DNA from: Oscillospiraceae bacterium
Lineage (GTDB): Bacteria; Bacillota; Clostridia; Oscillospirales; Oscillospiraceae
Length of the DNA: 47,491 nucleotides
Assembly: GCA_017416325.1 (NCBI GenBank)
Contig: JAFQCV010000004.1
Location: forward strand, 1-47,491
Direction of reading: 5' to 3'
Under the pieces are notes generated by a model. That model did not search any database. It was not told the DNA's origin and saw nothing but the letters and a program-made list of their open reading frames with translations. The translations under genes were made by a program, and so were the position numbers. Positions 1 through 47,491 of the stretch are shown piece after piece; the first letter of the stretch is position 1; each line of letters begins with the position of its first letter.

Positions 1-98
1 CCAGCATCCAAACTACCATGGATCGGTACGTTCACGTAACGGACGAAGCTATGGATCAAGCTATGAAGCAATTTGAGAAAAATGGGGTATCGGCATAA
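1..98 (+). CDS. Tyrosine recombinase/integrase, C-terminal end (5' part outside window)
   Basis: The window opens inside a reading frame (first full codon at 3) that ends at TAA 96-98 and reads SIQTTMDRYVHVTDEAMDQ then a short charged tail. The TTMDRYVHVT stretch is the typical last motif of tyrosine site-specific recombinases of Firmicutes phages and conjugative elements, and its Tyr would be the catalytic nucleophile that forms the DNA-3'-phosphotyrosine. Such integrase genes usually sit at the very end of the element beside the attachment site, so the DNA just downstream is where an element end is expected. The rest of the protein lies upstream of the window, so intactness and family cannot be judged. 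Confidence 0.8.
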   Translation, partial: SIQTTMDRYVHVTDEAMDQAMKQFEKNGVSA

Positions 99-105
99 AA
101 GTCTA

Positions 106-120
106 TGCTATTCCATAGCA
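106..120. repeat. Small inverted repeat after the integrase stop
   Basis: TGCTAT-TCC-ATAGCA is a perfect 6-bp stem with a 3-nt loop, 8 bp after the integrase stop codon. It has no T-run, so it is not a convincing terminator; it could be part of a recombinase core or accessory site. Confidence 0.45.
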
Positions 121-141
121 AAATGGCGTAAAAATGGCGTA
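120..141 (+). repeat. Perfect 11-bp tandem repeat, candidate integrase arm or attachment site
   Basis: AAAATGGCGTA occurs twice head to tail (120-130 and 131-141), directly after the integrase gene and before ychF. Tyrosine integrases of integrative elements bind short direct repeats (arm-type sites) near the element end, so this position fits such a site. That role is inference; the core crossover site is not identifiable without the other end of the element. Confidence 0.5.
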
Positions 142-207
142 AACCCAAAAGTGCCAAAAGCCGAAAACCATTGCAAATAAAGGACTTTTAAGGAGATAGA
201 AGAAGAA

Positions 208-1305
208 ATGAAATTAGGTATCGTGGGACTGCCCAATGTTGGCAAGTCCACCCTGTTCAACGCCATCACCAACGCCGGTGTTCCTGCCGACAACTATGCA
301 TTCTGCACCATCGACCCCAATGTGGGTGTGGTATCTGTTCCCGACGAGCGGCTTCAGTGGCTCAGCGATTTCCATCAGCCCAAGAAAACTACCCCGGCAG
401 TTATTGAGTTTGTGGACATCGCCGGTTTGGTAAAAGGTGCCAGTAAGGGCGAAGGCCTTGGCAACAAGTTCCTGTCCAACATTCGTACTACGGATGCCAT
501 CGTCCATGTGGTTCGCTGCTTTGAAGATTCCAATGTTACCCATGTAGAGGGCAGCACGGATCCCCTGCGGGATATCGAGATCATCAATCTGGAACTGGTC
601 ATGGCGGATATGGAAATGGTGGAGCGCCGGATCGACAAAGCCCAGAAGGCTATGAAGGGCGGCGACAAGAAGTTTGCCCGGGAGGTGGACCTGTTCACCC
701 AGCTGCTGCAGCATCTGAACGAGGGTAAGCTGGCCCGTACCTTTACCGATGATAAAGAAGATTTGGCTCTGATCAGCACATCTGACCTGCTGACACTGAA
801 AAAGACCATTTACGTTGCCAACCTGGCAGAAGCAGAAGTCAACGAACCGGAAAGCAACCGCCATTACATGGCCGTGAAGGCCCTTGCCGATGCCGAAGGC
901 AGTCAGCTGCTGCCCATCTGCGCCAAGCTGGAAGCGGATATTGCCGAATTGGACGACCCCGAGGAAAAAGCCATGTTCATGGAAGAACTGGGCGTTGCTC
1001 AGTCCGGTCTCGACCGGCTCATTCAGTCCAGCTATACGCTGCTTGGTCTGATCTCCTTCCTCACCGCAGGCAGCGACGAGTGCCGCGCCTGGACCATCAA
1101 GCGAGGCACCAAGGCGCCCCAGGCAGCCGGTAAGATCCACACGGATTTTGAGCGGGGCTTCATTCGGGCTGAAGTTATTGCCTTTGAAGATATGAAGTCC
1201 TGCGGCACGATGGCAAACGCCAAGTCCAAGGGTCTTGTCCGCAGCGAAGGTAAGGAATATGTCATGAAAGACGGCGACATTGTGAATTTCCTGTTTAATG
1301 TATAA
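208..1305 (+). CDS. ychF: YchF, universally conserved Obg-family P-loop ATPase/GTPase
   Basis: A 365-residue protein of the usual YchF length. G1 is GLPNVGKST (residues 7-15), G3 is the DIAG of FVDIAGLVKGASKGEGLG, and a C-terminal TGS domain ends in the family-typical VMKDGDIVNFLFNV. YchF proteins prefer ATP, associate with ribosomes and are implicated in translation and oxidative-stress responses. The ATG is preceded by an AAGGAG site at about 190-195. It is a core gene lying between the integrase remnant and the accessory patch. No convincing promoter was seen in the 110 bp upstream. Confidence 0.97.
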   Translation: MKLGIVGLPNVGKSTLFNAITNAGVPADNYAFCTIDPNVGVVSVPDERLQWLSDFHQPKKTTPAVIEFVDIAGLVKGASKGEGLGNKFLSNIRTTDAIVHVVRCFEDSNVTHVEGSTDPLRDIEIINLELVMADMEMVERRIDKAQKAMKGGDKKFAREVDLFTQLLQHLNEGKLARTFTDDKEDLALISTSDLLTLKKTIYVANLAEAEVNEPESNRHYMAVKALADAEGSQLLPICAKLEADIAELDDPEEKAMFMEELGVAQSGLDRLIQSSYTLLGLISFLTAGSDECRAWTIKRGTKAPQAAGKIHTDFERGFIRAEVIAFEDMKSCGTMANAKSKGLVRSEGKEYVMKDGDIVNFLFNV

Positions 1306-1428
1306 CCTGGAATTTCTGTACGAACAAAAAATTTAAAACAGCCTTATATCGTCGATGTTTTATTTGTCCAGCGAACAGTATGTTTTTATTTCGTCTTTCC
1401 ATTAACCTTTTGATATAATTATAAGCAA

Positions 1429-1475
1429 ATGACCTCGAAACCGGCAACGCATCTCGCCGCTTCGAGGTCATTTTT
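1429..1475 (+). terminator. Rho-independent terminator, likely for ychF
   Basis: An 11-bp perfect stem (ATGACCTCGAA 1429-1439 with TTCGAGGTCAT 1461-1471) is followed by a T-run on the plus strand. It lies about 120 bp after the ychF stop. The T-run overlaps the last codons of the minus-strand zinc-ribbon gene, so it may also terminate that gene. Confidence 0.75.
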
Positions 1476-1605
1476 ATGCGCAGTAATCTAATTGCTTCCT
1501 GCATTTTGAACACATCACGCCCTCGTCAATTCTCTCTTTTACTGACGCATACCACACCTTTTCACACTTAGAACATATCCAACAGTATTTCTTGATTGAC
1601 GACAT
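1474..1605 (-). CDS. 43-residue single zinc-ribbon protein
   Basis: A minus-strand frame from ATG at 1605 to TAA at 1474 encodes 43 residues. It contains CWICSKC (Cys8, 11, 14), then a WYAS motif, and MCSKCRK (Cys32, 35). The layout W-x-C-x2-C-x3-W-x-A-(about 15)-C-x2-C resembles the single repeat of the DUF4379-type treble-clef zinc ribbon, usually found in several copies in longer proteins associated with nucleases. Here it stands alone, so it is either a tiny stand-alone protein or a surviving repeat of a lost gene. No good Shine-Dalgarno precedes the ATG. DNA or RNA binding is only a guess. Confidence 0.55.
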   Translation of the reverse strand: MSSIKKYCWICSKCEKVWYASVKERIDEGVMCSKCRKQLDYCA

Positions 1606-1650
1606 GAATATTATACCCGGTGTTTGTTTTCTGTTTTTTGTAGGATGGAA

Positions 1651-1767
1651 TTATGCAGCATTTTTAGGATAGCGTGATGCTAAGTCATTAAAAACCTTCC
1701 ACACTTTTGGATTTGGAGCACTGTGTGCTACTGTACTATTGGATGCTGCTAAGTTGTGATTGGCAAA
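1651..1767 (-). pseudogene. Possible 3' remnant of an unidentified gene
   Basis: An open stretch of 38 codons, without a start codon, ends at TAA 1651-1653 and reads ...VAHSAPNPKVWKVFNDLA... The residue composition looks protein-like, but the frame is closed upstream by TGA at 1768-1770 and overlaps the end of the neighbouring lipoprotein frame. I do not recognise the family. It may be the tail of a deleted gene or chance. Confidence 0.25.
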
Positions 1768-2135
1768 TCAATTCTTACAAAAGTATAGACGGTTCCGTCA
1801 TCGTAAGCAGTCACTGTTAAAACATTATTTCGCCACCGAAATTCTCCGTCTAAATAACGGACTTGCTGGTCTTGTGACATCAGGTGCATTCCCGTACCAT
1901 AGTCAAAATGACACAATATATCTGTATAAGACCCGTCCTCAGCATAAAGCTTTGCACCATTCGGAGAGAATTGATTCTCATAAATGTATGAAAAATCAAT
2001 AGATACTCCTAACTCTTCACAGTACCATGTTCCCTCTTTAGGAGCCCGCCACGAAGAACAGCCGCTTAAACAGAATATTAAAATGAGAAGAACTGTTTGA
2101 ATATTGCGTTTATTTTTCTTCAATGCATTCCACAC
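1749..2135 (-). CDS. Small lipoprotein, unknown function
   Basis: A frame of up to 128 residues. After a Lys/Arg-rich start comes a hydrophobic segment (TVLLILIFCLSGC) ending in a lipobox LSGC, so it should be lipid-anchored on the outer face of the membrane. The roughly 100-residue mature part (GTWYCEELGVSIDFSY..., ending YTFVRIDLPITT) is probably a small beta-rich domain; I do not recognise it. The longest frame begins with GTG at 2135, only one base from the AAGGAG site; TTG at 2123 (MKKNKRN...) gives a more usual though long spacing. A miniature element at 2155 ends 20 bp upstream and probably separated the gene from its promoter. Confidence 0.6.
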   Translation of the reverse strand: MWNALKKNKRNIQTVLLILIFCLSGCSSWRAPKEGTWYCEELGVSIDFSYIYENQFSPNGAKLYAEDGSYTDILCHFDYGTGMHLMSQDQQVRYLDGEFRWRNNVLTVTAYDDGTVYTFVRIDLPITT

Positions 2136-2154
2136 TCCTTGTCACATTGTCACA

Positions 2155-2383
2155 GGGGACGGTTCTATGTGCGATCAGAATTTCCTCACGACACTGAAGC
2201 TGATCCCTGTTAATCTGCTGAGCTGCCTGCTCGATATTCCTTAATTTGTTGCTGATTGATACCTCTGAGCATTACATGATAAATTCCACTGTCGCTTTTC
2301 TTTCATGCCTGTCTGGGCATATCACATCACCAGTTTAATTTTATCATAAGGAAGTAACGCCGTCAACACACGGAACCGTCCCC
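2155..2383 (-). mobile_element. 229-bp miniature element, copy 1 (decayed IS200/RAYT-type transposase)
   Basis: It is bounded by imperfect terminal inverted repeats: GGGGACGGTTCTATGTG at 2155 and the complement of GGGGACGGTTCCGTGTG at 2383. On the minus strand a relic starts at 2321 and reads MPRQA-stop-KKSDSGIYHVMLRGINQQQ, the N-terminal signature of Y1/REP-associated tyrosine transposases; the stop is consistent with CGA to TGA. The catalytic region is deleted. It is non-autonomous. A second copy of the same length lies at 3668-3896 with about five differences and the same stop and deletion. Confidence 0.8.
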
Positions 2384-2419
2384 ATGTACCCATACACGGA
2401 ACCGTCCCCATGTACCCAT
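2368..2419. repeat. 26-bp tandem duplication of the element end
   Basis: The unit starting ACACGGAACCGTCCCCATG (2368-2393) is repeated exactly at 2394-2419. It comprises the terminal inverted repeat of the miniature element plus 10 bp of flank, so the outer unit looks like an extra element end left by slippage, imprecise excision or a second insertion. Confidence 0.85.
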
Positions 2420-2448
2420 AAAAAAGCGCCGGATTTTTCCGACGCTTT
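2420..2448 (-). terminator. Terminator of the first membrane-protein gene
   Basis: Read on the minus strand, AAAGCGTCGG-AAAAAT-CCGGCGCTTT forms a 10-bp stem (one G-U pair) followed by a T-run at about 2420. It lies about 30 bp after the stop of the gene ending at 2479. Confidence 0.8.
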
Positions 2449-2478
2449 CTTTAATTTTAGAAACTCTCTGTTCTCTGT

Positions 2479-2901
2479 TTAATATGTGCCGCGGTCTTCT
2501 TTCCAAGTTATTATGGTACAAAGGAAATAAAAAATGGAAATAATAAAGTACAAACCAGATGCTACGCTAGGATATAAAATGTAATCCAAGTATTCAGTTG
2601 TACCGCTCCCCATTCCTTGGTAATAGAGGAACAGCCTGCTTCCCAATTTCCAACCACCAAAAGCTAGAGTAATTATTCCCATTTTCAAATAACTTTTGCT
2701 TTTGCCGTATTCTTGATTATTGAACAAGGAAAGCCCTATAATAAACAGAATTATATCTGCTGTTGGAAAAACAAAGAGTTCAATTCCTAACGGATATGGA
2801 AGAAGGGAGGTTACACCATACTTATAACCTATATACAGCAAAGAAACGCTATACATGATCGCATGAAATATGATCGCCCATTTCAACAAGTTCTTTTTCA
2901 T
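2479..2901 (-). CDS. Four-helix membrane protein, paralogue A
   Basis: 140 residues from MKKNLLKWAII, chosen because GGAG lies 8 nt before this ATG and because the paralogue at 3228-3641 starts at the equivalent MKKRLLKW; an in-frame ATG 11 codons upstream lacks such support. Four hydrophobic segments are visible (about residues 5-25, 40-60, 72-95 and 110-132) and the tail is IITWKEDRGTY. I do not recognise the family. The last roughly 70 bp of the gene are nearly identical to those of its paralogue, so the duplication is fairly recent or maintained by conversion. It is AT-rich compared with the core genes. Confidence 0.7.
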   Translation of the reverse strand: MKKNLLKWAIIFHAIMYSVSLLYIGYKYGVTSLLPYPLGIELFVFPTADIILFIIGLSLFNNQEYGKSKSYLKMGIITLAFGGWKLGSRLFLYYQGMGSGTTEYLDYILYPSVASGLYFIISIFYFLCTIITWKEDRGTY

Positions 2902-2934
2902 GAATAAAACTCCATTTATAATAGGTCTAAGCAA

Positions 2935-3120
2935 TCAACTAATTGGTTGCATTATAAGATTATAGTTATAGGTGATCCCATACCGAAAAGCTTCAATGTA
3001 ATAAACATTGCCTGCCGTTAATGTAATCGTGAGGGTAGCATTCCGATTGTTTGCGCCATCAATATCGTCAGTAGCGGCAACAGCGGCAGCACCAGTGGTT
3101 GTGGCAATCTCCTTCGATTT
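2935..3120 (-). pseudogene. C-terminal fragment of a secreted/surface protein
   Basis: A minus-strand frame ending at TGA 2935-2937 reads ...DDIDGANNRNATLTITL, then TAGNVYYIEAFRYGITYNYN and LIMQPIS. The TLTAG-x-YYI-x-A pattern is typical of beta-sandwich ligand-binding domains at the end of large secreted proteins. There is no start codon, and the frame runs upstream into a REP-like hairpin and then into the tail of paralogue B in another frame. It is therefore the last about 60 codons of a surface protein gene whose 5' part was lost. Confidence 0.6.
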
Positions 3121-3125
3121 AGGGG

Positions 3126-3158
3126 ATTCCCACGCCAGTGTGCGCACTGGCTCGGAAT
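3126..3158. repeat. REP-like palindromic hairpin
   Basis: GCCAGTG-TGCG-CACTGGC (3134-3151) is nested inside a second stem, ATTCC (3126-3130) with GGAAT (3154-3158). It lies at the exact border between the surface-protein fragment and the sequence downstream of paralogue B, without a gene of its own, which is typical of intergenic repeats spread by RAYT-like transposases. Only one copy is seen in this window. Confidence 0.6.
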
Positions 3159-3227
3159 GACAGAAATTTCTTAACTTAATGACATCGGGATTCCTCTGGC
3201 GCTTTTTTTGATTTATAAATTTCCTGT

Positions 3228-3641
3228 TTAATATGCACTGCGGTCTTCTTTCCAAGTTATTATGGTACAAAGGAAATAAAAAATGGAAATAATAAAGTAC
3301 AAGCAAAATGTAACCATAGGAAGTACATAGTAGTCCATGTATTTAGATATCATCCCCAGATAATGGAAGAACAGCCTGCTTCCCAATTTCCAACTGCCGA
3401 AGACAAGTGTAACGATTCCCCATTTCAAATAGCTTCTGCTTTTACCGTATTCTCGATTGTGGTACAAGGAAAGCCCTACCAGCAGCAGAATTAGATCTGC
3501 CGCCGGATAAATGAAAAGATCAAGCCCATTCGGATATGGGAGTAATGCGGTTTCACCAAATTTATACCCTATATCCAGCAAAGAAACGCTATACATGATC
3601 GCATGAAATATGACTGCCCATTTTAATAATCTTTTTTTCAT
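3228..3641 (-). CDS. Four-helix membrane protein, paralogue B
   Basis: 137 residues, starting MKKRLLKWAVIFHAIMYS, with AAAGGAG placed well before the ATG. It has the same four hydrophobic segments as the gene at 2479-2901 and the same tail (IITWKEDRSAY). Conserved landmarks in both are the FHAIMYSVSLL first helix, EYGKS-x-SYLK in the loop before helix 3, and WKLGSRLF in helix 3. Function unknown. Its own terminator appears interrupted: the expected AAAAAAGCGCC half is present after the stop, but the other half is replaced by unrelated sequence and the REP-like hairpin, which marks a rearrangement joint. Confidence 0.7.
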   Translation of the reverse strand: MKKRLLKWAVIFHAIMYSVSLLDIGYKFGETALLPYPNGLDLFIYPAADLILLLVGLSLYHNREYGKSRSYLKWGIVTLVFGSWKLGSRLFFHYLGMISKYMDYYVLPMVTFCLYFIISIFYFLCTIITWKEDRSAY

Positions 3642-3667
3642 AGATCGGACTCCTTTCAGCCGGAATA

Positions 3668-3896
3668 GGGGACGGTTCTATGCGCGATCAGAATTTCCTC
3701 ACGACACTGAAGCTGATCCCTGTTAATTTGCTGAGCTGCCTGCTCGATATTCCTTAATTTGTTACTGATTGATACCTCTGAGCATTACATGATAAATTCC
3801 ACTGTCGCTTTTCTTTCATGCCTGTCTGGGCATATCACATCACCAGTTTAATTTTATCATAAGGAAGTAACACCGTCAACACGCAGAACCGTCCCC
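3668..3896 (-). mobile_element. 229-bp miniature element, copy 2 (decayed IS200/RAYT-type transposase)
   Basis: It has the same length, orientation and internal structure as copy 1 (2155-2383). Ends are GGGGACGGTTCTATGCG at 3668 and the complement GAACCGTCCCC ending at 3896. About five substitutions separate the copies, and both share the premature stop after MPRQA and the same internal deletion. It lies between paralogue B and the BspA-type lipoprotein. The remaining 100 bp to 3996 hold nothing I recognise. Confidence 0.8.
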
Positions 3897-3996
3897 TGTG
3901 TTATCCCCTGTACTACTGTGCTAACGCAAAATAGAAATACCTCCAATACGCAAATCATCCCTTTGTCTCCCTTTGCCTTAATTCTCATGCTGTTTA

Positions 3997-4614
3997 TTAT
4001 TCATTTATATTTCTAAATTCAAAACCATATTGCTTTGCATATACTTCAACAGACCCTCCAGGTACGCCATAAATTATTACACCTTGATCAAAGATATATT
4101 CTGAGAGCGATTCTGGATTTCCTTCAAAGTACACTTCCTTAAGACTTTCGCATTGAGTAAAAGCGCCAATTTCAATAGTTTTAACTGACTCTGGAAACAC
4201 CACTTTTTCCAACGATTTACAAGAATAGAACGCTTTTCGGTATATAGTCTCAACGCAACCCAAGTCTAATGTGGTAAGTTGGTTACAATGAGAAAATGCC
4301 TCCGGATAAATTTGCGTAATTGTAGACATAGATATAGATTTTATTGAAGAGAGGAAAAACGCGCTATCGAGAATGTATCTTACTTCATATCCATCGTATG
4401 AACTTGGTATTTTTATTTCGGCATATGGCGTAGTTGATATGCATCTTGAAATTGCATAAACAGACTGATCTGGAAACTCCCATTTTATATATTCAAACTT
4501 GGGATCTGTTTGGGTTCGTTTGGAACACGAACACAATACTAATATTAGAAGTAAGCTTGCTGATAAAATAGCACACACGTACATAAAACTCTTGCTATTA
4601 CGTTTATTTAACAT
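3997..4614 (-). CDS. BspA-type leucine-rich-repeat lipoprotein
   Basis: 205 residues. A hydrophobic signal ends in the lipobox VLCSC, so the protein should be lipid-anchored outside the cell. Residues about 80-190 carry degenerate BspA/Treponema-type LRR (LRR_5) units, e.g. IYPEAFSHCNQLTTLDL, IYRKAFYSCKSLEKVVFP and IEIGAFTQCESLKEVYF, a fold used for surface interactions. Its ATG lies inside the last codons of the short secreted-peptide frame at 4604-4783 (11-bp overlap), with only a weak GAGGT upstream, so translation is probably coupled or the start was created by a deletion joint. Confidence 0.75.
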   Translation of the reverse strand: MLNKRNSKSFMYVCAILSASLLLILVLCSCSKRTQTDPKFEYIKWEFPDQSVYAISRCISTTPYAEIKIPSSYDGYEVRYILDSAFFLSSIKSISMSTITQIYPEAFSHCNQLTTLDLGCVETIYRKAFYSCKSLEKVVFPESVKTIEIGAFTQCESLKEVYFEGNPESLSEYIFDQGVIIYGVPGGSVEVYAKQYGFEFRNINE

Positions 4615-4783
4615 AGGTCACAACTACCTCGGCGAGACCTGTATCAGAAATTGAAAGTTTCGCGCTTGCAAGCTTCGTGTTGAGTAAGTACGGCATTGCG
4701 GGTTCATCCTGTGCCCCCAAAGCAGGAACAGCCATTGTAAAAATTAGAATGAGGACTAGGATAAGGGTAATCAGTTTTTTCAT
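4604..4783 (-). CDS. Small secreted protein, probably truncated
   Basis: 59 residues from ATG 4783, with a strong AAAGGAG site 9 nt upstream. A clear signal peptide (MKKLITLILVLILIFTMAVP, then ALG-A cleavage) leads to about 35 mature residues, with a stretch reading ASAKLSISDTGLAEVVV. This resembles the first beta strand of small secreted Firmicutes proteins that normally continue for another 80-100 residues. The frame stops just inside the next lipoprotein gene, so the gene looks cut off by a deletion that joined it to the BspA gene. It is divergent from the sigma factor gene with about 180 bp between starts. Confidence 0.65.
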   Translation of the reverse strand: MKKLITLILVLILIFTMAVPALGAQDEPAMPYLLNTKLASAKLSISDTGLAEVVVTYVK

Positions 4784-4960
4784 AATAGTTCGCTCCTTTG
4801 TTTTGTATTTTGGGGTCTCTACTTATTACAACAACAATCCAATTAGGATTCTCTACAAAATTCGCAACAAAAATAATGAAATATTTTTTTGTAACGATCC
4901 CACATTGAAAATAATCTAAAAATATGTAATAATATGGAAAGAGAGAAAGGGGATACAGGA

Positions 4961-5500
4961 ATGCTGTTGTTTTACATATCCTTAATCGAAGACAAGGAAG
5001 ACATAGTAACCTTTGAAAGGATATTCGACACATACAAGGACCAAATGCATCGGGTGGCAATGAAGGTGCTGAAGGACCATCATTTAGCTGAGGATGCCGT
5101 TCAGATCGCTCTGTGGGGTATTGCCAAGAATATGAAAACAGTTCCGACTCATGCCGAATCGGAACTGCGTGCGTATATATTTGTTGCCGCCAGAAACGCC
5201 GCCCGTAATCTATTAAAGAAGAAAGAACGAGACGATACTCTTGAATTGTATGAGTTGGAGGCAGCCTCTGATGATGATGTTTTTCAAAAGATCGTCAATG
5301 ACCATGACTATCACAATCTCCTGAATACAATTATGTCTTTATCGATTACTTACCGGGAAGTGTTGATGATGCGGTTTGTGATGGATATGACACCGAAAGA
5401 AATAAGCCAAGTAACCGGAAGTAAGGTGGCCACTGTTTCGCAGCAAATAACTAGAGGTAAAAAGCTTTTAGAAGAAGCTTATGAAAAGGGAGAGGATTAA
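4961..5500 (+). CDS. ECF-type RNA polymerase sigma factor
   Basis: 179 residues from MLLFYISLIEDKEDIV, preferred over an upstream in-frame ATG because AAGGGG is correctly spaced from it and sigma factors of this group start at this motif. Region 2 is visible as FERIFDTYKDQMHRVAMKVL...AEDAVQ, and region 4 as YREVLMMRFVMDMTPKEIS plus a helix-turn-helix (VTGSKVATVSQQITRGKKLL). It redirects RNA polymerase to a small set of promoters, presumably under the control of the next gene, which starts 2 bp after its stop. Upstream is a divergent AT-rich intergenic region shared with the secreted-peptide gene. The target promoter motif is not evident. Confidence 0.9.
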   Translation: MLLFYISLIEDKEDIVTFERIFDTYKDQMHRVAMKVLKDHHLAEDAVQIALWGIAKNMKTVPTHAESELRAYIFVAARNAARNLLKKKERDDTLELYELEAASDDDVFQKIVNDHDYHNLLNTIMSLSITYREVLMMRFVMDMTPKEISQVTGSKVATVSQQITRGKKLLEEAYEKGED

Positions 5501-5502
5501 GT

Positions 5503-6222
5503 ATGATGAAATATCGAAATCTAACACCCTTCCAAAAGGCATTATTGGATTCTGTCTTGATGGAACATGAAGATGTTATGGAAGAGTGCGAACCGGTAGT
5601 CTTTTCCAAACAGTTCCTCGCAAAGTCAAAGAAATTGATTAAACAAACACGCGGAGTGTTGTCATATAGTTTCAAAAGAAGTCTTCGAATAGCATTAATT
5701 GCTGCTCTCATTGTGGTACTACTTGCCGGATGCGCAATGACGATCCCGGCCATTAGAGAAGCGGTCATTGACTTTTTCCTGCAGATCGACGACGAAAAGG
5801 TTGGAATTACATTTGATCCACAAGAGGCAGCTAATGCGCCAAAGAAAATTGAAACAGTTTACACACTTTCCGAAATACCACCCGGATACGAGCTTGCTGC
5901 AAGTGAATCGCTGTCAGCTCAAGCATACAGTTGGTGGGTAAACGACCAAGACCAGTGGATCAGTTATTACCAATTCACAATTTCAGAAAACGCTACAGAA
6001 GATAACTGGATCGCAATGGAATTGCCTGAAATGGGTCGGGAAGCCAAGATCATTGGCGATTATTTGGTTGAAATTATTCGCAGCGAAGGATTCTATCACC
6101 TTATCTGGACCAATAATGAATATGTATTTGTTTTGGAACTCCCGGATACTATTGATGATGATACAACACTCAAGACATTCATGAGCTGGCAGAAAGTATC
6201 GACAGCAGACAAAAGTGAATAA
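5503..6222 (+). CDS. Membrane anti-sigma factor with DUF4367-like sensor domain
   Basis: 239 residues. There is a cytoplasmic N-terminus of about 60 residues, one transmembrane segment (about 62-80, IALIAALIVVLLAGCAM), and an extracellular domain of about 150 residues with the pattern YTLSEIPPGYELAASES...YYQFTISEN typical of DUF4367 proteins encoded next to ECF sigma factors. It should bind and hold the upstream sigma factor until an envelope signal acts on the outer domain. The genes are 2 bp apart and share the terminator at 6237. GGGAGAGG precedes the first of two ATG codons. Confidence 0.8.
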   Translation: MMKYRNLTPFQKALLDSVLMEHEDVMEECEPVVFSKQFLAKSKKLIKQTRGVLSYSFKRSLRIALIAALIVVLLAGCAMTIPAIREAVIDFFLQIDDEKVGITFDPQEAANAPKKIETVYTLSEIPPGYELAASESLSAQAYSWWVNDQDQWISYYQFTISENATEDNWIAMELPEMGREAKIIGDYLVEIIRSEGFYHLIWTNNEYVFVLELPDTIDDDTTLKTFMSWQKVSTADKSE

Positions 6223-6236
6223 TGCTTATCCTCAAT

Positions 6237-6271
6237 AAAATGGTTGGTCCATACAAAGGACCAACCATTTT
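6237..6271 (+). terminator. Terminator of the sigma/anti-sigma operon
   Basis: AAAATGGTTGGTCC (6237-6250) pairs perfectly with GGACCAACCATTTT (6258-6271) around a 7-nt loop, with A and T tracts that would work in either direction. It lies 15 bp after the anti-sigma stop. Confidence 0.9.
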
Positions 6272-6288
6272 ATTTCACAAGTGAAATA
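6271..6288. promoter_or_regulatory. 18-bp palindrome upstream of the pyrimidine promoter
   Basis: TATTTCAC-AA-GTGAAATA is a perfect inverted repeat (8-bp arms, 2-bp centre) located about 50 bp upstream of the -35 box of the pyrC promoter. It is compatible with a dimeric repressor or activator site. No known regulator is recognised. Confidence 0.4.
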
Positions 6289-6338
6289 CATCCTTTTGTA
6301 AAATCATATTTTTGTATATATTGTATGACAGATCGTGA

Positions 6339-6367
6339 TTGACAACAAAATAGAGCTATGCTATAAT
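6339..6367 (+). promoter_or_regulatory. Sigma-A promoter of the pyrimidine operon
   Basis: Full consensus TTGACA (6339-6344), 17-bp spacer, TATAAT (6362-6367), plus an extended -10 TGC. Start of transcription is expected near 6374, leaving a leader of only about 40 nt before pyrC, too short for a PyrR-type attenuator. Confidence 0.9.
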
Positions 6368-6414
6368 AACTCAGATAATTACGAAGTATGGCTTATTTGA
6401 GAAAGGAGACCGTT

Positions 6415-7644
6415 ATGGCAATGCAGAAGGAAATGGGCAATATGCAGATTACCGCTTGTAAGCCCAATATTCGTGTTTCTATTTTGGACCGTCTTTCTTC
6501 CGTTGACCTTTGTGCTTTCAACTCCTCTGAATATACGATTCTTCCCGGCTTTTGTGATGTGCATGTGCATTTCAGAGAGCCGGGTTTTTCTTACAAAGAG
6601 ACGATCTTGACCGGATCTCTTGCTGCCGCCCGGGGTGGCTACACGGCGGTATGCACCATGCCGAATCTGAACCCGGTCCCGGACAGCAAGGCAAACCTGA
6701 AGCAGCAGCTGGATCTGATCCGGCAGGACGGCATGATCCACGTCTACCCCTACGGCTCGATCACTGTGGGGCAAAAGGGTCAGGATCTATCAGATATGAA
6801 GGGCATGGCTCCCAATGTGATCGCTTTTTCTGACGACGGCAAAGGCATCCAGACGGAAGCTATGATGCGAAGCGCCATGCTGAAAGCCAAATCCCTGAAC
6901 AAACTGATCGTTGCCCACTGTGAGGACGAATCTCTGCTCAACGGCGGCTATATTCACGACGGCGATTACGCCCGGGAAAACCACCACCGGGGCATCTGCT
7001 CGGAAAGTGAATGGGGGCAGATCGCCCGGGACTTAAAGCTGGTGAAGGAAACCGGCTGCGCCTATCACATCTGCCACATTTCCACTAAGGAAAGCGTAGA
7101 GCTGATCCGCCAGGCGAAAAAAGAGGGCCTGAATGTCACCTGCGAAACCGCCCCCCACTATCTGATCATGGACGACAGCTTCCTGCTGGAAGAAGGCCGC
7201 TTCAAGATGAATCCCCCTCTGCGGGGCGCGGAAGACAGACAGGCTTTGATTGAGGGTCTGATAGACGGCACCATTGATATGATCGCCACCGACCACGCCC
7301 CCCACTCCGAAGAAGAAAAGAGCAAAGGTCTGGACGGCAGCAGCTTCGGTATCGTTGGGCTGGAAACCGCGTTCCCCCTGCTGTATACCTACCTGGTCAA
7401 AGAGGGAATCATTACCATGGAGCGGCTGATGGAACTTCTGGTTACCAATCCCCGGAAGCGCTTTAATATTCAGCAAGGCTGTGACTTCTCCATCTGGGAT
7501 CTCCGGCAGAACTATATCATTGAACCGGAAGAATTCCAATCCATGGGCAAGTCCACCCCCTTCTCCGGCTGGCGGGTTTACGGTCGCTGTCTGGCAACGG
7601 TCTGCGACAGCAAGCTGGTATGGCTGGAAAAAGTGAGAAAATAA
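6415..7644 (+). CDS. pyrC: Dihydroorotase
   Basis: 409 residues. It catalyses reversible cyclisation of N-carbamoyl-aspartate to dihydroorotate, the third pyrimidine step. Metal-binding motif DVHVHFREPG lies near residue 47, further ligands in VAHCEDE and HICHIST, and the class signature ATDHAPHS near residue 292. The start at 6415 is chosen because AAAGGAG (6402-6408) precedes it by 6 nt; an upstream in-frame ATG at 6388 would include that site. It is the first gene of the pyr operon, an unusual position; in B. subtilis pyrB precedes pyrC. The next gene begins 30 bp later. Confidence 0.96.
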   Translation: MAMQKEMGNMQITACKPNIRVSILDRLSSVDLCAFNSSEYTILPGFCDVHVHFREPGFSYKETILTGSLAAARGGYTAVCTMPNLNPVPDSKANLKQQLDLIRQDGMIHVYPYGSITVGQKGQDLSDMKGMAPNVIAFSDDGKGIQTEAMMRSAMLKAKSLNKLIVAHCEDESLLNGGYIHDGDYARENHHRGICSESEWGQIARDLKLVKETGCAYHICHISTKESVELIRQAKKEGLNVTCETAPHYLIMDDSFLLEEGRFKMNPPLRGAEDRQALIEGLIDGTIDMIATDHAPHSEEEKSKGLDGSSFGIVGLETAFPLLYTYLVKEGIITMERLMELLVTNPRKRFNIQQGCDFSIWDLRQNYIIEPEEFQSMGKSTPFSGWRVYGRCLATVCDSKLVWLEKVRK

Positions 7645-7674
7645 TTTGTTTGATATAGATATGGAGGCATTTTT

Positions 7675-10600
7675 ATGGCAAAGCGTACAGATTTAAAGAA
7701 AATTATGATCATCGGCTCCGGCCCTATCGTGATCGGACAGGCCGCAGAGTTTGACTATGCCGGCACGCAGGCATGTCTGGCTCTGAAGGAGGAAGGCTAT
7801 GAAGTGGTTCTGGTCAACTCCAACCCCGCCACCATCATGACGGATACTACTATTGCCGACAAGGTCTACATGGAACCCTTGACACTGGAATATGTGGCAA
7901 AGATCATTCGTTACGAGCGTCCCGACGCCATCGTTCCCGGCATCGGCGGCCAGACCGGTCTGAACCTTGCCATGCAGCTGGAAAAGAAGGGCATCCTGAA
8001 GGAGTGCCGTGTGAAGCTGTTGGGTACTTCCAGCGCATCCATCGAGCGGGCGGAAGACCGGGAGCTGTTTAAGGAGCTTTGTGAGGAGATCGGCGAGCCG
8101 GTCATCCCCTCTGAGATCACCTATTCCATCGAAGAAGCCAAGGAAGCTGCCAAGCGCATCGGCTACCCCGTTGTTCTGCGCCCTGCCTTCACTCTGGGCG
8201 GCACCGGCGGCGGCTTCGCTTACAGCGAAGAAGAGCTGGTTGACATCGGCATCAACGCCTTTAACCTCTCCCCTGTTCATCAGGTTTTGATTGAAAAGTC
8301 TGTCAAGGGCTACAAGGAGATCGAATTCGAAGTCATGCGCGACGGCACCGACCATGCCATCACCATCTGCGGCATGGAAAACATCGACCCTGTGGGCGTT
8401 CACACCGGTGACTCTTTGGTTGTCGCTCCCATTATGACCCTCAGCCCCGAAGATCAGAAGATGCTCAACGACTCCGCCATCAAGATCATCCGCGCACTGA
8501 AGATCGAAGGTGGCTGCAACGTCCAGTTTGCTCTGGACCCCCACTCCTCTCAGTACTATCTCATTGAGGTCAACCCCCGGGTTTCCCGCTCCTCCGCCTT
8601 GGCCTCCAAGGCTTCCGGCTATCCCATCGCCCGGGTTACCGCCAAGATCGCTGTGGGTATGACGCTGGAAGAGATCAAGATCGCCAACACCAATGCCGCC
8701 TTTGAGCCGCAGCTGGACTATGTGATCGCCAAGCTGCCCCGGTTCCCCTTCGATAAGTTCACCTCCGCTTCCAACACCTTAGGCACTCAGATGAAGGCCA
8801 CCGGCGAGATCATGGGTATCGGCTCTACTCTGGAAGAGTGCCTGCTCAAGGGCATCCGTTCCTGCGAGATCGGCGCTAACCACATCTATCATCCCAAGTT
8901 TGATAATATGTCCAAGGAAGATCTGCTGGAGTATATCAGCGTCTTCCGGGATGACAATATCTATGCTATCGCTGAGCTGATCTACCACGGTGTCTCTGTA
9001 GAAAAGATCCATGAGATCACCCAGATCACCCCCTTCTTCCTGGAAGCCATTAAGCGGATCGTGGATATGGAAGAGACCTTAAAGGGCAATGTACGCGATT
9101 TGGACACACTGATCGCGGCAAAGAAAATGGGCTTCAGCGACAAGTATATCGCCCGCCTGTGGAAGTGCAGCGAACTGGATGTTTATCACTTCCGTAAGGA
9201 AAACAAGGTCTTCCCCGTATTTAAGATGGTGGATACCTGCCACACCGGTGCTTATATCCCCTATTTCTACTCCTCTTATACCGGCGAAAACGCATCCATC
9301 GTCACCGACAAAAAGAAAATCGTGGTTCTTGGTGCCGGCCCCATCCGTATCGGTCAGGGCGTGGAGTTTGACTATTCCACCGTCCACGCGGTCATGACCA
9401 TCAAGAACGCCGGTTATGAAGCCATCATCATCAACAACAACCCCGAAACCGTTTCTACCGACTACACTACCGCTGACAAGCTGTACTTTGAGCCTCTGAC
9501 TCCGGAAGATGTGATGAACATTATTGAGTTTGAAAAGCCCATTGGTGTCATCGCTTCTCTGGGTGGCCAGACGGCTATCAATCTGGCGCAGCCCTTGACA
9601 GATCGCGGTGTTAAGATCATCGGCACAGACTGCGCCGCTATCGACAAGGCAGAGGACCGGAACGCTTTTGAAAATCTGCTCAACGAGCTGAACATTCCCC
9701 GGGCTAAGGGACAGGCTGTCACCAAGATCGAAGACGGCATTGCCGCAGCGGCAGAGATCGGCTATCCTGTTCTGGTGCGTCCCAGCTTCGTTTTGGGCGG
9801 CCGCGCTATGCAGATCGTTGCCAACGAGGATCAGCTGCGCCATTATCTGAAGACCGCCGTTGAAATTGACGAGGACAAGCCCGTTCTGGTGGATAAGTAT
9901 ATCGAAGGCCGCGAAGTTGAGATCGACGCCATCTGCGACGGCCGGAATGTGTTCGTCCCCGGCATCATGGAGCTGGTAGAACGTACCGGCGTCCACTCCG
10001 GCGACTCCATTTCTGTCTATCCCTCCTTCTCCATCTCCAACAAGGTCAAGGGTATCATCCTGCAATACGCCAAGAAGCTGGGTCTGGGTATCGGCATTGT
10101 GGGTCTTTTCAACATCCAGTTCATCGTAGACAAGGATGACAATGTGTTTATCATCGAGGTCAACCCCCGTTCTTCCCGTACTGTCCCCTTCCTCTCCAAG
10201 GCTACCGGCTACTCCCTGGCGGACATTGCTACCGAGGTCATTCTTGGCAAGAGCTTGAAAGAGCTGGGTCTGTTTGACATCTATCCCGATGAAAAGTCCC
10301 GCTACTATGTCAAAGCTCCCGTATTCTCCTTCAACAAGATTCGCGGTCTGGATGCCTATCTGTCACCCGAAATGAAGTCTACCGGCGAAGCCATCGGCTA
10401 CGACAAGACACTGAATCGCGCTCTGTATAAGGCGCTGCAGGCCTCCGGTATGCATCTGCAGAACTACGGCACAATTCTGGCAACCATCGCCGACAAGGAT
10501 AAGGAGGAAGCTCTGGAGCTGATCCGCCGCTTCTACAACCTGGGCTTCAACATCGAAGCTACCGCCGGCACCGCCAAGTATCTGAAAGAACACGGGATCC

Positions 10601-10842
10601 GCACCCATATGCTCCGCAAGATCAGCGAGGGCAGCGAGGAAATCCCCAACGCCCTGCGGCAGGGACACATCGCCTATGTCATCAACACCCGGGATCCCGG
10701 CTCTGATCAGAACGACGGTATTCACATCCGTCAGCTGGCTACTGAGTACAATGTGACCATGTTCACCGCTCTGGATACTGTTAAAGTTTTGCTGGACGTT
10801 TTGGAAGAGACTACTCTGACCATTTCCACCATTGACGCTTAA
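7675..10842 (+). CDS. carB: Carbamoyl-phosphate synthase large subunit
   Basis: 1055 residues, normal length for CarB. Two homologous ATP-grasp halves are evident: the first begins IMIIGSGPIVIGQAAEFDY, the second (about residue 548) IVVLGAGPIRIGQGVEFDY; a C-terminal MGS-like allosteric domain follows from about residue 930. It makes carbamoyl phosphate from bicarbonate, ATP and ammonia, the ammonia normally channelled from glutamine by the small subunit CarA. No carA is present in this operon or window, so CarA must be encoded elsewhere or the enzyme uses free ammonia. It is preceded by a GGAGG site. Confidence 0.97.
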   Translation: MAKRTDLKKIMIIGSGPIVIGQAAEFDYAGTQACLALKEEGYEVVLVNSNPATIMTDTTIADKVYMEPLTLEYVAKIIRYERPDAIVPGIGGQTGLNLAMQLEKKGILKECRVKLLGTSSASIERAEDRELFKELCEEIGEPVIPSEITYSIEEAKEAAKRIGYPVVLRPAFTLGGTGGGFAYSEEELVDIGINAFNLSPVHQVLIEKSVKGYKEIEFEVMRDGTDHAITICGMENIDPVGVHTGDSLVVAPIMTLSPEDQKMLNDSAIKIIRALKIEGGCNVQFALDPHSSQYYLIEVNPRVSRSSALASKASGYPIARVTAKIAVGMTLEEIKIANTNAAFEPQLDYVIAKLPRFPFDKFTSASNTLGTQMKATGEIMGIGSTLEECLLKGIRSCEIGANHIYHPKFDNMSKEDLLEYISVFRDDNIYAIAELIYHGVSVEKIHEITQITPFFLEAIKRIVDMEETLKGNVRDLDTLIAAKKMGFSDKYIARLWKCSELDVYHFRKENKVFPVFKMVDTCHTGAYIPYFYSSYTGENASIVTDKKKIVVLGAGPIRIGQGVEFDYSTVHAVMTIKNAGYEAIIINNNPETVSTDYTTADKLYFEPLTPEDVMNIIEFEKPIGVIASLGGQTAINLAQPLTDRGVKIIGTDCAAIDKAEDRNAFENLLNELNIPRAKGQAVTKIEDGIAAAAEIGYPVLVRPSFVLGGRAMQIVANEDQLRHYLKTAVEIDEDKPVLVDKYIEGREVEIDAICDGRNVFVPGIMELVERTGVHSGDSISVYPSFSISNKVKGIILQYAKKLGLGIGIVGLFNIQFIVDKDDNVFIIEVNPRSSRTVPFLSKATGYSLADIATEVILGKSLKELGLFDIYPDEKSRYYVKAPVFSFNKIRGLDAYLSPEMKSTGEAIGYDKTLNRALYKALQASGMHLQNYGTILATIADKDKEEALELIRRFYNLGFNIEATAGTAKYLKEHGIRTHMLRKISEGSEEIPNALRQGHIAYVINTRDPGSDQNDGIHIRQLATEYNVTMFTALDTVKVLLDVLEETTLTISTIDA

Positions 10843-10851
10843 GGTACTAAG

Positions 10852-11589
10852 ATGAAACAAAGTATTTTTACCATTCATTCCAACGAAGCGCTGACTGACA
10901 GCGTTTATAAAATGGTGCTTGGCGGAGACACCTCCGCCATCACCGCCCCCGGTCAGTTTGTCAATATTTTGCTGGACGGACTGTACCTGCGCCGCCCCAT
11001 CTCTGTATGCGACTATGACGAAAGCACCCTCACCCTTGTCTACAAGGTGGTTGGCAAAGGCACAGAGCAAATGTCCCGGAAAGCTGCCGGAGAAAAGCTG
11101 GATATCCTTACCGGCCTCGGCAACGGTTACGATCTGACCCTTTCCGGCGACCGTCCGGTACTGCTGGGCGGCGGTGTTGGTGTGCCGCCTCTGTATAACC
11201 TTGCCAAAAAGCTCCTTGCTCAGGGCAAGAAGGTTTCTGTCATCCTGGGCTTTAATACCAAGTCCGAAATTTTCTACGAAGAAGAATTCAAGAAGCTGGG
11301 TTGCGATGTAACCGTCACCACAGTAGACGGAAGCTACGGCATCCAAGGTTTTGTCACCACCGCATTGGAAACAATGGACTATACTTACTTCTACACCTGC
11401 GGTCCTGAACCCATGCTGAAGGCCATCTACAAGGCATCCAACACCTCCGGTCAAATGAGCTTTGAGGAGCGGATGGGTTGCGGTTTCGGTGCCTGCATGG
11501 GATGCTCCTGCAAGACCCTCACCGGCAACAAGCGGATCTGCAAAGAAGGTCCTGTTATGAAGAAGGAGGAGATCTTATGGGAAAGCTGA
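10852..11589 (+). CDS. pyrK: Dihydroorotate dehydrogenase B, electron-transfer subunit
   Basis: 245 residues. An FAD-binding region (RRPISVCDYDE), an NAD-binding motif GGGVGVPPLYNLAKKL, and a C-terminal 2Fe-2S site with cysteines in CGFGACMGCSCKT and RICKEGP. PyrK passes electrons from dihydroorotate oxidation in PyrD to NAD+, so this operon encodes the NAD-linked class 1B enzyme typical of Gram-positive bacteria. Its end overlaps the start of pyrD by 13 bp in another frame, implying coupled translation. Confidence 0.95.
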   Translation: MKQSIFTIHSNEALTDSVYKMVLGGDTSAITAPGQFVNILLDGLYLRRPISVCDYDESTLTLVYKVVGKGTEQMSRKAAGEKLDILTGLGNGYDLTLSGDRPVLLGGGVGVPPLYNLAKKLLAQGKKVSVILGFNTKSEIFYEEEFKKLGCDVTVTTVDGSYGIQGFVTTALETMDYTYFYTCGPEPMLKAIYKASNTSGQMSFEERMGCGFGACMGCSCKTLTGNKRICKEGPVMKKEEILWES

Positions 11590-12488
11590 ATGTGAATCTT
11601 TGCGGTATTGAACTTTCTAACCCTATCATCCCTGCTTCCGGCACCTTCGGCTACGGCTATGAGTTTGCAGAACTCTATGACATTAATGAGCTTGGCACCT
11701 TCTCTTTTAAAGGCACTACAAAAGATCCCCGGTTTGGCAACCCCACACCCCGGATCGCGGAATGTACCGCCGGCATGATCAACGCTGTTGGCCTGCAGAA
11801 TCCCGGTGTTGAAAAAGTCATCACAGAAGAATTACCCAAGCTGAAAGCGTGCTTTCATAAGCCTGTTATGGCAAATGTCAGCGGTTTCTCTGTTGAGGAC
11901 TATGCTTACACTTGCGCAAAACTGGACAAGGAAGAACAGGTAGGTTGGCTGGAGGTCAATGTGTCCTGCCCCAATGTGCACGGCGGCGGCATGAGCTTCG
12001 GCACGCAGCCGGAAGCCGCTGCGGAAGTCACCCGCGCTGTAAAAGCAGTCACAACCAAACCGGTCATTATCAAGCTTTCCCCCAATGTCACCGACATTGT
12101 ATCCATCGCAAAAGCCTGCGAGGATGCCGGTGCAGACGGCATCAGCCTGATCAATACATTATTGGGCATGCGCATCAACCTGCGGACAAGAAAGCCTGTC
12201 ATTGCCAACAAAATGGGCGGTTTTTCCGGCAGCGCTATCTTCCCGGTTGCCGTGCGAATGGTCTACCAGGTAGCCAACGCCGTGAAGATCCCAGTGGTGG
12301 GCATGGGCGGTGTTTCCAGTGCCGAAGACGTCATTGAGATGATGCTCGCCGGCGCTACTGCTGTAGAAGTGGGTGCAGCAAACCTTGTTAACCCGTATAT
12401 CTGCCGTGATATCGTCCGGGATTTGCCGGAAGTCATGGCTAAGTACCGTATCAACAGCTTAGAAGAGATTATAGGAGGCGCGAAATAA
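11577..12488 (+). CDS. pyrD: Dihydroorotate dehydrogenase B, catalytic subunit
   Basis: 303 residues from ATG 11577 (MGKLNVNLCGIELSNPI), chosen because AAGGAGG precedes it at normal spacing. FMN-binding TIM barrel; NVSCPNVHGGG carries the catalytic cysteine characteristic of class 1 DHODs (Cys rather than the Ser of class 2), and GMGGVSSAEDV the phosphate-binding loop. It oxidises dihydroorotate to orotate with PyrK. Its stop shares one base with the pyrF start (TAATG). Confidence 0.95.
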   Translation: MGKLNVNLCGIELSNPIIPASGTFGYGYEFAELYDINELGTFSFKGTTKDPRFGNPTPRIAECTAGMINAVGLQNPGVEKVITEELPKLKACFHKPVMANVSGFSVEDYAYTCAKLDKEEQVGWLEVNVSCPNVHGGGMSFGTQPEAAAEVTRAVKAVTTKPVIIKLSPNVTDIVSIAKACEDAGADGISLINTLLGMRINLRTRKPVIANKMGGFSGSAIFPVAVRMVYQVANAVKIPVVGMGGVSSAEDVIEMMLAGATAVEVGAANLVNPYICRDIVRDLPEVMAKYRINSLEEIIGGAK

Positions 12489-13186
12489 TGGGTAAAGACG
12501 TAATTGTAGCATGTGACTTCTCCTCCGCCGAGGCAACCTTTGCTTTTCTGGACAAGTTCACCGGCCGGAAGCCCTTTGTCAAGATCGGCATGGAGCTGTA
12601 CTACGCGGAAGGCCCCAGCATTGTCCGGGAAATCAAGGCCCGTGGTCACAAGATCTTTTTGGACCTGAAGCTCCATGACATTCCCAACACTGTTAAAAAG
12701 GCAATGGCCGTTCTGCGGAATCTGGATGTGGATATCACCAACCTCCATGCCGCCGGCGCGACTGCTATGATGCAAGGCGCTCTGGAAGGGCTGACCCGGG
12801 AGGACGGCACCCGTCCCCTGTTGATCGCCGTGACCCAGCTGACCTCCACCGACCAGGAGACTTTGGAGCGGGATCTGATGATCCATGCCCCCATTGACGA
12901 AGTGGTGATGCACTACGCGGAAACCGCCAAAAATGCCGGTCTGGACGGCATCGTCTGCTCCCCTCTGGAAGCCGGCAAGGTGCATGACAAGTGCGGCAAG
13001 AACTTCCTGACCGTGACCCCCGGTGTCCGCTTCGCTGATGGCGATGTGGGTGACCAGAAGCGTGTCATGACCCCCGCCGCTGCCAAGCAGATCGGTTCTG
13101 ACTACATCGTGGTTGGCCGCCCCATTACCGCTGCTGCTGACCCCGTGGCTGCATACGAGCGCTGCGTCGCTGAATTTTGTGACTAA
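12488..13186 (+). CDS. pyrF: Orotidine 5'-phosphate decarboxylase
   Basis: 232 residues. N-terminal VACDFSS and the catalytic D-x-K-x2-D array in DLKLHD (Asp59, Lys61, Asp64) identify OMP decarboxylase, which makes UMP; the phosphate-binding end reads DYIVVGRPI. GGAGG lies 9 nt before the ATG inside the pyrD 3' end. The arrangement with pyrD (1-bp overlap) and pyrE (11-bp gap) indicates a single transcript. Confidence 0.96.
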   Translation: MGKDVIVACDFSSAEATFAFLDKFTGRKPFVKIGMELYYAEGPSIVREIKARGHKIFLDLKLHDIPNTVKKAMAVLRNLDVDITNLHAAGATAMMQGALEGLTREDGTRPLLIAVTQLTSTDQETLERDLMIHAPIDEVVMHYAETAKNAGLDGIVCSPLEAGKVHDKCGKNFLTVTPGVRFADGDVGDQKRVMTPAAAKQIGSDYIVVGRPITAAADPVAAYERCVAEFCD

Positions 13187-13197
13187 GGAGATAGAAA

Positions 13198-13851
13198 ATG
13201 GAAGCCTACAAAAGAGAATTTATTGAATTTCTGCAGGATGCCGGTGTTCTGAAGTTTGGCGATTTCACCGCCAAGTCCGGCCGCAAGATTCCTTACTTTG
13301 TCAACGCCGGCATGATCAAAACCGGCGACCAGATCACCAAGATGGGCGAATTCTATGCCAAGGCTTACTTTGATAAGTTGGGCAAAAAGGAAGCTGTTCT
13401 CTACGGCCCTGCTTACAAGGGTATTTCCCTGTCCATCTCCGCTGCCGTTGCCCTGTCCAAGAACGGACTGAATGTTCCTTTCTTCTTTAACCGCAAGGAA
13501 GTAAAGGATCATGGCGAAGGCGGCACATTTGTGGGCTACGTTCCCCAGTCCGGTGAAGAGATCGTCATCATTGAGGATGTCATCACTGCCGGCACGGCCA
13601 TTCGTGAGAGCATGGAGATATTAAAGCATCTGGACGGCACCAAGGTCATCGCTACTTTCATCATGGTGGACCGGAAGGAAAAGGGTCAGACAGACAAGGG
13701 CGCAATGCAGGAGATCGAAGAACAGTTCGGTTTCCCTGTATACTCTGTCGTGGATGTCTATGACATTATCGAATATCTGGAGGAAGACCCTGCCAACAAA
13801 GAAAATGTCACCAGAATCAAAAACTATCTGGCTGTAAACGGAGCGAAATAA
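13198..13851 (+). CDS. pyrE: Orotate phosphoribosyltransferase
   Basis: 217 residues. The PRPP-binding motif [13 protein letters not shown] is at residues 122-134, and the orotate/PRPP loop [15 protein letters not shown] near residue 96. It joins orotate to PRPP to give OMP, the substrate of the preceding gene product. AAGGAG lies at normal distance before the ATG. The pyrB start follows after a single base. Confidence 0.96.
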
Positions 13852-13852
13852 T

Positions 13853-14932
13853 ATGAGAAGTCTGATCAGTATTCTGGAACTGAGTGTGGAAGAGCTGGAT
13901 CAGCTCATTGCCACCGCTAAGGATATCATTGCTCACCCTGATAAATATTGGGACAGCTGTAAGCATAAGAAGCTGGCTACCCTGTTCTTTGAACCCTCTA
14001 CCCGGACTCGCCTGAGCTTTGAAGCAGCTATGCTGGAGCTGGGCGGTACTGTTCTGGGTTTCAGTGAAGCCTCTTCTTCCTCCGCATCCAAGGGCGAGAG
14101 TGTGGCAGATACCGCAAAGATCGTATCCTGCTACGCGGACATCATCGCTATGCGACATCCCCGGGAAGGCGCGCCTTTTGTGGCATCCCAGGCAGCCTCC
14201 ATTCCGGTCATCAACGCCGGTGATGGCGGTCACAACCACCCAACCCAAACCTTGGCGGATTTGCTGACCATCTCCCGGGAACTGGGCCGCCTGGACGGGT
14301 TGACCATTGGTTTGTGCGGCGATTTGAAATACGGACGGACAGTCCACTCTCTCATTGAAGCTATGAGCCGCTACACCGGTGTCAAATTCGTCCTTATCTC
14401 TCCGAAGGAACTGAAGGTTCCCGGCTTTATCCGCTATAATGTTCTGGAGAAGCACCAGATCCCCTACACCGAAACCACCTCTTTGGAAGAAGCTATGCCT
14501 CAGCTGGATGTTCTGTATATGACCAGAATCCAGCGGGAGCGTTTTGAAGATCCCCAGGAGTATGAGCGCCTGAAGGACAGCTATATCCTTGACACCCAGA
14601 AGATGCAGCTGGCCAAAGAGAAAATGTGCGTCATGCATCCCCTGCCCCGTGTCAATGAGATCAGTGTCAAGGTGGATGAAGATCCCAGAGCCGCCTATTT
14701 CCGCCAGGCACTCAACGGCAAGTATATGCGCATGGCTCTGATTTTGAAGCTTCTGGAGGAAGCCAAGGACCCCACAAAGGCTGCCTTTGATACCTCCGGT
14801 CTGGTTTCTGACAAAATCTGCAGCAACCCCAAATGCATTTCCGCTGTGGAGCAGGAGCTGCCACAGCTTTCCCGGCTCACAGATGCCGAAGAGAATATTC
14901 ACCGCTGCATTTACTGCGAACAACGTGTATAA
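13853..14932 (+). CDS. pyrB: Aspartate carbamoyltransferase with fused PyrI-like zinc domain
   Basis: 359 residues, about 50 longer than a plain catalytic chain. The catalytic part has [12 protein letters not shown] (carbamoyl-phosphate loop, Ser49-Thr52), [10 protein letters not shown] and [10 protein letters not shown]. After the catalytic fold the tail has Cys323, Cys328, Cys352 and Cys355 in CSNPKCIS...CIYCEQ. Cysteine spacing (x4, x23, x2) is identical to the zinc domain of E. coli PyrI (CPNSNCIS...CKYCEK). The N-terminal nucleotide-binding domain of PyrI is absent. In E. coli that zinc domain contacts the catalytic chain, so here it may stabilise the oligomer. Last gene of the operon, ending just before the terminator. 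Confidence 0.95.
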
Positions 14933-14937
14933 CGAAA

Positions 14938-14969
14938 ACGATCGGCTGTGCTACCGCACAGCCGATCGT
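14938..14969. terminator. Bidirectional terminator between pyrB and the GIY-YIG gene
   Basis: A 13-bp perfect stem, ACGATCGGCTGTG (14938-14950) with CACAGCCGATCGT (14957-14969), loop CTACCG. It starts 5 bp after the pyrB stop. The stop codon of the convergent GIY-YIG gene (14951-14953) lies in the loop. The minus-strand exit has TTTT; the plus-strand exit is less T-rich. Confidence 0.85.
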
Positions 14970-15211
14970 GTTATAAGTTTCATTTTTTCTTCTCGCGGCA
15001 GCGCCTTAATAGACAACTCCCGTTTTAAAGCAATCGATTTGCTTTCACAGACTTCTGTATAGACTAGTACCAACGGACCTCTGCCGCGGGTATACTTTGC
15101 GCCCTTTCCTCTGCGGTGCATCTCCAGCCTTGCCGGCACATCCTTAGCAATTCCGGTGTAGAGACTTCCATCACAACACCGCAGGATATAAACTGACCAT
15201 TTTTCGTCCAC
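14951..15211 (-). CDS. GIY-YIG domain protein (YhbQ/YazA-like)
   Basis: 86 residues, consisting of one GIY-YIG nuclease domain: WSVYILRCCDGSLYTGI contains the VYI...YTG core, followed by RLEMHRRGKGAKYTRGR and an ELSIKAL stretch. This matches the small UPF0213/YhbQ/YazA family, usually considered DNA-repair-associated. Its last codons and stop sit inside the pyrB terminator hairpin. Three bp separate it from the upstream membrane protein gene, so it likely belongs to the pncB transcript. Confidence 0.9.
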   Translation of the reverse strand: MDEKWSVYILRCCDGSLYTGIAKDVPARLEMHRRGKGAKYTRGRGPLVLVYTEVCESKSIALKRELSIKALPREEKMKLITRSAVR

Positions 15212-15214
15212 AAG

Positions 15215-15715
15215 CTACCTCCTGAACCGGAAGCGCTTATTCAGCACTCGGTCCATAAGAAAGAAGCATACATTACCGAGAACCAGTGTAAACAGGGTCA
15301 TCACCGTGCCCATCTGGGCAAACTCCTGAAGAAGCTGCGCCATACCAAATGGATGCGTTAACAGCCAATACAGCGAAAGGATCACGGCATTGAACAGAAG
15401 TCCCTTCCAAAGCCAACTAAGAGGTAACCGCTCCAGCTTTGGCTTTATCACGGGATAATATCCAAGGGCGGTGAAAACCGCGGCTGCCTCCCTATCCGGC
15501 GCCAACAGCAAACTGAGTAAACAGACAACGCCGTACCAAGCCAGAGCAATCTTACCGCCACACTGTCCTAAAACGACCTTTGCCAGCAAAATACAAAGCA
15601 TCGGACATACAAACGTTGCCACGGGGATCAAAGTCCCCAGGCACATAATGACCACCGCTAACGCTGCCAGGATGCCGCCAAAGGCAACCGGGAAAGAGGA
15701 ATTATCCCTTTGCAT
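15215..15715 (-). CDS. Multi-helix membrane protein, unknown, coupled to pncB
   Basis: 166 residues with five or so hydrophobic segments, starting FPVAFGGILAALAVVIMCLG and including TFVCPMLCILLAKVVLG and a YYPVIKP loop. The start, ATG 15715, lies inside the pncB 3' end (14-bp overlap), so the two are translationally coupled. Size and N-terminal pattern are reminiscent of small integral S-component-like proteins, but no known signature is present. The tight link to nicotinate phosphoribosyltransferase suggests, as inference only, a role with nicotinate or another NAD precursor. Confidence 0.7.
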   Translation of the reverse strand: MQRDNSSFPVAFGGILAALAVVIMCLGTLIPVATFVCPMLCILLAKVVLGQCGGKIALAWYGVVCLLSLLLAPDREAAAVFTALGYYPVIKPKLERLPLSWLWKGLLFNAVILSLYWLLTHPFGMAQLLQEFAQMGTVMTLFTLVLGNVCFFLMDRVLNKRFRFRR

Positions 15716-17159
15716 TGTTTTTCAGCAGTTGGATCTTAATGTCATACAGCTTTTGGCTCAGGTCTACATAGTAGGTATGGGGATTATCAAAGCGCTTCAC
15801 CTCGTCCCACAGCTTATCCACCTGGTCTAAGCAATAGCTGCGAACTTCTTCCAAGCTGGGACATTGATAGACAAGCTTACCGTTCTGGAAGATGGGCACT
15901 TGCAGTTCTTTGGCGGTGAAGTTATAGACCGTCTTTCTCTTCCAGGTTGCATCCGGGTCAAAGATCTCCATGTCCTGGGAGTCGTCCACAGTTTCATCGT
16001 AGACGCACAGATAGTCCGCGATCGCTTTGCCGGTGTCATTGCCAAAGAAACGGTACAGCTTTTTGAAATGGGGATTGGTGATCTTGCCCACATTTTCCGA
16101 AATTTTGATTTTCGGCATGACAGTTCCGTCCGCCTGTTCCACACCGACCAGCTTATAAACACCGCCGAAGACAGGCTCAGACCGGGCTGTGATCAACCGC
16201 TCACCCACACCAAACATATCGATCTGAGCGCCCTGGCGCAGCAGGTCCTGGATAATATATTCATCCAAAGAATTGGACACAGAGATCTTACACTCTGTCC
16301 AACCGGCATCGTCCAGCATTTGCCGCGCCTTCCGGGTCAAATATGCCATGTCGCCGGAATCCAGACGAATCCCGCATTTGGTAATGCCCTTAGGTTTGAG
16401 CACTTCGTTGAATGCGCGGATCGCATTGGGAATACCGGATTTCAAGGTGTTATAGGTATCTACCAACAAGGTGGGATTCTCCGGATACATTTCACAATAT
16501 GCCTTGAACGCCTCATATTCCGTATCAAACATCTGCACCCAGGCATGGGCCATGGTGCCGCCGGCGCGGACACCGTACAGCTGATCCGAAATTGTGCAGG
16601 CTGTGCCATGGCAGCCGCCAATATACGCCGCACGGGCGCCTAAAATCGCCGCGTCTGCGCCCTGGGCCCGTCTGGAGCCGAACTCCAACACCGTTCTTCC
16701 CTGCGCCGCGCGAACCACACGGTTCGCCTTAGTGGCGATCAAGCTCTGATGGTTTACACACAGGAGCAAAAAGGTTTCGATCAGCTGCGCCTCGATCGCA
16801 GGCGCACGGACAGTAATGATGGGTTCTTTCGGGAATACGGGTGTGCCTTCCGGAATTGCCCAAATGTCACCGGTAAAACGGAAGTTCGCCAGATACTCCA
16901 GAAATTCCTCGGAGAAAATCTTTCTGCCCCGCAGGTATGCAATATCTTCTTCGGAAAAATGCAAATTCTGAATATAGTCAATCACCTGCTCCAAGCCGGC
17001 AGCAATGGCAAAGCCACCGCCGTCAGGACAGCGTCGGAAGAATAGATCAAAATATACGATCCGCTCCCGATAGCCTTTTTCAAAATATCCGTGTCCCATG
17101 GTAAGCTCATAAAAATCGCAAAGCATGGTCATATTTAATTTACTGCTTTCGTTCATCAT
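15702..17159 (-). CDS. pncB: Nicotinate phosphoribosyltransferase
   Basis: 485 residues from ATG 17159 (GGAGG 5 nt upstream; the next codon is also ATG, and an in-frame GTG at 17165 is too close to that site). It converts nicotinate and PRPP to nicotinate mononucleotide in NAD salvage. Signatures: MLCDFYELTMGHGYF near the N-terminus, FGSRRAQGADAAILGARAAYIGG, THAWVQMF-like AHAWVQMF, and the PRPP/phosphate region IRLDSGDMAYL. It is expressed from its own promoter at 17183-17211, divergent from the thioesterase gene. Confidence 0.95.
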   Translation of the reverse strand: MMNESSKLNMTMLCDFYELTMGHGYFEKGYRERIVYFDLFFRRCPDGGGFAIAAGLEQVIDYIQNLHFSEEDIAYLRGRKIFSEEFLEYLANFRFTGDIWAIPEGTPVFPKEPIITVRAPAIEAQLIETFLLLCVNHQSLIATKANRVVRAAQGRTVLEFGSRRAQGADAAILGARAAYIGGCHGTACTISDQLYGVRAGGTMAHAWVQMFDTEYEAFKAYCEMYPENPTLLVDTYNTLKSGIPNAIRAFNEVLKPKGITKCGIRLDSGDMAYLTRKARQMLDDAGWTECKISVSNSLDEYIIQDLLRQGAQIDMFGVGERLITARSEPVFGGVYKLVGVEQADGTVMPKIKISENVGKITNPHFKKLYRFFGNDTGKAIADYLCVYDETVDDSQDMEIFDPDATWKRKTVYNFTAKELQVPIFQNGKLVYQCPSLEEVRSYCLDQVDKLWDEVKRFDNPHTYYVDLSQKLYDIKIQLLKNNAKG

Positions 17160-17182
17160 ATGCACCTCCAGTATTTTTTTAT

Positions 17183-17211
17183 ATTATAAGACTCTGTGGA
17201 GAAAAATGCAA
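17183..17211 (-). promoter_or_regulatory. pncB: Sigma-A promoter of pncB
   Basis: Read on the minus strand: TTGCAT (17206-17211), 17-bp spacer, TATAAT (17183-17188), about 25 bp before the pncB start. Confidence 0.8.
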
Positions 17212-17218
17212 CCAAATG

Positions 17219-17247
17219 TTGACGCATGTTTAAATTTAAGCTATAGT
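17219..17247 (+). promoter_or_regulatory. Sigma-A promoter of the thioesterase operon
   Basis: TTGACG (17219-17224), 17-bp spacer, TATAGT (17242-17247), 28 bp before the ATG at 17276. It is back to back with the pncB promoter, with the two -35 boxes 7 bp apart. Confidence 0.8.
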
Positions 17248-17275
17248 AACCATAACGAACTCTAAGGAGGTAACT

Positions 17276-17662
17276 ATGGTTGTTGAAATTGGCATGAAAG
17301 GTAAAGTATCCACCGTGGTAGAAAAGGAGGACACCGCTCTGGAGGTAGGTTCCGGCAGCCTTTTGGTATACGCAACCCCCTGCATGGCTGCGCTTATGGA
17401 AGGCGCTGCCTGTGAAGCCATCGCTTCCGGTCTTTCCGAAACAGAAACTACCGTTGGCACCGAACTGAATCTGCAGCATTTGTCCGCTACCCCCGTTGGT
17501 CTGGAGGTCTGGGCTGAAGCGGAAGTTACAGCTGTAGAGGGCAAACAAATCACCTTCCAGATCCAGGCTTTTGACGAGGCCGGCCCCATCGGTACCGCAA
17601 CACACAAGCGTTTTTTGGTTCAGTCACAGCGTTTTCTGGACAAAACCTACGCCAAATTATAA
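17276..17662 (+). CDS. Hotdog-fold thioesterase, FlK-like
   Basis: 128 residues, a single hotdog domain. The positions Thr34, Glu42 and His68 (ATPCMAALMEGA and LQHLSATPVG) have exactly the spacing of the Thr-Glu-His catalytic residues of fluoroacetyl-CoA thioesterase FlK, the reference member of this group. Related proteins are widespread and probably hydrolyse small acyl-CoAs; fluoroacetate resistance is not implied. AAGGAGG precedes the ATG. It is followed after 17 bp by a small gene of unknown function, and both precede a terminator. Confidence 0.85.
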   Translation: MVVEIGMKGKVSTVVEKEDTALEVGSGSLLVYATPCMAALMEGAACEAIASGLSETETTVGTELNLQHLSATPVGLEVWAEAEVTAVEGKQITFQIQAFDEAGPIGTATHKRFLVQSQRFLDKTYAKL

Positions 17663-17679
17663 TCAAGGGAGGATGCCTG

Positions 17680-17994
17680 ATGGTAGATTACAGCGCAACC
17701 ATTCGAAATACTTTTGATTTTGGCTCTGTACGCGATGCCCAGATCCTTTTTGAGCATACCATCCGCAATGCGTTCCCGGCATACGATTTTCGCCGTTTGG
17801 AACTGATCCGTTTTGTTCGTGAAGATAAGTTTATGGAAGGCCGCAGTTGGAATCATGTTTTCCAAATTCGCTCTACAACATGCAAAAATTTGCAGGTTTG
17901 GGAAGTAAAATGTCAACGGGTCACCATGGGTATTTCCCAAGATAAAACCGTTTATCTTGACTACCAAACCCTGGCTTTCCTGGAAAATGAATAG
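17680..17994 (+). CDS. Hypothetical 104-residue protein
   Basis: A soluble-looking protein starting MVDYSATIRNTFDFGSVRDA, mixed alpha/beta, with no membrane segment, signal peptide or metal-binding cluster; it has an RSWNHVFQI motif and ends DYQTLAFLENE. I do not recognise a family. GGGAGG is well placed before the ATG. It lies 17 bp behind the thioesterase gene and ahead of the shared terminator, so the two form a small operon, but nothing ties their functions together beyond that. Confidence 0.7.
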   Translation: MVDYSATIRNTFDFGSVRDAQILFEHTIRNAFPAYDFRRLELIRFVREDKFMEGRSWNHVFQIRSTTCKNLQVWEVKCQRVTMGISQDKTVYLDYQTLAFLENE

Positions 17995-18003
17995 CAGAAA
18001 ACA

Positions 18004-18036
18004 GCCGCACTCCCTTTTTGGGGCGTGCGGCATTTT
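18004..18036. terminator. Terminator between the thioesterase operon and recR
   Basis: GCCGCAC (18004-18010) pairs with GTGCGGC (18025-18031), extended inside by CCC/GGG, with T-rich exits on both strands (ATTTTC on plus, TGTTTTC on minus). It probably serves both convergent units. Confidence 0.85.
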
Positions 18037-18046
18037 CTTATGAGAC

Positions 18047-18646
18047 TTAAATTTCCTGTCTGCCTTCCAACGCACGGGAAAGGGTCACCTCGTCGGCATA
18101 TTCCAGCTGGCTGCCCACAGGAACGCCATAGGCCAACCGGGTCACCTTGACCTCCATAGGCCGCAAAAGACGGGAAATATACATAGCCGTGGCTTCCCCC
18201 TCTGTGTCAGGATTGGTAGCCATGATTACCTCCCGGACCTCACCGGTGCCCACACGCATCAGCAGCTCACGAATTCGGATATCATCCTGGGTAACATGAT
18301 TCAGCGGCGAGATCACACCGTGCAAAACATGGTATACACCGGAAAATTCACGGCTGCGCTCCATAGCGACCACATCTCTGGGTTCTGCAACCACACAGAT
18401 AACCTGCTTATCACGCGTGTCATCCTCACAGATGGGACACACCTCCCGGTCAGTCAGGTTCTGGCATACCGGGCAGGTATGGATGGTATTTTTTGCGGTT
18501 AAGATCACATTCGCAAAGTTTTCTGCCTCTTCCATCGGCAGGTTCAGTACATAAAACGCCAGACGCTGTGCAGTCTTTCCGCCAATACCGGGAAGTCTGG
18601 CAAACTGGTCTGTCAGTTCCTGCAACGCAGCGGGAAAATACAGCAT
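18047..18646 (-). CDS. recR: Recombination mediator RecR
   Basis: 199 residues, full length. Helix-hairpin-helix LPGIGGKTAQRLAF at the N-terminus, four-cysteine zinc finger CPVCQNLTDREVCPIC, and a Toprim domain with NPDTEGEATAMY. With RecF and RecO it loads RecA on gapped DNA. It is the last gene of the conserved dnaX-ybaB-recR cluster, 9 bp after ybaB. Confidence 0.97.
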   Translation of the reverse strand: MLYFPAALQELTDQFARLPGIGGKTAQRLAFYVLNLPMEEAENFANVILTAKNTIHTCPVCQNLTDREVCPICEDDTRDKQVICVVAEPRDVVAMERSREFSGVYHVLHGVISPLNHVTQDDIRIRELLMRVGTGEVREVIMATNPDTEGEATAMYISRLLRPMEVKVTRLAYGVPVGSQLEYADEVTLSRALEGRQEI

Positions 18647-18655
18647 GGTGCCTCC

Positions 18656-19000
18656 TTAGAATAAGCCGCCAAGATTCAGCCCACCGGCCAGCCGGGACAT
18701 GTTGTTTGCAGCATCCGTGTCCGCTGCGCGCATGGCCTCATTTACAGCGGCGATTACCATGTCCTGCAGCATTTCCACATCATCAGGGTCTACTGCATCC
18801 GGCTTGATCTGCAGATCCACCAGTTCGTGCTTACCATTGACTGTAGCCGTGACCATACCGCCGCCGGAGGTACTGGAATAAGTCTTGCTTTCCTGTTCCT
18901 GCTGCATCCGGATCATTTCCTGCTGCATTTTTTGCGCCTGTTTCATCATCGCTGCCTGGTTCATACCGCCGGGCATTCCACGAAAAGTATTCTTTGCCAT
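18656..19000 (-). CDS. ybaB: YbaB/EbfC nucleoid-associated protein
   Basis: 114 residues. A Met/Gln-rich N-terminal helix (GMNQAAMMKQAQKMQQEMI) then the YbaB core with VTATVNGKHELVDLQIKP and an alpha-helical end. YbaB dimers bind and bridge DNA. Start at 19000 follows GGAG; the gene sits 15 bp after dnaX in the usual order, which supports the assignment. A glycine-rich N-terminal extension (FRGMPGG) is common in clostridial members. Confidence 0.93.
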   Translation of the reverse strand: MAKNTFRGMPGGMNQAAMMKQAQKMQQEMIRMQQEQESKTYSSTSGGGMVTATVNGKHELVDLQIKPDAVDPDDVEMLQDMVIAAVNEAMRAADTDAANNMSRLAGGLNLGGLF

Positions 19001-19015
19001 GATATTACTCCTATC

Positions 19016-20626
19016 TTAACGGTCTTTGATATTGACTATATTGCTATGGGTGCGTCCAAAATCCATAAGCTGTTCCATACGGGGATTACTGCGTCCGGAA
19101 ACGGACGCATCCTCCGCTGCAGCGGATACAGGGCGGTTTAAAATCGCAGAAGCTTTTCTGCCCACAAGAGACAGGATCTCCGGTTTGTTAACCATTTCCA
19201 GAGTAAAGCTGTTGGTACATTTTAAAACAACTTTTCCATCCCGCAGGACACCCTGCACCGGGGCGCTGGGTGTGGTTACAAAGAACCCGGAAATAGGAGG
19301 TCCCAGCTCCTGGCGAATGGCAGCGACAAGCTCTGTCCAAAAACCAACCGGCGCATCCTCTGCAGGAATTTCAGGTTCTGATACTTCTTCCGGAGGTACA
19401 TCCAGATCTGTGTGCGCCGGAGGTTCCTCAATAGGCAGCTGCCGCGCCGCTTCTGGGACGGTCGAAACGAATGTTCCGCTTTTGACCTGTTCTTCCAGCC
19501 TGGTCAGACGCGCATTTAACGATTTGGCATCCAACTGCAACTCCGGTTGACAAAGGCTGATGATACATAGCTCTGCATCCACACGGCGGCTGGCGGTGCG
19601 GGTAAAACCTTGCATGGTCCTTTCCAGCTGCTCCATAATCCGAACCAATTCACCGGTAGAGAACGCAGCCGCCAACGTAGCAGCCTGTTGATCCTGCACG
19701 ACCCCGGAAAGCATTGACACAGCACTGTCCGGCGCTGTCTTCATTACCAAAAGATCCCGGGCAAGGCAAGCCAGTTCATCCAGCAGCGAACCAAGATCTT
19801 TGCCGTCGGCATAAAGACGGTTGAAAAGCTCCAATGCCCCACGGGTATTATGAGAAGCTACGTAAGCCATCATTTCACCGCATTTTTGTTCTCCGGCAAT
19901 TCCCAAACAGGCATAAACCTTTTCTGCAGTCAACTCACCGGCTGTTGCCGAGGCGCATTGATCCAAAAGACTGAGGCCGTCACGCATGCCACCATCTGCC
20001 ATCCGCGCCAAAACCTTTGCGGCACTTTCATCCAAATCAATATTCTCCTGGTAAGCAACATACTGAAGCCGCGCGGCAATATCCTCCTGAGAGAGTCTGC
20101 GGAACGAAAACCTCTGACAACGGGACAAAATGGTTGCAGGAACCTTGTGCAGTTCCGTGGTAGCCAAAATGAACAGCAGGTGCTCCGGCGGCTCTTCAAT
20201 GATCTTCAGCAGCGCATTGAATGCCGAAATGGAAAGCATGTGTACCTCGTCAATGATATACACTCGCATCCGCACCTGAGATGGCGTATAAATAGCGTCA
20301 TCCCGCAGGTCACGGACATTATCTACACCGTTATTGGAGGCTGCGTCAATTTCCAGAACATCCATACAGGCGCCGGAATCGATAGCCAAACAAGCCTCAC
20401 AGCAATTACAGGGGTTTCCGTCATGCGGATTCAGACAGTTTACCGCCTTTGCCAGAATTTTTGCGCAGCTGGTTTTACCTGTGCCGCGAGAACCGGTAAA
20501 CAGATAGGCATGGCTCATTTTTCCGCTAATAAGCTGCGTCTTCAGTGTTTGTGTCACTGCCAACTGGCCGGATACGTCATCAAATGTTTGCGGACGGTAC
20601 TTCCGGTATAATGCCTGGTACACCAT
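19016..20626 (-). CDS. dnaX: DNA polymerase III subunits gamma/tau
   Basis: 536 residues from ATG 20626 (MVYQALYRKYRPQTFDDV), preceded by GGGGGAGG; longer frames upstream run into the SRP RNA. Walker A GSRGTGKTS, four-cysteine zinc module within CLNPHDGNPCNCCEAC, Walker B VYIIDEVHML and the arginine-finger motif SRCQRF. It is the ATPase of the clamp loader and binds the polymerase core through its C-terminal half, here with an acidic linker from about residue 370. Followed by ybaB and recR. Confidence 0.96.
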   Translation of the reverse strand: MVYQALYRKYRPQTFDDVSGQLAVTQTLKTQLISGKMSHAYLFTGSRGTGKTSCAKILAKAVNCLNPHDGNPCNCCEACLAIDSGACMDVLEIDAASNNGVDNVRDLRDDAIYTPSQVRMRVYIIDEVHMLSISAFNALLKIIEEPPEHLLFILATTELHKVPATILSRCQRFSFRRLSQEDIAARLQYVAYQENIDLDESAAKVLARMADGGMRDGLSLLDQCASATAGELTAEKVYACLGIAGEQKCGEMMAYVASHNTRGALELFNRLYADGKDLGSLLDELACLARDLLVMKTAPDSAVSMLSGVVQDQQAATLAAAFSTGELVRIMEQLERTMQGFTRTASRRVDAELCIISLCQPELQLDAKSLNARLTRLEEQVKSGTFVSTVPEAARQLPIEEPPAHTDLDVPPEEVSEPEIPAEDAPVGFWTELVAAIRQELGPPISGFFVTTPSAPVQGVLRDGKVVLKCTNSFTLEMVNKPEILSLVGRKASAILNRPVSAAAEDASVSGRSNPRMEQLMDFGRTHSNIVNIKDR

Positions 20627-20678
20627 CGTAACCTCCCCCTTTCCATAAGCATTTAAAAGCAAGGACTGGCTCATAACA

Positions 20679-20949
20679 AGATCGCACACCCACATTTGAA
20701 CCTGCTGAATACCCGGAACCGGTGCAGCCAGCTCAGGAACGGCAACCCCACGGCACACGAGAAGATCCGCTTAATGCTGCTTGGTTCCCCACCTGACATG
20801 GTTCACGGGATCTCGTTGCGTAAGACCGGTCCTTCAACACCGCTTACACCGACCAGACGGCACTCAGACAAGCCCGGGTGTAGGAATTCACCCCTGCTAT
20901 AGCGGATTGCAGGTACAGGGCACCGCTATCTCCCCGACTAGTGCGACCT
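20679..20949 (-). ncRNA. ffs: Signal recognition particle RNA, large bacterial type
   Basis: The minus strand contains the conserved SRP54-binding hairpin (GAACCATGTCAGGTGGGGAA, then CCAAGCAGCATTAAG, near 20771-20806) and the Gram-positive Alu-domain stretch (TACCTGCAATCCGCTATAGC, then AGGGGTGAATTCC). The predicted ends pair: AGGTCGCAC at the 5' side (about 20941-20949) with GTGCGATCT at the 3' side (20679-20687). About 270 nt matches the large-type SRP RNA. Position directly upstream of dnaX is the usual Firmicutes location. Exact ends, promoter and terminator are not resolved; a CCTTGTT...AACAAGG inverted repeat lies just upstream of the 5' end. Confidence 0.93.
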
Positions 20950-20990
20950 TGTTACAAGCCAGTCGCTGCAACAAGGATATTTGATTAAAA

Positions 20991-21212
20991 TCAGTTGATC
21001 TTGGCGTCGATAAACTCAGCCAGTTCACCAAAGGTGGTGATCCGCTGATCTTCCAGATCCAGCTCGACACCCAGTTCGCTTTCCAGATCCATGATCATTT
21101 CCACAATATCCAACGAATCAATACCGAGGCTTTCGAAAGTGCTTTCAGGAGTAATCTCCGCAGCATCCAGCTCCAGCTGTTTGGCTGCATAGGAAACCAG
21201 TTTTTCGTACAT
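20991..21212 (-). CDS. acpP: Acyl carrier protein
   Basis: 73 residues, acidic, with the phosphopantetheine attachment motif LGIDSLDIVEM; Ser33 is the modified residue. It carries acyl intermediates of fatty-acid synthesis. A GGAGGG site precedes the ATG, and the gene has its own promoter (21253-21281) inside the end of the upstream flavoprotein gene. It is isolated from other fab genes here. Confidence 0.95.
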   Translation of the reverse strand: MYEKLVSYAAKQLELDAAEITPESTFESLGIDSLDIVEMIMDLESELGVELDLEDQRITTFGELAEFIDAKIN

Positions 21213-21252
21213 ACTAAACCCTCCAATTTTTGTTTATACACTATCTTAAAGT

Positions 21253-21281
21253 ATTTTATTACATCCGTGCAGGTTTGTCAA
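21253..21281 (-). promoter_or_regulatory. acpP: Sigma-A promoter of acpP
   Basis: On the minus strand TTGACA (21276-21281), 17-bp spacer, TAAAAT (21253-21258). The -35 box lies inside the coding end of the upstream gene, whose stop codon forms the end of the spacer. Confidence 0.8.
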
Positions 21282-22506
21282 TGGCGGTTTTTACCGCCAT
21301 GCCAGCTGCCCTAGCAGTCGCCCAGGCGATCTGTAGATTAAAGCCGCCGGTATAAGCATCACAGTCTATCATTTCTCCGGCAAAGTATAGTCCCTTAACC
21401 AGTTTGGACTCCATAGTTTTAGGATCGATCTGGGAAACCTTGATTCCCCCGGAGGTTATGATCGCCTCTGCGATCGGCCTTTTTCCAAGGATATCCACCT
21501 CAAAGGCCTTGAGAAGCTGGACCAGCTCTCTTCTTTTTTGCTTAGTGAGGCTGTTAGCCTGCATCACAGGATCGATCTGCGCCCGGCGCAGCACCACAGG
21601 AATCATGGATCGGGGCAACAGATCCGTCAATGCATTTTCCATAGAACGGTTCTGATACATCTCCAGATCCCGCAGGATACGACCATCCAGCTTGTTTTCC
21701 TCCAACGCCGGCTTCAAATCGATCACAAGGCGGCAGCCATCGCCTTTCAGATGCGCGCTGGCGCTGAGCACGGTGGGGCCGGATACGCCAAAATGGGTAA
21801 ACAGCAATTCCCCAAAGTCCTTGTATAACAGCTTCCCTTTTGCGCTGAGCAGCCTCACACCAACATTGCGCAGGCTGAGCCCTTGCATATCCTGGCAGTC
21901 CGTACCGTCTGCTTCCAGAGGGACCAAAGACCCCTCTGTTGGTGTTACTGTGTGACCCAGGGCATTGGCCATCTCAAAACCGTCTCCGGTAGAGCCGGTG
22001 GTGGGGTAACTCAAGCCACCTGTGGCTAGGATCACCCAATCCGCATAAATCTTTTGTTGATGGGTCTCCACGCCGGTCACAACACCGTTTTCCTGAAGGA
22101 TCCTCTGAACTCTTTGCGTTTTCACTGTGACATTTTGGTTGCGGAGTTCTCTTTCCAGGCAATCCAAAACAGACTGAGAGCGGTCTGTAACCGGAAAGAC
22201 CCGGTTTCCCCGTTCTGTTTTCAATGGGCAACCCAGCTCCTGAAAAAAACGCATCACCGCTGACGGCGGACAGGCTGTCATAGCGCTGTAGAGAAAACGG
22301 CCGTTTCGGGGAATATTTTGCAGGACCTCCTGCTCTGTGCAATCGTTGGTCACATTGCAGCGGCCTTTTCCGGTGATCAGCAGCTTCTTGCCTAAACAGT
22401 TATTCTTTTCCAGCAACAAGACCCGGGCGCCGCGGCGCGCTGCTGTAATGGCGGCAAACATACCGGCAGGTCCGCCGCCAACTACAATTCCATCATAGCT
22501 TATCAT
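21259..22506 (-). CDS. NAD(P)/FAD-dependent oxidoreductase, HI0933/BaiN family
   Basis: 415 residues. Rossmann dinucleotide motif VVGGGPAGMFAAITAARRG, the family signature GKGRCNVTN (about residues 46-54), and the C-terminal GLYFAGEMIDCDAYTGGFN flavin-contact region. HI0933-like flavoproteins are widespread; the clostridial relative BaiN has been linked to bile-acid reduction, but most members have no assigned substrate. The start overlaps the end of the RpiR-type regulator gene by 4 bp (ATGA), so the two are co-transcribed. Confidence 0.88.
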   Translation of the reverse strand: MISYDGIVVGGGPAGMFAAITAARRGARVLLLEKNNCLGKKLLITGKGRCNVTNDCTEQEVLQNIPRNGRFLYSAMTACPPSAVMRFFQELGCPLKTERGNRVFPVTDRSQSVLDCLERELRNQNVTVKTQRVQRILQENGVVTGVETHQQKIYADWVILATGGLSYPTTGSTGDGFEMANALGHTVTPTEGSLVPLEADGTDCQDMQGLSLRNVGVRLLSAKGKLLYKDFGELLFTHFGVSGPTVLSASAHLKGDGCRLVIDLKPALEENKLDGRILRDLEMYQNRSMENALTDLLPRSMIPVVLRRAQIDPVMQANSLTKQKRRELVQLLKAFEVDILGKRPIAEAIITSGGIKVSQIDPKTMESKLVKGLYFAGEMIDCDAYTGGFNLQIAWATARAAGMAVKTAIDKPARM

Positions 22507-23369
22507 GCTTCGCCCTGCTTTTCATAGACATTGTATTCTTCCCAGATATGCTCCAAATTATTGAAGGTCTTTGCCAGCTCCTTCTCCTTTTGGGCTGCGA
22601 TGGCAACGATCAACGCATTGGTAACACTCATAGGCGCCACCAGGGAATCCACCAAAGATACCATATCCCCCTTTGCCACCAGAACATGGTCACAGTTCTG
22701 CCCCAAAGGTGATACCCGGCTGTCTGTCAGACCAACCACCGTTGCGCCTGTGCTGCGGCAATACTGGACGCCCTTAACCGTGGTAGTAGAATACCGGGGA
22801 AAGCTGTAGGCAATTACCGCATCCCCGGGACCAACGCCTACGATCTGCTCAAACATTTCACTCATACCCGAAGCGGTGACCACATGCACATCCCGAAACA
22901 TATAGTTCAGATAATAGCCCAGGAAATTGGCCAGCACAGCTGTGGACCGTACACCTAAAATATACACTCTGCGCGCATTCAAAATAGCATCTACCGAAGC
23001 CCGGAACTCTTTCCTGTCTACCGTTTCTCCTGTTTGACGCAGCCGGTCCATATCCGCCTGCAGCACCATAGAAAGCACATCCTGATCGCCAATACGGTCT
23101 TTGGTCACTTCAATGCGCTGCACCGAGGTCAACCGATTGACTACCATTTCCTGCATTGCCTTTTGTAAGCTTGGATATCCGTCAAAACCCAGTTCCACCG
23201 CAAAACGAACAACGGTAGATTCCGAAACGCCAACGGTTTTACCCAAACGGCTTGCTGTCATGAAAGCCGCCTTATCGTAGGATTCCGTAATATAGCGCGC
23301 AATCAACCGCTGTCCTTTGGAAAAATTCGGCGCATGATTCTGCAAAAGCATTAAAATGTCCTGATACAT
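22503..23369 (-). CDS. MurR/RpiR-family transcriptional regulator
   Basis: 288 residues. N-terminal helix-turn-helix of the RpiR type (ASRLGKTVGVSESTVVRFAVELGFDGYPSLQ) and a C-terminal SIS sugar-phosphate-binding domain (VYILGVRSTAVLANFLGYYL ... VIAYSFPRYSTTTVKG). Such regulators sense phosphosugars. The partner gene here is a flavoprotein with a 4-bp overlap rather than a sugar enzyme, so the effector cannot be guessed. It has its own promoter (23420-23448) and a GGGGAG site. Confidence 0.9.
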   Translation of the reverse strand: MYQDILMLLQNHAPNFSKGQRLIARYITESYDKAAFMTASRLGKTVGVSESTVVRFAVELGFDGYPSLQKAMQEMVVNRLTSVQRIEVTKDRIGDQDVLSMVLQADMDRLRQTGETVDRKEFRASVDAILNARRVYILGVRSTAVLANFLGYYLNYMFRDVHVVTASGMSEMFEQIVGVGPGDAVIAYSFPRYSTTTVKGVQYCRSTGATVVGLTDSRVSPLGQNCDHVLVAKGDMVSLVDSLVAPMSVTNALIVAIAAQKEKELAKTFNNLEHIWEEYNVYEKQGEA

Positions 23370-23419
23370 GGCATTCTCCCCATTTTTAAGTAGAATAAAT
23401 TATATATATATTATTTTTT

Positions 23420-23448
23420 ATCATAACAGGTTTCCTGCATTTTTGCAA
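23420..23448 (-). promoter_or_regulatory. Sigma-A promoter of the RpiR-flavoprotein pair
   Basis: On the minus strand TTGCAA (23443-23448), 17-bp spacer, TATGAT (23420-23425), about 50 bp before the ATG. The spacer overlaps an 8-bp inverted repeat (TTTCCTGC/GCAGGAAA) that could be an operator. Confidence 0.65.
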
Positions 23449-23477
23449 GAAGAAGCAGGAAAAATTGCAAAATTTTT

Positions 23478-23500
23478 GGTGGGGTCTTTATAACCCCACC
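23478..23500 (-). terminator. Hairpin overlapping the rluB stop codon
   Basis: GGTGGGGT (23478-23485) pairs with ACCCCACC (23493-23500); the rluB stop (23488-23490) is in the loop. The following sequence is AAAAATTTT rather than a clean T-run, so termination is probable, not certain. Confidence 0.5.
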
Positions 23501-24186
23501 AATTCTTCCTCTGTTAAGTACCGCCATGTGCCTGTCTGTAAACCTCCAAGGGTCAAATCCCCTTCCCGGATTCGCCGCAGTCGGGTAACCTGCATACCGG
23601 CGGCCTCGCACATTCTGCGAATCTGACGGTTGCGCCCCTCATGGATCGTCACCAGGAACTTCGCTGTGTTCCCCTCTGCTCGCAGCAGCTTCACCTTGGG
23701 TACACGGATACGGTAACCATCCAGTTCGATAGGGCGTCTCAAAAGCGCCGGCGCCGCTTCATGATATCCGGTCACCCACACCTCATAGACCTTGGAAATC
23801 TCCTGTTTGGGGTGCATTAGACGGTTGGCAAAAGCCCCGTCATTGGTCAGCAGCAGCAAGCCTTCTGAATCATAGTCCAACCTTCCCACAGGATAGACCC
23901 GAACACCACAATCCTCCACTAACTGGGCGACTGTAGGCCGTCCCTTCTCATCGCTGAGTGTGGTCACATAACCCCGAGGTTTGTTGAGCATAATGTATAC
24001 CGCTTTTCCGGGAGACGGAAGTTCTTCCCCGTCCACCAGTATACGGTCAATTTCCGGGTCAGCGCTTTCGCCCAGGGAGGCGATCCGCCCATTTACGGTG
24101 ATCCTGCCTGCCTGGAGAAGCGCCTCCGCCTTACGCCGGGAGGCAACACCCCTGGCAGACAGTATTTTCTGTAATCGCTGCGTCAT
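23488..24186 (-). CDS. rluB: rRNA pseudouridine synthase, RsuA/RluB family
   Basis: 232 residues. N-terminal S4 RNA-binding domain (RLQKILSARGVASRRKAEALL) and catalytic domain with the signature GRLDYDSEGLLLLTNDG, whose Asp is the nucleophile, and EGRNRQIRRM. By position at the end of scpA-scpB-ytfJ-dacF-rluB it is the Firmicutes RluB orthologue acting on 23S rRNA. Its start overlaps dacF by 4 bp, with GGAGG inside the dacF end. Confidence 0.93.
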   Translation of the reverse strand: MTQRLQKILSARGVASRRKAEALLQAGRITVNGRIASLGESADPEIDRILVDGEELPSPGKAVYIMLNKPRGYVTTLSDEKGRPTVAQLVEDCGVRVYPVGRLDYDSEGLLLLTNDGAFANRLMHPKQEISKVYEVWVTGYHEAAPALLRRPIELDGYRIRVPKVKLLRAEGNTAKFLVTIHEGRNRQIRRMCEAAGMQVTRLRRIREGDLTLGGLQTGTWRYLTEEELVGL

Positions 24187-25274
24187 GATGTTCCTCCAAA
24201 TAACCTTTCCCAGAAGCTTCGTTTCTGGACCTTTTCATACTCCACAGTCTGTCCGTAGATCAAGCTGACTTTTCCAACAGCTTTACCGTCCAGGCAGATA
24301 TAAGCAAAACCTGCCTCTTGTCCTTGTACCACCGGCGCAAAAGCAAAGCCCGGCCCGGTCAAAAGAATCTCGGGATCCTCCTCCGAGGATAAGGGGTATA
24401 CAAATTCCTCCGCCGCCAACAGCTGTACCCGCTCCGAGTCACCGCCTAAAACAGAAACCGTTCCCAGGCAATCTCCCTGCTGTACGATCTGCTTCGGTGT
24501 ATATCGGCAAAACCCATCTTCCAGCAGTTTGCTGTGATCCTGCCAGTCATTGCCGTCATTTATGGTGACGCAAATCAACCGCCTGCCCTGCCGGGTCGCG
24601 CTGGACACCAGCACCCGCCCGGCAGCACGGGTATACCCCGTTTTTACACCGTCTGCGCCATCTACACGCCACAAAAGCTTATTATGATTTTGTAAACTCC
24701 TGCTGCCGATGCGCACGGTTTTCGTAGAAACCGTCTGATAAAAAATCGGGTTTTGCATAGCATAGGCAGTCAGTACCGCCAAATCTCTTGCGGTTGAATA
24801 ATGGTTGGGACTATCCAGTCCGTTAGGATTCTCAAAATGCGTTCCCTGCAATCCCAATCGGAAAGCCTTGTCATTCATCAGCTGGACAAATCCTTCTACC
24901 GTACCGCCGCAGTAGATCGCCAATGCTACGGCAGCATCGTTTCCGGAAGAAAGCATCAAGCCGTACAGCAGCTCCTGCAGTGTCAGAACCTCTCCCTCCT
25001 GCAGATACATGGAAGATCCTTCGATCCCCACCGCTTCCGCCGGAATCTTCATCCTATCCAGCACATTACACTGCTCACAAATCAGCAATGCCGTCATGAT
25101 CTTGGTGGTGCTGGCGATCAGGCTGCGGCTATCCGCGTCCTTTTCGTACAAAAGCCTGCCGGTATCCGCATCCATGAGCACAGCCTTCCGGGCTGAAATT
25201 GCCCGCGCGCCGCACGGAAAAATCAGAACGGTGGCCATGAGAACAGCCACCGTCCCGGAAAAAATACGTTTCAT
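24183..25274 (-). CDS. dacF: D-alanyl-D-alanine carboxypeptidase, DacF type
   Basis: 363 residues. Signal peptide (GTVAVLMATVLIFPCGARA) then an S11 peptidase domain with Ser55-x-x-Lys58 in STTK, SGN in SSGNDAAV, and KTG in GVKTGYTRAAG; a PBP5-like C-terminal beta domain follows. It trims the terminal D-Ala of peptidoglycan stem peptides; DacF homologues act in forespore cortex or vegetative wall. Genomic order with ytfJ and scpAB is typical of sporulating Clostridia. Confidence 0.93.
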   Translation of the reverse strand: MKRIFSGTVAVLMATVLIFPCGARAISARKAVLMDADTGRLLYEKDADSRSLIASTTKIMTALLICEQCNVLDRMKIPAEAVGIEGSSMYLQEGEVLTLQELLYGLMLSSGNDAAVALAIYCGGTVEGFVQLMNDKAFRLGLQGTHFENPNGLDSPNHYSTARDLAVLTAYAMQNPIFYQTVSTKTVRIGSRSLQNHNKLLWRVDGADGVKTGYTRAAGRVLVSSATRQGRRLICVTINDGNDWQDHSKLLEDGFCRYTPKQIVQQGDCLGTVSVLGGDSERVQLLAAEEFVYPLSSEEDPEILLTGPGFAFAPVVQGQEAGFAYICLDGKAVGKVSLIYGQTVEYEKVQKRSFWERLFGGTS

Positions 25275-25315
25275 CTTTTCTCACCCACGGATAGCTTTTC
25301 CGGGGCGGCAACGAA

Positions 25316-25708
25316 TTATTCAGCGTCTTTTTTCGTTCTGGAATCAATAAACGAAGCAATTTGCTCCAGCAGATCGGGAACCTGTTCCACGATCCGGTCA
25401 GCCGTGGTGCTGGCAGGAACCGCAACAGGAAGCATCCGTACAGTCCCCTCTTTAATAATCAAAAATGCAATGGGAGTCACCTTGACACCGCCAAAAGCGC
25501 CGCCACCAAAGGGATTTTCCTGCTTGTTCTCATTCTTGGAAACATAGTCACTGCCGCCGCCGCCAAAGCCAACACTGACCTTGGAAACAGGAATGATCGT
25601 TACACCGTCTGCTGTGGTGATAGGATCGCCAATGACAGAATTCGCGTCCAGCATCTCACGAATCTTTGCAACAGTATTTTCCAACATATTAGGTATTTTC
25701 TGGCTCAT
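25316..25708 (-). CDS. ytfJ: GerW/YtfJ-family sporulation protein
   Basis: 130 residues with IGDPITTADGVTIIPVSKVS followed by the glycine-rich FGGGGSDY and a second GGGAFGG, then VTPIAFLIIKEGTVRMLPV. This is the YtfJ/GerW layout. In Bacillus the protein is found in the forespore and supports germination. Its place between scpB and dacF is conserved. A start at 25708 follows a plausible AAGG-containing site. Confidence 0.92.
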   Translation of the reverse strand: MSQKIPNMLENTVAKIREMLDANSVIGDPITTADGVTIIPVSKVSVGFGGGGSDYVSKNENKQENPFGGGAFGGVKVTPIAFLIIKEGTVRMLPVAVPASTTADRIVEQVPDLLEQIASFIDSRTKKDAE

Positions 25709-25746
25709 TATACTGCACCGCCTTAATTAGAAGTTAAAATTAATAT

Positions 25747-26328
25747 TTATTGCGCTTCGGTCTCCTCAGTCTGGATCTGCAGCTGCTCCGTTTCCTGTTC
25801 CAAAGGTTCTCCAAAGTTCACCTTTTCAATGGGCGGCAAGTCCTCCAGAGTCTGCAAGCCGAAAGTACGAAGAAAATCCGGTGTCGTTTTATACTGAATG
25901 GGTCTGCCGGGAACATTCAAGCGTCCCGCTTCCTCGATGAGTTTTTTGTTCAGCAAAGCGCCAACGGAGTAAGAGCTGTCTACGCCGCGAATCTGCTCCA
26001 CCACCGCTTTTGTAGCAGGCTGATAATAAGCGATGATCGTCAAGGTCTCCAGCTGGGAAGACGATAGTTTCGGAGGCTTCCGGGTCTCCAGCGCCTTGGT
26101 GACATAGTCTGCCATCTCACCGGAGGAAACCATCTGGTATCCGTCCTCCAATTTTAAGATCCGGATTCCCCGACGCTCAAAAGCTAAACTGTTGGCGAGG
26201 GCATCCGCAGCCTTTATGATCTCATCGGGATCTGCCTCCAGCACTTCCGACAGCCGGCTGATCTCGATCCGCTCTCCGGCCGCGAAAAGCACCGCTTCGA
26301 TCGCTCTTTGCAATTCATTCGAATCCAT
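25747..26328 (-). CDS. scpB: Segregation and condensation protein B
   Basis: 193 residues. Two winged-helix domains, with the signature LETLTIIAYYQPATKAVVEQIRG and a second motif GRPIQYKTTPDFLRTFGL. ScpB is the kite subunit that, with ScpA, bridges the SMC heads for chromosome condensation. It overlaps scpA by 14 bp; GGAGGTGA precedes its ATG within scpA. The C-terminal tail is Gln/Glu-rich. Confidence 0.95.
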   Translation of the reverse strand: MDSNELQRAIEAVLFAAGERIEISRLSEVLEADPDEIIKAADALANSLAFERRGIRILKLEDGYQMVSSGEMADYVTKALETRKPPKLSSSQLETLTIIAYYQPATKAVVEQIRGVDSSYSVGALLNKKLIEEAGRLNVPGRPIQYKTTPDFLRTFGLQTLEDLPPIEKVNFGEPLEQETEQLQIQTEETEAQ

Positions 26329-27124
26329 CGTCTTTCACCTCCAGATTGACTTTGGCTTCATCCACCAAACGAATATTGGGATTCTCGCCGGAAATATCGT
26401 CCTCCAGCGAAACAGAGCCTGTTTTGCACATTTCCAGTACAGAAATAAACGTCGCCACGATCTCAGAACGGGTTTTATTACCCTTAAAAAGATTTTTGAG
26501 TCGTTCCACGCCACGCAGAATCAGCCGCCGCAGGATCTCGCCGGTCTTTTTACCGACAGGATACCGCTCACGGCCTACGATGCCCTTAAAATTCACCGTA
26601 GGGGGTGGCAATCTTCTTTGATTCCGTTCGGAAATATTGTCCAGCGCCCGCAAAAGATCCGCGGTTTCATGCTGATAACGGTAGGACTGCTCCTTAGGCA
26701 GCGGTTCCGGTTCTTTGGTAAACAGACAGCGGCCGATCTCATTACGGGGTTCTAACCAGGTAATGGCGGTGCGGATCTGCTCCATAGCCTCTTTGCGCTG
26801 CCGCTCGATCAGAGACTGACGAAGAATATCCAATTCACTTTCTGCTTCCGCCTGTTCCGCTGCGGAAAGGAGCATCTTCGTCTTAATGAGCATCAAATGA
26901 GACGCCATGGTGATAAACTCACTGGCGATCTCCATATCCAGACGTTTCATTTCCTCCAGATAGGCAAGGTATTGCTCCAGAATGGCGGTGATAGAAACAT
27001 CCTGAATCTCTATTTTGTTTTTGCTAAGCAGCAGGAATATGACATCCAGAGGGCCTTCAAAATCTTCCATTTGCTCCGTGCGGGTGTGGACGATCCCCTC
27101 TAACCGATATTGCGGTTCTCCCAT
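26315..27124 (-). CDS. scpA: Segregation and condensation protein A
   Basis: 269 residues. FEGPLDVIFLLLSKNKIEIQD near the N-terminus is the kleisin signature; MASHLMLIKTKMLL follows, and a C-terminal winged helix contacts the SMC head. First gene of the scpA-scpB-ytfJ-dacF-rluB series, expressed from the promoter at 27166-27194. Confidence 0.95.
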   Translation of the reverse strand: MGEPQYRLEGIVHTRTEQMEDFEGPLDVIFLLLSKNKIEIQDVSITAILEQYLAYLEEMKRLDMEIASEFITMASHLMLIKTKMLLSAAEQAEAESELDILRQSLIERQRKEAMEQIRTAITWLEPRNEIGRCLFTKEPEPLPKEQSYRYQHETADLLRALDNISERNQRRLPPPTVNFKGIVGRERYPVGKKTGEILRRLILRGVERLKNLFKGNKTRSEIVATFISVLEMCKTGSVSLEDDISGENPNIRLVDEAKVNLEVKDDGFE

Positions 27125-27165
27125 ATTTTATCCTCTATCCATACATATCCATGATAATTTTTAAT

Positions 27166-27194
27166 ATTATACCACCATTTTCCCTTTTATGCAA
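27166..27194 (-). promoter_or_regulatory. scpA: Sigma-A promoter of the scpA operon
   Basis: On the minus strand TTGCAT (27189-27194), 17-bp spacer, TATAAT (27166-27171), about 40 bp before scpA. Confidence 0.8.
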
Positions 27195-27259
27195 TACTTT
27201 CCCTGGAATTTTAAAAGATTGCCCGTGCCGTAACTCCAATAGTGGAAATCTTACAAGCC

Positions 27260-27288
27260 TTGCGCAATGATGAAAAATGTAGTATAAT
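27260..27288 (+). promoter_or_regulatory. Sigma-A promoter of the TGS/uridine-kinase-like gene
   Basis: TTGCGC (27260-27265), 17-bp spacer, TATAAT (27283-27288), about 65 bp before the ATG at 27355. Confidence 0.75.
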
Positions 27289-27354
27289 TTTCAGAAAGAA
27301 ATTATCCCGCTCCGCATATCCTATTTGCGGCAGAATGTAAAAAGGAGGCAGCTT

Positions 27355-29055
27355 ATGGAATTGACCATCGACGGCAGAAAAATCACCGTACAGCCCGGGC
27401 AATCCTTACTGGATGCCATAAAAACACTTGGACTGCTGACAGGAAAGCTTTCCCTTGACCCGCTGGCTGCCAAAATTGCCGGTGAGGTCTTCACCTTGAA
27501 CTATATCCCCGTCCGCAAGCAAGAGTCAGCCACGGAGAGCAGCTCCATGCGTCGTGCCATGGCCGCCTCCGGCGGTGTGGTAAAGCTGCTGCGCTACAGC
27601 GACCCCACCGGCAAGGATGCCTACACCCGCACCGCCCAATTCGTCCTGTTCCTGGCATTGGAGCAGCTTTGGCCGCAGGCGCATGCCAGAATGGACTGTA
27701 CCGTTGGCTCCGGTCTCTATGTTCGTGTGCGTGACGCAGAGGATTTCTCCGCCCAAAAGCTAAAAGCACATGTAAAGGCTCTGGTTGCCCAGGATATCCC
27801 ACTGCAGCGTTGCCGTTGGCAAACCGAGGAAGCCATTCATTATTTTTCCGCCAAGGGGCAGCAAGATAAAGCCCAGCTTCTCCGCTGGCGTCCGCTCCCC
27901 TACTTCGATGTGTATACCCACGGAGATTTTGCCGACTATTATTACGGAGAAATGGCACCTTCCACCGGTTTTCTCCGGGTTTGGGACATCCGGGAAGCAC
28001 AGGACGGTTTTCTGTTTATTTTCCCGGAAGACACCAACCCCGACCAGGTTGCGGAATATCAGGACATGCCAAACTTCCTTTCGGTATGCACCGAGGGCGA
28101 GCGTTGGTGTGAGCTGATGAAATGCCAGACTGCTTCCGATCTGAACCGACTGGTGGAAAGCGGACAGATTCGGGATCTGATCCGTGTCAACGAAGCGCTT
28201 CACGAAAAGCGGTATTCGCAAGTTGCAGATATGATCTGCCAGAGAAATGCGCAGGCTGTGATGCTGGCTGGCCCGAGTTCCTCGGGAAAGACCACTTCTG
28301 CCAACCGTCTTGCTACGCAGCTGAAAGTACACGGAAAAGACCCGGTTTTGTTAAGCTTGGACGATTACTATATCGACCGGGATCTTATCCCGGTTGGTCC
28401 GGATGGAAAAAGGGATTTTGAGCACATCAACACCATCGATACCCCGCTCTTTGGTGAGCATCTGGTACAGCTGTTGTCCGGGCAATCGGTGGAACTGCCC
28501 AGTTTTGATTTCAAAGCCGGCAAACGCCGGTATCGCGGACATACTTTGCAGCTTCGTGATAATTCTGTTATCATCATTGAGGGTCTGCACGCTCTGAACC
28601 CGGTACTCCTTCCACCGGAGCTGGACCGTAACCGAATTTTCAGAATGTATGTCAGTCCCCTGCTGCCGCTGAATCTGGACGACCACAACCGCATCCCCAC
28701 AAGCCTTCTTCGCCTGCTCCGGCGAATCGTCCGTGACTACGAGACCCGGGGGACCTCTGTAGAAGGGACCATCGCCATGTGGGATCTGGTGCGCCGCGGG
28801 GAAAAATTATGGATCTTCCCCTTCCAGGAAGGCGCTGATATCATCTTTAACAGTTCTACGCTGTATGAACTGGCGGTGCTGAAGAAACACATTTTCCCCT
28901 TGCTGACGCAAGTTCCCCCAGAGGATCCCAGCTATGACAGTGTCCAGGCCATCGTAAAAATTCTGAACTTCATCCGGGAGGCGGATGTGGACGATGAGAT
29001 CCCTCCCACCAGCTTGGTTCGGGAGTTTATCGGCGGAAACGCTTTTTACCGCTGA
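27355..29055 (+). CDS. TGS domain plus uridine-kinase-like nucleoside kinase
   Basis: 566 residues from ATG 27355 (AAAGGAGG upstream). Three parts: a TGS-like beta-grasp domain (about 1-60, MELTIDGRKITVQPGQSLLD), a threonyl-tRNA-synthetase-like second additional domain (about 60-220), and a P-loop kinase of the uridine kinase/phosphoribulokinase class with AGPSSSGKTTSANRL and SLDDYYIDRD. This architecture is a recognised but little-studied family annotated as nucleoside kinase; its real substrate is not established. A possible His/Cys editing site in the second domain is not obvious. It ends in a shared terminator with metA. Confidence 0.88.
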   Translation: MELTIDGRKITVQPGQSLLDAIKTLGLLTGKLSLDPLAAKIAGEVFTLNYIPVRKQESATESSSMRRAMAASGGVVKLLRYSDPTGKDAYTRTAQFVLFLALEQLWPQAHARMDCTVGSGLYVRVRDAEDFSAQKLKAHVKALVAQDIPLQRCRWQTEEAIHYFSAKGQQDKAQLLRWRPLPYFDVYTHGDFADYYYGEMAPSTGFLRVWDIREAQDGFLFIFPEDTNPDQVAEYQDMPNFLSVCTEGERWCELMKCQTASDLNRLVESGQIRDLIRVNEALHEKRYSQVADMICQRNAQAVMLAGPSSSGKTTSANRLATQLKVHGKDPVLLSLDDYYIDRDLIPVGPDGKRDFEHINTIDTPLFGEHLVQLLSGQSVELPSFDFKAGKRRYRGHTLQLRDNSVIIIEGLHALNPVLLPPELDRNRIFRMYVSPLLPLNLDDHNRIPTSLLRLLRRIVRDYETRGTSVEGTIAMWDLVRRGEKLWIFPFQEGADIIFNSSTLYELAVLKKHIFPLLTQVPPEDPSYDSVQAIVKILNFIREADVDDEIPPTSLVREFIGGNAFYR

Positions 29056-29066
29056 ACGGAAACGCA

Positions 29067-29097
29067 AAACGGCACCTGTTAAAAACAGGTGCCGTTT
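29067..29097. terminator. Bidirectional terminator between the kinase gene and metA
   Basis: A 14-bp perfect stem, AAACGGCACCTGTT (29067-29080) with AACAGGTGCCGTTT (29084-29097), loop AAA, with T-rich exits on both strands. Confidence 0.95.
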
Positions 29098-29101
29098 CCG
29101 T

Positions 29102-30034
29102 TTATTTTTCACCAATGGACATAATATCGTAAGGCGTTGTCTGGTAAACAAAGTAATTGAGCCAGTTGGAGAACAAAAGGTTTGCGTGGCTGCGCCAGCG
29201 AACAATGGGTTCTTTGGTATCATCGTCATCCGGAAAATAATTCTCCGGCACATGAATGGGAAGTCCTTGATTCTTATCCCGCAGATATTCCCGGTTCAGT
29301 GTGTCTTGATCGTACTCGGAATGACCTGTCACAAAGATCTGGCGGCCTCCCTTATTCATTACCGCATACACGCCTGCTTTTTCCGAAGAAGCGATGATCT
29401 TCAATTCCGGCACCGCCTCAATATCCGCCCGGTCCACCGTAGTATGCCGGGAATGAGGCACCCAGAAGGTGTCATCAAAACCCCGAAGCAAGATAGCGCG
29501 CTTATAGTCTGCCGTATGCGGAAATACTCCGAACAGCTTTTCCTCCATGGTATGTTTATTGATTCCATAGTGGTAATAAAGTCCCGCCTGAGCACCCCAG
29601 CAAATATGGAAAGTGGAATGGACATGGGTTTTGCTCCATTCCATAATCTCGCAAAGCTCCGGCCAGTAGTCCACATCCTCGAAAGGCATCAATTCCACCG
29701 GCGCGCCGGTAATTACCATGCCGTCAAACTTTCGATGCTTTAAATCCTCAAAGCTTTTATAGAAAGAAAGCATATGATCTGCCGGCACGTTTTTCGGCTG
29801 GTGAGATGTGGTATGCATCAGTTCCAGATTTACTTGCAGAGGCGTATTGCCCAGCAGACGGCTCAGCTGTGTTTCGGTAACGATCTTTGTGGGCATCAAA
29901 TTCAGCAAAACGATCTCCAGGGGACGAATATCCTGGGTGATAGCCCGATCCTGCTGCATAACAAATATATTCTCCTGCTGAAGAGCCGCTGCAGCAGGCA
30001 GATCATTGGGAATCCGAATAGGCAAAATACTCAC
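29102..30034 (-). CDS. metA: Homoserine O-acetyltransferase, MetA family
   Basis: 310 residues. N-terminal [20 protein letters not shown] and LLNLMPTK, catalytic Cys145 in HICWGAQAG (equivalent to E. coli Cys142), and Glu114 in TGAPVE. The equivalent position 111 is Glu in the acetyl-CoA-specific Bacillus cereus enzyme and Gly in the succinyl-CoA-specific E. coli one, so acetyl transfer is predicted. It commits homoserine to methionine synthesis. It follows the spoIID-like gene by 27 bp with no S-box or other leader between them, so methionine control must lie elsewhere. Confidence 0.94.
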
Positions 30035-30061
30035 CTCTTAATTCTGCATTTTTGATACATT

Positions 30062-31039
30062 CTATCCTAAGGCGTCGGTTTTGTCAATTCTTGTCCCTTG
30101 ATAATAATACAAAAGAATCTGCGCAAAGGAATTTCCTGCCAGAGCCATGGCGTCCGCGCCATACTGGCTCATCCCCACACGGTGCCCGTGTCCCCATGTT
30201 GTCAGCACAATGCCGTCCGGTTTTAGGGTTACAGAAAATGCTGTGGAATTTAGTTCCAGCAGCCGGCGAAGCTCTACGCCGGTAAAACGGCAGCCACCAA
30301 TGGTCAGTGCGGCCACGCCGCCGCCTTCCGTATAGGTGATGCCTCGAATCCAGCTTTCCGGACCGCTGTGCAGCTCTATGCCTAACCTTTCCTCCAACGT
30401 CTGCCGATCAAAAAACACCTCTGCGGTATACTTGCTTGCATGCTCTTCTCCCGGACTGTCCACCGACTGAAGGTAAGGGACCTCCCCACCCCAGACCGCA
30501 GCCGCATCCTCTGTTCTGCCCCCGGAACAAGAAAAGTAGGTTGCTTCGATCAACGCGCCTTGATAGGTCAGAACTTGTCCGGCTGTATCTTCCACCGCGC
30601 TGCGGATCTTGCTAAGACCTGTATCCGTTCCTCCCTCAGCAAGGTAGGTTTCCGGAGATTTATAGGCCTGGCAGCACCCGGGATCCACACAGACCGCCCC
30701 CATCGGATGGCGTATTCCTTCTTCCCGCCGTTTCAGGGTATAGGTCCGAGCCACCACCGCCTGCGCTTTTAATGCTTCCACTTCAAAATCTGCCGGCATT
30801 TCCCCTAAAACAACGCCAGTCACATAGCTCTCAAGCTCCATCGGTACAATGGAACCGTCCGCAAGCTGAACATGGATTTGTGTTGACTGGGGCAGATCGT
30901 CGGAAATATTCACGGATTCTGTTGGCTGCGTAATTTCAGGCAAGGATAGATTCGCCTTCTGCCCGAAATGCAGGAAAAGTGAAGGCACCAGCGCGCCCAG
31001 CAAAAATGCTGCCAACAACTGTCTGGGTTTTGATTTCAT
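30062..31039 (-). CDS. spoIID: SpoIID/LytB-domain protein
   Basis: 325 residues from the second of two close ATG codons (31039), 6 nt after GGGGGG; the first ATG abuts that run. An N-terminal membrane anchor (LLAAFLLGALVPSLFLHFG), then the SpoIID domain with EMPADFEVEALKAQAVVART, YFSCSGGRTEDA and WGHGHRVGMSQYGADAMA. SpoIID is a lytic transglycosylase that removes denuded glycans during engulfment. Its pairing with metA is unusual. No clear sigma-E promoter was identified. Confidence 0.88.
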   Translation of the reverse strand: MKSKPRQLLAAFLLGALVPSLFLHFGQKANLSLPEITQPTESVNISDDLPQSTQIHVQLADGSIVPMELESYVTGVVLGEMPADFEVEALKAQAVVARTYTLKRREEGIRHPMGAVCVDPGCCQAYKSPETYLAEGGTDTGLSKIRSAVEDTAGQVLTYQGALIEATYFSCSGGRTEDAAAVWGGEVPYLQSVDSPGEEHASKYTAEVFFDRQTLEERLGIELHSGPESWIRGITYTEGGGVAALTIGGCRFTGVELRRLLELNSTAFSVTLKPDGIVLTTWGHGHRVGMSQYGADAMALAGNSFAQILLYYYQGTRIDKTDALG

Positions 31040-31111
31040 GGACATCCCCCCTGCTCCATTGTAGCAAGCTTTCCGGGCAGAATCTGCCGTAGGATGTCTA
31101 TGCTAAAGAAG

Positions 31112-31148
31112 AAAAACCGCCTGCGTTCCTAATGGAACACAGACGGTT
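31112..31148 (-). terminator. Terminator of the nucleotidyltransferase-kinase gene
   Basis: On the minus strand AACCGTCTGTGTTCC pairs with GGAACGCAGGCGGTT (15 bp, two G-U pairs) around ATTA, followed by a T-run. It starts 5 bp after the stop codon. Confidence 0.92.
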
Positions 31149-31153
31149 CTAAA

Positions 31154-33541
31154 TCAATATATGACAGAGGACTTGCTGGAAGCGCAGTAGACATTTGCCG
31201 CGTGGGGCAAAGAATACTTATCATAGTACCCACGGTTTACCGCATCAATTACCTGTGCTGATTTTTCTTTTTCAATCAGAGCTATCACACAGCCGCCCAG
31301 TCCCGCGCCAACAAGCTCGCTGCCCAGTACGCCATCTGTACCGTTAAGCAGGTCACAAAGATAGTCGATCTCTCCGGTAGAGCAGTTATAAGAACCGCTG
31401 ACCTCAGCAAAGGGTGTGTTGCTCTTGATCAGCTGCTCCAGATAGGTGTCAGTGGTACTTTGAACACCCAAGCGGTCACCGTTATGGCTGGTTTTCATCA
31501 TCTGACCAATTGATTCATAATCCTCTGCTTTCAATAAGGACATAAATTGCTCTGCGCGTTCACATTCCGAAATGCCATAAAGGGCTACATCCCGAAGCGC
31601 ATAAACCACAGGATCTTTGTGGGTGGCAAAAATTTCTGTCAGGCGTTGCTTGTATTCTGGCAGCAGCGCCTTAATTCCGCCTCTGGTCACTGTCTCCGGT
31701 ATGGCGGCAAGCATTTTATAGACCTCAGAATAGGGACGGATCTTGGAAAGATCCCGGAACACTTTCAAATCGTACTGCGGGTAATGACGTTTCAGGAGCA
31801 TAAATGCAAATTCATAGCACGCAACCTTTGCATTAAAGGTATCCTTGCTGCTTTCCGATTTTTTAGACTGCAGCATAGAATTTGCCACAAGAACCGCATA
31901 TTTATCAGAAAACTTTTGCATTTTGCCAACGGCAAAGGGCTTGAAATGTAAATGCACGATGGAGTTTTTCTCCGCGCATTTCATGGCCGCATGGTCACCC
32001 GCACCACCGCGAGAACCCACGAACCATTCCCCCTCGCCGCAAAGCTCTATAAATTCATGCTCGGGTAAATTCAAACAGTTTAGGGCTGTCAACGCCTCCA
32101 TAACCGCCACAACAATGGCCGAGGAGGAAGAAAGGCCTGCCGCCACCGGAATACTGCCGGATGCCACCATATCCATACCGGCAAGGGCATAATCCTGGCT
32201 GAACTGTGCCCGTAAAACGGCAGATTTTACATAATTCGACCAATCACCTTTGCTTTCTTTCAACGCATCGATCACCCGTTCGCTGGCAAGATAAGCAAGC
32301 CAGGACTCTTGTGAGCCAAGGGCCAGAGTTTCACTGATGGAAAAACTGCGGTCGGGATATGTACTGTCTACATTGGCGATCCGCACCGTATCATCCTCAC
32401 GACGGGCAGAAACAAACACCTGGTCCTTATTTGTGGCCATGACATTGATGCTGCCGCCACGGTGCTCAATGTGTCTGCCCATGAGATTGACCCGGCCGGG
32501 AGAACGGGTAATTACCACCTTTTGATCGCCATATTTTTGAAGGAATTTTTCCAGCAGGGTGGTATATCTTTCTCTCTGCTCACAAACGTCATCACCGTAA
32601 AGCTCAGCAAAAATGCCGTCCATTTCCCCTTTCTGAATATCGGCAATATATTCAGAGGCTTTCCGCATGAACTGGGCGCTGATCTGGCACAGTTCCTTCT
32701 TTGTGCTATAGGTAAGAATATCCTCTTTCACCGTAATTTCATGCAAGACCGCATTGCCCTTGGCGGCGAAATACTCAATGGTATCCGTAAGATAAATTTC
32801 GCCTTGCGCGTTGTCAGAGCCAAGGGTAGCAATGGCTTCGATCACCTTTTGGGTGTCAAAACAATACAGCGCCGCATTGGCATACTTGGAGAATAAAACA
32901 TCATTTACGCCAAAAGCTTCTCCGCAAAGGATTCTTGTGTCAACAGGCTCTTTCTTCGTTGCGGCATCCAGAACCTTTTTGGCTTTTTGGGGATTCATAC
33001 CGATTTCTTTCAGCTTCGCCTCATAGCCGCTGGGAGAAATGTTGGCAAGGGCCATCATGGCTGCATCGGTAAATTCCACGATACCGTAGGGTTTTCCATC
33101 ACGGGTAACCACGCGGCCGCCGCTAAAGTTGCTGGATAACGGCTGCACGCCCAAAACAACATCCGCAGCCTCTGCCTGTTCCAGAATACCGGCGATCACA
33201 TTGGAGGAAATGATCTTATCGCCCATGGAAACGATAACCGGGCCGGAGTATCCCATGGATGACAGCGCCTTTAATCCGCAGAGGGCAGCATGACCGGTTC
33301 CCTTTTGTTCCTTTTGGTAGGCGTAGACAACACCGTCCACTTGGTCAAGACAGTCCATAACGCTATAGGCCTGATGTCCAATCACCACAACAAACCGGGA
33401 AACGCCAGCTTGCTTCATGTTATCAATAATTCTGCGGATGACAGGAACACCTGCGCAATCAAAGCATACTTTGCTTTTGGAATTATCCTTCATGCGTGAG
33501 CCTTTTCCGGCGCACAGAATAATTGCGGCAGTATCTTTCAT
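31154..33541 (-). CDS. Fused sugar-phosphate nucleotidyltransferase and GHMP sugar kinase
   Basis: 795 residues from ATG 33541, with GGAG 8 nt upstream. Residues about 1-300 form a GlmU/RmlA-like nucleotidyltransferase (IILCAGKGSRM, CFDCAGVPVIRRIID, VSMGDK). Residues about 340-790 form a GHMP kinase with SPGRVNLMGRHIEHRGGSIN, VAAGLSSSSAIVVAVMEAL and GAGLGGCVIAL. Such a pair would phosphorylate a free sugar at C1 and then activate it to an NDP-sugar, as in the bifunctional fucokinase/GDP-fucose pyrophosphorylase. The galactokinase signature GEHTDYNGG is altered to GRHIEHRGG, so galactose is not assured as substrate. Promoter at 33580-33607. Confidence 0.85.
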   Translation of the reverse strand: MKDTAAIILCAGKGSRMKDNSKSKVCFDCAGVPVIRRIIDNMKQAGVSRFVVVIGHQAYSVMDCLDQVDGVVYAYQKEQKGTGHAALCGLKALSSMGYSGPVIVSMGDKIISSNVIAGILEQAEAADVVLGVQPLSSNFSGGRVVTRDGKPYGIVEFTDAAMMALANISPSGYEAKLKEIGMNPQKAKKVLDAATKKEPVDTRILCGEAFGVNDVLFSKYANAALYCFDTQKVIEAIATLGSDNAQGEIYLTDTIEYFAAKGNAVLHEITVKEDILTYSTKKELCQISAQFMRKASEYIADIQKGEMDGIFAELYGDDVCEQRERYTTLLEKFLQKYGDQKVVITRSPGRVNLMGRHIEHRGGSINVMATNKDQVFVSARREDDTVRIANVDSTYPDRSFSISETLALGSQESWLAYLASERVIDALKESKGDWSNYVKSAVLRAQFSQDYALAGMDMVASGSIPVAAGLSSSSAIVVAVMEALTALNCLNLPEHEFIELCGEGEWFVGSRGGAGDHAAMKCAEKNSIVHLHFKPFAVGKMQKFSDKYAVLVANSMLQSKKSESSKDTFNAKVACYEFAFMLLKRHYPQYDLKVFRDLSKIRPYSEVYKMLAAIPETVTRGGIKALLPEYKQRLTEIFATHKDPVVYALRDVALYGISECERAEQFMSLLKAEDYESIGQMMKTSHNGDRLGVQSTTDTYLEQLIKSNTPFAEVSGSYNCSTGEIDYLCDLLNGTDGVLGSELVGAGLGGCVIALIEKEKSAQVIDAVNRGYYDKYSLPHAANVYCASSKSSVIY

Positions 33542-33579
33542 ATCTCTAACTCCATACATTTTTTAGGGATTCCAATAGG

Positions 33580-33607
33580 ATTTTACCACAAATAAACAAA
33601 AAAGCAA
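33580..33607 (-). promoter_or_regulatory. Probable promoter of the nucleotidyltransferase-kinase gene
   Basis: On the minus strand TTGCTT (33602-33607), 16-bp spacer, TAAAAT (33580-33585), about 38 bp before the ATG. Confidence 0.55.
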
Positions 33608-33678
33608 GAATTTTAGTAATAATGTCAGGATCGCAACCGACCGTTATATGGAATTTCTTTCAATTTGTAACCAGCTTC

Positions 33679-33707
33679 TTGACAGACCACACACAGCGGC
33701 GTATAAT
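33679..33707 (+). promoter_or_regulatory. Consensus sigma-A promoter of the LRR protein gene
   Basis: TTGACA (33679-33684), 17-bp spacer, TATAAT (33702-33707), ending about 33 bp before the ATG at 33741. Confidence 0.9.
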
Positions 33708-33740
33708 TTATGTAAGATTTACTCGAAACGGAGCAAACAT

Positions 33741-35459
33741 ATGAAATATACTTGGAAACGGGTCCTTCCTGTGCTTATGGCCATTGCTGTAATCTGCAGC
33801 ATTGCCTGGTACTTATTTATATACGACCGGGATTTCACCCGGGATATTTTATTGCAGCAGGCACGCCATTTTGAAGGTCAAGGTAAGCATGCCACCGCCA
33901 CATGGTTTTATAATCTGGCATATATGCAGTCCGGCGACAGTGACGACATTGCCATTGAGCTTGCCCAGCAATATATTGCCAACGGAAACTATACAAAGGC
34001 GGAATATACCCTTTCCAACGCCATCGCTGACAACGGCGGCTCTGTGAAGCTTTATCAGGCGCTGTGTCAGACATATGTGGAACAGGATATGCTCTTAGAT
34101 GCCGTCGCCATGCTTGACAGCATCGTAGACCCCGAGATCCGCTCCCAGCTGAACAGCATGCGGCCTGCCCCGGCTACTGCCAGCCACGATCCCGGCTATT
34201 ACAGCCAGTATATCACAGTAACGCTGAATTCTGAGGAAGGCAAGCTTTATGCCGCTGCCAACGGCGTTTATCCTTCCGTCCAGGACGCGCCTACACAAGA
34301 TGGAATTCAACTGGAAGCCGGTGAGAATACTATTTATGCACTGGTTATCGGCGATAACGGTCTTGTCAGCAAGCTCTCCATCTTTAACTACACCGTAGGC
34401 GGTGTGATCGAGGAAGTAACCCTCAGCGACAATGCGATCAATCAAGCGGTCCGTGAGCAGCTGGGACTTAGCCTGCAGGATACCTTGTTCTCCAGCGACC
34501 TTTGGGCTATCACGGATTTTGAAATACCCAAGGATGCGGCAGAATATGCCGACTTGCGTTGGTTCTCCTATTTGCAGTCTCTTACCATTGATGGCGGGAG
34601 CTTCTCCGATTTGAATGTTCTGTCAGGACTTACACAGCTGACAACGCTGACCGTTCGCGACTGTGTTTTGTCCAACCAGGATGTATCTGTCATTTCCGCA
34701 TTGCCGAATCTGCAGTATCTCACCCTGTCTAACTGTCAGCTCTCTTCCATTGAGTCTCTTTCCGGCGCCAATCAGTTAGTCTCTTTGGATCTGAGCAACA
34801 ACGCCATCCGCGACATTTCCTCCCTGTCTTTTATGACAAAGCTTAAGGAACTGAATTTAAGCCACAACGCGTTGACAAATCTTAGCTTCATCAGCGCGCT
34901 ATCCGGATTGGAATCTCTGGACGTTTCCTATAATTCTCTGGTTTCCATACTTCCCCTTGCCGGCTGTCCCAGTTTAAAGGACCTGGATATTTCCCATAAC
35001 GACATTGACAGTCTTTCCGGTGCAGAAAACTTATATGGACTCAAGCACCTATACGCATCCTATAACAAATTAACATCTGCTGACCCAATCAGCGGGTGTG
35101 TGCAGCTAATTGAGCTGAATCTTTCCAATAATAACATTGCCAACATCTCTTCTTTGTCCGGTTTGGTGTCCATGACCTATTTCGATTTCTCCGGCAACCG
35201 GATCACGGCAATTCCGGAATTTGGCGAGTCCGCTGCGCTGGTATATGTGAATGGTTCCAGTAACCGGCTCACCTCTGTTGCCCCTCTTTCCGGATTAAGC
35301 CAGCTGAATTCCGTGTATGTGGATCACAACCGCATTTCCACTCTGGACCCTTTGGCTGAGTGTCCTCAGCTTGTGCGTGTGGATGCTTTTGGAAACCCTG
35401 TCTCCAATGTTACCAAACTCACCGCCCAAAGTATCGTGGTACACTACGACCCATCTTAA
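33741..35459 (+). CDS. Membrane-anchored leucine-rich-repeat protein
   Basis: 572 residues from ATG 33741 (GGAG upstream). An N-terminal membrane segment (about 7-29, VLPVLMAIAVICSIAWYLFIY) is followed by TPR-like helices (about 35-140, HATATWFYNLAYMQSGDSDD). Next is a short beta domain with the pattern GVYPSVQDAPTQDGIQLEAG seen in chitobiase C-terminal-like modules. From about residue 285 to the end there are about a dozen internalin-type LRRs of 22 residues (LVSLDLSNNAIRDISSLSFM, LKELNLSHNALTNLSFISAL). The outward-facing repeats probably bind a protein or carbohydrate partner. An amidase gene with its own promoter follows. Confidence 0.85.
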   Translation: MKYTWKRVLPVLMAIAVICSIAWYLFIYDRDFTRDILLQQARHFEGQGKHATATWFYNLAYMQSGDSDDIAIELAQQYIANGNYTKAEYTLSNAIADNGGSVKLYQALCQTYVEQDMLLDAVAMLDSIVDPEIRSQLNSMRPAPATASHDPGYYSQYITVTLNSEEGKLYAAANGVYPSVQDAPTQDGIQLEAGENTIYALVIGDNGLVSKLSIFNYTVGGVIEEVTLSDNAINQAVREQLGLSLQDTLFSSDLWAITDFEIPKDAAEYADLRWFSYLQSLTIDGGSFSDLNVLSGLTQLTTLTVRDCVLSNQDVSVISALPNLQYLTLSNCQLSSIESLSGANQLVSLDLSNNAIRDISSLSFMTKLKELNLSHNALTNLSFISALSGLESLDVSYNSLVSILPLAGCPSLKDLDISHNDIDSLSGAENLYGLKHLYASYNKLTSADPISGCVQLIELNLSNNNIANISSLSGLVSMTYFDFSGNRITAIPEFGESAALVYVNGSSNRLTSVAPLSGLSQLNSVYVDHNRISTLDPLAECPQLVRVDAFGNPVSNVTKLTAQSIVVHYDPS

Positions 35460-35471
35460 GTCCTGCCTTGC

Positions 35472-35498
35472 TCTCCGGGCTGCGGCCCGGAGATTTTT
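35472..35498 (+). terminator. Terminator of the LRR protein gene
   Basis: TCTCCGGGC (35472-35480) pairs with GCCCGGAGA (35485-35493) around TGCG, then a T-run. Confidence 0.95.
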
Positions 35499-35510
35499 TA
35501 CCACTTTATC

Positions 35511-35539
35511 TTTACGAAAAAAACAAAATATGCTATATT
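35511..35539 (+). promoter_or_regulatory. Sigma-A promoter of the amidase gene
   Basis: TTTACG (35511-35516), 17-bp spacer, TATATT (35534-35539), with an extended -10 TGC, about 32 bp before the ATG. Confidence 0.75.
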
Positions 35540-35571
35540 GATAAAAACTACACAGAAAGAATGGTATTGCT

Positions 35572-37617
35572 ATGGAGCATAGACGAGGAAAATACCGCAA
35601 AAAAGCGCCCAACATGCAACTGATTCTGCTGGGACTGATCGCAGTTCTTGTGGTGCTGCTGATTGTCATGGTCTGTATCGCTGTGAGCAGCGGAAGACCC
35701 ACCCCCACACAGCCAACGGAAAGCAGCACAACTGCGGAATCCAGCAGTACTACCCCGCCCACCAGTTCCACCGTTACCACTGCGCCTGCGGGCCTGGATC
35801 TTCTGTTTCCCACAGGATCATACACGGTTACTACCGAAGACAGCATCACTTTTCAGGGTAACTCCGATCCCGATCTGCCTTTGACCATCAATGGCAAAAC
35901 GGTTGCGCGGAATTCCGACGGAAGCTTCACTTATCAGGCACAGCTTAACAGCGGCGAAAATATCTTCGAGGTTGCCTATAACGGCGAAACCGTTAGCTAT
36001 ACCGTGGAATATCGGTATGTGGTGGAATATTTCTCTCCCAGCGACGCACAGACATACGGCAGCGGCGCTACTATATTCTTTGAAGTATCGGCACGCACCG
36101 GCAGTACCGTGACGGCTGCTTTCAACGGCACTACCATTACTATGGATAAAGGCGCAAACCAATCCGGCTTTGGTGCCAGCGAAGGCTTCACCATCTATGT
36201 GGGAGAATATACGCTGACCAACATCAACACTTCCGACCTGGAGCTTGGCGCGATCACCTTCACCGCAACCTATAACGGTGTCACAGAAACCTACTCCTCC
36301 GGCAACATTCTCTGCACCAAATCTGCCCAGATCCTGGCCTCCGATCCCAGTGTTACACCTTCCACCGGAGGGTATCTGGATGTTGGTTCCGGGTATATCG
36401 GAGAGGTCATCAACTACTCCGCAGAAACCATGTACTCCTGGGATAACGACGGTTATTCACACCCTGTCAACAACTATCTCCCACAAGGTACCTTGGACTA
36501 TGTTTCCACAGATATCCTGACCAGCAACGACGGTAAAAACAATTATCGGCTGATGCGCTGCGGCTGGCGGGTGTTTACCAAGAAGAACAATCCTCCCGCA
36601 GCAAAAACAACCGTCTTAAACTGCTATATCGGCAAGCTCCCGGATCACAATGAGATCGGCTTCGTTTCCATGGAGAATCAGGGGCAGTACTCTGTCATGA
36701 CCCTGGATGTGCTGTGGAAAGCCCCCTTCCGCCTATTGCTGGAAGCCCAGGACTATCGCAATCCCAATGGCGGCAGCGGACGCAGCTATCAGGTCAGTGC
36801 CTTTACTTCCACATATTTGGACATCACATTCTGCTATGCCACCGTTTTTACCGGAGATTTGGTCATTCCCCCAGATAACCCCCTGTTCAGTCATGCCACT
36901 TTGACCCAGAATGAAAGCGACTGCACATTGCGTCTGCATTTCAAAGAAGCAGGTGCTTTCTACGGCTGGGATGCCAACTATAACGCCCAGGGTCAGCTTT
37001 GTTTCAAATTTTTGAATCCGCCCAAGGTCACCAAGTCTGACAATGCTTACGGCGTGGATCTGACCGGGATCAAGATCATGCTGGATGTGGGTCATGGCGG
37101 TGTGGACGGCGGCGCAGTGAAATCTACTTCTGCCGGCATCCGCTATACCGAAGCGGAGCGAAACCTGAATCTTTCCACACTTTTGAAAGCAGAGCTGGAG
37201 AGCATGGGCGCCACAGTTCTGATGAACCGTGAGGATAATTCTACAAGAACCGTAGATGAGCGCATCTTGATGATGCGCGGTTCCAATGTAGACCTGCTTA
37301 TCGCTGTCCACCACAACTCTAACAGCAACAACACCGCAAATGGATTTTGCAGCTTCTACTATTCACCATTCTCCCATGTTGTTACACACAAAGTAAATGA
37401 CGCCACCAGAGCCGCCGGAATTTACAACTCCAGCAGTGTCGGCTGGCATGTCTATTACATGGGGCGTCAGACCTACTGTCCTGTGGTTCTGACGGAAAAC
37501 GGATATATGTCCAACCTCGCAGACATGGATGCCATTGCTGACCAGGCGACCAATGTAAAAAAAGCCCAGGCTATCGCCCGGGGTATTGCAGATTATTATC
37601 TTCTCTTTGCGGAATAA
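35572..37617 (+). CDS. N-acetylmuramoyl-L-alanine amidase (Amidase_3), membrane-anchored
   Basis: 681 residues. A short basic N-terminus and one membrane helix (about 17-40, LILLGLIAVLVVLLIVMVCI) are followed by a Ser/Thr/Pro-rich linker (about 43-72), two Ig-like beta domains and a roughly 250-residue region I do not recognise. The C-terminal Amidase_3 domain (about 500-680) has the zinc ligands in DVGHGGVDGGA and EAERNLN, IAVHHNSN, and the catalytic Glu in LTENGYMSN. It cleaves peptide stems from peptidoglycan glycan strands outside the membrane. The large middle part may position the enzyme. Confidence 0.9.
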   Translation: MEHRRGKYRKKAPNMQLILLGLIAVLVVLLIVMVCIAVSSGRPTPTQPTESSTTAESSSTTPPTSSTVTTAPAGLDLLFPTGSYTVTTEDSITFQGNSDPDLPLTINGKTVARNSDGSFTYQAQLNSGENIFEVAYNGETVSYTVEYRYVVEYFSPSDAQTYGSGATIFFEVSARTGSTVTAAFNGTTITMDKGANQSGFGASEGFTIYVGEYTLTNINTSDLELGAITFTATYNGVTETYSSGNILCTKSAQILASDPSVTPSTGGYLDVGSGYIGEVINYSAETMYSWDNDGYSHPVNNYLPQGTLDYVSTDILTSNDGKNNYRLMRCGWRVFTKKNNPPAAKTTVLNCYIGKLPDHNEIGFVSMENQGQYSVMTLDVLWKAPFRLLLEAQDYRNPNGGSGRSYQVSAFTSTYLDITFCYATVFTGDLVIPPDNPLFSHATLTQNESDCTLRLHFKEAGAFYGWDANYNAQGQLCFKFLNPPKVTKSDNAYGVDLTGIKIMLDVGHGGVDGGAVKSTSAGIRYTEAERNLNLSTLLKAELESMGATVLMNREDNSTRTVDERILMMRGSNVDLLIAVHHNSNSNNTANGFCSFYYSPFSHVVTHKVNDATRAAGIYNSSSVGWHVYYMGRQTYCPVVLTENGYMSNLADMDAIADQATNVKKAQAIARGIADYYLLFAE

Positions 37618-37623
37618 GCAACT

Positions 37624-37656
37624 GTGGGGTGCCAAATAGCACCCCACTTCTTTTTT
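37624..37656. terminator. Terminator between the amidase gene and trxB
   Basis: GTGGGGTGC (37624-37632) pairs with GCACCCCAC (37639-37647) around CAAATA, followed on plus by TTCTTTTTT. It separates two convergent genes; minus-strand activity would be weaker. Confidence 0.92.
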
Positions 37657-37657
37657 A

Positions 37658-38566
37658 TTACGCCAAATAATCGCAGGCTGCCAAAGCGGCAACCGCGCCG
37701 TCAGCAGCAGCTGTGGTCACCTGACGGATGGTCTTTGCCCGGCAGTCACCGGCAACAAAGACGCCCGGCGTTGCCGTACGGCAATCCTCGGAAGCCGCAA
37801 AATAGCCCCGTTCATTCAGCTGCGCCAGCTCAGCAAAAGCATCGTTTTCCGGCACCAGGCCAACAGCCAGGAACGCGCCGCTGACTGCCAAAACCTGCTC
37901 CTGCTCTGTTTCGGTATTCTTCACACGAATACCCGTAAGCGCACCGTCGGCGCTTTCATAGCCGGTAACCAGAGTGCTGAACATGACACTGACATTCTCC
38001 TTTGTCAAAAGTGCGTCTGCCAGTTTCTTCTCACCGGTGAAAAATGCCAGATTCTGCACCACAGTCACATGATGGCAGACCTCGCTAAGGAGCAGCGCTT
38101 CCTGCAAAGCGGAATTTCCACCGCCGACCATAGCCACATCCTGTCCGGTATAGAACGCGCCGTCACAAACCGCGCAGAAGGAGATGCCGTTGCCAACCAG
38201 CGCCTGCTCCCCTTCCAGTCCCAGCATCCGGTGCTTAACACCCACCGCCAGGATCAGCGCCTTGCTCTCATAGACACCGCCTTCTTCGGTATAGACCCGC
38301 TTTACTTCCCCATCCGTTTCCACCCGGATAACGTTTTCCAGCTCCATTTCCGCGCCCAGGTTCATGGCCTGTTCCACCAGCTGATCGGCAAACTCCGTGC
38401 CGCTGATCAAAATGGTACCGGGGATATTTTCTACCTTGGGAGAATAAGCGATCTGTCCGCCGAAGCCGTTTTTCTCGATAACCAGCACGGACTTACCGGC
38501 ACGAAGCGCGTAGACCGCAGCAGTCAAGCCGGCAGGGCCGCCGCCCACAATAATAATATCATGCAT
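37658..38566 (-). CDS. trxB: Thioredoxin-reductase-like flavoprotein
   Basis: 302 residues. FAD motif IIIVGGGPAGLTAAVYALRAG, redox-active pair Cys131/Cys134 in CAVCDGAF, NAD(P)-binding motif MVGGGNSALQEALLLSE, and GVFVAGDCRAKTIRQVTTAA at the end. TrxB reduces thioredoxin or glutaredoxin-like partners with NADPH. It lies 62 bp downstream of nrdD, whose C-terminus carries a CPNC redoxin domain, making it the natural reductant candidate. A terminator between the two suggests either partial read-through or an unseen promoter. GAGGAA precedes the ATG. Confidence 0.9.
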   Translation of the reverse strand: MHDIIIVGGGPAGLTAAVYALRAGKSVLVIEKNGFGGQIAYSPKVENIPGTILISGTEFADQLVEQAMNLGAEMELENVIRVETDGEVKRVYTEEGGVYESKALILAVGVKHRMLGLEGEQALVGNGISFCAVCDGAFYTGQDVAMVGGGNSALQEALLLSEVCHHVTVVQNLAFFTGEKKLADALLTKENVSVMFSTLVTGYESADGALTGIRVKNTETEQEQVLAVSGAFLAVGLVPENDAFAELAQLNERGYFAASEDCRTATPGVFVAGDCRAKTIRQVTTAAADGAVAALAACDYLA

Positions 38567-38588
38567 AAAGTTTCCTCTTTCCTATGGT

Positions 38589-38620
38589 AAAAAAGGGCCG
38601 GTCGCTGCCGGCCCTTTTTT
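38589..38620 (-). terminator. Terminator between nrdD and trxB
   Basis: Perfect stem AAAAAAGGGCCGG (38589-38601) with CCGGCCCTTTTTT (38608-38620), loop TCGCTG. It gives a strong T-run on the minus strand after nrdD; also active in principle on plus. Confidence 0.92.
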
Positions 38621-38628
38621 ATTTGTTC

Positions 38629-41019
38629 TTACAAAGATGCAATGTACTTCTTGATCTCGGGAACACTGTAGATCGCCTTGTGGTTCTCACCGTCGGTGAT
38701 GACCAGGGTGGGCGCACCCTTGACGCCGTACTTGCGGCAGTCCTCGATATGCTCATCCGCGATCAGCTTCTCGTAGGCAATGCCAGCCTTGGACAGCAGA
38801 CCCTCCGCCACACGGCAGTTGGGGCAGGTCACCCGGGAGAAGAGAATTGCCTTGGTGTTGGCGGTGGGAGCTTTCTGCTCCTCGACAGCAGGCTCGTCCT
38901 TTGTTTCACAAGCCTGCGCAACAGCAGCCTGCGCTTCCTTGCGCAGCACGGAGCTGGAGATGTTGTAGACCTTACGATCCTTAAACTCCTGTGTCTTGCC
39001 ATCGTTCCAGTTCTGGACAGGACGGTAGTAGCCGGTAATACGGCTGTAGACCTCAGCCTTCTTGCCGCAATGGGGGCAAGTGTACTGCTCGCCTACCAGA
39101 TAGCCGTGATCGGCACAGACGGAGTAAGTGGGAGACATGGTGTAGTAAGGCAGCTTATGATTCTCCGCGATCTTCCGTACCAGAGCGGCAGCAGCTTTCC
39201 AATCAGGCAGCTTCTCACCCAGGAAGGCATGGAATACCGTACCGGAGGTATACCGGGTCTGCAGCTCGTCCTGGATCTCCAGAGCAGTGAAGATGTCCTC
39301 GGTGTAGCCCACAGGCAGATGGGAAGAGTTGGTGTAGTAAGGTGTGCCGTTCTCGTTGGCGGTGATGATCTCGGGATAGCGCTCCTTATCGTGCTTGGCA
39401 AAACGGTAAGTGGTAGACTCAGCGGGTGTGGCCTCCAGGTTATACAGGTCGCCGTACAGCTCCTGGTAGTCGGAAAGGCGCTCACGCATATGATCCAGAA
39501 CCTCCCGGGCGAACTTCTGAGTCCGCTCGTCGGTCAGGTCAGCCTTCAGCCAGGCGGCGTTCAGACCTACTTCGTTCATACCGATCAGACCGATGGTGGA
39601 GAAGTGGTTGTTGAAAGTGCCCAGGTAACGCTTGGTGTAGGGATACAGACCGTTCTCCAGCAGCTTGGTGATAACGGTACGCTTGGTCTTCAGACTGCGG
39701 GCAGAGATGTCCATCAGCTTGTCAAGGCGCTGATAGAAGTCAGCTTCATCCTTGGCAAGGTAAGCAATCCGGGGCAGGTTGATAGTGACAACACCGATAG
39801 AACCGGTGGACTCGCCGCTGCCGAAGAAGCCGCCGGACTTTTTACGCAGCTCACGAAGGTCCAGACGCAGACGGCAGCACATGGAGCGGACATCGGAAGG
39901 CTCCATATCGGAGTTGATGTAGTTGGAGAAGTAGGGAGTGCCGTACTTGGCAGTCATTTCAAACAGGAGCTTATTGTTCTCAGTCTCGCTCCAGTCGAAA
40001 TTCTTGGTGATGGAGTAAGTGGGGATGGGATACTGGAAGCCACGGCCGTTGGCGTCGCCTTCGATCATGATCTCGATGAAGGCCTTGTTGACCATGTCCA
40101 TTTCCTTCTGGCAGTCGCCATAGGTGAAGTCCATCTCCTTGCCGCCAACGATGGCAGGCAGATCCTTCAGGTCAGCAGGCACGGTCCAGTCCAGCGTGAT
40201 GTTGGAGAAAGGTGCCTGTGTACCCCAACGGCTGGGAGTGTTGACACCGTAGACGAAGGACTGCACACACTGCTTCACTTCCTTCTGGGTCAGGTTGTCC
40301 ACCTTAACAAAGGGAGCCAGGTAGGTGTCGAAAGAAGAGAATGCCTGGGCACCGGCCCATTCGTTCTGCATGATCCCCAGGAAGTTGACCATCTGGTTGC
40401 ACAGCGTGCTGAGGTGGCCGGCAGGAGAAGAAGTGATCTTGCCGGGAACGCCGCCCAGGCCTTCCTGGATCAGCTGCTTCAAAGACCAACCTGCGCAGTA
40501 ACCGGTGAGCATGGACAGGTCATGCAGATGGATGGCTGCAGTACGGTGCGCGTCCGCGATCTCCTGATCGTAGATCTCGCTGAGCCAGTAGTTGGCGGTG
40601 ATCGCGCCGGAGTTAGAAAGGATCAGGCCGCCCACAGAGTAAGTAACGGTAGAGTTCTCCTTAACACGCCAGTCATTGATCTGCAGATAATTGTCCACCA
40701 GATCCTTGTAGTTGAGCAGAGCGGAATTGACATTACGAACCTTCTCCCGCTGCTTACGGTACAAGATGTAGGCCTTGGCGACATCGGCATAACCGGCCTC
40801 GGACAGGACCTGCTCCACGCAGTCCTGGATGTCTTCCACGGCGATCAGACCGTTTTGGACCTTGGCTTCAAAGCTTGCGGTGACCCGCAGGGCCAGCATA
40901 TCAATTACGCTGGGGTGGAAATTTTTCTCCAAAGCGGTGAATGCCTTGGCAATGGCTGCGCTGATCTTTGAAATTTCAAACTCTGCGACAGATCCGTCGC
41001 GTTTGGAAACCTGATACAT
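38629..41019 (-). CDS. nrdD: Anaerobic (class III) ribonucleotide reductase with fused C-terminal glutaredoxin-like domain
   Basis: 796 residues. An N-terminal ATP-cone (VSKRDGSVAEFEISKISAAI), the glycyl-radical barrel, a zinc-binding region with cysteines in VCADHG and TCPHCGKK, and the radical loop GYYRPVQNWNDGK in which Gly674 would carry the radical. After a linker (about 690-721) comes a redoxin domain (about 722-796) with CPNC (Cys732, Cys735) and the cis-Pro loop GAPTLVI. It reduces ribonucleoside triphosphates anaerobically and is activated by NrdG. Class III enzymes normally end shortly after the radical loop, so the added redoxin is unusual and suggests a thiol-driven rather than formate-driven enzyme. 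Promoter and NrdR boxes lie upstream. Confidence 0.95.
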   Translation of the reverse strand: MYQVSKRDGSVAEFEISKISAAIAKAFTALEKNFHPSVIDMLALRVTASFEAKVQNGLIAVEDIQDCVEQVLSEAGYADVAKAYILYRKQREKVRNVNSALLNYKDLVDNYLQINDWRVKENSTVTYSVGGLILSNSGAITANYWLSEIYDQEIADAHRTAAIHLHDLSMLTGYCAGWSLKQLIQEGLGGVPGKITSSPAGHLSTLCNQMVNFLGIMQNEWAGAQAFSSFDTYLAPFVKVDNLTQKEVKQCVQSFVYGVNTPSRWGTQAPFSNITLDWTVPADLKDLPAIVGGKEMDFTYGDCQKEMDMVNKAFIEIMIEGDANGRGFQYPIPTYSITKNFDWSETENNKLLFEMTAKYGTPYFSNYINSDMEPSDVRSMCCRLRLDLRELRKKSGGFFGSGESTGSIGVVTINLPRIAYLAKDEADFYQRLDKLMDISARSLKTKRTVITKLLENGLYPYTKRYLGTFNNHFSTIGLIGMNEVGLNAAWLKADLTDERTQKFAREVLDHMRERLSDYQELYGDLYNLEATPAESTTYRFAKHDKERYPEIITANENGTPYYTNSSHLPVGYTEDIFTALEIQDELQTRYTSGTVFHAFLGEKLPDWKAAAALVRKIAENHKLPYYTMSPTYSVCADHGYLVGEQYTCPHCGKKAEVYSRITGYYRPVQNWNDGKTQEFKDRKVYNISSSVLRKEAQAAVAQACETKDEPAVEEQKAPTANTKAILFSRVTCPNCRVAEGLLSKAGIAYEKLIADEHIEDCRKYGVKGAPTLVITDGENHKAIYSVPEIKKYIASL

Positions 41020-41066
41020 AACAAAATCCTCCGCTATATTTTTCTATAATTAACGATTGCTTCGCT

Positions 41067-41095
41067 AATATAGCATATAGCAGAGGATTTGTCAA
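41067..41095 (-). promoter_or_regulatory. nrdD: Sigma-A promoter of nrdD
   Basis: On the minus strand TTGACA (41090-41095), 17-bp spacer, TATATT (41067-41072), with extended -10 TGC, about 48 bp before nrdD. The -35 box lies inside the proximal NrdR box. Confidence 0.88.
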
Positions 41096-41136
41096 TATGT
41101 TGTGTTAATTTTTTTTACAAACACAATATTTAGTGT
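41090..41136 (-). promoter_or_regulatory. nrdD: Tandem NrdR boxes controlling nrdD
   Basis: On the minus strand ACACTAAATATTGTGT (41121-41136) matches the 16-bp NrdR consensus acaCwAtATaTwGtgt closely, and ACACAACATATTGACA (41090-41105) is a weaker second copy. They are separated by 15 bp (31 bp centre to centre, three helical turns), the usual spacing for NrdR pairs. The proximal box covers the -35, so binding of nucleotide-loaded NrdR would block transcription. The distal box directly abuts the nrdG stop codon. Confidence 0.8.
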
Positions 41137-41826
41137 TTACACACCCCGGACACCTGTTTCCGGGACATAAATACGCGCAATTTCCGCATATCGGTGCATA
41201 TTCTCTTCCGTAGGCGCGTCCAACCCCGGCTGCAGCACCGAATCCCTGGGGACAAAGCATTGGAGAAAATACCGCTTTGCCCCTTTGATCCATTGACCGA
41301 TTCCGTGGAAAGACGCTTCATCGTGCAGCTGCGCTACCACTGTAGTGCGAAACTCATAATCTACCGTTCCTTTGAGAAGCAAGGCAATACTCTTTTCCAC
41401 CTGGGTAAGATCAAACCGCTCCCGCCCTACCGTCTGGGCATAACGCTGGGGACTGTTTTTAATATCCATCGCCACATAGTCCACCAGTCCCCTGTGGATG
41501 AGGTCCTCCAGTACATCCGGAAAGCTGCCGTTGGTATCCAGCTTTATCAGATACCCCAACGCCTTGATTTGCTCCAAAAGCCGGGGCAGCTCTTTCTGCA
41601 GCAGCGGTTCGCCGCCTGTGATGCAAACACCGTCCAAAACACCTTTACGCTTTTCCAAAAAAGCCAGCAATTCCCCGTCATCCATTAAAGGCGGGAATCC
41701 TACCCCCAGCAGTTCGCTGTTGTGGCAAAAGGGACACCGGAAATTACAGCCGTCAAAAAATACTGTGCAGGCTACTTTCCCCGGGAAATCCAAGAGGGTC
41801 ATTTTTTGCAATCCGTGGATCTGCAT
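41137..41826 (-). CDS. nrdG: Anaerobic ribonucleotide reductase activating protein (radical SAM)
   Basis: 229 residues. Radical-SAM cluster CNFRCPFC (C-x3-C-x2-C) preceded by FPGKVACTVFFDG, and GGEPLLQ in the SAM-binding region. It generates the glycyl radical on NrdD. At 229 residues it resembles the longer clostridial activase type. It precedes nrdD rather than following it and is tightly packed behind cinA (10-bp gap), so it is transcribed with yifB-thiI-cinA while nrdD has its own NrdR-controlled promoter. Confidence 0.93.
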   Translation of the reverse strand: MQIHGLQKMTLLDFPGKVACTVFFDGCNFRCPFCHNSELLGVGFPPLMDDGELLAFLEKRKGVLDGVCITGGEPLLQKELPRLLEQIKALGYLIKLDTNGSFPDVLEDLIHRGLVDYVAMDIKNSPQRYAQTVGRERFDLTQVEKSIALLLKGTVDYEFRTTVVAQLHDEASFHGIGQWIKGAKRYFLQCFVPRDSVLQPGLDAPTEENMHRYAEIARIYVPETGVRGV

Positions 41827-41836
41827 AATATACTCC

Positions 41837-42301
41837 TTACAGACATTTTTCCAAAATCAGCCGCAAAGCCGCATCCGCAGCTTGCCGGCGCACCGAATCC
41901 CGGTCACCGGAAAAGTGAAATTCTTTTACAATAGAATTCTTACCATCCGCATACCCAATAAACACCGTACCCACCGGATACCCATAGGCATCTGCGTCCG
42001 GGCCTGCAAGACCGGTAACAGATACAGCCACATCGGTACATAAGGCATGCCTTGCCCCTTCTGCCATAGCTCTTGCCACCGGTTCGGATACCGGTCCTCT
42101 CGTCTCCAGCAGTTCCGCATCTACGCCCAGCAGGTTTTTCTTGATTTCGCTCCAATAGCTGATAATACCGCCTTTATACACCCGGGAAGAACCGGGCACA
42201 GCCGTCAGCAAAGAACCAATGATGCCGCCTGTGCAGCTTTCCGCTGTGGACAGGGTCTTCCCTTCCAGGGCTTTCAGAACATCACAGCAAAGGCTCATCA
42301 T
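41837..42301 (-). CDS. cinA: CinA C-terminal-domain protein, nicotinamide-nucleotide amidase type
   Basis: 154 residues, the stand-alone CinA C-terminal (PncC-like) domain: LSTAESCTGGIIGSLLTAVPGSS, YKGGIISYWSEIKKNLLGV and VTGLAGPDADAYGYPVGTVFIG. Members deamidate nicotinamide mononucleotide to nicotinate mononucleotide. The N-terminal molybdopterin-binding-like domain of full CinA is missing, as is normal for PncC. The start lies 20 bp inside the end of thiI. Together with pncB it points to an active pyridine-nucleotide cycle. Confidence 0.92.
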   Translation of the reverse strand: MMSLCCDVLKALEGKTLSTAESCTGGIIGSLLTAVPGSSRVYKGGIISYWSEIKKNLLGVDAELLETRGPVSEPVARAMAEGARHALCTDVAVSVTGLAGPDADAYGYPVGTVFIGYADGKNSIVKEFHFSGDRDSVRRQAADAALRLILEKCL

Positions 42302-43472
42302 GATAAGACACCTTGATCTTTTCCACAGTAGCCAATGCCTTTTCTATCAAAGCCTGACGATCCAGGTTTCGCTCTGCGTGGAGCAGCTGCCCCAGGGTCG
42401 GCTTTGTCTTGGGATGCTTGGGCGTAAAGACTGTGCAGCAGTCTTCATAAGGCAGGATGGAAGTATCCAAAGTTCCGATCTTCCGGGCAATGGTAACGAT
42501 CTCTTCCTTATCCATGCCAACCAGAGGCATAAAGATAGGAATATCCACCACAGCACCGGTGACAGTCATGGCATTCATGGTCTGGGACGCCACCTGACCC
42601 AGATTCTCACCGGTGATCAGCGCGCCGCAGCCATCATTCTTGGCAATAGCCTGGGCGATCTCCATCATAAACCGGCGCATAATTAAGGTAAAGAACTCCT
42701 CGGGACAGTTATCCCGGATGGCTTCCTGGATCTCGGTAAAGGAAACCACATTCACCGTCATGCGCCCTGAGTACTTGGTCACCAGCCGGGCAAGCTCGAT
42801 GACCTTATCCTTAGCCAGCTGAGAAGTATAAGGATAGGAGAAGAAATGGACGCTCTCGATCTCTACACCCCGCTTTGCCATCATATAGGCCGCCACAGGA
42901 GAATCGATGCCGCCAGAAAGCAGGCACATAGCCCGTCCACCAACACCGGTAGGCAAGCCGCCGGCACCCGGCTCGGCAGGTCCGTGGACATAGGCTGCCA
43001 AATCCCGAACCTCCACATATACGGTGTACTCCGGGCGGCGCACATCCACCTTCACATGGGGATGGGCTTCTGCCAGCCGTCCGCCGATCTCCTGGGAAAG
43101 CTGGATGGAATTCAGGGGAAACCGCTTATCCGACCGTTTGGACTCCACCTTAAAGGAAGCCGCGCAGTCCAGATCATCCCCCAAATAGGCTTCCACCGCA
43201 TCAAAGATGGCATCCACATTTTTCTCACAGGGACGGCAGCGGCACAGGCTGACTACACCAAAAATGCTGCGGCAAGCCTCCCATGCGCCATCCACATCTG
43301 CCATTTCATCCATGGGTTCTACATAGACGGTAGACTGCATGATATAAACATCAAAATTTCCGTATAGCTTCATACGGCGGCGGACATTCTGCCGCAGCTT
43401 ACTTTCAAACTGCCGCTTGTTAGCGCCTTTCAGGACAATCTCGCCCAGTTTTAACAAAAAGATTTCTTTCAT
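42282..43472 (-). CDS. thiI: tRNA 4-thiouridine synthase ThiI
   Basis: 396 residues. Ferredoxin-like and THUMP domains (LLKLGEIVLKGANKRQFE; VDVRRPEYTVYVEVRD), then a PP-loop ATP pyrophosphatase with CLLSGGIDSPVAAYMMAKRG. It ends without the C-terminal rhodanese domain of the E. coli protein, the short form usual in Firmicutes, where a dedicated cysteine desulfurase supplies sulfur. AAGGAG is well placed before ATG 43472. Tightly packed between yifB and cinA. Confidence 0.94.
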   Translation of the reverse strand: MKEIFLLKLGEIVLKGANKRQFESKLRQNVRRRMKLYGNFDVYIMQSTVYVEPMDEMADVDGAWEACRSIFGVVSLCRCRPCEKNVDAIFDAVEAYLGDDLDCAASFKVESKRSDKRFPLNSIQLSQEIGGRLAEAHPHVKVDVRRPEYTVYVEVRDLAAYVHGPAEPGAGGLPTGVGGRAMCLLSGGIDSPVAAYMMAKRGVEIESVHFFSYPYTSQLAKDKVIELARLVTKYSGRMTVNVVSFTEIQEAIRDNCPEEFFTLIMRRFMMEIAQAIAKNDGCGALITGENLGQVASQTMNAMTVTGAVVDIPIFMPLVGMDKEEIVTIARKIGTLDTSILPYEDCCTVFTPKHPKTKPTLGQLLHAERNLDRQALIEKALATVEKIKVSYHDEPLL

Positions 43473-43486
43473 AGTAACTCCTTATA

Positions 43487-45001
43487 TTATCGGTTCCCCA
43501 AATTCACAGCCCGATACTGGATGGCTTCCGCAATATGCTGCGGTTCGATATCCTCACTTCCGTCCAGATCCGCCACGGTTCTTGCCACTTTCAAAATGCG
43601 GTCATAGCTTCTGGCAGTAAGACCCATAGCATCAAAGGCCTGCTTCATCAGTTCCGCACATTCTTCATCCAGGGCGCAGTATCTGCGCATTTCTTCCGGG
43701 CCCATCCGAGCATTACACATGCTGCCGGAAGAAAATCTTCTTTGCTGGACCTTCCTGACTGCATCCACCCGGGTCTTGATCGCGCCGGAAGGTTCCGCCT
43801 CCGAGCGTCTGCGCAGATCCTCAAAACGCACCGCGGGAACTTCTACCACAATATCGATTCTGTCCAAAAGCGGTCCGGAGATCCGGCTTCGGTAATTGGT
43901 AACCGCCTGCTCTGTGCAGGTGCATCGACCGGAAGGATCGCCGTACCAGCCACACTTACAGGGGTTCATGGCGCACACCAGCATAAACTCAGCAGGATAG
44001 GTCACCGCCCCGGAAACCCGGGAAATGGTCACCTGTCCGTCTTCCAGAGGCTGACGCATCAAATCTAATGTATCCTTCTTAAATTCCGGCAGCTCATCCA
44101 AAAACAGCACACCCTTATGGGACAGGGATATCTCTCCCGGCCGGGGATTGGTACCGCCACCGGCTAGGCCCGCATTGGATATGGTATGATGGGGACTGCG
44201 GAAAGGACGTTGGGTCACCAAGGGCATTTTGGCATCCAGCATGCCCATAACCGAATAGACCTGACTGACCTCCAAAGATTCCTCCCAGGACATATCCGGA
44301 AGGATCGACGGCAGCCGTTTGGACAGCATGCTTTTTCCGGAGCCGGGAGGGCCAATGAGCAGCACATTATGGCTTCCTGCCGCCGCGACTTCCAGGGCGC
44401 GCTTTACATTCTCCTGCCCCAGCACATCCTTGAAGTCCGGCTGCTGCAGGGTATTTCGCTCCGGAAGCCACAAAGGCTCCTCCTGCAAAACTCTTTCTCC
44501 ATTCAGCCCCTCAGCCAATTCCTTTATATTATGGATAGGATACACCGCAGGACCTCTGGCAAGGGTCGCTTCCGGGGCATTTTCCGCCGGAACGAACAGC
44601 GCCTGGATCCCCTCCCGCTTAGCGGCAAGCGCCATGGGCAACACACCGCAAACAGGCCGCAGCTGCCCGTCCAGCGCCACCTCACCGAGAAAAGCAGAGG
44701 TCATTCGGGGTCTGCGGACACTGCCGGCAGCCGCCAGAATACTTAAAAGGATGGGAAGATCATAGTGCGTTCCCGCCTTTTTCAGATTGGCCGGCGCCAG
44801 ATTTACAGTAATACGGCTGGAAGGAAAGCTAAGGCCGGAGTTTTTCGCGGCAGCGCGAACACGCTCCCGGGCCTCCTTCACCGCAGCATCGGGAAGACCG
44901 ACGATATCAAAAGCCGGAAGGCCGTTGGAAATATAACATTCCGCCACCACACCGCTGCCGCGGATTCCGGTAACTGCCAAAGTCCTGACACTGCAGATCA
45001 T
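43487..45001 (-). CDS. yifB: YifB/ComM-family Mg-chelatase-like AAA+ ATPase
   Basis: 504 residues. N-terminal Lon-protease-like fold (AVTGIRGSGVVAECYISNGL), Walker A GPPGSGKSMLSKRLP, Walker B LFLDELPEF, a cysteine cluster (CAMNPCKCGWYGD...CTCTEQ) and a C-terminal chelatase helix bundle. The related ComM is a helicase for branch migration in natural transformation; in other bacteria the role is less clear. AGGAGGCG precedes ATG 45001. First gene of the yifB-thiI-cinA-nrdG series. Confidence 0.93.
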   Translation of the reverse strand: MICSVRTLAVTGIRGSGVVAECYISNGLPAFDIVGLPDAAVKEARERVRAAAKNSGLSFPSSRITVNLAPANLKKAGTHYDLPILLSILAAAGSVRRPRMTSAFLGEVALDGQLRPVCGVLPMALAAKREGIQALFVPAENAPEATLARGPAVYPIHNIKELAEGLNGERVLQEEPLWLPERNTLQQPDFKDVLGQENVKRALEVAAAGSHNVLLIGPPGSGKSMLSKRLPSILPDMSWEESLEVSQVYSVMGMLDAKMPLVTQRPFRSPHHTISNAGLAGGGTNPRPGEISLSHKGVLFLDELPEFKKDTLDLMRQPLEDGQVTISRVSGAVTYPAEFMLVCAMNPCKCGWYGDPSGRCTCTEQAVTNYRSRISGPLLDRIDIVVEVPAVRFEDLRRRSEAEPSGAIKTRVDAVRKVQQRRFSSGSMCNARMGPEEMRRYCALDEECAELMKQAFDAMGLTARSYDRILKVARTVADLDGSEDIEPQHIAEAIQYRAVNLGNR

Positions 45002-45031
45002 CGTATTCGCCTCCTGTTAGCCTTTTTGAAC

Positions 45032-45060
45032 ATCATAACCTATTCGGCAAAAAAACACAA
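45032..45060 (-). promoter_or_regulatory. yifB: Promoter of yifB-thiI-cinA-nrdG
   Basis: On the minus strand TTGTGT (45055-45060), 17-bp spacer, TATGAT (45032-45037), about 30 bp before yifB. Confidence 0.7.
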
Positions 45061-45107
45061 GAACTTTTCCGTTCTATCGGCATCAAACACAAAGACAACA
45101 TACGCGG

Positions 45108-45136
45108 TTGTACTGTTTTGTCCCTTTCTATATAAG
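45108..45136 (+). promoter_or_regulatory. nifJ: Possible distal promoter of nifJ
   Basis: TTGTAC (45108-45113), 17-bp spacer, TATAAG (45131-45136), about 120 bp before the start codon. Confidence 0.45.
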
Positions 45137-45188
45137 ATAGACAGTGTTTTTTATGCATATTTTTCCTCGAAAGTCAGGTCATTGTGAC

Positions 45189-45217
45189 TTTACAAATCGA
45201 TTGGAAGGTGCTATGAT
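45189..45217 (+). promoter_or_regulatory. nifJ: Proximal promoter of nifJ
   Basis: TTTACA (45189-45194), 17-bp spacer, TATGAT (45212-45217) with extended -10 TGC, about 40 bp before the start codon. Confidence 0.7.
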
Positions 45218-45257
45218 ATAGAAGACAAACAATGAATACTTTAGGAGGTATTTAATT

Positions 45258-47491
45258 TTGGCAAGAAAATTTAAAACCATGGACGGCAATACCGCTGCCG
45301 CCCACGTTAGCTACGCGTTTACTGAAGTAGCTGGCATCTACCCCATCACCCCCTCCAGTCCCATGGCTGACAATGTGGACCAGTGGTCCGCAGCCGGCCG
45401 CCTGAACATCTTCGGCGACACTGTTAAGGTCGTTGAGATGCAGTCCGAAGCCGGTGCTGCAGGTACCGTCCACGGCTCTCTGGCCGCCGGTGCTCTGACC
45501 ACCACCTACACCGCATCCCAGGGTCTGCTGCTGATGATCCCCAACATGTATAAGATCGCCGGCGAGCTGCTGCCCTCCGTGTTCCATGTCTCTGCCCGTA
45601 CCGTAGCTACCCAGGCTCTGAACATCTTCGGTGACCATTCCGACGTTTATGCCTGCCGCCAGACCGGTTTCGCCATGCTGGCAGAATCCAACGTTCAGGA
45701 AGTTATGGACCTGGGCGCTGTTGCCCACCTGGCCGCTATTGAGGGCCGTGTTCCCTTCATCAACTTCTTCGACGGCTTCCGTACCTCCCACGAGATCCAG
45801 AAGATCGCTATCTGGGACTACGAGGATCTGAAGGAAATGTGCAACATGGAGGCTGTGGCAGAGTTCCGCAAGCACTCCCTGAACCCCGAGCGTCCCGCAA
45901 TGCGCGGCTCTCACGAAAATGACGACATCTTCTTCCAGCACCGCGAGGCCTGCAACAAGTACTACACCGCTCTGCCCGCAGTTGTGGAGAAGTACATGGC
46001 TAAGGTCAACGAGAAGCTGGGCACCAACTATCAGCTGTTCAACTACTACGGTGCAGAAGACGCCGACCGCGTGATCGTCTGCATGGGTTCTTTCTGCGAC
46101 GTAGCTGAGGAAGTGATCGACTACCTGAACGCCCACGGCGAGAAGGTCGGCCTGATCAAGGTTCGCCTGTTCCGTCCCTGGAGCTCCGCTCACCTGCTCT
46201 CTGCCATCCCCGCTACCTGTAAGAAGATCGCTGTTCTGGACCGCACCAAGGAGCCCGGCTCCCAGGGCGAGCCTCTGTACCAGGATGTGGTTATGGCTCT
46301 TGCCAAGGCCGGCAAGAACGACATCACCGTCATCGGCGGCCGTTACGGCCTGGGTTCCAAGGATACCCACCCCGCTTCCGTCTTCGCCGTTTACGAAGAG
46401 CTGGCTAAGGACGCTCCCAAGCACGAGTTCACCATTGGTATCGTAGACGATGTGACCAATCTGTCCCTTGAGGAGAAGGTTTCCCCCAACACCGCAGCAG
46501 AAGGCACCATCGAGTGCAAGTTCTGGGGTCTGGGCGGCGACGGCACCGTTGGCGCTAACAAGAACTCCATCAAGATCATCGGCGACCATACCGGCAAGTA
46601 CGTACAGGCTTACTTCCAGTACGACTCCAAGAAGACCGGCGGTGTCACCGTTTCCCACCTGCGTTTCGGCGACAAGCCCATCAAGTCCCCCTACTACATC
46701 AACAAGGCTGACTTCGTGGCTTGCCACAACCCCTCCTACATCACCAAGGGCTTCAAGATCGTCCAGGACGTCAAGCCCGGCGGCGTGTTCCTGATCAACT
46801 GCCAGTGGACTCTGGAGGAGCTGGAGCATCATCTGGATGCCGCTTCCAAGCGCTACATTGCTGCCAACAACATCCAGCTGTACCTGATCAACGCCATTGA
46901 CCTGGCCATCAAGGTCGGCATGGGCAAGCGTACCAATACCATCCTGCAGTCCGCATTCTTCTCCCTGGCACAGGTTATGCCCGGCGAGGAGGCCATCGGC
47001 TACATGAAGGAAGCTGCAGAGCGCTCCTACCTGAAGAAGGGCCGCGACGTTGTTGAGAAGAACTGGGATGCCATTGATGCCGGCGCTACCGCCTACGTCA
47101 AGATCGACGTTCCCGCTTCCTGGGCTACCGCTGAAGACGTCGTTGCTGACGTTGAGCTGGCTGGTCCCGCTGACACCGTTTCCGTTGTCAAGAACATCCT
47201 GACTCCTGTCGGCAAGATGGACGGCTACTCCCTGCCTGTTTCCGCATTCGAGGGTCTGGCTGACGGTCAGTTCCCCCTGGGTGCTTCCGCTTACGAGAAG
47301 CGCGGCGTTGCCGTCACCGTTCCCCACTGGGACGAGACCAAGTGCATCCAGTGCAACAACTGTGCATATGTTTGTCCTCATGCTACCATCCGTCCCTTCG
47401 CACTGACTGAGGCTGAGGCTGCTGCTGCTCCTGCTGCAACCAAAGCTGTTCCCGTCAAGGCTGGTAAGGGCAAGGGCGTATACACCTACAC
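45258..47491 (+). CDS. nifJ: Pyruvate:ferredoxin (flavodoxin) oxidoreductase, N-terminal 744 residues (3' end outside window)
   Basis: The frame starts at TTG 45258, with AGGAGG 9 nt upstream; the first in-frame ATG is eight codons later and lacks a site. Visible parts: ARKFKTMDGNTAAAHVSYAF, YPITPSSPMADNVDQW (pyruvate-binding domain), the transketolase-like GAEDADRVIVCMGS, GLGGDGTVGANKNSIKI (CoA/gamma-like domain), and the first ferredoxin cluster CIQCNNCAYVCPHA (Cys696, 699, 702, 706). It oxidises pyruvate to acetyl-CoA and CO2 with reduced ferredoxin. Codon use is strongly biased (GCC, CTG, AAG), as for a highly expressed gene. The second cluster and TPP domain lie beyond the window. Confidence 0.97.
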   Translation, partial: MARKFKTMDGNTAAAHVSYAFTEVAGIYPITPSSPMADNVDQWSAAGRLNIFGDTVKVVEMQSEAGAAGTVHGSLAAGALTTTYTASQGLLLMIPNMYKIAGELLPSVFHVSARTVATQALNIFGDHSDVYACRQTGFAMLAESNVQEVMDLGAVAHLAAIEGRVPFINFFDGFRTSHEIQKIAIWDYEDLKEMCNMEAVAEFRKHSLNPERPAMRGSHENDDIFFQHREACNKYYTALPAVVEKYMAKVNEKLGTNYQLFNYYGAEDADRVIVCMGSFCDVAEEVIDYLNAHGEKVGLIKVRLFRPWSSAHLLSAIPATCKKIAVLDRTKEPGSQGEPLYQDVVMALAKAGKNDITVIGGRYGLGSKDTHPASVFAVYEELAKDAPKHEFTIGIVDDVTNLSLEEKVSPNTAAEGTIECKFWGLGGDGTVGANKNSIKIIGDHTGKYVQAYFQYDSKKTGGVTVSHLRFGDKPIKSPYYINKADFVACHNPSYITKGFKIVQDVKPGGVFLINCQWTLEELEHHLDAASKRYIAANNIQLYLINAIDLAIKVGMGKRTNTILQSAFFSLAQVMPGEEAIGYMKEAAERSYLKKGRDVVEKNWDAIDAGATAYVKIDVPASWATAEDVVADVELAGPADTVSVVKNILTPVGKMDGYSLPVSAFEGLADGQFPLGASAYEKRGVAVTVPHWDETKCIQCNNCAYVCPHATIRPFALTEAEAAAAPAATKAVPVKAGKGKGVYTY

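Follow-up and report, generated by a model that had tools for sequence, protein, structure and literature searches.

Clostridial aspartate carbamoyltransferases that keep only the zinc domain of the PyrI regulatory chain

A pyrimidine gene cluster ending in a fused pyrB

The window, by which we mean the whole 47,491-nucleotide stretch of DNA that was analyzed, carries a cluster of pyrimidine biosynthesis genes in the order pyrC, carB, pyrK, pyrD, pyrF, pyrE and pyrB-Zn. The last gene of the cluster is an open frame from ATG to TAA, in which the catalytic chain of aspartate carbamoyltransferase (ATCase) runs on into a cysteine-bearing tail. The genes of the cluster and the parts of the pyrB-Zn product are as follows:

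6388..7644 (+): pyrC, dihydroorotase, first gene of the cluster (Pfam DHOase/Amidohydro_1)
7675..10842 (+): carB, carbamoyl-phosphate synthase large chain (Pfam)
10852..11589 (+): pyrK, dihydroorotate dehydrogenase electron-transfer subunit (Pfam DHODB_Fe-S_bind)
11577..12488 (+): pyrD, dihydroorotate dehydrogenase (Pfam DHO_dh); the start is an internal ATG, picked by eye, of a frame listed at 11478, and the Pfam scan covered 11568-12485
12488..13186 (+): pyrF, OMP decarboxylase (Pfam OMPdecase)
13198..13851 (+): pyrE, orotate phosphoribosyltransferase (position and Pfam Pribosyltran match)
13853..14932 (+): pyrB-Zn, ATCase catalytic chain with fused PyrI-type zinc domain, 359 aa
13856..14275 (+): carbamoyl-phosphate-binding domain, residues 2-141 (Pfam OTCace_N, 159.3 bits)
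14294..14746 (+): aspartate-binding domain, residues 148-298 (Pfam OTCace, 110.2 bits)
14756..14818 (+): variable linker between catalytic fold and zinc domain, residues 302-322 (linker dN and length distribution)
14819..14926 (+): PyrI-type zinc domain, residues 323-358, with Cys323, Cys328, Cys352 and Cys355 (Pfam PyrI_C; PDB profile search)

carB directly follows pyrC, and no carA lies between them (7644-7675). Convergent with pyrB-Zn, a small GIY-YIG domain protein (PF01541) is encoded at 14951-15211 (-), and beyond it lies a 166-aa ORF (15215-15715, -) that had no Pfam match at E 0.001. The sole Rfam match in the window is a bacterial large SRP RNA at 20682-20946 (-; RF01854, 203 bits). 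For PyrR, nothing in the window genome scored above the cut-off; there were three weak phosphoribosyltransferase matches, one of them at the position of pyrE.

The window protein scored 345.4 bits against the NCBIfam ATCase equivalog TIGR00670, above its cut-off of 236.95. At the nine residues that we take to form the catalytic site (E. coli numbers S52, R54, T55, K84, R105, H134, R167, R229 and Q231) the window is identical, and all nine are 100% conserved in the 93 long-loop and 23 short-loop fused proteins compared below. The catalytic chain is accordingly annotated as a complete PyrB, with an active site that appears intact.

The original prediction had placed four cysteines beyond the catalytic fold but within the PyrB frame, spaced as in E. 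coli PyrI, and both parts of this claim were borne out. The frame is open and the tail reads C-x4-C-x23-C-x2-C, while E. coli K-12 PyrI (NC_000913) has the same spacing (C109, C114, C138, C141) with matching local motifs (CPNSNCIS and CKYCEK). The Pfam model PyrI_C (PF02748) matched residues 323-358 with 28.7 bits (curated cut-off 23.4; E 1.2e-6), and an alignment of 46 fused proteins shows no substitution at any of the four cysteines. Used singly, the 37-residue tail of the window had no PDB match at E 1. A profile of 17 fused tails, into which no PyrI was included, returned 17 PDB hits at E 10, and the best 10 of these were ATCase chains of regulatory-chain length (8 named regulatory chain), led by 2yww_A (E 6.5e-5) and 1pg5_B (E 5.8e-4) with the other eight at about 0.03. 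The PyrI_C match, the Cys4 invariance and the profile matches rule out chance cysteines. At the level of sequence the tail is the zinc domain of PyrI, whose invariant Cys4 site points to bound zinc and makes the product a putative zinc-binding protein.

The N-terminal nucleotide-binding domain of PyrI (PF01948) had no match in the window protein in the Pfam search. Two whole-chain PyrI models scored below their cut-offs and aligned to the zinc part only (NF002063, 32.1 versus 171; TIGR00240, 13.4 versus 148.55), and the NCBIfam model for PyrB/PyrI fusions, NF009916, reached 117.2 bits versus a cut-off of 800 and covered only the catalytic part, residues 2-300. In the window genome (2.02 Mb, 90 contigs, 86% complete) the window ORF is the single PyrI_C match. 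The search for a separate pyrI that had been proposed with the original prediction found no PF01948 match in this genome, and a separate pyrI was rejected as a candidate. At this completeness, the view that the structural half of PyrI is retained and the nucleotide half absent has held.

Distribution and origins of the zinc-only form

A survey of PyrB proteins with this tail, likewise proposed at the outset, covered 295 genomes sampled evenly across the window's order. PyrI_C was matched in 205 of them and PF01948 in 113, all inside the 205, which leaves 92 genomes with PyrI_C alone versus 113 with both domains. All 36 of the PyrI_C-only genomes that were read, the window included, carry in-frame zinc-only fusions. 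Neither domain was matched in 90 of the 295; a search of 80 of these with the window protein as query turned up a PyrB at E <=1e-30 in 49. Among PyrB loci from genomes with no PyrI_C match at E 0.001, a Cys4 tail was present in 31 of the 31 read (the 30 best plus L127), and these tails are best read as diverged zinc tails below the Pfam threshold. Six of the remaining 18 PyrBs are divergent, at 34-37% identity to the query. If the 56 unread genomes of the 92 are also zinc-only, the form occurs in at least 92 + 31 = 123 of 295 genomes versus 113 with both domains, which would make it about as common in the order as the classical pair of PyrB and PyrI. A series of bare or Cys-less tails was sought and none was seen among the 30 best PyrB loci lacking a PyrI_C match, nor in 190 chosen loci.

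In these 190 loci, whose fused or adjacent status was placed by a BLAST-based scan, 112 carry a zinc-only fusion (the loci were hand-chosen, and the count is not a frequency), which rules out a unique oddity or an assembly error. A contig scan of 80 loci, which score highest against the full query and give no frequency either, found the tail in the PyrB frame in 46, an intact pyrB followed by a separate full pyrI in 33, and a broken pyrB in one. In this last locus (L061:4554-5528) pyrB is in two pieces, with a stop or frameshift near residue 195, and an intact pyrI lies downstream; it is a sequencing error or a pseudogene. Long PyrI frames in G126, G187, G111 and G081 (497, 387, 247 and 231 aa) were considered as fusions and set aside, since by eye they look like out-of-frame read-in upstream of pyrI. 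Both arrangements occur within the window's own genus, where G268 (99% complete) is fused and G111 has a full pyrI.

Sampling across the phylum (n=299) gave 29 genomes with PyrI_C and 28 with PF01948, the window genome alone being PyrI_C-only, which hinted at confinement of the zinc-only form to the window's order. This was overturned by the class sample (n=196), where PyrI_C was matched in 75 genomes, PF01948 in 66 and PyrI_C only in nine. Four of the nine are fusions in other families (G606, G664, G685 and G751), three belong to the window's order (G000, G023 and G031), one has a free-standing zinc domain (G724), and one is G619, where the PyrI_C match falls in a 56-aa frame (G619:C9:1229-1348) with no pyrB in the 1700-base piece that was read (L197).

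The free-standing form in G724 consists of pyrB followed by a 67-residue ORF that has a PyrI-like start and then jumps to the zinc domain. In the family of G724 (f182), 177 of 194 genomes match this peptide, and zinc-only frames of 64-77 residues occur in at least six (G724, G783, G821, G784, G822 and G872). These six belong to four genera, two of which have two members each, and an assembly error is unlikely because two species of one genus share the short form. The first ATG of the mini-PyrI overlaps the pyrB stop or lies at most roughly 12 bases away. The stretches read around the mini-PyrI ORFs contain no PyrI N-domain, and genome-wide absence of PF01948 was established for G724. The same family also contains a zinc-only PyrB fusion of its own:

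L196:2586-2789: mini-PyrI directly after pyrB
L226:2073-2267: mini-PyrI directly after pyrB (stop-to-stop frame)
L227:1933-2166: mini-PyrI directly after pyrB (stop-to-stop frame)
L228:1923-2126: mini-PyrI directly after pyrB (stop-to-stop frame)
L229:2049-2252: mini-PyrI directly after pyrB (stop-to-stop frame)
L230:2134-2334: mini-PyrI directly after pyrB (stop-to-stop frame)
L231:1271-2413: zinc-only PyrB fusion of f182 (G794), 380-residue frame

When four fused tails, the six free-standing ORFs and E. coli PyrI were aligned, the four cysteines, N111, E119 and Y140 were invariant, in the order C, N111, C, E119, C, Y140, C.

The number of origins was approached with a 116-row tree of the catalytic part, from which same-label rows more than 90% identical and rows shorter than 285 residues had been dropped (8 of L002-L081 entered). 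This tree implies six changes between fused and separate states, of which its starred branches force three, and a single change was found in 0% of 200 bootstrap trees, in a bootstrap that had not settled. The window falls in a starred set of 24 rows, 23 fused and one separate. An AU test of a single fused clade gave p 0.054 with the long row L150 excluded; this row, a zinc-fused PyrB of G287, has a very long branch (1.66) and an odd amino-acid make-up. A quick tree without the 240s-loop and 165 columns gave 11 changes, two of them forced by starred branches, which would be expected if those columns converge, or could come from weaker resolution. In a 35-row PyrB tree (7 zinc-only proteins of f182, the window and 27 with full PyrI, outgroups included) there were six changes, four of them forced by starred branches. 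Several independent losses of the nucleotide domain are the likely history, and the AU p of 0.054 falls short of firmly rejecting one origin in the order.

Conservation of the reported docking residues and divergence of the 240s loop

Four segments of the catalytic chain bear on the question of how the zinc domain sits in the assembly:

14165..14167 (+): Glu105 codon, equivalent to E. coli cGlu109, the reported partner of rAsn111
14219..14239 (+): 130s segment, G123-H129, equivalent to E. coli 128-134, the reported contact region of cSer131/cAsn132
14330..14332 (+): Tyr160 codon, equivalent to E. coli Tyr165
14528..14578 (+): 240s-loop segment, residues 226-242, which differs from the VQ.ERFFNE usual in PyrI-bearing relatives

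Selection on the tail was gauged from pairwise dN. Six close relatives (15 pairs) gave a zinc-domain dN of 0.03-0.14, a catalytic dN of 0.04-0.11 and a linker dN of 0.27-0.52, while the six pairs that include the window gave 0.20-0.25, 0.07-0.10 and 0.58-1.03, respectively. The linker dN exceeded both the zinc and the catalytic dN in all 21 pairs of these seven close sequences. By this measure the zinc domain is under constraint in the group, with the window copy having drifted more.

Which residues are kept was read from a zinc-domain alignment of 117 fused proteins (94 long-loop, 23 short-loop) and 87 adjacently encoded PyrI proteins. In every group the equivalents of the four cysteines and of E119 are fully conserved, and that of N111 reaches 97-100%; within the fused groups, I115 is kept in 87-96%, S/T116 in 88-96%, E/D142 in 96-100% and Y140 in 83-87%, the last being otherwise aromatic among the letters displayed. 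The equivalents of rAsn113 and rLys143 are lost in the fused proteins, and position 113 is Arg in the 87 adjacent PyrI proteins also. On the catalytic side, the Glu109 equivalent is present in all 86 PyrI-bearing proteins and all 23 short-loop fusions, and in 88% of the 93 long-loop ones. The 130s segment is kept except at residue 128, with Gly126 and His127 of the window replacing E. coli Ser131 and Asn132, and D, G, G and H at E. coli 129-132 are conserved at 96-100% across groups. In E. coli, rAsn111 bonds cGlu109 and the Asn111-to-Ala mutant has neither homotropic nor heterotropic effects (PMC6056424, in excerpt), cSer131 and cAsn132 contact rGlu142 and rLys143, and mutants of rAsn111, rAsn113, rGlu142 and rLys143 lose feedback or have a destabilized T state (PMC6981877, in excerpt). 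Residues of the reported catalytic-regulatory contact are mostly retained. The RHP.EG motif, which holds Glu109, is missing in all six of the divergent order PyrBs, and the Glu is kept by most fused proteins.

Other parts of the zinc domain are relaxed. Phe, Leu and Tyr at window positions 340, 342 and 350 are fixed in the 87 adjacent PyrI proteins and occur in 81, 24 and 41% of the long-loop fused proteins, respectively; in the short-loop group they fall outside the two commonest letters, with 342 and 350 mostly gaps, and the window tail itself lacks the Phe at 340. The Val/Ile pair before the first cysteine is likewise relaxed in fused proteins. The stretch between the second and third cysteines is 23 residues long in 82 of the 87 adjacent PyrI proteins and 16-18 in 23 of the 117 fused proteins, and linker lengths range from 17 to 41 residues. 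The relaxed residues would be those that faced the lost nucleotide domain.

The 240s loop together with Lys164/Tyr165 presumably forms the trimer-trimer contact of ATCase. Columns of the catalytic chain were compared between 86 PyrI-bearing relatives, 93 long-loop and 23 short-loop fused proteins, after L061 and L130 (short or broken PyrB) had been dropped. Among 144 PyrB columns conserved in the 86 PyrI-bearing proteins, the consensus was altered at six in the 47 fused proteins of the window group (E. coli 165, 230, an insert before 236, 236, 237 and 239). All six lie within the 230-245 loop or at 165, a region of 16 of the 144 columns (hypergeometric P 7e-7, an optimistic value, as the region was named after a first look and the columns share ancestry); on starred branches there are only three independent pairs, with which a sign test cannot reach 0.05. 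The same six columns are altered across all 93 long-loop fused proteins, and in the 23 short-loop proteins 18 columns are altered, seven in this region (P 8e-4) and 11 elsewhere. As a control, far and near PyrI-bearing proteins were compared, and none of the top 20 of 182 columns fell in the region. Phe at 165 is present in every one of the 86 PyrI-bearing proteins, in 15 of the 93 long-loop ones and in none of the 23 short-loop ones; for Phe at window position 232 the counts are 83 of 86, 2 of 93 and 0 of 23. Lys164 (89%) and Tyr240 (100%) persist in long-loop fused proteins, and Glu239 is mostly kept; the importance of Lys164-Glu239 is noted in the excerpted text of PMC6056424.

In the second family, f182, ERFFN is present in all 23 PyrBs with a full PyrI (L202 and L232-L253) versus none of the seven zinc-only proteins (Fisher 4.9e-7, a value that ignores ancestry), and TRIQ in four of the seven zinc-only proteins versus none of the 23. 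Two of the seven keep the loop Phe (FFSE). Position 165 is non-Phe in two of the seven, both of one genus, and in one of 22-23 proteins with full PyrI. The 240s-loop change is repeated in this second family, and the change at 165 mostly is not. Inside the window's fused clade, the sole PyrB with a separate full pyrI (L081:4980-6325) has a loop (RIQRERFTNQEEY) that resembles those of the fused proteins, and its PyrI is diverged, which may mark a transitional or a regained state.

A proposed zinc-clipped trimer and its place among ATCases

The window enzyme is probably a zinc-clipped catalytic trimer without nucleotide control, in which PyrI has been reduced to a zinc domain fused to the PyrB C-terminus. 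The zinc domain would dock on the catalytic chain of its own trimer at the classical c1:r1 site, via the variable linker, and would there buttress the 130s loop beside the active site, stabilizing or tuning the trimer. Nucleotide-binding domains dimerize PyrI; their loss, together with release of the 240s-loop contact, would have done away with the dodecamer. In the absence of PyrI dimers as links between trimers, the fused chains would form a single trimer, with neither CTP/ATP control nor a T/R quaternary switch, and control of flux would have to lie elsewhere. The parts of this proposal differ in strength: loss of nucleotide sensing is nearly certain, docking of the zinc domain on the catalytic chain is highly likely and the trimeric state likely, while the exact kinetic effect proposed for the zinc domain is an even call. 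Between trimer and dodecamer, these data indirectly favor the trimer, and a non-allosteric one is what the loss of PF01948 and the divergence of the 240s loop would together imply. The free ATC trimer is non-cooperative (PMC9687781, in excerpt), in line with the proposed mechanism.

The best surviving alternative, though an unlikely one, is a hexamer in which swapping of the zinc domain between two trimers keeps them joined, with no nucleotide domains involved, and part of the cooperativity is retained. Linkers of 17-41 residues could reach a neighboring trimer, and Lys164 and Tyr240 are kept in the long-loop proteins at the percentages given above. Residue 165 is moreover unchanged in five of the seven zinc-only proteins of f182, and because the 165 change did not repeat there, the trimer reading is slightly weaker and the hexamer slightly stronger. 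Against it, what diverged in the order, and again in f182, is the very loop that we take to join trimers, and in six genomes the zinc domain is untethered and could not bridge by a tether. A zinc- or redox-sensing switch on pyrimidine flux, built on the Cys4 site, is improbable. The four cysteines are invariant in the 46 fused proteins and the hosts are probably anaerobes, but the same cysteines are 100% conserved in the 87 adjacent PyrI proteins, and in ordinary PyrI they are structural; several other kept residues belong to the reported docking contact, for which a pure sensor would have no use, and no positive support for a redox switch was found. Just as improbable is that the tail binds another protein for channeling, such as the cluster's dihydroorotase or carbamoyl-phosphate synthase. 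The clustering of pyrC, carB, pyrK, pyrD, pyrF, pyrE and pyrB-Zn would suit this idea, but the conservation of the tail coincides with the PyrI residues that dock on PyrB.

That the tail is a functionless, decaying remnant of PyrI is very improbable. In 23 of 117 fused proteins the second and third cysteines are separated by 16-18 residues instead of 23, and the window tail evolves faster than those of its relatives, both of which could be read as decay. Against this, the short-loop group keeps the equivalents of the four cysteines, N111 and E119 without exception, a Cys-less tail occurs in none of the 190 hand-chosen loci, and zinc-domain dN resembles catalytic-domain dN among close relatives. 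A complete pyrI elsewhere in the organism that serves the window PyrB has a negligible chance, given that the genome, although only 86% complete, has no PF01948 match and that 92 of 295 order genomes share this lack, among them G268 of the same genus at 99% completeness.

Compared with E. coli PyrBI, a c6r6 dodecamer, the zinc-clipped trimer proposed here shares the catalytic chain family, the cysteine spacing, the equivalents of N111, E119, Y140 and E142 and the catalytic Glu109; it differs in that the nucleotide-binding domain is missing and the zinc domain is covalently attached, and in its 240s loop and at 165 it has diverged from those relatives of the order that bear PyrI. In 1991, Markby, Zhou and Schachman reportedly prepared a complex in which a 70-residue PyrI zinc peptide is bound to the catalytic trimer of the E. 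coli enzyme. A catalytic trimer with a zinc domain and no nucleotide domain is also what is predicted for the window, and the free-standing frames of f182 (64-77 aa) are about as long as that peptide; unlike the laboratory complex, the window-type form is natural and heritable, and in the window's order it is covalently fused. By this analogy, the window enzyme may be the natural counterpart of the laboratory trimer-zinc peptide complex, and the mini-PyrI genes of f182 that of the zinc peptide itself.

The complete PyrB-PyrI fusion of Thermotoga maritima (Chen et al. 1998, titled as a fused allosteric enzyme; via an excerpt of PMC4581275) likewise joins PyrB and PyrI sequence in one polypeptide, whereas the window fuses the zinc domain only and scores far below the NF009916 cut-off. 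The Bacillus subtilis-type ATCase, described in the same excerpt as a trimer without regulatory chains, shares with the window the unregulated trimer predicted here, to which the window adds a zinc domain. The six divergent order PyrBs are assumed to be of the Bacillus subtilis type; they lack the RHP.EG motif in which fused proteins mostly keep the Glu. Three bacterial ATCase forms are distinguished in the excerpted text of PMC4581275: with dihydroorotase, with PyrI (separate or fused), and as a bare trimer. Among the matches listed from open-licence literature, none dealt, by title or abstract opening, with a PyrB that has the zinc domain only or with a PyrI zinc domain standing alone. The claim that a zinc-only fusion would be a distinct arrangement stands insofar as it fits none of the three reviewed forms, but it is not a rarity, being about as common in the order as PyrB with PyrI. 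A catalytic chain with only the zinc half would be a fourth form of bacterial ATCase.

ATCase is the standard teaching case of allostery. Many gut Clostridia, the source of the window among them, make an ATCase whose PyrI has shrunk to the zinc domain, in most cases as a fusion, and this distribution suggests that the large, feedback-controlled complex has repeatedly given way to a simpler, zinc-clipped one. With about equal weight for and against, this may be a recurrent route in Clostridia, by fusion or by a mini-PyrI, each time turning the dodecamer into a zinc-clipped trimer and releasing the constraint on the 240s loop; the zinc domain would then be a partner of the catalytic subunit, possibly older than the nucleotide half. 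These genomes offer natural pairs of enzymes, some of them from a single genus, that would allow the role of an isolated zinc domain to be tested, and such pairs could show which residues serve the dodecamer only and how pyrimidine flux is controlled without ATCase feedback.
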